Part shown: positions 1 through 37,920 of the stretch, one piece after another | How the letters are laid out: each line of letters opens with the position of its first letter | Position numbering within the stretch: position 1 is the first letter of the stretch | Source of the DNA: an uncultured Gammaproteobacteria bacterium | GTDB taxonomy: Bacteria > Pseudomonadota > Gammaproteobacteria > Pseudomonadales > UBA5518 | Length of the DNA: 37,920 nucleotides | NCBI GenBank assembly: GCA_903928015.1 | Contig: CAIYPF010000032.1 | Location: 1 to 37,920, forward strand | Direction of reading: 5' to 3' | Made by a program: the position numbers and the translations under genes | Notes under the pieces: generated by a model | Databases searched by the model: none | Seen by the model: the letters and a program-made list of their open reading frames with translations, nothing else | Told to the model about the DNA's origin: nothing

Positions 1-415
1 CCACCAGCGACTCCACTCCGGCCTTGGCCGTGGCCAGCACTTCGGGCGACGGACCTGCGGGGGATGCCGGGGCTGCGGGAGCTGCAGGAACCGCAGGAGC
101 GGCAACCGCCGGCAAGGAGAGCGGCGGCAATTGGCCGCTGCCGGACCACATCGCGTCTACCGGAACCGGCTCGCCCTCGGGCACGAAGGAGCGGGCAACT
201 ACGGCATTGCCCATGGTCAAGGGATCATCGGCCAGCGAGACCTCGTGACCGAAGCCCGCGCCAAGACCCTCGGCGACCTGCGTGAAGCGGCGGTAGTCCG
301 GGCGCGACAGCGAGAGCAGCGTAACCAGGAAACAGACCAGCACGAGCAGCGTTGCCTGCAGGGCGGGCATCCACCTCGGTGCGGGCGCGTCGGCGGCGGG
401 AAAGAGCGGCGGCAC
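1..415 (-). CDS. pomB: PomB/MotB-like stator protein, N-terminal part
   Basis: This is the B subunit of a flagellar stator, cut by the left edge of the window, so only about 138 residues are visible and the peptidoglycan-binding OmpA-like domain lies outside. I chose a GTG start at 415, eleven bases after the pomA stop, with AAGG upstream. The order is a short proline-rich head, one membrane segment (about residues 16-38, beginning RWMPALQ and ending TLLSLS), then SRPDYRRFTQVAEGLGAGFG, which resembles the plug and linker of PomB, and an Ala/Pro-rich linker. In PomB and MotB the membrane segment carries an essential aspartate six residues after the tryptophan; here that position is alanine and there is no acidic residue in the segment. 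The family call rests on the resemblance and on pomA next door; ion-driven function is doubtful. Confidence 0.8.
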   Translation of the reverse strand, partial: MPPLFPAADAPAPRWMPALQATLLVLVCFLVTLLSLSRPDYRRFTQVAEGLGAGFGHEVSLADDPLTMGNAVVARSFVPEGEPVPVDAMWSGSGQLPPLSLPAVAAPAVPAAPAAPASPAGPSPEVLATAKAGVESLV

Positions 416-426
416 GGCTGCGGCCT

Positions 427-1185
427 TCAGACAGGAGCCACGCGACGCTGCCCTTCGGGCAGGTAGCGTTGCAGGGCGTCCTGCATGATGCGCGGACTCT
501 GGCCAGCCTGTATCGCGAGCAGGCCGTCAATCACCAGCGACTGCATCAGGCTCTGCTGCGCGGCGCGCAGGCGCAGCTTTTCTGCCAGCGGATAACAGAC
601 CATGTGCGCGAGCAGCACACCGTAGAAAGTGGAGAGCAGGGCGATCGCCATGCCCGGTCCGAGGGAGCGCGGATCCCCCAGATTTCCCAGCATCTGCACA
701 AGACCGACCAGCGTTCCGACCAGCCCCATTGCAGGCGCCGCCTCGGCAATGGCGAGGATTATGCGCTGGCCCCACTCGTGGCGTTCGAGCGTGAGCAGAC
801 GGTCTTTCTCGAGTGTCTGATGCAGCAACTCGGGTGCGTGACCTTCGGCTACCAGCTTCAGACCCTCGGCCATGAAACGGTTGGGAGATGCCTGATTCCT
901 GAGCGTCTGCAGCCCGCCGTGGCGGGTGAGGCCAGCCAACTCCAGCAGCCGCGCAATGACCCGCGCCGGATCCTCCGGGCGGTACACGAAGGCCTGCGCT
1001 GCAACCTCCAGCGCACCCAGCAACTGAGGGGCACCGAACTTGATCATGACCACGAAGGCCGTGCCGCCCAGCACCAGAAGCAGCGAGGGCAGGTCCAGGA
1101 AAAGACCCGGATCCCCGCCGAGAAAAACGGCGAGAAACAGCACGCCGAGTGCGCCGGCCAGGCCGGTAATGGTTGTCAGGTCCAC
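427..1185 (-). CDS. pomA: PomA/MotA-type flagellar stator channel protein
   Basis: The product is the four-helix channel subunit of a flagellar stator, of the PomA subtype. The GTG start at 1185 gives 252 residues, close to the usual 253 or so, and is preceded by GGAGGA ten bases upstream; an upstream in-frame extension would run to 1338 but matches nothing in the family. The protein opens VDLTTITGLAGALG, has membrane segments near residues 1-22 and 28-48, a long cytoplasmic loop, and the diagnostic C-terminal block PAMGLVGTLVGLVQML then GDPRSLGPGMAIALLSTFYG, which keeps the conserved threonines and proline of PomA. It is followed directly by pomB and is divergent from xseB, the arrangement seen in Vibrio and Pseudomonas. 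Because its partner lacks the ion-binding aspartate, whether this pair powers rotation is open. Confidence 0.9.
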   Translation of the reverse strand: MDLTTITGLAGALGVLFLAVFLGGDPGLFLDLPSLLLVLGGTAFVVMIKFGAPQLLGALEVAAQAFVYRPEDPARVIARLLELAGLTRHGGLQTLRNQASPNRFMAEGLKLVAEGHAPELLHQTLEKDRLLTLERHEWGQRIILAIAEAAPAMGLVGTLVGLVQMLGNLGDPRSLGPGMAIALLSTFYGVLLAHMVCYPLAEKLRLRAAQQSLMQSLVIDGLLAIQAGQSPRIMQDALQRYLPEGQRRVAPV

Positions 1186-1293
1186 GCTTGCCAGTTCCTC
1201 CAGCAGCTTTGCTTGCTCCAAGCCGGAGAGTTGAATGCACTTGGCATGCCACGGCAAGGGTGGCTGGAACAGGGACAGCGGATCGCAGGCACA

Positions 1294-1322
1294 TTGCCTT
1301 GCGCCCGCGCTCACGCTAGGGT
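1294..1322 (+). promoter_or_regulatory. candidate promoter for xseB-ispA-dxs
   Basis: TTGCCT at 1294-1299 and TAGGGT at 1317-1322 are separated by 17 bases, in the gap between the divergent pomA and xseB genes. The -35 box matches the sigma-70 consensus at four of six bases and the -10 box at only three, so this is a weak prediction made from spacing and position. Confidence 0.3.
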
Positions 1323-1352
1323 CGAGCCTGCAGGCCATCCACCGGAGCTACC

Positions 1353-1604
1353 GTGACTGATACCCCGAAAACCCCGGATTTCGAGCAAGCGCTGGAGGCG
1401 CTCGAGGCCTTGGTCGAGCGCATGGAAGAAGGAGACCTCAGCCTCGAGGAATCGCTGTCGGCCTTCGAACAGGGCGTGAGGCTCACCCAGGACTGCCAGC
1501 TCGCGCTGGGGGAAGCCCAGCAACGCGTGCAGGTGCTGCTGATGCAACAGGACGGGACTCCGCGCCTCGCACCCTTCGCCGACACTGGCGACAGCCAGGG
1601 CTGA
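1353..1604 (+). CDS. xseB: exodeoxyribonuclease VII small subunit
   Basis: The product is the small subunit of exonuclease VII, which binds XseA to form the enzyme that cuts single-stranded DNA into oligonucleotides in the cytoplasm. It is 83 residues, the normal size. The helical core [20 protein letters not shown] followed by [16 protein letters not shown] is the family signature. It starts with GTG at 1353, preceded by GGAG at 1343-1346. The last codons lie seven bases before ispA, so the two are almost certainly cotranscribed; xseB-ispA-dxs is a standard gammaproteobacterial order. The large subunit is not in the window, which is normal. Confidence 0.95.
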
Positions 1605-1611
1605 AGGCCCC

Positions 1612-2511
1612 ATGAACCGTCCCCCGGCCAGCCTCGACGACCACCGCGCACGCGTCGAAGCGGCAATCGGGCGCTTGCTGCCGCCGCCAGATCCCGCGCT
1701 GCCCGAGCGCCGACTGATCGAGGCCATGCGCTACAGCCTGCTTGCCGGCGGGAAGCGGCTGCGCCCGGTGCTCTGTCTGGCAGCGGCAGAGGCTCTCGGC
1801 GGTCCGCACGTACCGGACGATGACGTTGATCGCATCTGTGTCGCCATCGAGTGCATGCACACCTACTCGCTGATACACGACGACCTCCCGGCCATGGACG
1901 ACGACGACCTGCGCCGCGGCAAGCCCACCTGCCACCGCGCCTTCGACGAAGGCACGGCCATCCTCGCCGGCGACGCCTTGCAGGTGCTCGCATTCGAACT
2001 GATCGCAGAGGCACACGGCATCAGCGAGAGGAACCGGCTCGCCCTGCTCACGACGCTCGCCACGGCCAGTGGTGCCTCGGGCATGGTCGCGGGCCAGGCA
2101 ATGGATCTTGCGTGCGTGGGACAGGCGCTGGAACTGCCCGCGCTGGAACGGATGCATGCGCTCAAGACCGGTGCGCTGATCCGCGCCGCGGTGCGCATGG
2201 GAGGGCTGCTTGGCGGCGCCGGTGAAGCCGGACTCGCTGCGCTCGATCGCTACGCCAGCGCCATCGGGCTCGCCTTCCAGGTCCAGGATGACATCCTCGA
2301 CGGCACGGGCACCGCAGCCAGTCTTGGCAAGGAGCCGGGGGCCGACGCGGCGCGCGACAAGCCCACATTCCTCAGCCTCATGGGCGAGCGCGGGGCCGTG
2401 GACTACGCCCGTTCGCTCTGCGAGCGCGCGCTGGACGCCCTGTCACCCTTCGGCGAGCGCGGGCAAGGTCTTGCAGAGATGGCGCGTTTCATCGTGGCCC
2501 GTGACCGCTGA
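1612..2511 (+). CDS. ispA: (2E,6E)-farnesyl diphosphate synthase
   Basis: The product condenses dimethylallyl diphosphate with two isopentenyl diphosphates to make geranyl and then farnesyl diphosphate, the precursor of undecaprenyl carrier and quinone side chains. It has 299 residues, as in Escherichia coli. The first aspartate-rich motif DDLPAMD is at residues 90-96 and the second, QDDILD, at 225-230; GGKRLRP (about 46-52) is the substrate-binding GKR motif. KEPGADAARDKPTF near the end is typical of bacterial short-chain prenyltransferases. The ATG at 1612 follows AAGG overlapping the xseB stop. It lies 57 bases before dxs, the first enzyme of the pathway that makes its substrates. Confidence 0.96.
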   Translation: MNRPPASLDDHRARVEAAIGRLLPPPDPALPERRLIEAMRYSLLAGGKRLRPVLCLAAAEALGGPHVPDDDVDRICVAIECMHTYSLIHDDLPAMDDDDLRRGKPTCHRAFDEGTAILAGDALQVLAFELIAEAHGISERNRLALLTTLATASGASGMVAGQAMDLACVGQALELPALERMHALKTGALIRAAVRMGGLLGGAGEAGLAALDRYASAIGLAFQVQDDILDGTGTAASLGKEPGADAARDKPTFLSLMGERGAVDYARSLCERALDALSPFGERGQGLAEMARFIVARDR

Positions 2512-2568
2512 TTGCGGCATCATGACGCCCCTCACGAACACCCGGCCGCGACGCCGCGCAAGCAGTAC

Positions 2569-4485
2569 ATGAAGGTCTTCACACAGATTCCGCCAACGCG
2601 GCCCGTCACCCCGCTGCTCGACACGCTGAGCCTGCCGGAGGATCTGCGGGAACTCTCTCTGGCCGAACTCCCCCGCCTGGCCGATGAACTGCGCGAATTC
2701 CTGCTCTACAGCGTCGGCCAGACCGGCGGTCATTTCGGGGCAGGGCTGGGGGTGGTGGAACTCACCATCGCGCTCCACTACATCTTCGACACGCCCTTCG
2801 ATCGCGTTATCTGGGACGTAGGCCACCAGAGCTACCCGCACAAGATCCTCACCGGACGGCGTGAAGCCATGCTCAGCATGCGCAAGGCCGGCGGGCTGTC
2901 CGCCTTCAACAACCGCAGCGAGAGCGAGTACGACGCCTTCGGCGTGGGCCACTCCAGCACCAGCATCAGCGCCGCGCTCGGCATGGCGCTGGCGGCACGC
3001 GCCCGCGCCGAGCGCCGGCGTGTTGCTGCCGTGATCGGCGACGGAGCCATGACCGCGGGCATGGCATTCGAGGCCCTGAACCACGCGGCGCACACCGACG
3101 CCGATCTGCTCGTGGTGCTGAACGACAACCAGATGTCCATTTCGCGCAACGAAGGCGGGCTCGCCTCGTACTTCGCGAGGGTCTGGGCAAGCCCCCTCTA
3201 CAACTCCATGCGCGAGGGCGGCAAACGCGTGCTTTCCCGCCTGCCCGGGCCGGCGCTGGAGATTGCGCGCCGCACCGAGGAACACATGAAGGGCATGCTG
3301 GCGCCCGGCACGCTCTTCGAAGAGTTGGGCTTCAATTACATCGGCCCCATCGACGGCCACGACCTGCCGCTGCTGATCGAGACCATGGGCCACGTACGCG
3401 AACGCCAGGGCCCTCAGTTGCTGCACGTGCTGACGGTGAAGGGCAAGGGTTTCGGGCCCGCAGAGCGCGACCCGGTGGGCTACCACGCCATCAACAAGAT
3501 CGACCCGGCGCCCACGAACAGCAAACCGAAGAAGCCGCTCAGCAAGTACCAGGACATCTTCGGTGCCTGGCTCTGCGAGATGGCCGAACAGGATCCCCTG
3601 CTGATCGGCATCACGCCGGCAATGTGCGAGGGCTCGGGGATGGTCGAGTTCTCCAAACGCTTCCCGGAGCGCTTCCACGACGTGGCCATCGCCGAGCAAC
3701 ACGCCGTCACGCTGGCAGCGGGGCTTGCCTGCGAGGGCATGAAGCCGGTGGTGGCGATCTACTCCACTTTCCTCCAGCGCGCCTACGACCAGCTTATCCA
3801 CGATGTGGCCCTGCAGGATCTGGACGTGCTCTTCGCCATCGATCGCGCCGGACTGGTCGGCGAGGACGGCGCAACCCACGCGGGCAGCTTCGATCTGAGC
3901 TACCTGCGCTGCGTTCCGAACATGGTCGTGATGGCGCCCTCGGACGAGGACGAAGCACGCAAGCTCCTCAGCACCGGATACTTCCACAAGGGTCCGGCGG
4001 CGGTGCGTTATCCGCGCGGCACCGGGCCCGGTGCGGCCATCACGCGCTCGCTGGACACCGTGGAGATCGGCCGCGCTCGGCAGCTGCGCGAGGGTAAAGG
4101 CGTAGGCATCCTCGCTTTCGGAACCATGGTGGCGCCGTCGCTGCAGGCGGCCGGGGCACTGGATGCATCAGTGGCCGACATGCGCTTCGTGAAGCCGCTC
4201 GATGAGGAACTGGTGCTGGCCTTCGCGGCCAGGCACAAGCTGCTGGTGACTACCGAGGAAAACACGCTCGCCGGCGGCGCGGGAGCGGCCGTATCAGAGT
4301 TGCTGGCGGCGCGGGGAATCGTGATGCCGGTGCTGCACATCGCGCTGCCCGACCGCTTCCTGGACCATGGCAAACCACAAGACATGCTGAAAGACGTGGG
4401 GCTGGACGCAGCGGGTATCGAAGCCTCGATACGCGCCCGCCTGAAGGCCATGCGCCCGCCACCGAAGAAACGCCCCTCCCGCTGA
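2569..4485 (+). CDS. dxs: 1-deoxy-D-xylulose-5-phosphate synthase
   Basis: The product joins pyruvate and glyceraldehyde 3-phosphate to give DXP, using thiamin diphosphate and magnesium; DXP feeds isoprenoids, thiamin and pyridoxal phosphate. The frame is open from just after the ispA stop, but I chose ATG 2569 (MKVFTQIP), giving 638 residues against about 620 in Escherichia coli. Visible motifs are GHFGAGLG (54-61), VGHQSYPHK (84-92), the thiamin diphosphate-binding [15 protein letters not shown] (158-172), and [12 protein letters not shown] with catalytic Glu near 376. The ribosome binding site before 2569 is weak, so the first residues are less certain than the rest. The gene converges on ribA with only 15 bases between the two stop codons. 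Confidence 0.96.
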
Positions 4486-4500
4486 GGCGCCCTGCAGGGC

Positions 4501-5094
4501 TCAGTCCTGACCCATCAAGTGGCCGAGCTTGCCGGCCTTGGTGTCGAGGTAGCGCTGGTTGTGCGGATTGCGGCCCGTGCGCAGCGGGATCCGCTCCACG
4601 ACTTGCACTCCCATCCCCTCGACCGCTGCGATCTTGCGCGGATTGTTGGTGAGCAGCTTGAGTGCGGTGATACCCACTTTGGCGAGCATCACGCCGCAAA
4701 TGCTGTAGTCGCGCATGTCGGCGCCGAAGCCGAGTTGCTCGTTGGCCTCGACGGTGTCAGCCCCCGCGTCCTGCAGGTGATAGGCCTTGATCTTGTTCAG
4801 CAGCCCGATGCCGCGACCTTCCTGCCGCAGGTACAGGAGCGCGCCACGCCCCTCGGCAGAGATGAGCTCCATGGCACTGCGCAACTGCGCGCCGCAGTCG
4901 CAGCGCATGCTGAACAGCGCGTCGCCCGTGAGGCATTCGGAGTGGATGCGCGCCAGCACCGGCGCGCCGTCGGCGACATCGCCCAGCGTGAGGAGAACAT
5001 GCTCCTTCTCCAGCTCGATGTCCTCGAAGCCGTGCATGTCGAACACCCCCCAGGGGGTCGGCAGGCGGCAGGAGGCGACGTAGCGTACGGACAA
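4501..5094 (-). CDS. ribA: GTP cyclohydrolase II
   Basis: The product opens GTP to 2,5-diamino-6-ribosylamino-pyrimidinone 5'-phosphate, the first step of riboflavin synthesis. It has 197 residues against 196 in Escherichia coli. The zinc ligands are Cys54, Cys65 and Cys67 in [33 protein letters not shown] and LLTNNPRKI are the substrate-binding blocks. The start is TTG at 5094: it lines up exactly with the N-terminus of the Escherichia coli enzyme and is preceded by GGAGA with a five-base gap. It is the last gene of the rib series, 63 bases after the retropepsin-like gene. It is the only intact GTP cyclohydrolase II here, since the RibA-like tail of the RibB fusion at 7817-8932 has lost these cysteines. 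Confidence 0.96.
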
Positions 5095-5157
5095 GAGGTT
5101 CTCCGGGTTTGCGCGCAGGGCGGCGGATTCTAGCAGCTTGGCAAGCGTGGCGGACCC

Positions 5158-5820
5158 TCAGCGTTCGCGGAGGTACATGACCCCCGCCTCCTCCCGAAGG
5201 CTCACCCGCTGCAACCACGACATGCCGAGCAGCGCGGGTTCGGGGTGCGGGCCTTCGATCACGGTGGCACTGACGTTGCGCACCAGGATGCCCGAGATCT
5301 CGACACGATCGAGGGTGAGGCCCCAGGCGTCGGCCAGACCGGCGGCGGTCTGCACACGGGTCAGTGCGCCGCGCCGGCGGTAATCGATGCCGAGGCGATC
5401 GGCATCGTTGCCGCTCAGCGCCACCACATTGGCCCCGGTGTCGACCATGAACGACACCTGCCTGCCGTTCACGCTGCCCACGACGCGGTACTCGCCTCGT
5501 TCGTTGCGGGAGACCGGGACTTCACGCCTCCCGGGGCTGCTGAAAGCACCACCGGCATCGCGCCCGGGAGCGAGGTGCACCTGACGGCCTGCGACCTCGA
5601 CGACCGCCTCGCGGGACGAGGCCGCGACCAGTCGGACGCCTTCGGGCGAGGTCTGGCCGACGCGCAGCAGCCGCGGGGTGCCGTCGATACTCAGCATCGC
5701 GCGCCCTTCGAAAAGGGCGTTGGCCGTGATCGAGGGATCCTCGCAGCGTCCCGTCAGAGGCATCGCCAGCATCAGGCAGAGAAGCACCCCGAGCGGCGCT
5801 GCGTGGCGATGCTCAGGCAT
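5158..5820 (-). CDS. retropepsin-like aspartic protease, secreted
   Basis: The protein has 220 residues with an N-terminal hydrophobic stretch (PLGVLLCLMLAMPL, about 9-22) that looks like a signal peptide, a spacer of about 95 residues, and a C-terminal single-domain retropepsin fold: GSVNGRQVSFMVDTGANVVAL holds the catalytic DTG, and ALLGMSWLQRV is the usual C-terminal block. This matches the bacterial clan AA family often named TIGR02281, which would act as a dimer in the periplasm; substrates are unknown to me. The ATG at 5820 overlaps the end of thiL by eight bases, implying translational coupling. In many gammaproteobacteria pgpA follows thiL at this place, so its presence here is unusual. 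Enzyme activity is inferred from the motif only. Confidence 0.85.
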   Translation of the reverse strand: MPEHRHAAPLGVLLCLMLAMPLTGRCEDPSITANALFEGRAMLSIDGTPRLLRVGQTSPEGVRLVAASSREAVVEVAGRQVHLAPGRDAGGAFSSPGRREVPVSRNERGEYRVVGSVNGRQVSFMVDTGANVVALSGNDADRLGIDYRRRGALTRVQTAAGLADAWGLTLDRVEISGILVRNVSATVIEGPHPEPALLGMSWLQRVSLREEAGVMYLRER

Positions 5821-6772
5821 CGGTGTTTGCCCCGAAGTGCTGGAATCCCGCGTGCGCAGGACTGAACCCGGGGCAGCGGATGCCCTCGCCCGCGTGCACC
5901 CGGCCGATGCGGCGACAGGGAAGGCCAAGGCGCCCGGCAGCGGCACTGATGTCGGCTGCGGCCGAAGGAGGCGCGGTGAAGCAGAGCTCATAGTCATCGC
6001 CACCGCCAAGGCAGAGCTCAAGGGCCTCGTCGCGCGGCAGGCTTGCGAGCCCGGCCTCGAGGGGCAAAAGCGCAGCGTCAATCTCGATGCCACAGCCGCT
6101 GCGTTCGGCGATATGCCCGGCATCGGCCAGCAAACCATCAGAGACATCGATCGCCGCGCTCGCAAGGCCAAGCAGCGCAAGGCCGAAAGCAATACGGGGT
6201 TCGGGCCACAGAAAAGCAGCGCAGGCGGGATCCTCGGCCTCAGCCCCCGACTGCAGGAGACGCAGACCGAGTGCGGCGAGGCCAGGCCGCCCCGTGACCC
6301 AGAGCTCATCACCGGGACGGGCACCATCGCGACGCAGGGCAGCGCCGGGGGCTGCCGCGCCATGAACCTGGATGGTGACGGACAGGGGGCCGCGCGTGGT
6401 GTCGCCGCCGACCAGCGCGATGCCCGCCCGGCTGGCGAGTTCGCCCAGCCCCTCGGCAAAATCGGCGAGCCAGCGCGGGTCGGCCTCGGGCAGCGTGATT
6501 GCGAGCGTGAACCACAGGGGCCTGGCGCCCATGGCGGCGAGGTCGCTCAGGTTGACGGCCAGCGCGCGGTGGCCAATGGCACGGGGCGAGAGGGATGGGG
6601 GAAAGTGGACGCCTGCGACCAGCGTATCGATAGAGACGAGCAAGTCTTCGCCGGAGGGCACTCGCAGGATGGCCGCATCGTCGCCGATGCCCAGCACCAC
6701 GCCCTCTGCAGGCCCTGCAGCGGGCAGCGCGCCGAAGTAGCGAGCGATCAACTGGAATTCGGAGAGCGGCAT
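5813..6772 (-). CDS. thiL: thiamine-monophosphate kinase
   Basis: The product phosphorylates thiamin monophosphate to thiamin diphosphate with ATP, the last step of thiamin cofactor synthesis. The ATG at 6772 (MPLSEFQLI) gives 319 residues, close to the usual 325; the frame is open further upstream but that stretch overlaps nusB and matches nothing. Signature blocks are GIGDDAAIL near 28-36, SIDTLVAGVHF near 47-57, the magnesium and substrate site AIDVSDGLLAD, and LGGGDDYELCFT. It lies 25 bases downstream of nusB and overlaps the following retropepsin-like gene by eight bases. The nusB-thiL pairing is common in proteobacteria. The ribosome binding site is weak, consistent with coupling to nusB. 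Confidence 0.94.
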   Translation of the reverse strand: MPLSEFQLIARYFGALPAAGPAEGVVLGIGDDAAILRVPSGEDLLVSIDTLVAGVHFPPSLSPRAIGHRALAVNLSDLAAMGARPLWFTLAITLPEADPRWLADFAEGLGELASRAGIALVGGDTTRGPLSVTIQVHGAAAPGAALRRDGARPGDELWVTGRPGLAALGLRLLQSGAEAEDPACAAFLWPEPRIAFGLALLGLASAAIDVSDGLLADAGHIAERSGCGIEIDAALLPLEAGLASLPRDEALELCLGGGDDYELCFTAPPSAAADISAAAGRLGLPCRRIGRVHAGEGIRCPGFSPAHAGFQHFGANTDA

Positions 6773-6797
6773 TCCGGCGCAGCCGCGAGCGGGGGCT

Positions 6798-7271
6798 TCA
6801 GCGGCCGCCGCGGATCTCGACGGGGCGCAGTTCCCTGGCCACGCGATCGAGTACGGCATTCACGAAACGATGGCTGTCCGTGGCGCCGAACTTGCGGGTG
6901 AGCGAGACGGCCTCGTCCAGAACCACGCGCCATGGGACATCGAGGCGCTCACGCAGCTCCCAGGTGGCGATACGGAGCACGGCGCGTTCCACCGGCCCGA
7001 GTTTGTCGAGTTCGATATCGAGAAACGGAACGAAGAGATCGTCGAGATCGGAGGCGCAGCCGGGCACGCCGTGAACAAGCTCCTGGAAGTACTCGAGGTC
7101 GGTACCGCGGAACTCGAAGTCCTCGCGGAACTGGCGCTCGATGTCAGCGGGGCTGTTACCCGACACGGCCCACTCGTAGAGCGCCTGTACGGCATAGTGC
7201 CGCGCCTTGTGGCGGCCCGCCGCAAGGGCCCGGCGGGCCTCGACGCTGTTCTGGTCGGCCGCTTCGCTCAC
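6798..7271 (-). CDS. nusB: transcription antitermination factor NusB
   Basis: NusB binds the boxA element of rRNA leaders together with S10 (NusE) and promotes processive antitermination. I chose the GTG start at 7271, which overlaps the ribH stop in the form GTGA and gives 157 residues. The early block [12 protein letters not shown], the central [10 protein letters not shown] and the C-terminal [16 protein letters not shown] are characteristic of this all-helical protein. The open frame continues upstream antisense to nothing recognisable, but that part is the ribH region in another frame. It sits between ribH and thiL, the standard position in gammaproteobacteria, and is probably translated by coupling to ribH. 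Confidence 0.94.
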
Positions 7272-7738
7272 AGGCGGCCCAGCAGGCTCACCATCTCGAG
7301 GGCCGACAGCGCGGCCTCGGCGCCCTTGTTGCCGGCCTTGGTGCCGGAACGTTCGATGGCTTGCTCGATCGAGTCTACCGTGAGCACGCCGAAGGCCACA
7401 GGTATCCCGGATTCCATGGACGCCGCCGCGAGGCCCTTGGTGCATTCCCCTGCCACATGCTCGAAGTGCGGAGTGCCGCCCCTGATAACGGCACCAAGCG
7501 CCACGATCGCATCGTAATTGCCGCTGCGAGCGGCCTTCTGGGCCACCAAGGGCAGTTCCCAAGCACCCGGAGTGCGGATCAGGGTAATGCGGGAATCGGG
7601 GACGCCGTGACGGCGCAGTGCATCGATGGCACCGGCGACGAGGCTCTCGACCACGAATGCATTGAAGCGGCTCACGATCAGGGCGAAGCGGCCCTCGCCC
7701 GGGGTGAAATCGCCCTCGATGGTGTGGATCTCTGCCAT
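7268..7738 (-). CDS. ribH: 6,7-dimethyl-8-ribityllumazine synthase
   Basis: The product condenses 5-amino-6-ribitylaminouracil with 3,4-dihydroxy-2-butanone 4-phosphate to give lumazine, the substrate of RibE, and usually forms large hollow shells. It has 156 residues from ATG 7738, which is preceded by GAGG at a good distance. Family blocks are [46 protein letters not shown] with the catalytic histidine, and the highly conserved [20 protein letters not shown] followed by NKGAEAA. It ends in a four-base overlap with nusB and lies 78 bases downstream of the RibB-RibX fusion. One of its two substrates should come from that fusion, whose catalytic residues are partly lost. Confidence 0.96.
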
Positions 7739-7816
7739 GTTTGCCTCGCGGCCGTGGATAGTTGGGGGCGCCAATTCTGACACCATTCCCGCGGTCGGGC
7801 CATGCTGCCGGGGACG

Positions 7817-8932
7817 CTATTCGTAGGGGAGATAATCAACGACCTCGAGACCGAATCCCGAGAGAGCGTTGTAGCGGATGCGGGGGCCCATCACGCGCAT
7901 CCTGCCCACGCCAAGGTGCCTCAGGATCTGTGAACCGACGCCGACCAGTGTGTGGTTGGTGTTGGGCGCACGGGGCGGCAAAGCCGCTGCGTGATCGCCC
8001 AAGGCCGTCGCAATGCTGGCGAGCCGGTACTCGGTGGTTTCGGGCTGGTCCAGCAGTACAAACACCCCCGCGCCTTCATGGGCAATGCGCTCAAGGCATC
8101 GGGACGCATTCCAGCCCTGCGGTTGCCCGGGCACCTGCGTGCCAAGCAGATCGCGCAGCGAGGCCTGCAGATGGACCCGCACCAGCACCGGCTCATCGGC
8201 CGAGATACTGCCCAGACTGAGCGCCGTGTGAAGCGCGCCGGATTCCCGCTCGCGGAAAACACTCAGACGGAAACGGCCCCACGCGGTCTGCACCTCGCCC
8301 TCGCGGAACACGCTCACGGTGGCCTCGTTCAGCAGCCTGAACTGGATCAGGCTGGCGATGCTGCCCAGTGCCAGTCCGTGCGTCCGGGCGAAGTCCCGGA
8401 GCGCAGCGCCGGTGGCAAGCGTGCCGTCGTCGTTCAACACCTCTGCAATGACGGCCGCCGGCTCGTGCCCTGCCAGCCGTGCCAGATCGCAACCGCCTTC
8501 GGCATGACCGGCGCGTTTGAGCACGCCTCCGATTTCCGCGCGCACAGGAAAGACATGGCCCGGCTGAACCAGATCGCGGGGCTTTGCATTGAGCGCCACC
8601 GCTACGCGAACGGTATGGGCACGGTCCGCGGCAGAGATGCCCGTGCTGATCCCCTCCGCTGCTTCGATCGATACGCGGAACCGGCTTGCCTGCGGGTTCA
8701 CACCCTCCCCCGCCATGGGCGGCAGGGCGAGTTGCTCGCAACGCTCGGGCGTGAGCGCGAGACTCACCAGCCCGCGGGCGTTGCGCGCCATGAAGTTCAC
8801 CTGCTCGGCGGTCACGGTTTCGGCGCTCGCCATGATCACGCCGCCGATGCGCTCGTCGTCGTCATCGACGAGCACAACCATGCGGCCCTGACGGAAAGCC
8901 TCGAGAAGTTGCTGCGGCGGATCGAATTTCAT
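7817..8932 (-). CDS. ribB: RibB-RibX fusion (3,4-DHBP synthase with RibA-like tail), catalytic residues degenerate
   Basis: The 371-residue protein has an N-terminal DHBP synthase domain (about 1-205) and a C-terminal RibA-related domain (about 206-371). The tail lacks the zinc cysteines of GTP cyclohydrolase II, as in the RibBX proteins known from Proteobacteria. The odd part is the front domain: the usual acidic loop DDEDRENEGD reads DDDDERIGGV (23-32), so the magnesium-binding glutamate (Glu38 in Escherichia coli) and two further acidic residues are replaced. The Cys of the IVCLC block is Ser57, and the Thr after the second metal ligand His143 is Ala144. Arg140, His143 and Glu164 remain, as do IEAAEGISTGISAADRA and QPGHVFPV. 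The fold is unmistakable; activity is doubtful. ATG 8932 overlaps the ribE stop (ATGA). Confidence 0.92.
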   Translation of the reverse strand: MKFDPPQQLLEAFRQGRMVVLVDDDDERIGGVIMASAETVTAEQVNFMARNARGLVSLALTPERCEQLALPPMAGEGVNPQASRFRVSIEAAEGISTGISAADRAHTVRVAVALNAKPRDLVQPGHVFPVRAEIGGVLKRAGHAEGGCDLARLAGHEPAAVIAEVLNDDGTLATGAALRDFARTHGLALGSIASLIQFRLLNEATVSVFREGEVQTAWGRFRLSVFRERESGALHTALSLGSISADEPVLVRVHLQASLRDLLGTQVPGQPQGWNASRCLERIAHEGAGVFVLLDQPETTEYRLASIATALGDHAAALPPRAPNTNHTLVGVGSQILRHLGVGRMRVMGPRIRYNALSGFGLEVVDYLPYE

Positions 8933-9594
8933 GTCGAAGGGAATCCATGGCTGGCGAGGAATTCGCGGCTGATACCGCCGCCGGGTTCGGGAAGGGCGGC
9001 GCTGTCGCCCTGCAGGAGGCGTTCAAGGTAGCGCGCGACAAGATCGACCTCGAGATTCACTCGCGACCCGGCGCGATAGCCCCCGAACACGGTCTCCTGC
9101 ATGGTCGCGGGGATGATGTTCAATTCGAACTCGGCACCGTTCACCGCGTTCACCGTAAGGCTGACGCCATCGATGCAGATGGAGCCTTTCCGGGCAATGT
9201 AGCGCGCCAGGTTGTCCGGGGCGCGCAGGCGATAGCGCCAGGATCTGCCGTCCTGCCCGAGTGAAACAACTTCTCCCACGCCATCGACGTGTCCGCTGAC
9301 CATGTGGCCGCCGAGCCGGTCCGTGACCGCGAGGGATTTCTCGAGATTGACCCGGGAACCGGGGCCTAGCTTGCCGAGAGTGGTGAGGGAGAGCGTTTCC
9401 AGCGAGACGTCTGCTGCGAACCAGTCGGCGCCCTGCCCCACGACGGTCAGGCACACCCCGCTCGTGGCGATGCTGTCTCCGTGTTTGACGTCGCCCAGAT
9501 CGAGCTTTCCGGTGCCGATCTCAAGGCGTACGTCGCCGCCGCGCCGATCGAGTCGCCGCAGTTCTCCCACCGCCTGGATGATGCCCGTGAACAT
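8929..9594 (-). CDS. ribE: riboflavin synthase, alpha subunit
   Basis: The product dismutates two molecules of 6,7-dimethyl-8-ribityllumazine to riboflavin and 5-amino-6-ribitylaminouracil. It has 221 residues, starting MFTGIIQAVGEL, the family hallmark. Two tandem lumazine-binding repeats are visible: GDSIATSGVCLTV with GGHMVSGHVDG in the first half, and KGSICIDGVSLTVN in the second. The start at 9594 has a textbook Shine-Dalgarno, TAAGGAGG, which is the strongest in the series. It lies 16 bases after ribD and overlaps the RibB fusion by four bases. The gene is called ribC in some species. Confidence 0.96.
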   Translation of the reverse strand: MFTGIIQAVGELRRLDRRGGDVRLEIGTGKLDLGDVKHGDSIATSGVCLTVVGQGADWFAADVSLETLSLTTLGKLGPGSRVNLEKSLAVTDRLGGHMVSGHVDGVGEVVSLGQDGRSWRYRLRAPDNLARYIARKGSICIDGVSLTVNAVNGAEFELNIIPATMQETVFGGYRAGSRVNLEVDLVARYLERLLQGDSAALPEPGGGISREFLASHGFPST

Positions 9595-9610
9595 TCTTCC
9601 TCCTTACGGA

Positions 9611-10705
9611 TTAAACGGGCGGGACGGCACTGATGCGCCAGTCCTCGCCCACCGCGTCGATAGCGGTGATGTGCAGTTGCAGACGCTCGGACATCCGTTC
9701 GAAAGGGAGTTCGAGAAGCGGCCTTGCACTGCTACCGAGCAGCACGGGCGCCATGTAAATCCTGTACTCGTCGATCAGCGCGGCTTGCGCAAACGCTCCG
9801 GAAAGCGCCGCACCCGCCTCGAGCAGCACCTCGTTGCAGCCCCTCTCGGCCAAGGCCTCGAGCAGTGCAGGCAATGCAACCCTACCCTGTCCGTCGGGAA
9901 GTCGCAGAAGCTCGGCGTCGGACGCAGCCAGCTTTTCTGCAGCGAGGCTATCGCATTGCGCGTAGACCAGGAGCGCTTTCCCCGGGGGTGCCAGCAAACG
10001 CGCATCCGGGGGCGTTCGCAACGTGCTGTCGACGATCACTCGTAGCGGTTGCCGTGCCTCGGCGCCGAAGGCCCGCACGTCGAGGCGCGGATCGTCCGCC
10101 AGTACCGTGCCTATGCCGCTGATGATCGCGCAGCTTTGGGCGCGCAAGCGCTGAACATCCTCGCGAGCTGCCTCTGCTGTGATCCATTTGCTGTCGCCAG
10201 AGGCCATTGCAGTGCGCCCATCGAGGCTCATCGCCAGCTTGCAGATCACCCGAGGTCGTCCGCGTTGCATGCGCGAGAAAAACCCGGCGTTCAGTGCCGT
10301 GGCCTCGGCGGCAAGGACTCCGGATCGAACCTCGATACCCGCCTCCCTCAACAGCGCGAAGCCGCGGCCGCTTACCAGGGGGTTCGGGTCTTCGGTTGCA
10401 GCGACAACCCTCGTTACCCCTGCAGAAACCAGCGCCGCTGCGCAGGGTGGTGTGCGGCCGTGGTGACTACAGGGCTCGAGGGTCACATACGCAGTTGCGC
10501 CCTTCGCGGACTCCCCTGCCTCAGCAAGGGCGAGCGCCTCGGCGTGTGGCTGCCCTGCGCGCCCGTGCCACGCCTCCGCAACGACTACACCGTTGCTAAC
10601 AATTACGCAGCCGACTCGGGGGTTGGGTGATGTGGTGTTCAGCCCGCGCCGCGCGAGACGGATGGCCTGCGCCATATAACGTATGTCGTCTTCAGGCATG
10701 TCCAT
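9611..10705 (-). CDS. ribD: bifunctional pyrimidine deaminase / reductase RibD
   Basis: RibD deaminates and then reduces the ribosylamino-pyrimidine made by RibA, the second and third steps to riboflavin. It has 364 residues, against 367 in Escherichia coli. The N-terminal deaminase carries the zinc site HAEALA with PCSHHGRTPPC; the C-terminal NADPH-dependent reductase starts near PRVICKLAMSLDGRTAM and includes GIGTVLADDP. Two start codons are close, ATG 10705 and ATG 10699; I kept the first, but the second is equally plausible and no strong ribosome binding site decides between them. It follows nrdR by 15 bases, a conserved pairing. Confidence 0.95.
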   Translation of the reverse strand: MDMPEDDIRYMAQAIRLARRGLNTTSPNPRVGCVIVSNGVVVAEAWHGRAGQPHAEALALAEAGESAKGATAYVTLEPCSHHGRTPPCAAALVSAGVTRVVAATEDPNPLVSGRGFALLREAGIEVRSGVLAAEATALNAGFFSRMQRGRPRVICKLAMSLDGRTAMASGDSKWITAEAAREDVQRLRAQSCAIISGIGTVLADDPRLDVRAFGAEARQPLRVIVDSTLRTPPDARLLAPPGKALLVYAQCDSLAAEKLAASDAELLRLPDGQGRVALPALLEALAERGCNEVLLEAGAALSGAFAQAALIDEYRIYMAPVLLGSSARPLLELPFERMSERLQLHITAIDAVGEDWRISAVPPV

Positions 10706-10720
10706 CCGGGCAGTCCGATC

Positions 10721-11194
10721 TCAGGACTCGGGCGGCGTTAGCTGCTCTTCGGCCAAACGCTCGATCTCGACGCGGAACTCGTTCAGATCCTGGAAACTTC
10801 GGTACACAGATGCGAAGCGCACGAAGGCCACGTGATCTACCGCCTTCAGTTGCCTCATGACCTCTTCACCGACGACGCGGGAAGGCACCTCGCGTTCACC
10901 TTTGCCCTGCAGGATGCGTTTGATCTGGCTCAGCATCGCCTCGATCTGCTCGCTGCTCACCGGGCGCTTTTCCAGTGCCCGAAGGAATCCTTGGCGCAGC
11001 TTGTCTTCGTTGAAGGGCTCCCGCACTCCGCTCTGCTTGATGATCCGCGGGAGGAGTAGTTCAGCGCCTTCGTACGTAGTGAACCGCTCGCTGCAGCTCA
11101 GGCATTCCCGACGCCGGCGCACCTGGTCGCCCTCGGCCACAAGCCGTGAGTCGATGACTTTGGTATCGGCAGCAGAGCAGAACGGACAGCGCAT
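10721..11194 (-). CDS. nrdR: transcriptional repressor NrdR
   Basis: NrdR is a zinc-ribbon and ATP-cone repressor that senses dATP/ATP and shuts down ribonucleotide reductase genes. It has 157 residues. The zinc ribbon is MRCPFC near the start with [12 protein letters not shown] about 30 residues later; the ATP cone follows, with [19 protein letters not shown] and the typical run up to about residue 140. It heads the rib-nusB-thiL series and lies upstream of ribD as in most gammaproteobacteria, where glyA usually precedes it; here glyA is about 25 kb away. A TAGTAT box sits 31 bases before the ATG. Confidence 0.97.
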
Positions 11195-11224
11195 GAACGA
11201 AGGGTCCGGTACGAATCGGGTCGG

Positions 11225-11230
11225 ATACTA
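11225..11230 (-). promoter_or_regulatory. candidate -10 box for the nrdR-rib operon
   Basis: On the minus strand the sequence reads TAGTAT, four of six bases to the sigma-70 consensus, about 31 bases upstream of the nrdR ATG. No good -35 box is visible at 16-18 bases, so this is a tentative call based on position. Confidence 0.25.
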
Positions 11231-11260
11231 GCACACGGTCTGAAGGGCGCCGATCCAACG

Positions 11261-11288
11261 AAAAACGGGCGGCATCTCTGCCGCCCGT
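11261..11288 (-). terminator. intrinsic terminator of the TonB operon
   Basis: A perfect ten-base-pair stem (11265-11274 with 11279-11288, arms ACGGGCGGCA / TGCCGCCCGT) encloses a four-base loop and, read on the minus strand, is followed by TTTTT. It lies 22 bases after the last gene of the TonB operon and before the nrdR promoter region, so it should insulate the two transcription units. Confidence 0.92.
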
Positions 11289-11309
11289 CTGTCGATCCGG
11301 AAGCCGGAT

Positions 11310-12734
11310 TCAGGCCTTGTCGATACGGCGCGCCTCTTCCAGACCACGCGTAAGGAAGGGGTTGCGGCGAGCAAGCTCGTCAGCAAGTACCGCCTGGCTC
11401 TGCTCGTCCAGGATCCGCGTGACGATATTCGACAGCGCGGTCATGCCCTGGTTGATGAACAGCAGCGGAATTGCGATACCCAAACCGAGCACCGTCGCGA
11501 TCATGGCTTGGCCGATACCATGAGCCATCAGTTTGGGATCGCTGGAGCCGGAGGACGTGATCGCATGGAAGGTCACGATCATGCCGATAACCGTACCGAT
11601 CAGACCGAGGAGGGGGCCGGCAGCCACACCAAGGCGAAGGAAGGCCTGGAAGCGCTGGAGTTTCGGCACTTCACGCAGCACGGCCTCGGAGATCTTGAGT
11701 TCAACCACCTCGGAGCTTTGATCTGCGGTGCCATCCTCATGCATAGCCAGCAAAACACGTCCCAGCGGATTGTCATTGCGCGGAGCGGAGAGGTTCTTCA
11801 ATTGCGCAAAGACTTTGCCGCGGGTGATGAAGAGGTACACGTACTGGTACATCGCCAGCAGCACGCCCAATCCACCCACGAAGAGGATCACGTAACCCAC
11901 CACTTCGCCGTGCTGGATACGCTCGACCATATTCGGCCGCTCGGAGAACATTCCGATCATCGCACCGCGAGCCGGATCGACCACCGCAGTGGTGTAGCCG
12001 TCGCCGCTTGACTCGGACAGATCCTCAGCCAGACCCATCAATTTGGGCGTGAGGTCGCGGTCGAGTTCGGACAAACTGAGCGTGCTGGAGTCATAGCGGA
12101 GATAGTTGCCGCCGGACACCGCAGTAAAAGGACCGACACGCACGATGTCGGCCTCTGCTGTCGTGCCATCGCGCATCTTCACCGGAGCCTTGAAGCGCGC
12201 GACTTTCGAAGTCTCCGTCATTTCGCGCTGGAGCTCGAACCACATCCGCTGCAACTCGTCGATGCCCGGGAGTTCTTTTGCACCGGCAATGCGGCGCATG
12301 AAGACATCTCGCGCTTCCTCGCCCTCTGCCGGGCGGAACTGTGCGCTAAGCATCGAGTTGGTAAGCACCGTCGCCGCATCGCCTGCGATCTGGCGGGTAA
12401 CACCGAACAGCTCGCCGAGGTTTCCTTCGCGCTGGCGCAGGAGGTCCTTGAATTCGGTGATGCGAGCGTCGTTCTGGGTCCACTCTGCATCGAGGGCCTT
12501 GGTGCGGGCGTCAGCGCGGTTTTTGCGGCTTACGGCCTCGGCTGCCTGCTGCTCCTGCTTCTGGAGCTCGGCGCGCTGGCTTACTTCACGATCCTTCCAG
12601 ACCTTGGCTTCACGATCACGCATCGCGGCAGCCTGACGCTGCAATTCTCCGACGCTGACCGCAGCTTGTGGGGCGGCCCACGGCAGCAACGTCAGTGCGA
12701 CGGCTGCAATCTTGATCATCCGTACGCAGTTCAC
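11310..12734 (-). CDS. TtpC-like MotA/TolQ/ExbB family protein, second copy
   Basis: The 474-residue protein has a signal-like N-terminus (about 1-25), a periplasmic coiled coil rich in Gln, Glu, Lys and Arg (about 29-105), a periplasmic domain to about 275, then an ExbB-type membrane part with segments near 279-303, 367-390 and 408-432. The block GPLLGLIGTVIGMIVTFHAI and AMIATVLGLGIAIPLL keep the threonines typical of ExbB/TolQ channels. The architecture matches TtpC, the extra subunit of TonB2 systems in Vibrio. The GTG start at 12734 overlaps the DUF3450 stop (GTGA) and has AGGAGGT six bases upstream. It is a paralogue of the gene at 16671-18062 and is the last gene of the operon, just before the terminator. 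Confidence 0.88.
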   Translation of the reverse strand: MNCVRMIKIAAVALTLLPWAAPQAAVSVGELQRQAAAMRDREAKVWKDREVSQRAELQKQEQQAAEAVSRKNRADARTKALDAEWTQNDARITEFKDLLRQREGNLGELFGVTRQIAGDAATVLTNSMLSAQFRPAEGEEARDVFMRRIAGAKELPGIDELQRMWFELQREMTETSKVARFKAPVKMRDGTTAEADIVRVGPFTAVSGGNYLRYDSSTLSLSELDRDLTPKLMGLAEDLSESSGDGYTTAVVDPARGAMIGMFSERPNMVERIQHGEVVGYVILFVGGLGVLLAMYQYVYLFITRGKVFAQLKNLSAPRNDNPLGRVLLAMHEDGTADQSSEVVELKISEAVLREVPKLQRFQAFLRLGVAAGPLLGLIGTVIGMIVTFHAITSSGSSDPKLMAHGIGQAMIATVLGLGIAIPLLFINQGMTALSNIVTRILDEQSQAVLADELARRNPFLTRGLEEARRIDKA

Positions 12735-13441
12735 GAGCGGACCTCCTGCGCAGCCGGCACCGGGATATTCATCACGTCAGGGGCAACTTCTTTGCGCGCA
12801 ATTCTGAGTGCCTGGGACACTGCATCCTTGTAGTCGTTGTCGACTACCCACTTCTTCTGGCTCGCATCCCAGTAACCGCTTTCTTCGCCGTCTTCCGTCC
12901 GGTAAAGAAGGCTTACACGGCCGACGCGCACGTACTCGGCCTTCCGGCCGTCTTCGAGCGTGCCGGTGTAGGCTGCCATTGTCCGACCGTAGTCGATCTC
13001 GATCTGGTAGGCCTCGAGCACCCGGCGGTACTTTTCTGCAACGCTTACGCTGGCGTCAGCCATCATGTCCTTGAGGTGCTGCATCCGGTCCTTGCGGCTG
13101 TCGGCGCTGTCGCCGATCGGATCAAGGAAAGGCAGGTCGCCTGCGACGAATTTGTCCAGGTCTTCGTACATGCGCGTTAGCAGAGGCACGATTTCGGCAG
13201 CGGTCGCGTCCAATTGGACGGCCTGCGCCTCGACATCGGCCAGACGCTGCTGCTGGGTGGAAATCTGCTTCTGCAGCGTCTGGTTGTGACGCTCGAAGCT
13301 TTCGGTGTCTGCAGACAGCTTGGCGTAGCGCTGGCCAGAGTCCTCCGCGTGGGCAACCACGCTTCCGACGCCCAGCAGCACCGCAATCGCGATGCCTGCA
13401 ACCCTGGGGACAGGGCCTTTGAATGGTCTGTTGCGGCTCAT
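12731..13441 (-). CDS. DUF3450 family periplasmic protein, second copy
   Basis: From ATG 13441 the product has 236 residues; the longer open frame upstream lies inside the TPR gene and is not used. An N-terminal hydrophobic segment (VAGIAIAVLLGVGSVVAHAE, about 13-32) should be a signal peptide or anchor. A long coiled coil follows (about 40-90), then the conserved half beginning EKYRRVLEAYQIEIDYGRT and containing VRVGRVSLLYRT, GYWDA and WVVDN. DUF3450 proteins are regularly found beside TtpC-like genes in TonB operons and are thought to work with them in the periplasm; the molecular role is not known to me. It lies 20 bases after the TPR gene and is a clear paralogue of the gene at 18059-18847. 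Confidence 0.87.
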   Translation of the reverse strand: MSRNRPFKGPVPRVAGIAIAVLLGVGSVVAHAEDSGQRYAKLSADTESFERHNQTLQKQISTQQQRLADVEAQAVQLDATAAEIVPLLTRMYEDLDKFVAGDLPFLDPIGDSADSRKDRMQHLKDMMADASVSVAEKYRRVLEAYQIEIDYGRTMAAYTGTLEDGRKAEYVRVGRVSLLYRTEDGEESGYWDASQKKWVVDNDYKDAVSQALRIARKEVAPDVMNIPVPAAQEVRS

Positions 13442-13461
13442 GGCTGGCTGTGGTCCTCGAA

Positions 13462-14694
13462 TCAACCCTTCTGCACCTTGATCAACTGCAGATAGCCGTC
13501 GGCCATCTTCCTGTGCTTCTCGAAGCCCCGGGCGCGGTTGAAGGCTTCGCCAGCGGCACCGTAGTTCTTCTGGTTGAACTGCGAGATGCCAAGCAACAGT
13601 TGCGCGTTGCCGGCGTCTTTCAGGCTGCCTTTGCGGATCGCGCTCTGAAGCGCTTTGGCGGCATCGGCCCATTCGCTGCGCTGGATCTGCACTTCGCCAA
13701 GGCGTACGTAGAGGTCGCCATTGCCGGACATCTCAGCTGCGCGGCCCAAGGGGCTGATGGCCTTGGTGAAGTCACGTGCGCTGATCCAGCAGTTGGCTTG
13801 CTTCTCGTAGAGCTTTGCGTCGGCCTTTACTTGTTTCTTGGCGAGCGCCTCATCAAGCGTAGTGCCGCAGCGGTAAGGGAGTTCGTTGAAGAGCTGGAGG
13901 TCCGCCAGGCGGCGAATGTCCGAATCTTCTGTGACGATCCCCGCGTTGTAGGCGATCTGCATTGTGCTGAGCGCCTTCATATAGTCTTCCATCTGTCCGT
14001 ACACAGAGGAGAGTTGCTGCCAGTAGCTCTTCTTGTCCGGCGTCATGGAAATCAGTTTCTTCAGCAGCGGCACTGCTTCCGAATAGCGGTCCTGCTGAAG
14101 GTACAGCGCGAGGACGAGCTGAACCCAGCCTTCTTGCGGCTTGTCGGTGAGATCCACGGCCTTTTGGGCCGGCGGAGTAGCACGCTTGAAGTCGTTTTGC
14201 TGGTAGTAAGCTACGGCGAGCAGGTAGTACGCAGCTCCGTTCGGATTCTGGGCCGTACGGAACCACTCCTCCAGAGCCGCTGCGCCCTCTTTCCACTTCT
14301 CTTCCGCAAGAAACATCTGCGCCATCTGGTAGCGCGTGTCGGAAATCTCCTTGTCGTTCAGGCCGCCGGCTGCAATGGCCGCCTGCAAGTGTCCACGTGC
14401 CTTGCCGTAGTTGTCCTGCGAACTCTCGATGGTTGCGAGAATCTGTTCGGTACGGCTGCGCTCGTAAGGACTCAGCGTGTCCATTTTGAGTTTGGCGATA
14501 GCGGCCTTGGCGCCGCTGTAATTTTCCTTGTTCAGCGCTTCGATCGCCTCAGTCAGGATCTTGCCGGTCGCGGCATCGATCCCGGTGGGCGGGGGAGCAT
14601 CATCCTTTTTCTTTTCGGCCATGGCCTGGCCGGCCAGCGTAAACGCCAGCAGCAGGGCAAGAGTTGCACGGAGCAGGAACTGCGTCATCGCCAT
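13462..14694 (-). CDS. TPR-repeat protein of the TonB system
   Basis: The 410-residue product has a signal peptide (about 1-26, ending AGQAMA) and then helical repeats along its whole length, recognisable as tetratricopeptide-type units (for example AAYYLLAVAYYQQNDFKRA and AQLLLGISQFNQKNYGAAGE). It is expected in the periplasm. TPR proteins follow tonB in the TonB2-type clusters of many gammaproteobacteria and are thought to assist receptor coupling, but no enzymatic motif is present. Two start codons are possible, ATG 14694 and ATG 14688; GAGG sits better spaced for the second. The gene starts three bases after the tonB stop, so the two are translationally linked. Confidence 0.85.
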   Translation of the reverse strand: MAMTQFLLRATLALLLAFTLAGQAMAEKKKDDAPPPTGIDAATGKILTEAIEALNKENYSGAKAAIAKLKMDTLSPYERSRTEQILATIESSQDNYGKARGHLQAAIAAGGLNDKEISDTRYQMAQMFLAEEKWKEGAAALEEWFRTAQNPNGAAYYLLAVAYYQQNDFKRATPPAQKAVDLTDKPQEGWVQLVLALYLQQDRYSEAVPLLKKLISMTPDKKSYWQQLSSVYGQMEDYMKALSTMQIAYNAGIVTEDSDIRRLADLQLFNELPYRCGTTLDEALAKKQVKADAKLYEKQANCWISARDFTKAISPLGRAAEMSGNGDLYVRLGEVQIQRSEWADAAKALQSAIRKGSLKDAGNAQLLLGISQFNQKNYGAAGEAFNRARGFEKHRKMADGYLQLIKVQKG

Positions 14695-14697
14695 GCC

Positions 14698-15297
14698 TCA
14701 ATTCTCCAGGTCGAAGCGGATGATCGTGCGCACACCGCGACGCTCGACAGGCTGACCGTTCTCGACCTTCGGGTTGTAGCGCCAGCGGCTGATGGCCTTG
14801 AGCGCTGCGTCGTTGAAAATGGTGGCGGGTTTGGAATCGACGACTTTGGCGTCTTTAACCGAACCAGTACCTGTGATGGTGAACTCCACGAGCACCCACC
14901 CTTCGATGCCGCGGTTCACGGCACGAGCAGGGTAATCGGGCGGAACACGCACCAGAGGGATGGTGTCACGATCCGAGCCGGCCGAAATGTTCAGCCCACT
15001 CATCGCGCCGCGCGCATCAACGCTCGGTGTCAAGGACGCCACGTTGCTGTCCACGCTGCCCGTCTGGAACTGCATTTTGGGGACTTCGGGTGCCGGCGGC
15101 GGGCGCTCGCGCTCTACTTTTTCTTCGCGCTTGCTGGCAACGTCTGTGTCTTTTCGCATCCGTGTGAATTCGATGCGCGTAGCCTCACGCATCGCTTCAG
15201 CGTCGATGGGGCGGCTGATCAAACTGGATAGCAGCCAGAACATCGACAGCGTCAGGATGCCGCCGAGAAGCAGGGATAATGGCAGTCTCTTAAACAA
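14698..15297 (-). CDS. tonB: energy transducer TonB
   Basis: The product carries proton-motive energy from ExbB-ExbD to outer-membrane receptors. I chose TTG at 15297, preceded by GGGAG seven bases upstream, giving 199 residues; the GTG at 15372 has no ribosome binding site and lies inside exbD. The protein has one N-terminal membrane helix (about 5-27, LPLSLLLGGILTLSMFWLL), a short charged Pro/Glu/Arg linker (EKVERERPPPAPEVP) and the C-terminal TonB fold with PPDYPARAVNRGIEGWVLVE and AALKAISRWRYNPK. The short helix and short linker resemble TonB2-type rather than Escherichia coli TonB. The start is the least certain part. Confidence 0.9.
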   Translation of the reverse strand: MFKRLPLSLLLGGILTLSMFWLLSSLISRPIDAEAMREATRIEFTRMRKDTDVASKREEKVERERPPPAPEVPKMQFQTGSVDSNVASLTPSVDARGAMSGLNISAGSDRDTIPLVRVPPDYPARAVNRGIEGWVLVEFTITGTGSVKDAKVVDSKPATIFNDAALKAISRWRYNPKVENGQPVERRGVRTIIRFDLEN

Positions 15298-15322
15298 AGC
15301 AATAACTCCCGCAGTTCCCGGA

Positions 15323-15733
15323 TCAGCCGCCGCCGGCCGTGTCGGCCGCGATGGCGACGTCTTTGATTCCACCCGCGCGCACTTCGTCCATTACCTTCGC
15401 GACCATGCCGGCATGCGATGCGCGATCGGCGATGATCACAACGCTGTCGTCAGGGCGTTCGATGTGGAGCCGCTCGATAACAGTGCGAACAGTGCGGATG
15501 TCGATCGACTGCCGGTCGAGCCAGATGTCGCCGTTCTCACGAATTGCGATCAGCAAATTTCCTTTCGGGCGCTCTTCAGCAGTCGATGCGAGCGGCTTGA
15601 ACACTTCGATACCAGGCTCCTTGATGAAGGAGGTGGTAATGATGAAAAAGATCAGAAGGTTGATCGTGAAGTCGAGCATCGGCGCAAGGTCGATGCCATG
15701 GTCTTCAGTTTCGGCCGAGTGTTGTCTGGACAT
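15323..15733 (-). CDS. exbD: biopolymer transporter ExbD, second copy
   Basis: ExbD is the inner-membrane partner of ExbB in the TonB motor. The ATG at 15733 has GGAG seven bases upstream and gives 136 residues; the longer frame to 15805 runs into the neighbouring exbD. One membrane helix (about 17-36) contains the essential aspartate, Asp21 in DLAPMLDFTINLLIFFI. The periplasmic part (KGNLLIAIRENGDIWLD and SVVIIADRASHAGMVAKVMD) is the usual ExbD/TolR fold. It follows the other exbD by 13 bases; the two share the helix but differ in the periplasmic domain, so both are likely functional and may form a mixed dimer. Confidence 0.93.
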   Translation of the reverse strand: MSRQHSAETEDHGIDLAPMLDFTINLLIFFIITTSFIKEPGIEVFKPLASTAEERPKGNLLIAIRENGDIWLDRQSIDIRTVRTVIERLHIERPDDSVVIIADRASHAGMVAKVMDEVRAGGIKDVAIAADTAGGG

Positions 15734-15746
15734 CTGTTTGCTCCGC

Positions 15747-16157
15747 TCACTCGGTGGTGGTGAACGTGATGTTGTAGATACCGCCCAGGTGCACCTGTTC
15801 GACAATCGAAATCAGGGTTCCGGTCGGAGATTCCGAGCCCGCAAGCACCAGCACGCCAGAGTCAGGATTAACCGCGCTCATGCGCTCTACGTTTGCACGC
15901 ACGGCGCGCACGTCGACTTGGCGGTTGTCCATATAGATCTCGCCCGTGTCAAGCACCTGGATCTGGATGCTCTTCGAGTCATTGTCATCTGGCTGATCAA
16001 AGCCAGTGGGGCGATTCACTACCACGGCGGTCGCTTTGACGAACACCGCGGTGATGATGAAGAAGATCAAAAGGTTGATGACGAAGTCCAGCATCGGCGC
16101 AAGGTCGATACCGTGTGCGGACTCACCGTGTTCCTGTACGCGACGTTTGAAACGCAT
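15747..16157 (-). CDS. exbD: biopolymer transporter ExbD, first copy
   Basis: This 136-residue ExbD has a basic cytoplasmic head (MRFKRRVQEH), a single membrane helix with the proton-carrying aspartate (Asp24 in DLAPMLDFVINLLIFFI) and a periplasmic ExbD/TolR domain (SIQIQVLDTGEIYMDNRQVD and GVLVLAGSES). It starts two bases after the exbB stop and precedes a second exbD by 13 bases. Paired exbD genes occur in many TonB2-type operons. The membrane helices of the two copies are nearly identical while the periplasmic halves have diverged strongly. Confidence 0.94.
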   Translation of the reverse strand: MRFKRRVQEHGESAHGIDLAPMLDFVINLLIFFIITAVFVKATAVVVNRPTGFDQPDDNDSKSIQIQVLDTGEIYMDNRQVDVRAVRANVERMSAVNPDSGVLVLAGSESPTGTLISIVEQVHLGGIYNITFTTTE

Positions 16158-16159
16158 GG

Positions 16160-16678
16160 CTAGAGCTGCAACCTGTCGGCTAGGAGTTCAGTTTCATGGG
16201 CTGCCCGGGTACGGAAGTAATGCACCGGGTAAAGCCCCGTGATGCTTACGGCCAATCCGGTCATGGTGCAAATCATTGCCTCGGATACACCGCTGGCCAT
16301 CGATCGAGCGTCTGCGTTACCGCGGAGAGCCATCGAGTCGAATACCCCAAGCATGCCGGTAACTGTACCGATCAGACCCAACAGAGGCGACATTGGCACC
16401 AGCACCTGTAACACAGGGAAGCCGACTGTCATGTCCTGGTTGAGCCGTGAGATCATGGTCTGGCGGATCTGCCTGGCGCACCATGAGCTGTGGTCAGTAC
16501 GTGCGAGCCACTGTTTCTGCATTTCCGAGGCCTGCTTGGGCAGTACCCGCTGGAAATACCAATACCGCTCGATCGTAAGGCCCCACATCAGGACGCCGCT
16601 GGCGAAAATCCAGCCTACGAAGGGGCCTCCATCTGCCAGCAGATGGAGGAACCCACCAACCAGCGGAAGATCAGCCAC
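16160..16678 (-). CDS. exbB: TonB-system channel protein ExbB
   Basis: The 172-residue product is a short ExbB of the MotA/TolQ/ExbB family with three membrane segments (about 18-40, 90-113, 133-155). LVPMSPLLGLIGTVTGMLGV and SEAMICTMTGLAVSI hold the conserved threonines facing the ExbD helix. The GTG start at 16678 overlaps the end of the upstream TtpC-like gene by eight bases. In TonB2-type systems this compact ExbB is the actual channel and the larger TtpC-like protein next to it an accessory subunit with its own ExbB-like domain. It is followed by two exbD genes and tonB. Confidence 0.94.
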   Translation of the reverse strand: MADLPLVGGFLHLLADGGPFVGWIFASGVLMWGLTIERYWYFQRVLPKQASEMQKQWLARTDHSSWCARQIRQTMISRLNQDMTVGFPVLQVLVPMSPLLGLIGTVTGMLGVFDSMALRGNADARSMASGVSEAMICTMTGLAVSITGLYPVHYFRTRAAHETELLADRLQL

Positions 16679-18062
16679 GACGATTCCTCTCGATGCTTTC
16701 TGCCAGCATGCCGGCCGACTGCTCTTCGATGACCTGGGTTATGCCCTTGGACAGCGACGTGAGCAAGGCGTTGGCAAACAGCAGCGGGATGGCGATACCC
16801 AGACCGAGAACTGTCGCGATCATGGCCGCACCGATACCGTTGGCCATCAGTTTGGGATCGCTCGAACCCGATTCCGTGATGCTTTGGAAGGTCATGATCA
16901 TACCGAGAACGGTACCGATAAGACCGAGCAAGGGTCCTGCAGCAACACCCAGTCGGAGCATTGCCTGGAATCGCTCGAGCTTCGGAACTTCGCGGAACAC
17001 CGCCTCTGCGATGCGCAGTTCTGCAACGTCGGCGTCTTGCTCGATGGAATTGCCATCACCCTTGAAAGCCATCAGCACGCGACCCAGCGGATTATCCGAG
17101 GCGGGCTTGCCGAGGTTTTTAAGCTGGGCGGACACTTTCATGCGAACCATGATCAGGTAGGCGACCTGGAAGAGGAAGCACAGGAACGCTATGCCACCCA
17201 CTGCAAGGATCACGTAGTTGACTGACTCGCCATGCTCTACGCGCTGACCCCAGGTGGGACGCTCTACATAGAGGGACATCAGAACACCGCGCGATCCATC
17301 GACGACTGCCGCAGGGTAACCACTCGTTGCTGCCGCAAATTCGGCAGCTGCAGCCATGAATTCCGGCGGGGGCTGGCGGGGGAATACGCTGAAGGCCTTC
17401 AGATCAGGAAGGTAGTTCAGGTACTTTCCTTCGGAGATGGCCGTAAACGGGCCGATCCGGATCACTTGGGCATCGACCGGCGCGCCGCCAGGCTGAACCA
17501 CCTTGGTGGTGTACTTGACGACGCTTCCGCTCTGGCTCATTTCACCGTAGAGCTCAAGCCAAAGCTGCTCGAGTTCAGCGCGTACCGGAGCTTTCTGCGA
17601 GGCCGCAAAGCCACGCAGGAAGTCGTCGCGGCTGGGCTCACCGGCCTTGGCCGGGAACTGCGTGGAGATCAGCGACTGCTGCAGCACACTGGCGGTATCG
17701 CCAGCAACCTGCCGGGCAAGACCGAAGACTTCCTGCAGGCCGAGAGCTGCTGCTTTTTCGCGAAGCTTCTTGTCCGCCTCGTTGATCACGAGCTCGTTTG
17801 CCGAGAACTGGGCCGAGAGCTTGTCTGACTCTGCGGACAGCGCCTCACGACGGGACTGGGCGTCGGTGAGCAGCTTCGCCTGCTGATCTGCAGGCGCCGC
17901 GTTGTACTGGTCGGCCCGCTGCTGGAACGTCTGCTGCTCCGCGGTGCGGGCGGCTTTTACTTCCTGGAGGAGACCTTCAAGGGAGTCCTGAGCCAGGGCT
18001 GCACCGGTGTGCAGCATCGCGGCCGCAGCCGCGACGAGGATGAACTGCTTGGACTTGATCAC
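16671..18062 (-). CDS. TtpC-like MotA/TolQ/ExbB family protein, first copy
   Basis: The 463-residue protein has a signal peptide (about 1-25, ending AALAQ), a periplasmic coiled coil (about 27-105), a periplasmic domain up to about 280, and an ExbB-type part with membrane segments near 281-305, 371-393 and 412-436. GPLLGLIGTVLGMIMTFQSI and AMIATVLGLGIAIPLLF are almost the same as in the second copy at 11310-12734. Its GTG start overlaps the DUF3450 stop (GTGA) behind AAGGAGG. The layout matches TtpC of Vibrio TonB2 systems, where the protein is needed for TonB2-dependent uptake; that function is inferred here from architecture and gene order. Confidence 0.9.
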   Translation of the reverse strand: MIKSKQFILVAAAAAMLHTGAALAQDSLEGLLQEVKAARTAEQQTFQQRADQYNAAPADQQAKLLTDAQSRREALSAESDKLSAQFSANELVINEADKKLREKAAALGLQEVFGLARQVAGDTASVLQQSLISTQFPAKAGEPSRDDFLRGFAASQKAPVRAELEQLWLELYGEMSQSGSVVKYTTKVVQPGGAPVDAQVIRIGPFTAISEGKYLNYLPDLKAFSVFPRQPPPEFMAAAAEFAAATSGYPAAVVDGSRGVLMSLYVERPTWGQRVEHGESVNYVILAVGGIAFLCFLFQVAYLIMVRMKVSAQLKNLGKPASDNPLGRVLMAFKGDGNSIEQDADVAELRIAEAVFREVPKLERFQAMLRLGVAAGPLLGLIGTVLGMIMTFQSITESGSSDPKLMANGIGAAMIATVLGLGIAIPLLFANALLTSLSKGITQVIEEQSAGMLAESIERNRRG

Positions 18063-18847
18063 GACCGGGCCTCCTTCGGAGCGGGAACGGGGACAGTCAG
18101 CAGGTTCGGCGGACCATCCTTTTTGGCAACACGACGGGCCTCGGCAACGGCAGCGGCGTAGCTGTTATCGACCACCCAATCTTTCTTGTCAGCATCCCAG
18201 TAGCCGGTCTCGGTGCCGTCGAGCGTCTGGTAAAGAAGCGCTACGCGACCAAGGCGGACAAACGAGACAGTACGTGCGTCCTGACCGGAACCCAGCAAGC
18301 CGTCGTATGACTCCAGCGTACGACCGTACTCGAGCTCGATCTGGTAGGCCTCGATGATGCGACGGTACTTCTCGGAGATGGTCACGTCTGCGCGCGGCAT
18401 GATGTCCTGCAGGGTCTGAACCCGGCTGGTCCGCTCGGCGAGCAGGAAGGGCGTGTCAAGCGACACGAACTTCTGCAGCGTGTCGACCATGCGCTGCATC
18501 AGCGGCTGGACTTCACGACTGGTGGTCTCGATCTCCAGCAGCTGCGTCTCTATTGAAGAGACCTCATCTCGCTGGGCCTTGACCTGCTTGTCGAGTTGGC
18601 TGTTGTACTTTTCAAGGCTCTCGGCATCAGCAACCGCCGATGCATAGCGGCTGGCCGCATCCTGCAGACGATCACGAATCTCGTTGATGCGCTTCTGTGA
18701 GGAAGCGGCCGCCTTGTCGGCTTCGCCTTGGGTGGCGATGGCGTTGTCTAGCGACTGGGCAGATGCCTGCTGTGCGGCAACTGCCACCACGCCTGCCACC
18801 ACGATGGACGCCAGCGTCCTCGTGATCCTTGTGATGGAAAGACTCAT
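18059..18847 (-). CDS. DUF3450 family periplasmic protein, first copy
   Basis: This is the first gene of the TonB operon. ATG 18847 follows AGGAGG eleven bases upstream and gives 262 residues. A signal peptide (about 1-30, ending QQASAQ) is followed by a long coiled coil (about 32-115) and the conserved DUF3450 half (EKYRRIIEAYQIELEYGRTL, VRLGRVALLYQT, GYWDA, WVVDN). The C-terminal half is roughly half identical by eye to the copy at 12731-13441, and both end in a PVPA-x-x-E-x-RS tail that overlaps the following TtpC-like gene by four bases. A periplasmic structural role with TtpC is likely; no catalytic motif is visible. Confidence 0.88.
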   Translation of the reverse strand: MSLSITRITRTLASIVVAGVVAVAAQQASAQSLDNAIATQGEADKAAASSQKRINEIRDRLQDAASRYASAVADAESLEKYNSQLDKQVKAQRDEVSSIETQLLEIETTSREVQPLMQRMVDTLQKFVSLDTPFLLAERTSRVQTLQDIMPRADVTISEKYRRIIEAYQIELEYGRTLESYDGLLGSGQDARTVSFVRLGRVALLYQTLDGTETGYWDADKKDWVVDNSYAAAVAEARRVAKKDGPPNLLTVPVPAPKEARS

Positions 18848-19263
18848 GACGGATAGCGCCTCCTGATCTGGACGGACCGAAGCCTGGGAACGTGAAGTAC
18901 TGCTTGAACAGGGCAACATCAAAAAAACCTTGCACAATTTATGTTCTGGCGAGCTCGGGGACAGCCCCGAAACTGACACCGCCAATGTTCAGTGCGACCG
19001 TACTGTAGCTTCTCGAATTGTGAGTGGCAAGACGGATTCACGCCTCAGCGAAAAAAACATCGGCGCGTCCTCGGACTCCGTTTCTGGCGACGGCGAACCA
19101 TGCAGGTGGACCGAGGACCACAGGCCCGGTCCGCTCGGCCTAACGCGATTCGCAAATGGTATGGACGGCGCGCGCCCTGGTTGCCTTATACTTGGCCGAG
19201 GCCGCGCGGAGCCCTCGGCACCGCGTCACGGCAGAACCAAAAAATAATCGGCAGGGGGAGCCC
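18848..19263. other. 416-base divergent intergenic region between the TonB and nuo operons
   Basis: No gene is visible here; it should hold the promoters of both operons. The part next to the TonB operon is AT-richer, with an A7 run at 18931-18937 and AATTTATG after it. A perfect six-base-pair hairpin with loop ACAG lies at 18955-18970 (TCGGGG / CCCCGA). Near nuoA a seven-base inverted repeat GCCGAGG / CCTCGGC sits at 19195-19201 and 19213-19219. I found no convincing sigma-70 promoter for the TonB side and no sequence resembling a Fur box. Confidence 0.7.
19162..19192 (+). promoter_or_regulatory. candidate nuo operon promoter
   Basis: TATACT at 19187-19192 matches the -10 consensus at five of six bases, 71 bases before the nuoA ATG. 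The only -35-like sequence is TGGACG at 19162-19167, four of six matches with a long 19-base spacer, so an activator or another promoter may be involved. Confidence 0.35.
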
Positions 19264-19686
19264 ATGAGCGCAAGCGTCGAGGCCCTTTCACAGCACTGGG
19301 CAACCGCGGTTTTCGTGCTCGTGATCCTCTTCGTGTGTGGCGCGATGATCCTGGTCTCCGCCTTCGTTGGCGGGCGAACCCGGGGCAGAGCGAAAAACGA
19401 AGCCTTCGAGTCCGGCATTGTCGGTGCGGGCTCCGCGCAACTTCGCTTCCCCGCCAAGTTTTATCTCGTGTCGATGTTCTTCGTGATATTCGACGTCGAA
19501 GCGCTCTATCTCTACGCGTGGGCCGTGTCGGTACGGGAAAGCGGTTGGGCAGGTTTCATCGAGGCCACGATCTTCATCGTGATCCTCTTCGCCGGTCTGG
19601 TGTACCTCTGGCGAGTCGGGGCGCTCAAGTGGGCGCCGTCCATGCGCAGGGCACGCGCCCGCGCCATTGAGCTTGGGGAGGGCTGA
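19264..19686 (+). CDS. nuoA: NADH-quinone oxidoreductase subunit A
   Basis: NuoA is a three-helix membrane subunit of respiratory complex I, next to the quinone cavity. From ATG 19264, preceded by GGGGGAG, it has 140 residues; the longer open frame reaches back into the promoter region and is not used. The conserved loop NEAFESGI followed by [26 protein letters not shown] is the family signature, with the acidic DVE of the second helix. It is the first of thirteen nuo genes, followed one base later by nuoB. Confidence 0.97.
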
Positions 19687-19687
19687 G

Positions 19688-20365
19688 GTGGATTACAAAC
19701 TGACCCCGATCGTCGTGTCCGACAGGGACACGCCCGCCCCCAAGAAGCAAGCCGCCGCAGATCACGCCGATCCGCTGTCCCAGCAGGTCCACCGCAGCGT
19801 TTTCATGGGCAAGGTCGAGGACGTTCTGCACAAGACCGTGAATTGGGGCCGCAAGAACTCGCTCTGGCCCTACAACTTCGGGCTCTCCTGCTGCTACGTC
19901 GAAATGGCAACCGCGTTCACCGCGCCGCATGACGTAGCCAGATTCGGCGCCGAAGTAATCCGAGCCTCGCCGCGCCAGGCCGACTTCATGGTCATCGCCG
20001 GCACCTGTTTCATCAAGATGGCACCGGTTATCCAGCGCCTCTATGAGCAGATGCTCGAGCCTCGCTGGGTTATTTCGATGGGGGCCTGCGCAAATTCCGG
20101 CGGCATGTACGACATTTACTCAGTGGTGCAGGGAGTCGACAAGTTCCTCCCCGTAGATGTCTACATCCCGGGCTGTCCCCCACGTCCCGAGGCATTCCTC
20201 CAAGGCCTCATGCTGCTGCAGGATTCGATCGCCAATGAGCGCCGTCCGCTCTCCTGGGTGGTTGGCGACCAAGGCGTCCACAAAATCGAGGTTCCCTCGC
20301 AGCGCGAACAGCGCCGCGAGGAGCGGATGAGCGCGACCACCCTGCGCGCTCCCAATCAGGTCTGA
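19688..20365 (+). CDS. nuoB: NADH-quinone oxidoreductase subunit B
   Basis: NuoB holds cluster N2, the last iron-sulfur centre before quinone. The GTG start at 19688 (VDYKLTP) lines up with MDYTLTR of Escherichia coli and has GGGGAGG upstream; 225 residues. The N2 ligands are Cys68 and Cys69 in [10 protein letters not shown], Cys134 in [13 protein letters not shown] and Cys163 in [27 protein letters not shown] is nearly invariant in the family. It follows nuoA by one base and precedes the nuoCD fusion by 13 bases. Confidence 0.97.
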
Positions 20366-20378
20366 GGGGCAGCTGAGC

Positions 20379-22160
20379 GTGGGCGAAAAGTCAGGCGCAT
20401 CGACAAACGGTCTCCCGGGCAGCCAGCACCCCGTCATTGCTGAACTTTTCCAGCGCTTTGGCGCTGCGAGAATCCAGTATCAGGAAACCCTCGGGGCCGT
20501 ACCCACGGTGTGGGTGTCACGGCAGGACGCGACCGCGGTGCTCCGCTACCTGCGGCAGGCACCCAAGCCCTATTCAATGTTGCTTGATCTGCACGGGGTC
20601 GACGAGCGTCTGCGCCGCAATCGCGCCGGCATGCCGGCAGCGGACTTCACGGTCTTCTACCACCTTCTGTCCATCGAGCGGAACAGCGACGTCCGGATCA
20701 AGGTGGCGCTCGCTGCCAACGACCTGCAATTGCCCACGGTTACGGGTATCTGGCCCAACGCCAACTGGTACGAGCGCGAGGTCTGGGACCTCTTTGGCAT
20801 CGAATTCAAGGGGCACCCCCATCTGGTCAGGCTCTTGATGCCCCGCACCTGGCAGGGGCACCCGCTGCGCAAGGATTATCCGGCGCGGGCCACCGAATTC
20901 GATCCGTTCACCCTCGACAACGCCAAACAGGACCTCGAGCAGGAGTCTCTGCGCTTCGTGCCTGAGGAATGGGGCATGGCCCGGGGCACGGCCCACGCCG
21001 ACTACATGTTCCTCAACCTGGGTCCGAATCACCCCTCGGCTCACGGCGCTTTCAGGATCGTGCTGCAACTTGATGGCGAGGAAATCGTCGACTGCGTGCC
21101 AGATATCGGCTACCACCACCGCGGCGCCGAAAAGATGGCCGAGCGCCAATCGTGGCACTCATACATTCCTTATACGGATCGCATCGATTACCTCGGCGGG
21201 GTGATGAACAACCTCGCCTACGTGATGGCTGTGGAGCAGCTCGCGGGGATTCAGGTTCCAGATCGGGTGAAGACCATCCGCATCATGATGTCGGAGTTCT
21301 TCCGCATCACCAGTCACCTGCTGTTCCTGGGTACCTACATCCAGGACGTGGGCGGGATGTCGCCCATCTTCTTTATCTTCACCGACCGGATGAAAGCCTA
21401 CGACGTGATCGAGGCGATCACCGGCGGCCGCATGCATCCGGCCTGGTTCCGTATCGGCGGTGTTGCCCACGATCTGCCCGAGGGCTGGGACAAACTGGTC
21501 CGTGATTTCGTCGAATGGATGCCCAAGCGGCTCGACGAGTACGACAAGGCCGCATTGCGCAACGGCATTCTGCGCTCCCGCACCATCGGCGTGGCGAAGT
21601 ACAACAGCGCCCAGGCCATCGAGTGGGGCGTCACCGGCCCGGGCCTGCGCGCCACGGGCGTCGACTATGACCTGCGCAAAGCCCGTCCTTACGGGGGCTG
21701 GGAGAACTTCGAGTTCGAGGTGCCGGTAGCCAACAATGGCGATGCCTACGATCGCGCAGTGCTGCGGCTCGAGGAAATGCGCCAGAGCGTGAAGATCATC
21801 AGGCAGTGCCTCGAGAACATGCCGGCCGGCCCCTACAAGGCCGATCACCCGCTCACTACCCCGCCCCCGAAGGAGCGCACGCTCGCCGACATCGAGACGC
21901 TCATCAGTCACTTTGTGGGCGTGTCATGGGGTCCGGTGATGCCGGCGGGCGAGGCCTGTCAGCTGATCGAGGCCACCAAGGGCATCAACAGTTATTACCT
22001 GACTTCGGACGCTGCCACGATGAGCTACCGCACGCGCATCCGCACGCCGAGTTTCCCCCACCTGCAGCAGATTCCTTCAGTCATCCGCGGCGGCCTCGTC
22101 GCGGACCTGATCGCGTATCTCGCGAGCATTGATTTCGTGATGGCCGATGTCGACCGCTGA
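20379..22160 (+). CDS. nuoC: NADH-quinone oxidoreductase subunit C/D (fused)
   Basis: This 593-residue protein joins NuoC (about 1-190) and NuoD (about 195-593), subunits of the peripheral arm around the quinone site; the fusion is typical of Escherichia coli, Pseudomonas and relatives. NuoC is recognised by [18 protein letters not shown] and LRKDYPA; NuoD by [32 protein letters not shown] with the quinone-site histidines, and the C-terminal [19 protein letters not shown]. The GTG start at 20379 follows GAGGGG ten bases upstream; the next in-frame candidates would remove little, so the exact start is slightly uncertain. The stop lies ten bases before nuoE. The gene is also called nuoCD. Confidence 0.96.
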
Positions 22161-22170
22161 GGCAACCCAC

Positions 22171-22680
22171 ATGACCGGTTCCGGGGCCCTGATCGCCAGT
22201 TCCGCAGGCGATTTCGTGCTCTCCGAGGCGGAGATCCACGAGATCCGCCATGAGATGGAGCACTACGAAGATCCACGTGCCGCGACCATCGAGGCGCTGA
22301 AGATCGTCCAGCATCACCGCGGCTGGGTGGCCGACGGTGCCATCGAGGCCATCGCCCGCGTGATCGGCATCGGCGGTGCCGAGGTGGAGGGTGTAGCCAC
22401 CTTCTACAACATGATCTTCCGCCGCCCGGTCGGGCGACACGTGATCAAGGTCTGCGACAGCATCTCCTGCTTCCTCACGGGTTACGAGGAGTTGCGCGCC
22501 GAGATCAGCCGGCAGACCGGCCTCGGCTGGGGCGGCACCACGGCAGACGGCCGGTTCACGCTGCTGCCGGTGTGCTGTCTCGGCAACTGCGACAAAGGCC
22601 CCACCCTGATGATCAATGACGACACCCACGGCCCGGTGACGCCCGCCGAGGTCACGGCATTGCTGGAGCGCTACACATGA
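22171..22680 (+). CDS. nuoE: NADH-quinone oxidoreductase subunit E
   Basis: NuoE is the thioredoxin-like subunit carrying the [2Fe-2S] cluster N1a next to the NADH site. From ATG 22171, with GAGG nine bases upstream, it has 169 residues; an earlier in-frame ATG at 22147 lies inside nuoCD without a ribosome binding site. The cluster ligands are Cys95 and Cys100 ([11 protein letters not shown]) and Cys136 and Cys140 ([12 protein letters not shown]). [15 protein letters not shown] is the conserved stretch before the first pair. It overlaps nuoF by four bases (ATGA). Confidence 0.96.
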
Positions 22681-24002
22681 GCGGCGCCGCGCGGATGCAG
22701 CCCGAAACACACCCGCTGCTGTGGCGGCTGGACCACGGCACCCCGATCACCGAGATCGCAGCCTACGAATCGCTTGAGGGCTATTCAGCGCTGCGCAAGG
22801 CGCTGCGCGATCTCGAACCGGCCGCCCTCACCCAACTGGTGAAGGACGCCAACCTCCGCGGTCGCGGCGGCGCCGGCTTCCCCACCGGCGTCAAGTGGAG
22901 CCTGGTCCCGATGGGGCCGGATGTAGGCACCAAATACCTGATCTGCAATGCCGACGAAATGGAGCCGGGGACCTTCAAGGATCGCCTCCTGATGGAGGAG
23001 ATCCCGCACTCGCTGGTCGAGTCGATGATCCTGTCGGCGTGGGCGATCGAGGCGACCCGAGGCTATATATTCCTGCGCGGCGAGTACGTGCTGGCGGCCG
23101 AGCGGCTGCGCAAGGCGCTCGCCCAGGCGAAGGAGCGTGGCTACCTCGGCAACAACATCCTCGGCACGGGCTGGAACTTCGAGCTCTTCGTGCACACAGG
23201 CGCTGGCCGCTACATCTGCGGCGAAGAAACCGCTCTCATCAACAGCCTCGAGGGCAGACGCGCCAACCCGCGCTCGAAGCCCCCGTTCCCGCAAATCGCG
23301 GGTGCCTGGGGCAAGCCCACGATCGTCAACAACGTCGAGACCTTCTGCAACATACCCGGCATCGTCCTGCGCGGCGCCGAGTGGTTCACGGGCTTGTCGG
23401 CGGGGCGCAGCACAGACGGCGGCACGAAGCTCTACGGCGCGTCTGGCCGGGTGCGCCGTCCTGGCACCTGGGAACTGCCCATGGGTACCACTGGGCGCGA
23501 GATACTCGAAGAGCACGCCGGCGGAATGCTGCCGGGCTTGAATCTGCGCGCCTGGCTTCCGGGCGGCGCATCCACCGATTTCCTGCTTCCCGAACACCTC
23601 GATCTCGCAATGGATTTCGACACCATATCCAAGGCACGCAGCCGTATGGGCACAGGGCTGATAACGGTGGTCGATGACAAGCAGGACATCGTGGCGGTAA
23701 CGCGCAACCTCATCGATTTCTTCTCTCGCGAGTCCTGCGGCTGGTGCACGCCCTGCCGCGACGGCCTCCCGTGGACGGGCAAGATACTTGCGGCCATCGA
23801 GCGCGGCGAAGGTGCACCCGGGGACATCGAGACGCTCGAGAGCCTCTGTGGTCTGCTCGGACCCGGCAAGACGCACTGCGCGCTCGCCCCCGGAGCGGTG
23901 GAGCCGTTGCAGAGCGCACTGCGCTTCTTCCGCAAGGATTTCGAACGCGGCATTGCCGCTCAACCAGCACTCGCGCGTGCGGCAGCCGGAGGCACGCCCT
24001 GA
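22677..24002 (+). CDS. nuoF: NADH-quinone oxidoreductase subunit F
   Basis: NuoF binds NADH and FMN and carries cluster N3, the electron entry point of complex I. It has 441 residues. [14 protein letters not shown] and [14 protein letters not shown] form the FMN and NADH pocket, [20 protein letters not shown] follows, and the [4Fe-4S] ligands are Cys354, Cys357 and Cys360 in [11 protein letters not shown] plus Cys401 in [10 protein letters not shown]. The FMN links it to the riboflavin genes elsewhere in the window. It starts within the nuoE stop and its own stop shares one base with the nuoG start. Confidence 0.97.
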
Positions 24003-26707
24003 TGGCGATCATCCACGTAGACGGCAAGCAATACGAGGTAGACGGAGCCGACAACCTGCTCCACGCCTGTCTCTCGCTAGGCCTCGACATCCCGTATTTC
24101 TGCTGGCACCCGGCGCTCGGTTCGGTGGGTGCCTGCAGGCAGTGCGCAGTCAAGCAGTACGCCAACGCCGACGACAAACGCGGCCGTCTGGTGATGTCCT
24201 GCATGACGCCCTCGACCGACAACTCCTGGATATCGATTGAAGACGAGGAGGCCAAAGCCTTCCGCAAGAGCGTCATCGAGTGGCTGATGATCAACCACCC
24301 GCACGACTGCCCGGTCTGCGAGGAAGGCGGCCACTGCCACCTGCAAGACATGACGGTGATGGCAGGCCAGGTCGCGCGGCGCTACCGCTTCACCAAGCGC
24401 ACGCACCAGAACCAGGACCTGGGCACCTTCGTCAATCACGAGATGAACCGCTGCATCGCCTGCTACCGCTGCGTCCGCTACTACAAGGACTATTCCGGCG
24501 GCACCGATCTGGGCGTGTTCGGCGCGCATGACAACGTCTATTTCGGTCGCGTCGCAGACGGCCAGCTCGAGAGCGAGTTCTCGGGCAACCTGGTCGAGGT
24601 TTGCCCCACCGGCGTTTTCACCGATCGCACGCACTCCGAACGCTACAACCGCAAGTGGGATATGCAGTTCGCCCCCAGCGTCTGCCAGCAATGCGCCGTG
24701 GGTTGCAACACCAGCCCGGGCGAACGCTACGGCGAGTTGCGCCGGATCGAGAACCGCTTCAACGGCTCGGTCAACCACTACTTCCTCTGTGACCGCGGCC
24801 GCTTCGGCTACGGCTACGTGAACCTCAAGGACCGGCCGCGCCAGATGCTGGCCCGGGCCGGCACCGAGTTCGAGGCTGCCTCACCTCAGGGCGAACTCGA
24901 CCGTCTGGCCTTCACCCTGCGCGATGCCGATCGCATCATCGGCATCGGCTCGCCGCGCGCCAGCCTCGAGGCAAACTTCGCGCTGCGTGAATTCGTTGGT
25001 GCAGACAACTTCTCGACCGGAATGGACGCTGCGGGCAATGCTCTCGCGGCGCGCGCTCTCGGCATCCTGCGCGAAAGCCCCGCACGCACGCCTTCGCTGC
25101 GCGACATCGAGGGCTTCGACGCCGTCATCGTGCTCGGCGAGGACGTCACCCAGACGGCCCCCCGGGTCGCATTGGCCCTGCGCCAGGCGGTACACGGTCG
25201 GGCCGTCGAACTGGCGGCCGAAAAGCGCGTGCTGGAGTGGCAAGTCGAGGCTATCGCCAACATCGGTCAGCACGAGCGTCATCCGCTGTTCATCGCCGCC
25301 GTCGATGCAACGCGCCTCGACGACGTGGCCGCCGCCTGTCACCACGCGAATCCGGATGCCATCGCGGCTCTCGGTTTTGCGGTCGCCCACGCGATAGACC
25401 CCTCTGCGCCCGCTCCTGCTGCAGCCCTTGACTCCGACTCCGCGGCCCTTGCCACGCGCATCGCCGCCGCACTGGCAGGCGCTCGCAAGCCGCTGGTGGT
25501 CTCGGGCACCGGAGCCGGGTCACTGGCAGTTCTGGACGCCGCCGCCAATATCGCCCGCGCGCTCTGCGCCAAGGGCCTGCCTGCGGGCCTCAGCCTCGCA
25601 CTGCCCGAAGTGAACACGCTGGGCGTTGCGATCCTCGGCGGCCAAGGCGTCGAGCAGGCGCTGGCGGCCGTGGAAGCCGGTACCGTGCTGGTAGTGCTCG
25701 AGAACGATCTCTACCGTCGCGCACCCGCTGCCGTGGTCGATGCCGCACTCGAGCGCGCACGCTGCGTGCTCGTTGCAGACCATCAGCTGAGCCCCACTGC
25801 AGAGCGCGCCCACGTGGTACTGCCCGCAGCCACCTTCGCCGAAGGCGACGGCACTGTGGTGAGCAGCGAGGGTCGCGCCCAACGCTTCTTCCAGGTGTAC
25901 GACCCGGGTTACTACAACCTCGCCTCGCAAGTGCGCGAGAGCTGGCGCTGGATTGCTGGCCTGATGGCCTCGGCCAGGCGCAGCGAGATGCCCTGGAAGA
26001 CCCTCGACGAACTGACCGCCGCCTGCGCCAAGGGAGTGCCCGGACTGGACGCTATCCAGGGCGCGGCTCCGAATGCCGAACTGCGCATGTCCGGCCGGAA
26101 AATCGCCCGTCAGCCCCTGCGCTACTCCGGCCGCACCGCAATGCGCGCCAACGTATCGGTTCACGAGCCCCGCGCCTCGCAGGATCCGGATACCGCGCTC
26201 AGCTTCTCGATGGAAGGCTACGGTGCGCCGGGAGAACCTGGCGCGCTTATCCCCTTCGCCTGGTCACCGGGCTGGAACTCCCCGCAAGCCTGGAACAAAT
26301 TCCAGGACGAAGTTGGTGGGCATCTGCTCGCTGGCGATCCCGGCGTTCGCCTGATCGAAGCCAGCGGCGCGGGCGGCTATGCCGCGGCTGGCAGCCACTC
26401 CACCGCGGCGCTTTCGGTGGCTCCCATCTGGCACATCCATGGCAGCGAAGAGCTCTCCGCGCGAGCCCCGGCGGTGAGCACCCTCGTACCCAAGGCCTAC
26501 CTCGCCCTCAACCCCGCAGACGCAGCCGCTCTCGGTCTGGCCGCAGACGCTGTCGCGCGCTTCCGGGTCGGTGAGCAGGTGCTCGAAGCGCCGGTTGCCA
26601 TTAGCGAGCATCTCGCGCGCGGTGTGCTCGGCGTGCCGGCAGGCTTGCCAGACATGCCGTGGGCCCCGCTTAGCGGCGCAGCAACTCTCGCGCAGGGAGG
26701 AAACTGA
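24002..26707 (+). CDS. nuoG: NADH-quinone oxidoreductase subunit G
   Basis: NuoG is the largest peripheral subunit, with several iron-sulfur clusters and a molybdopterin-oxidoreductase-like fold without active cofactor. ATG 24002 ([13 protein letters not shown]) overlaps the nuoF stop by one base and gives 901 residues, against about 908 in Escherichia coli; the frame is open upstream but that part is nuoF in another frame. The N-terminal ferredoxin domain has [35 protein letters not shown] and [10 protein letters not shown] provide further ligands. CQQCAVGC with a later Cys in [10 protein letters not shown] is the extra N7 site found in enterobacterial-type NuoG. The C-terminal half is alanine-rich and less conserved. 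Confidence 0.96.
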
Positions 26708-27687
26708 TGAACCTGCTCCCGCTTCCCGATCTGCTCGCCGTTGGTGCGGCCATCGGCAGGGCCGTGGTGCTGCTGCTGATCGTGGTGCTGTTCGCCGCGT
26801 ACTTGAGCTTCATCGAGCGGCGGGTGCTGGCGCTCTGGCAAGACCGCTACGGCCCCAACCGGGTCGGCCCTTTCGGCATCTGGCAGTTGCCGGCCGACGT
26901 GATCAAGATGCTCTTCAAGGAAGACTGGATTCCGCCCTTCGCGGATCGCCTCACGTTCATCATCGCGCCCGTCATCGCAATGAGCGCGCTGTTCATTTCC
27001 TTCGTGATCGTGCCCGTTTCGCCCACCTGGGGTGTCTCGGACATGAACATCGGCATTCTTTTCTTCATGGCGATGGCGGGTCTGACCGTCTACGCGGTGC
27101 TCTTTTCCGGCTGGTCCAGCAACAGCAAGTACGCCCTGCTCGGCAGCCTGCGCTCGGCAGCGCAGACGGTCAGCTACGAGGTGTTCATGGGGCTGTCACT
27201 GATGGGCGTAGTGGCCCAGACCGGCTCCTTCAACATGCGCGACATCGTCGAAGCCCAGCAAGGCATGTGGTTCATCGTGCCGCAGTTCCTCGGCTTCGTG
27301 ACCTTCTTGATGGCTGCCATCGCCGTCACCCACCGCAGCCCCTTCGACCTCCCCGAGGCAGAACAGGAGTTGGGCGCCGGCTACCACACCGAATACGCCG
27401 GAATGAAGTGGGCGATGTTCTTCGTGGGCGAGTACGTGGGCATCGTGGTGGTTTCGGCGCTGCTTACCGCGCTCTTCCTCGGCGGCTGGTACGGCCCCGG
27501 GCCGGAGTGGTTGGCGGGCTTCTGGTTCTCGATCAAGACGCTGTTCTTCGTGATGCTGTTCATCCTGCTGCGGGCCGCTCTGCCACGGCCGCGTTATGAC
27601 CACCTGATGGCCGCCGGCTGGATGGTCTGTCTGCCACTCACGCTGCTGAACCTTCTGGTCACCGGCGCCGTGCTGTTGATGCAATGA
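26707..27687 (+). CDS. nuoH: NADH-quinone oxidoreductase subunit H
   Basis: NuoH is the membrane subunit that forms the quinone-binding chamber with NuoB and NuoD. It has 326 residues and about eight membrane helices. Signature blocks are [20 protein letters not shown] near residues 38-57, the acidic loop [19 protein letters not shown]-like region (here [20 protein letters not shown]) and [18 protein letters not shown]. The ATG at 26707 shares one base with the nuoG stop. It is followed ten bases later by nuoI, which has its own GAGG site. Confidence 0.97.
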
Positions 27688-27697
27688 GGACGTCGTC

Positions 27698-28243
27698 ATG
27701 AACATCGTCGCCCGCATATTCGTCGGCATCGCCACCAACCTGCGCAGCATGTGGATGATCTTCGGCCACGGTTTCAGGCGGCGTGACACCATCCAGTACC
27801 CCGAGCAGAAGGTGTATCTGCCGCCCCGCTACCGCGGCAGGATCGTGCTCACGCGCGATCCCGATGGCGAGGAGCGCTGCGTTGCCTGCAACCTCTGCGC
27901 GGTCGCTTGCCCGGTGGGCTGCATCTCGCTGCAGAAGGCAGAGCAGGAAGATGGCCGCTGGTATCCCGAGTTCTTCCGCATCAACTTCTCGCGCTGCATC
28001 TTCTGCGGCCTCTGCGAGGAAGCCTGCCCGACCAACGCAATCCAGCTCACGCCGGATTTCGAACTCGCCGAGTACAAGCGCCAGGACCTGGTCTACGAGA
28101 AGGAAGACCTCCTGATCGCCGGTACCGGCAAGTACCACGACTACAACTTCTACCGCGTGGCAGGCCTCGCCATCGCCGGCAAGCCCAAAGGGGCTGCCGC
28201 GTCGGAGGCACAACCTGTCGACGTGAGAACCCTGCTGCCATGA
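27698..28243 (+). CDS. nuoI: NADH-quinone oxidoreductase subunit I
   Basis: NuoI is the ferredoxin-like subunit carrying clusters N6a and N6b, passing electrons toward N2 in NuoB. It has 181 residues. The two [4Fe-4S] motifs are Cys61, 64, 67 and 71 ([12 protein letters not shown]) and Cys100, 103, 106 and 110 ([16 protein letters not shown]), the usual paired arrangement in which the last Cys of each serves the other cluster. An amphipathic N-terminal helix ([15 protein letters not shown]) anchors it on the membrane arm. GAGG precedes the ATG at 27698. Confidence 0.97.
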
Positions 28244-28253
28244 GGGCCTCCGC

Positions 28254-28745
28254 GTGGAACTGACTTTTTATACCTGCGCCCTGGTGTCGATCATCGCAGC
28301 CCTGCGCTGCGTCACGCAGACCAATCCGGTGCACTCGCTGCTCTACCTGGTGGTGGTGCTGCTCGCGGTGGCGGGCATTTTCTTCGCCATCGGGGCGCCC
28401 TTCGCAGGAGCGCTGGAAGTGATCGTTTACGCGGGAGCCATCATGGTGCTCTTCGTGTTCGTGGTGATGATGCTGAACCTGGGCGCCGAGACGGCGGCGC
28501 AGGAACACGCCTGGCTGCGACCCCGCACATGGATAGGCCCGGGCATCCTCGCCACGATCATGCTTGCCTCCCTGGTATCGGGCGTGCTGCACGCGCCCGG
28601 CCTCGCGGGCACCGCTACCGTCGATGCCAAGCAAGTCGGCATTGCCCTTTTCGGCCCCTACCTCCTCGCCGTGGAACTGGCATCCCTGATGCTCCTCGGT
28701 GCGCTGGTGGCGGCTTACCACCTCGGCAGGGAAGAGACGCGATGA
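28254..28745 (+). CDS. nuoJ: NADH-quinone oxidoreductase subunit J
   Basis: NuoJ is a five-helix membrane subunit next to NuoA and NuoK. The GTG start at 28254 follows GAGGG by seven bases and gives 163 residues, slightly shorter than the 184 of Escherichia coli because the hydrophilic C-terminal tail is missing. TNPVHSLLYLVVVLLAVAGI, the third-helix block VIVYAGAIMVLFVFVVMML and the final LLAVELASLMLLGALVAAYH are highly conserved. It is followed by nuoK after 18 bases. Confidence 0.96.
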   Translation: MELTFYTCALVSIIAALRCVTQTNPVHSLLYLVVVLLAVAGIFFAIGAPFAGALEVIVYAGAIMVLFVFVVMMLNLGAETAAQEHAWLRPRTWIGPGILATIMLASLVSGVLHAPGLAGTATVDAKQVGIALFGPYLLAVELASLMLLGALVAAYHLGREETR

Positions 28746-28763
28746 ACCACGGGGGTCAGCGAC

Positions 28764-29081
28764 ATGCCTGAGACTGCCGGCATTCCCATGGAGCACGGCT
28801 TGCTGCTGGCAGCCGCGCTTTTCTGTATCGGTTTCGCGGGGCTGATGGCCCGGCGGAATATCCTGTTCATGCTGATCTGCCTCGAAGTCATGACCAACGC
28901 GGTCGCACTGGCTTTCGTGGTGGCAGGAAGCCGCTGGTTGCAGCCTGACGGACAGATCATGTTCATCCTGGTCCTCACGCTGGCGGCCGCAGAGGCGGCC
29001 ATCGGGCTTGCGCTGCTACTGCAGCTCTACCGCCGCCACCGCAGCCTCGACATCGACCTCGCGAGCGAGATGCACGGATGA
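28764..29081 (+). CDS. nuoK: NADH-quinone oxidoreductase subunit K
   Basis: NuoK is a three-helix subunit of the proton-pumping arm, related to MrpC. It has 105 residues. The two membrane glutamates known to matter for coupling are present, one in [16 protein letters not shown] and one in [20 protein letters not shown]. The C-terminal [12 protein letters not shown] is also conserved. GGGGG lies eight bases before ATG 28764. The stop overlaps the nuoL start (ATGA). Confidence 0.96.
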
Positions 29082-30922
29082 GTACTCTGCCACTTACCTT
29101 TCTGGCGCCGCTTGTCGGCTATCTGCTGCTGTCGTTCTCGCGCGGGAAGTTCTCCGAGAACGCCTCCGCGGCGATCGGCGTGGGTTCCATGGGACTGTCC
29201 GCGTCGGCCACGGCGCTGGCGATACTCGGCTTCGACGGTGGCAGCCACGAGATGGTGCTCTGGACCTGGATGGCCGTTGGCGACTTCCGCCCGGCCTTCG
29301 GCCTGCATCTCGACGGTCTCTCCCTCACCATGCTGGGCGTGATCACGGGCGTGGGTTTCCTGATCCACCTCTTCGCGTCCTGGTACATGCGCGGTGAAGA
29401 GGGCTACTCGCGCTTCTTCTCGTACATGAACCTGTTCGTGGCCAGCATGGTGCTGCTGGTGCTGGGCGACAACATGGTGATGCTGTACCTCGGCTGGGAA
29501 GGCGTAGGCGTCTGCTCCTACCTGCTGATCGGCTTCTACTACCGCACCGTGGCGAACGGCAACGCGGCGCTGAAGGCCTTCATCGTCACGCGTGTGGGCG
29601 ATGTGTTCATGGCCATCGGCATGTTCATCCTGCTGCAGAAGCTGGGAACGCTGGATATCCAGGAGATGCTCCGCCTTGCCCCGCAGGTATTCACCTCCGG
29701 AGATCCCGCGATCACTTGGGCCACGCTCATGCTCCTCGGCGGTGCGGTGGGCAAGTCCGCTCAGCTCCCCCTGCAGACCTGGCTCGCAGACGCCATGGCC
29801 GGCCCCACGCCGGTATCGGCACTGATCCACGCCGCCACCATGGTCACGGCCGGCGTGTACCTGATCGCCCGCTTGAATGGGCTCTTCGTGCTGGCTCCCG
29901 ACGTCATGGTCCTGGTGGGCACCGTCGGCGCGCTCACGCTGCTTATGGCCGGCCTCTGCGCGATGGTGCAGACCGACATCAAGCGCGTGCTCGCCTACTC
30001 CACCATGAGCCAGATCGGCTACATGTTCCTCGCGCTCGGTGCGGGTGCCTGGCAGGCAGCGGTGTTCCACCTCATGACCCACGCCTTCTTCAAGGCGCTG
30101 CTCTTCCTCGGCTCCGGCGCGGTGATCATCGCCTGCCACCACGAGCAGGACATCTTCAAGATGGGCGGGCTGCGCAAGACGCTGAAACTCGAGTACGCCT
30201 GCTTCATGGTGGGCGGTGCAGCACTGAGCGCATTGCCCCTGATAACGGCGGGCTTCTACTCGAAGGACGAGATCCTCTGGGCCCACTGGGCACTTACCGA
30301 TGGCCCCTCGCCGCTCTTCTACGCCGGCCTGGTCGGTGCGTTCATGACCTCGCTCTACACATTCCGTCTGATCTTCACCGTCTTCCACGGCGAAGAGAAA
30401 ACCCATGCCCACGCAGGCCACGGCATTGCCTACGCGCTCCCGCTGATAGTGCTGCTGGTGCTCTCGACGGGGCTCGGAGCCATGATCCACCCGCCGCTCA
30501 CGGGCGTGCTTCCGGCGTCACCCGGCGAAGCCGGAGGTGAGGCAAAACATACCGTCGAGATCATGTCCTCGGTTGTAGGGCTGGCCGGTATCGGTGCGGC
30601 GATCGCGCTGTTCCTCGGCCGCCGTAGCCTGGTCAACACCGTGGCCAACAGCGGCGCGGGGCGCTTCATCTCGGCCTGGTGGAAAGCCGCTTTCGGCTTC
30701 GATGCTCTTTACAACGCGCTCTTCGTGCAGCCCTTCCTGTTCATCGCCCGCCCCGGCCGGCGTGACACCCTGGACCGCACGGTCGGCCTGCTGCCCGCAT
30801 CGGTACGCGGCCTGAACGCTCTCGTCGTGCTGCCCCAGACCGGTCGGCTGCGCTGGTACGTCGCTTCCATGGCAATCGGCGCCTCACTGGTGCTGGCCAC
30901 CGTCATGTTTACACTCAACTGA
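29078..30922 (+). CDS. nuoL: NADH-quinone oxidoreductase subunit L
   Basis: NuoL is the distal antiporter-like proton-pumping subunit with the long lateral helix that runs along the membrane arm. It has 614 residues, as in Escherichia coli. [19 protein letters not shown] contains the key glutamate; [20 protein letters not shown] then [18 protein letters not shown] is the channel block; [20 protein letters not shown] follows. The C-terminal [12 protein letters not shown] matches the end of the lateral helix region. It starts inside the nuoK stop and is followed 15 bases later by nuoM. Confidence 0.97.
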
Positions 30923-30937
30923 GGAGCCACCGCACTC

Positions 30938-32449
30938 ATGCTGCTCGCCTGGCTCATCCTGATACCGCTTATCGGTGGTCTGCTCTGTTGGCAGAGCGAC
31001 CGTTTCGGCAACCTGCCACCGCGCTGGATCGCACTGACCAGCATGTCGGTTGTGATGTACCTCGCCCTCGACCTGTGGGCCAACGGCAACTACAGCCTCA
31101 GCCAGGACGTGCTCGCCGCGCCGCAGTGGCAGATGGAGCTGAAAATCCCGTGGATTCCAGCCATGGGCATCAGCATCCACCTGGCGCTGGACGGCCTGTC
31201 GCTCGCTCTGATCGTACTCACGGGCTTTATCGGCATCCTGTCGGTCCTCTGCTCGTGGACAGAGATCACGCGCCGCACCGGCTTCTTCCACCTGAACCTG
31301 CTGTGGATACTGAGCGGCGTGATCGGGGTGTTCCTCGCCGTTGACCTCTTCCTGTTCTTCCTGTTCTGGGAAGTGATGCTGGTTCCGATGTACTTCCTGA
31401 TTGCACTCTGGGGACACCGCGCCTCCAGCGGCAACTCGCGGATCTCGGCCGCCACCAAGTTCTTCATCTACACGCAGGCCTCTGGCCTCCTGATGCTGCT
31501 GTCGATACTCGGACTCGCGTTCGCGAACCACGATGCCACCGGCATCCTCAGCTTCGACTACAACGATCTGCGGGGCGTGGCGTTGCCGCCGAGGCTCGAG
31601 TTCACGCTGATGCTCGGCTTCTTCCTGGCGTTTGCGGTCAAACTGCCGGTGCCGCCACTGCACGGGTGGCTGCCCGACGCGCACTCGCAAGCTCCCACCG
31701 CAGGCTCCGTCGACCTTGCCGGCCTGCTGCTGAAGACTGCCGGTTACGGGATGCTGCGCTTTGCGCTGCCACTCTTTCCCAACGCTTCACAGGAGTTCGC
31801 GCCGGTTGCGATGTGGCTCGGTGTGTTCGGCATCATGTACGGCGCGGTGCAGGCCTTCGTCCAGACCGACATCAAGCGGATGGTCGCCTACACCTCGATC
31901 TCGCACATGGGCTATGTGCTGATCGGCATCTATGCCGGCAGCGCGCTGGCCCTGCAAGGTGCGGTCATGCTGATGGTTGCGCACGGCCTCTCGGCAGCTG
32001 CGCTGTTCATCATGAGCGGCCAGCTTTACGAGCGCCTGCACAGCCGCGAATTCAGCAAGATGGGCGGCCTGTGGTCGCGCATGCCCTGGCTGCCGCCGAT
32101 AGGCCTGTTCTTCGCGGCCGCATCGCTCGGTCTGCCCGGCACCGCCAATTTCATCGGCGAGTTTCTGGTGCTGGCGGGCAGCTGGAACACGGCACCGGCC
32201 GTGGTAGTCGTGGCAGCAGCGGGCCTGGTGTTCGCTTCGGTCTACTCTCTGGCGATGATCCACAGGAGCATGTTCGGGCCCACCCGCTCCGATGAGCCGA
32301 TCGAAGGCTCCAGCCCGCGTGAACTGATGATGCTGCTCGCCCTGGTGGCCAGCATCGTGTACTTCGGACTGTATCCGCAGCCCGTGCTCGACCTCTCGGC
32401 CGGCCCCATGGCCCGGCTGCAGCAGGTCTACACGCCGCCGGCACCCTGA
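30938..32449 (+). CDS. nuoM: NADH-quinone oxidoreductase subunit M
   Basis: NuoM is the middle antiporter-like proton pump of complex I. It has 503 residues and about fourteen membrane helices. The essential glutamate lies in FLFFLFWEVMLVPMYFLIAL; the lysine of KLPVPPLHGWLPDAHSQAP and the block VQTDIKRMVAYTSISHMGYV complete the channel. GTANFIGEFLVLAGSW is typical of the C-terminal half. GAGGAG lies eleven bases before ATG 30938. A 14-base gap separates it from nuoN. Confidence 0.97.
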   Translation: MLLAWLILIPLIGGLLCWQSDRFGNLPPRWIALTSMSVVMYLALDLWANGNYSLSQDVLAAPQWQMELKIPWIPAMGISIHLALDGLSLALIVLTGFIGILSVLCSWTEITRRTGFFHLNLLWILSGVIGVFLAVDLFLFFLFWEVMLVPMYFLIALWGHRASSGNSRISAATKFFIYTQASGLLMLLSILGLAFANHDATGILSFDYNDLRGVALPPRLEFTLMLGFFLAFAVKLPVPPLHGWLPDAHSQAPTAGSVDLAGLLLKTAGYGMLRFALPLFPNASQEFAPVAMWLGVFGIMYGAVQAFVQTDIKRMVAYTSISHMGYVLIGIYAGSALALQGAVMLMVAHGLSAAALFIMSGQLYERLHSREFSKMGGLWSRMPWLPPIGLFFAAASLGLPGTANFIGEFLVLAGSWNTAPAVVVVAAAGLVFASVYSLAMIHRSMFGPTRSDEPIEGSSPRELMMLLALVASIVYFGLYPQPVLDLSAGPMARLQQVYTPPAP

Positions 32450-32463
32450 CAGGCGATGCAACC

Positions 32464-33888
32464 ATGACCCTGGACGCGACACAGATCCTCGCCCTTGCGC
32501 CACTGATCGTGGTGACCCTCACGGCGGTTGCCGTGATGCTCGCCGTCTCCTGGCGCAGGCACCACTTTTTCAACGCAACGCTGACCGTGATCGGCCTCAA
32601 CGCCGCGCTGGCGTCCACGATCTATGTGCGCCAGCAGATCCCGGGCTCGCTTGGGATCACCGATCTCCTGGTCATGGACCAGATCTCCCTGTTCGGCGCC
32701 TCTGCCGTGCTGGTCGCAACCCTGGGTTGCGCCACGCTGCTGCACGCTTATCTCGCAGGCCTCAAGGACAATCGCGAAGAGATGTACCTCATGCTCCTCA
32801 TCGGAGCGGCAGGCGCCCTGGTGCTTACCGGGGCACAACACATGGCCTCGTTCTTCGTCGGGCTGGAACTGATGTCGGTTCCGCTTTACGGAATGATCGG
32901 CTACATCGTGAAGGACCGCCGCTCGCTGGAAGCGAGCGTGAAGTACCTGGTGCTGTCCGCCACCGCCTCGGCGTTCCTGCTGTTCGGGATGGCTCTCATC
33001 TACGCGGCCACCGGAAGCATGACCTTCGCATCGCTGGCGGGCGTGGAGCACTCCGGGCTCGTGGCTGCCGGCATCGCCATGATCCTGATTGCGATTGCCT
33101 TCAAACTGTCGCTGGTGCCCTTCCACCTCTGGACGCCCGACGTCTACCACGGAGCTCCGGCCCCCGTGGGCGCATTCCTCGCCACCGTGAGCAAGATTGC
33201 TGTCGTGGTCGTGCTGATGCGCTGGTGGCGCGCGGCCGATCTGGGTGCCGACCCGGTCTACACCAATCTCGTCGCAGTACTGGCGGCGATGTCCATTCTC
33301 GGGGGCAACCTGCTCGCTCTGGTGCAGAACAACCTGAAGCGGCTCCTGGGCTATTCCTCGATCGCACATTTCGGCTTCCTGCTGGCCGCTCTGGTAGCTG
33401 GCAACGAGTTCAGCCAGGAAGCGATCCTGATCTATCTCCTCACTTACATGGCCGCCACCCTGTCGGCCTTTGGCGTTGCCACGCTGATGTCCTCGCCCTA
33501 CCGCGGTGACGACGTGCAAACGCTGGGCGACGTGCGCGGCCTCTTCTGGCAGCGTCCGTTTCTGGCTGCGGTGATGACAGTGTCCGTGCTCTCACTCGGC
33601 GGGGTGCCGCTGACGGCGGGCTTCATCGGGAAGTTCTACGTGATCGCGAGCAGCATGCGCTCCGAGCTCTACTGGCTGGTTGCAGTGCTGGTGGCCGGGA
33701 GCGCCATCGGGATCTACTACTACCTGAGGGTGATGATCAGTATGTTCCTGGCCGTGCCGGGCAAACGCCGCCTCGACGCATCGCGCGACTGGGGTCAGCG
33801 CTCCGGAGGCGTGATGACGCTGGCTCTGGCGCTCTTCACCCTTGCGGTGGGTCTCTATCCGCAACCATTGATCGAATTGCTGCGCTGA
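32464..33888 (+). CDS. nuoN: NADH-quinone oxidoreductase subunit N
   Basis: NuoN is the proximal antiporter-like proton pump of complex I and the last gene of the operon. It has 474 residues with about fourteen membrane helices. ASFFVGLELMSVPLYGMIGY holds the conserved glutamate, FKLSLVPFHLWTPDVYHGAP the channel lysine region, and NNLKRLLGYSSIAHFGFLLA the third block. GVPLTAGFIGKFYVI is conserved near the C-terminus. The gene is followed by a strong hairpin at 33907-33928. Confidence 0.97.
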   Translation: MTLDATQILALAPLIVVTLTAVAVMLAVSWRRHHFFNATLTVIGLNAALASTIYVRQQIPGSLGITDLLVMDQISLFGASAVLVATLGCATLLHAYLAGLKDNREEMYLMLLIGAAGALVLTGAQHMASFFVGLELMSVPLYGMIGYIVKDRRSLEASVKYLVLSATASAFLLFGMALIYAATGSMTFASLAGVEHSGLVAAGIAMILIAIAFKLSLVPFHLWTPDVYHGAPAPVGAFLATVSKIAVVVVLMRWWRAADLGADPVYTNLVAVLAAMSILGGNLLALVQNNLKRLLGYSSIAHFGFLLAALVAGNEFSQEAILIYLLTYMAATLSAFGVATLMSSPYRGDDVQTLGDVRGLFWQRPFLAAVMTVSVLSLGGVPLTAGFIGKFYVIASSMRSELYWLVAVLVAGSAIGIYYYLRVMISMFLAVPGKRRLDASRDWGQRSGGVMTLALALFTLAVGLYPQPLIELLR

Positions 33889-33906
33889 GACACTGCCCTC
33901 ACTTTG

Positions 33907-33928
33907 CGCCGCTCCGGGAGGAGCGGCG
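33907..33928 (+). terminator. hairpin after nuoN, possible terminator
   Basis: A perfect nine-base-pair stem (33907-33915 with 33920-33928, arms CGCCGCTCC / GGAGCGGCG) with loop GGGA lies 18 bases after the nuoN stop. There is no T run after it, so it may be an mRNA-stabilising or partial terminator structure rather than a full intrinsic terminator. Confidence 0.45.
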
Positions 33929-34076
33929 AATCCCTTCGCAATTCACCCTCGCACGCGGCATGCGCCCGGGCTGATCGCATAAAGGACGCGTTCAGATACG
34001 TCCAAGGCATCCGGTCAAACGGGAGCCGCGTAGTTTCGGAAGCATTCCAGCCTTCAAGAGCAGGAGTTCAGCTCGA

Positions 34077-35024
34077 ATGGAATCAATAGGCAGCCCAGCT
34101 CTGTGGATCGCGTTCGCCATCATCGTGGCGATCATGCTCGCGGTAGATCTCTTCGTGGTGGGCGGCGGACGCCAGCACCGGGTCGGGGTGCGCGAGGCGC
34201 TGATGTGGTCGATCGTGTGGATCTGCGTCTCGCTAGCTTTCGCCGCGGGGCTCTGGGTCTATCTGGATGGCCTGCACGGACACGAGGTTGCCACCAGCAC
34301 AGCCCTGGAATACCTCACCGGTTATGTGATCGAGAAGTCGCTGGCCGTAGACAACGTCTTCGTGTGGCTGATGCTGTTCTCGTTTTTCGGTATCCCGATG
34401 GAGCTGCAGAAGCGGGTGCTGCTGTACGGCGTACTGGGCGCCATCGTGATGCGCACCGTGATGATCTTCGCGGGCGCATGGCTCATCTCGCAGTTCCACT
34501 GGATTCTCTACGTTTTCGGCGCCTTCCTGCTCATCACCGGTATCAAGATGTACTGGGCCGCCGACACCGAGCCCGACCTCGAGAACAATGCCGCCCTGCG
34601 CTGGCTGCGCAGCCGCATGAACATCACCCGGGAGCTTCACGGGGAGCGATTCTTCGTGATGCAGGAGGGATTGCGTTACGCAACGCCGCTCTTCCTCGCG
34701 CTGGTGTTGGTCGAAATCTCGGACCTCATCTTCGCGGTCGACTCCATACCCGCCATCTTCGCCATCACCACCGACCCCTTCGTGGTGCTCACCTCCAACG
34801 TCTTCGCCATCCTCGGCCTGCGCTCGATGTATTTCCTGCTTGCGGACGCTGCCGATCGTTTCTCCCTGCTCAAATACGGCCTGGCCATAGTGCTGATGTT
34901 CATCGGCGTGAAGATGATCCTGATCGACGTGTACAAGATCCCGGTGGGCTTCTCGCTGGCAGTGGTGGCAGTGATCCTGGGGGCGTCGATCGCCATGTCA
35001 TTGCGGCGTACGCGCGAGCGTTGA
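34077..35024 (+). CDS. TerC/Alx family integral membrane protein
   Basis: The 315-residue product has eight or nine membrane helices and the TerC-family signatures: EKSLAVDNVFVWLMLFSFF in the middle and LVEISDLIFAVDSIPAIFAI later, each with the paired acidic residues that are thought to bind metal. The length and the extended loop between them (TEPDLENNAALRWLRSRM) match Alx of Escherichia coli, a manganese exporter, rather than plain TerC. A function in manganese or other divalent metal export is therefore likely but inferred. AGGAG lies ten bases before ATG 34077. It stands alone, 188 bases after nuoN; the leader shows no recognisable manganese riboswitch. Confidence 0.9.
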   Translation: MESIGSPALWIAFAIIVAIMLAVDLFVVGGGRQHRVGVREALMWSIVWICVSLAFAAGLWVYLDGLHGHEVATSTALEYLTGYVIEKSLAVDNVFVWLMLFSFFGIPMELQKRVLLYGVLGAIVMRTVMIFAGAWLISQFHWILYVFGAFLLITGIKMYWAADTEPDLENNAALRWLRSRMNITRELHGERFFVMQEGLRYATPLFLALVLVEISDLIFAVDSIPAIFAITTDPFVVLTSNVFAILGLRSMYFLLADAADRFSLLKYGLAIVLMFIGVKMILIDVYKIPVGFSLAVVAVILGASIAMSLRRTRER

Positions 35025-35133
35025 AACCGGGTATCGGGAGCGCCTTGTTTAGCGCCAAGGGCCTGTTCTATGATGCTGCGCGCACTCCCGTGCGACTCCA
35101 TCACAACTAATCTGCCTTGCCGAGGAACGCCAC

Positions 35134-35688
35134 ATGTCGCTCGAAATCACCCTCTCGCTGGACGAACAGGACCTCGAGCACTTCCGCAAGGTCATGGAAT
35201 CTGCCCAAGAGAGGGCCAGCGGAGCCCCCGAGTCTGACGTAGCCGCCAAGGCACAGGAAACCCTCGACAAAGTGCGCTCCGACGCCCGGGCACCGCACTT
35301 CGTGAAGGCCAAGCTCTCGCAGCTGCAGTCGCTGATCACCATGCTGAACGATCCCGACTGGCCCCTCGGCGCCGAGGAACGCGCCGATGTGGTGAGCGCA
35401 CTCGCGTACTTCTACGACCCCAAGGACATCATCGACGACAGCGTGCCGGTACTCGGCCTGCTCGACGACGCGATCATGATCGAGTTGGTCACCCGCGAGA
35501 TGCGCAACGAGATCCAGGCCTACGAGGACTTCTGCGCCTACCGCACCCGCGAGGAGTCAAAGGGCGGTCGCGAGATTTCCCGCGAGGATTGGCTGGCCTC
35601 CAAGCGCAAGGAGCTCATGGACGGCATGCGTAACCGCATGAATTCGCGCAGCCGCGGCGGACGCTTCACCCGCTTCTCCTTCCGCTGA
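35134..35688 (+). CDS. DUF1232 (YkvA-type) family protein
   Basis: The 184-residue protein is hydrophilic and mostly helical. The first 45 residues are charged and helical (LSLDEQDLEHFRKVMESAQE), and a central DUF1232 segment follows: ADVVSALAYFYDPKDIIDDS then VPVLGLLDDAIMIELVTREM, whose YFxxPxDxIPD-like pattern is the family hallmark. The tail is rich in Arg and Ser (NRMNSRSRGGRFTRFSFR) and could bind nucleic acid or membrane surfaces. No function is known to me. GAGG lies eight bases before ATG 35134, and a bidirectional terminator follows 21 bases after the stop. Confidence 0.82.
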   Translation: MSLEITLSLDEQDLEHFRKVMESAQERASGAPESDVAAKAQETLDKVRSDARAPHFVKAKLSQLQSLITMLNDPDWPLGAEERADVVSALAYFYDPKDIIDDSVPVLGLLDDAIMIELVTREMRNEIQAYEDFCAYRTREESKGGREISREDWLASKRKELMDGMRNRMNSRSRGGRFTRFSFR

Positions 35689-35709
35689 TCCCGGATCTGC
35701 GGCTCGAAA

Positions 35710-35733
35710 AAAAGGCCCCTTGCGGGGCCTTTT
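35710..35733. terminator. bidirectional intrinsic terminator
   Basis: A perfect ten-base-pair stem AAAAGGCCCC / GGGGCCTTTT with loop TTGC ends in a T run on both strands (A7 on the left, TTTT on the right). It lies between the convergent DUF1232 and DedA-family genes and should stop transcription from both sides. Confidence 0.93.
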
Positions 35734-35738
35734 GCGTT

Positions 35739-36389
35739 TCAGGTCCGGCTGCGTGGCGCTCGCCAGACCTTGATGGCTTCGATCACTACCGGTAAGACCG
35801 AAACCACGATGATCCCCAGGATCAGCAGCGTGAAATTCTGGCGCACCACGGGAAGGTCGCCGAAGGCGTATCCCGCATAGATGAAAGCGCCCACCCACAG
35901 GAAAGCACCGGCCACGTTCCACAGCAGGAACACGCGGTAGGGCATGTGCCCCAGCCCCGCCACGAAGGGCGCGAAGGTACGCACGATGGGAATGAACCGG
36001 GCGATAACGATGGTCTTCGGGCCGTGGCGGGCATAAAAGCGCTCGGTACGGTCGAGGTAGTCGCGCCGGAAAACACGTGAGTGGGGGTCGCGGAAGAGTC
36101 GCAGGCCCGCACTCCGGCCCACCGTGTAATTGACTGAATCCCCCAATACCGCCGCCGTGAAAAGCAGCACCGCCAACAGGTGGACATCAAGCCCCCCTCC
36201 CGCCGCCAGCGCGCCGGCAGCAAAGAGCAGCGAGTCACCGGGCAGGAAGGGCGTGACGACCAGCCCCGTCTCGCAGAACACGATCAGGAAGAGGATCGCG
36301 TAGACCCAGAGGCCATAGTCACGGAACAGGTCCAGCAGATGCTGGTCTGCGTGCAACACAAAACCCGGGAGCAGGCCGAGGACTTCCAT
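35739..36389 (-). CDS. DedA family membrane protein
   Basis: The 216-residue protein belongs to the DedA/SNARE-associated superfamily (Escherichia coli YqjA, YghB and DedA), inner-membrane proteins that support membrane potential, drug tolerance and lipid carrier recycling. Recognisable blocks are [20 protein letters not shown] with the conserved Pro-Gly-Asp-Ser, [13 protein letters not shown], and [20 protein letters not shown] with the two functional arginines. Four or more hydrophobic segments are present. The start at ATG 36389 has GAGG only one base upstream and GAGAG further up, so the ribosome binding site is uncertain. It lies downstream of glyA on the same strand, after a REP pair. 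Confidence 0.92.
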
Positions 36390-36402
36390 GCCTCAGGCGC
36401 TC

Positions 36403-36426
36403 TCGCGGGCATGGCCCGCTCCTGCA
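36403..36426 (+). repeat. REP-like palindrome, first element of an inverted pair
   Basis: The 24-base element begins TCGCGGGCATGGCCCGC, a six-base-pair stem with ATG loop, and ends TCCTGCA. This layout (TCGCG head, palindrome, GCTCCTRCA tail) closely resembles the REP elements of pseudomonads. It lies between glyA and the DedA-family gene, outside any coding region. Confidence 0.75.
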
Positions 36427-36489
36427 CGGAGGGCACTGCCGTGCGCGCCACGCACCCGCACAGAACGCAACGCATGCGCCGGAGCCCCC

Positions 36490-36513
36490 TGCAGGAGCGC
36501 GCCATGCGCGCGA
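36490..36513 (-). repeat. REP-like palindrome, second element, inverted
   Basis: Read on the minus strand this begins TCGCGCGCATGGCGCGC and ends TCCTGCA, identical to the element at 36403-36426 except for two bases that are partners in the stem: G-C there is C-G here. The two elements face each other with 63 bases between them, the usual arrangement of a REP pair. Confidence 0.75.
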
Positions 36514-36533
36514 CCATGCCGCATACGCATGGG

Positions 36534-37796
<1,263 letters not shown>

Positions 37797-37853
37797 GGGC
37801 TTTACCTCGGAAGGGGCTCTGCGCAGCACGGCGGTGCCACAACGGACCGCGCG

Positions 37854-37859
37854 ATTCTA
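37854..37859 (-). promoter_or_regulatory. candidate -10 box for glyA
   Basis: On the minus strand TAGAAT matches the -10 consensus at five of six bases, 57 bases upstream of the glyA ATG. No good -35 box is seen, so regulation by an activator is possible. The rest of the stretch up to the window end shows no gene. Confidence 0.4.
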
Positions 37860-37920
37860 CCCGAAGCCCCGCGCGTCACGGCCTCCGGTTTTTTCGGTGT
37901 TCTGCCTGACGTTTCGCGCG

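Follow-up and report, generated by a model that had tools for sequence, protein, structure and literature searches.

A PomAB-type stator gene pair without the ion-binding aspartate in three species of an uncultured gammaproteobacterial genus

Three species of an uncultured gammaproteobacterial genus harbour a homologue of the flagellar stator pair PomA/PomB, in which the only membrane helix of the B subunit lacks the ion-binding aspartate, a residue whose conservation across stator families is stated to be universal (PMC10374538). The pair occupies the same locus in all three species and is accompanied by two Asp-bearing stator pairs in each genome. It probably represents a unit kept by selection that does not drive the flagellar motor.

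The window, i.e., the whole stretch of 37,920 nucleotides that was analysed, starts at base 1 of contig C32 of the genome designated G000, and further genomes, G001 to G004 of the same genus and G005, were compared with it. The names pomA*/pomB* (proteins PomA*/PomB*) denote the pair at the Asp-less locus of G000, G001 and G004; full-length pomB* genes are found at the loci L013 (G001) and L014 (G004), and L062 and L155 are the loci of G002 and G003. On the minus strand of the window, pomA* lies upstream of pomB*, and beyond pomA* follow, in divergent orientation, three genes which we take to be xseB, ispA and dxs. The relevant features are:

2..415, minus strand: pomB*, the PomB homologue without the Asp; it begins with GTG and is cut by the contig edge after 138 codons, so that its 3' part is missing
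353..355, minus strand: GCA codon for Ala, aligned with Asp24 of Vibrio PomB
308..364, minus strand: single transmembrane helix of pomB*, ALQATLLVLVCFLVTLLSL, with 0 acidic residues; extent inferred from the alignment to PomB
251..304, minus strand: plug-equivalent segment of pomB*, RPDYRRFTQVAEGLGAGF, with E41R and M42P, and D43 and F47 kept (Vibrio numbering)
427..1185, minus strand: pomA*, the PomA homologue and partner gene; it ends with the stop codon 427-429 and probably begins with the GTG at 1183-1185
898..900, minus strand: AGG, an Arg codon, for residue 96 of PomA; Glu in 95 and Arg in 2 of 101 related loci
1353..1604, plus strand: xseB, syntenic anchor, divergent from pomA*
1612..2511, plus strand: ispA, syntenic anchor; the same gene adjoins pomA in G001, G002 and G004
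2512..4485, plus strand: dxs, syntenic anchor; mechanical open reading frame limits

A full-length pomB* orthologue used as query matched no contig of G000 besides C32. Comparison of the loci places the same ispA and dxs genes beside pomA in G001, G002 and G004. In G001 and G004, pomB* is followed on its 3' side by a gene for a PilZ-domain protein (Pfam 32.3 bits in G001, cut-off 22.5; the G004 gene is a homologue by reading). The PilZ protein is encoded at L013:2-559:- and has homologues in L014 and L155; the sequences RxxxR and NxSxxG, which we take to be the PilZ motifs, look intact in L013 and L014.

In a phmmer alignment the Ala of the G001 orthologue sits under Asp24 of Vibrio PomB (8bri chain F), and the window copy aligns with this orthologue without gaps around the position. 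The corresponding codon is GCA (Ala) in G000, GCC (Ala) in G001, GTG (Val) in G004 and GAC (Asp) in G002. None of the three PomB* helices (ALQATLLVLVCFLVTLLSL, TLLATLLVMLCFTVVLLSF and TLAVVLLAIVCMLVVMLSL) contains a D or an E; the helix of the Asp-bearing G002 protein reads TFADMMTLLMCFFVLLLTF. These results agree with the preliminary description of this DNA, which had noted an Ala in place of the conserved Asp in a helix free of acids, had proposed a comparison with orthologues in related genomes and had named an acid elsewhere in the helix as contrary evidence; no alignment places one there in the window, in G001 or in G004. A replacement acid was likewise not seen in the membrane segments of PomA*, as judged by eye from the alignment. 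Among named GTDB loci, 80 were kept from 534 with a related PomA, and all 80 (including G002 as L062) carry the Asp in the gene next to pomA. In a sample of 390 genomes of the order, only G000, G001 and G004 exceeded the 58% identity of G002 among the matches listed, and in a sample of 369 genomes of the class, whose matches did not include G001 and G004, nothing apart from the window reached E <= 1e-80.

The preliminary description had also asked whether the genome encodes a second stator pair and flagellar genes. Indeed, G000, G001 and G004 each encode two further Asp-bearing B subunits with adjoining A subunits, and each yields one match for FliG. The two additional pairs of G000 are of the MotAB type (contig C103) and, within a flagellar cluster, of the MotCD type (contig C65); their A and B subunits are homologous to those of the Asp-less pair, and both B subunits retain the Asp and are more constrained than PomB*. 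G002 keeps PomAB with the Asp at the same locus. In G003 (L155, G003:C10:72000-81500, around 5223-6301) there is no pomA or pomB between xseB and pilZ, the PilZ gene stays in place, and the genome contains one MotB_plug match. G005 yields no PomA or PomB* match, and its contig begins inside ispA. Thus, the genus shows three states: PomAB with Asp (G002), PomAB without Asp (three genomes) and loss of the pair (G003), and we infer that the Asp-bearing pair came first and either lost its Asp or disappeared. As G003 retains the PilZ gene in the absence of pomAB, the adjacency of that gene to pomB* proves nothing.

The loss of Asp24 is not an isolated change. According to the preliminary description, the rest of the helix, the plug side and the neighbouring pomA were well kept; this part did not hold up, as the rotor face, the helix, the plug boundary and, in G001 and G004, the peptidoglycan site are all altered. 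Positions were regarded as conserved if at least 95% identical in a background of 101 related PomA loci and 95 PomB loci kept by script. By this measure, 38 of 47 conserved PomA positions are unchanged throughout the three Asp-less species (G002: 46/47), compared to only 19 of 53 conserved PomB positions (G002: 50/53).

On the side of PomA*, K89 is replaced by His in all three species (Lys in 99/101 related loci), and the charge at E96 is reversed by Arg in G000 and Lys in G001 and G004, at a position occupied by Glu in 95/101 related loci, by Arg in 2/101 and by a residue other than Glu in 6/101. D114 is replaced by Glu, which preserves the charge, M155 by Leu and T185 by Ser, Ala and Ala (G000, G001 and G004, respectively); Leu155 as well as Ala or Ser at 185 also occur in 2/101 Asp-bearing related loci each. 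R88, P151, T158, T186 and R232 are kept. The PomA charges at R88, E96 and D114 are reported to be indispensable for motility, and a M155L mutant to retain 80% motility (PMC10374538). This rotor-contact set is not intact in PomA*, E96 being reversed and the other two charges being kept. The same source gives Ala at T158 and T185 in H+-driven stators; thus, although Vibrio mutants with T158A, T185A or T186A are reported as not motile (PMC6677748), the change of T185 would not by itself exclude drive.

On the side of PomB*, the loss of Asp24 is accompanied by the replacements of S27 by Leu, Glu41 by Arg and Met42 by Pro. The changes F22L, E41R, M42P and, in PomA*, K89H are common to all three Asp-less species, which points to one ancestral change and constraint thereafter, and the new states RPDYRR and GSGQLPPL are identical across them. 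The OmpA domains of G001 and G004 have Ala instead of the Asp of GHTD and Asp instead of the Asn of SNW, and the Leu and Arg are kept. Hence, two of the four positions (D, N, L, R) reported to bind the peptidoglycan component DAP in TagL (PMC8253398), and transferred from there by alignment, are replaced; the G000 copy ends before this domain.

PomA* belongs to the MotA/ExbB family (PF01618, 87.4 bits, cut-off 22.9) and matches PomA over its whole length (phmmer E 1e-70), and the OmpA-like domain of PomB* scores above the Pfam cut-off of 27.2 (46.9 in L013, 50.3 in L014). The more specific profiles are failed. For the NCBIfam PomA equivalog NF006527 (cut-off 341) the window and G004 reach 289.6 and 296.0, respectively, versus 377.8 in G002. 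The NCBIfam PomB-type subfamily NF006508 (cut-off 259) gives 111.4 for L013 and 341.9 for G002. With the MotB_plug profile PF13677 (cut-off 24) the window copy scores 14.8, L013 19.6 and G002 63.6, and L014 yields no match at E <= 1. Because several tests that define PomAB stators are failed, the pair is most likely derived from PomAB rather than a member in function.

In spite of these changes, the pair has not simply decayed, since the frames of pomA* and pomB* are open, with no internal stops, and dN/dS lies well below 1. NG86 estimates of dN/dS amount to 0.10-0.15 for pomA* and 0.23-0.34 for pomB*, the two other motB genes showing 0.06-0.13, and bootstrapping of the G000-G001 pair yielded 0.065-0.156 for pomA* and 0.10-0.34 for codons 1-95 of pomB*. 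In codon models, w is 0.050 in pomA* and 0.126 in the N-terminal part of pomB* (2dlnL versus w=1: 357 and 92, respectively), 0.083 for the full-length pomB* pair of G001 and G004 and 0.021-0.033 for the other motB genes (three taxa), and w=1 is rejected in each case. The 45 codons of the transmembrane helix and plug of pomB* give 0.033 in the codon model and 0.13-0.38 by NG86, values that are relied on only inasmuch as both are below 1. Overall, w lies between 0.008 and 0.38, depending on the gene, the region and the method used; the minimum stems from a saturated pair.

In branch models of pomB, the stem, crown and background classes are separable (p 0.0002), and w is higher in the crown (0.123) than in the background (0.039). 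The stem estimate lies at its bound (7.4) with saturated branches, and for this reason no positive selection is claimed for it. In the three-class model of pomA, w is 0.053 in the crown versus 0.023 in the background (p 0.022). Simulated random neutral substitution at 0.3 per site left 0.95% of copies stop-free, and fewer at larger distances. The constraint on the pair is real and weaker than in its Asp-bearing relatives. A pseudogene was considered and rejected in view of the open frames and a dN/dS not near 1. The opinion voiced in the preliminary description, that neither simple decay nor a frameshift is involved, is sustained by the open frames, the low dN/dS and an Asp loss common to three species.

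Compared to the Na+-driven polar flagellar stator PomAB of Vibrio (PDB 8BRD, 8BRI), PomA* aligns along its whole length, and PomB* of L013 shows the same layout of transmembrane helix, plug, linker and OmpA domain. In contrast to Vibrio PomAB, Asp24 is absent, E96, K89, T185, S27 and E41 are changed, and so are the OmpA ligands in G001 and G004; unlike G002 PomAB, the pair scores below the curated PomA and PomB cut-offs. The residue missing from PomB* is the one removed in engineered ion-dead stators, namely Vibrio PomB-D24N, Borrelia MotB-D24N, and Pseudomonas aeruginosa MotB-D30A and MotD-D23A. However, these are laboratory mutants of working units, whereas the loss in PomB* is natural, extends to three species and comes with many further changes. 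No natural Asp-less or inactive stator is described in the titles and opening abstracts of the literature searched, in which few subscription journals are covered, and the main text of a survey of stator evolution (PMC12505986) nowhere contains the string “aspart”.

We consider it probable that PomAB* is a selected, non-driving unit of one kind or another, an estimate that overlaps with two of the alternatives weighed below, a motor brake and a repurposed unit. In such a scenario, an ancestral PomAB at the xseB-ispA-dxs locus would have turned into a non-conducting, non-driving “pseudostator” in the ancestor of the three species. Because both subunits are under constraint, PomA* and PomB* probably continue to form a complex, which would be an A5B2 unit of the inner membrane. 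The unit would be without a known route for Na+ or H+ and presumably unable to push FliG, against which the reversed E96 argues. The constraint on both subunits suggests that the value of PomAB* lies in being present, not in driving. The preliminary description had anticipated a non-driving or repurposed pair, and the shared Asp loss, the open frames, the low dN/dS and the two other Asp-bearing pairs speak in favour of that proposal. Several findings weigh against a “pseudostator”: the constraint on pomB* is clearly weaker than that on the two Asp-bearing B subunits; some of the changes (E96, M155, T185) recur in Asp-bearing relatives, and the OmpA domain passes the Pfam cut-off; and the pair occurs in only three genomes, the window copy being cut by the contig edge.

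What such a permanently idle unit might do is less certain. It could be retained because it regulates, or acts as a scaffold, in the control of the flagellum or of c-di-GMP, a specific role that we regard as conceivable but doubtful. The analogy is with P. aeruginosa, where MotCD units removed from the motor are reported to stimulate the cyclase SadC, and where a PilZ-type c-di-GMP-binding protein, FlgZ, acts on MotCD, such that a stator signals besides producing torque (PMC12288467). Unlike PomAB*, however, MotCD has retained the Asp and powers the motor. Moreover, Asp-mutated P. aeruginosa stators in a flgK background lost rather than gained signalling (PMC12288467), which argues against a signalling version of PomAB*.

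A unit that docks, occupies stator sites and lowers torque, and thus acts as a brake or dummy, would be a version of a non-driving unit and seems improbable. Borrelia MotB-D24N units do remain in place, about 7 per motor, in cells that are immotile (PMC6663468), P. aeruginosa MotB-D30A is possibly dominant negative in the view of its authors (PMC12288467), and R88 and R232 of PomA are kept. Yet, docking by the known contacts should be poor, given the reversal of the FliG-facing Glu96 and the replacement of two of the four peptidoglycan-ligand positions in G001 and G004, and inspection by eye of the FliG C-termini of G000, G001 and G004 revealed no obvious change matching the rotor face of PomA*. 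With the contacts to rotor and wall altered, a regulator or scaffold is more plausible than a docked brake. The same alterations, together with the conserved PomA core, would suit a passive membrane scaffold or sensor that works with other partners outside the flagellum, again a version of a non-driving unit; it is an unlikely one, and the immediate neighbours xseB, ispA, dxs and pilZ indicate no other system.

A redundant stator in slow decay, the frames of which are not yet broken, would be in keeping with the loss of pomA and pomB between xseB and pilZ in G003, the weaker constraint on pomB* than on the other motB genes, the fact that 34 of the 53 conserved PomB positions differ in one or more of the three species and the elevated w in the crowns of both genes. 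However, this explanation, too, has only a small chance of being correct: dN/dS is far below 1 in pomA* as well as in pomB*, few simulated neutral copies stay free of stops, 38/47 conserved PomA positions persist in all three species, and RPDYRR and GSGQLPPL are identical across them. That the pair still drives the motor, with ions passing via PomA Thr158/Thr186 or water alone, is very improbable. Although P151, T158 and T186 of PomA are kept, Vibrio PomB-D24N is reported as not motile (PMC6677748), Borrelia MotB-D24N is likewise non-motile (PMC6663468), P. aeruginosa MotD-D23A behaves as a motD deletion, and MotB-D30A swims below the deletion and swarms like wild type, MotCD being present (PMC12288467); furthermore, the PomB* helix contains no substitute acid, and its S27 is changed to Leu. 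Finally, a sequencing or assembly error would be easy to imagine for a gene at the end of a draft contig, but it was ruled out by Ala and Val at the same position of L013 and L014; as the loss recurs in three genomes, with two residues in place of the Asp and numerous further changes in common, its probability is next to nil.

A second stator protein without the Asp came from a MotB_plug survey of 66 genomes of the order. The survey scored the G000 copy at 16.2 and missed the G004 copy; since it is insensitive to the Asp-less clade, its negatives mean little. Eleven lower-scoring or odd matches, hand-picked and not comprising every weak one, were read: ten carry Asp at the position (one of the ten, L176, does not look like a MotB), and the one from genome G010 carries Asn. 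The latter, L169:376-1191:- (G010:C1:2164275-2165090), is a MotD-type B subunit with Asn for the ion-binding Asp, RWLSSYANFTTILVALF, in a genome consisting of one contig. The other PomB of G010 (L023) has the Asp, and the MotD-type partner keeps the RK and E of the rotor face, as judged by eye. All of the best 29 other loci matching the G010 protein bear the Asp, and the protein is at most 35% identical to any match listed, over most of its length. G010 apparently represents an independent natural loss of the Asp, with a base error being possible in this single genome.

Taken together, PomB* (Ala/Val) and the MotD-type protein of G010 (Asn) may belong to a natural class of ion-dead stators with at least two origins in the order, which occupy, sense or signal instead of driving; this generalization is tentative, its chances being somewhat below even. 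Passive pseudostators, made by selection out of working units, would then stand to stators as pseudokinases stand to kinases. In a gene pair that selection keeps without the Asp, the purpose of a stator becomes separable from its driving force, and the Asp-less lineage provides natural material for testing the non-torque roles of stators.

Two minor observations concern related genes. At L177 (G057:C4:313500-315600) the MotB plug is matched in two frames (314479-314544 and 314540-314620), suggesting a frameshift. The window itself also contains, on the minus strand at 11313-18985, a TonB-ExbBD-like cluster, which comprises three MotA_ExbB genes, two consecutive ExbD genes, a TonB_C gene and the genes for a TPR protein and a DUF3450 protein.
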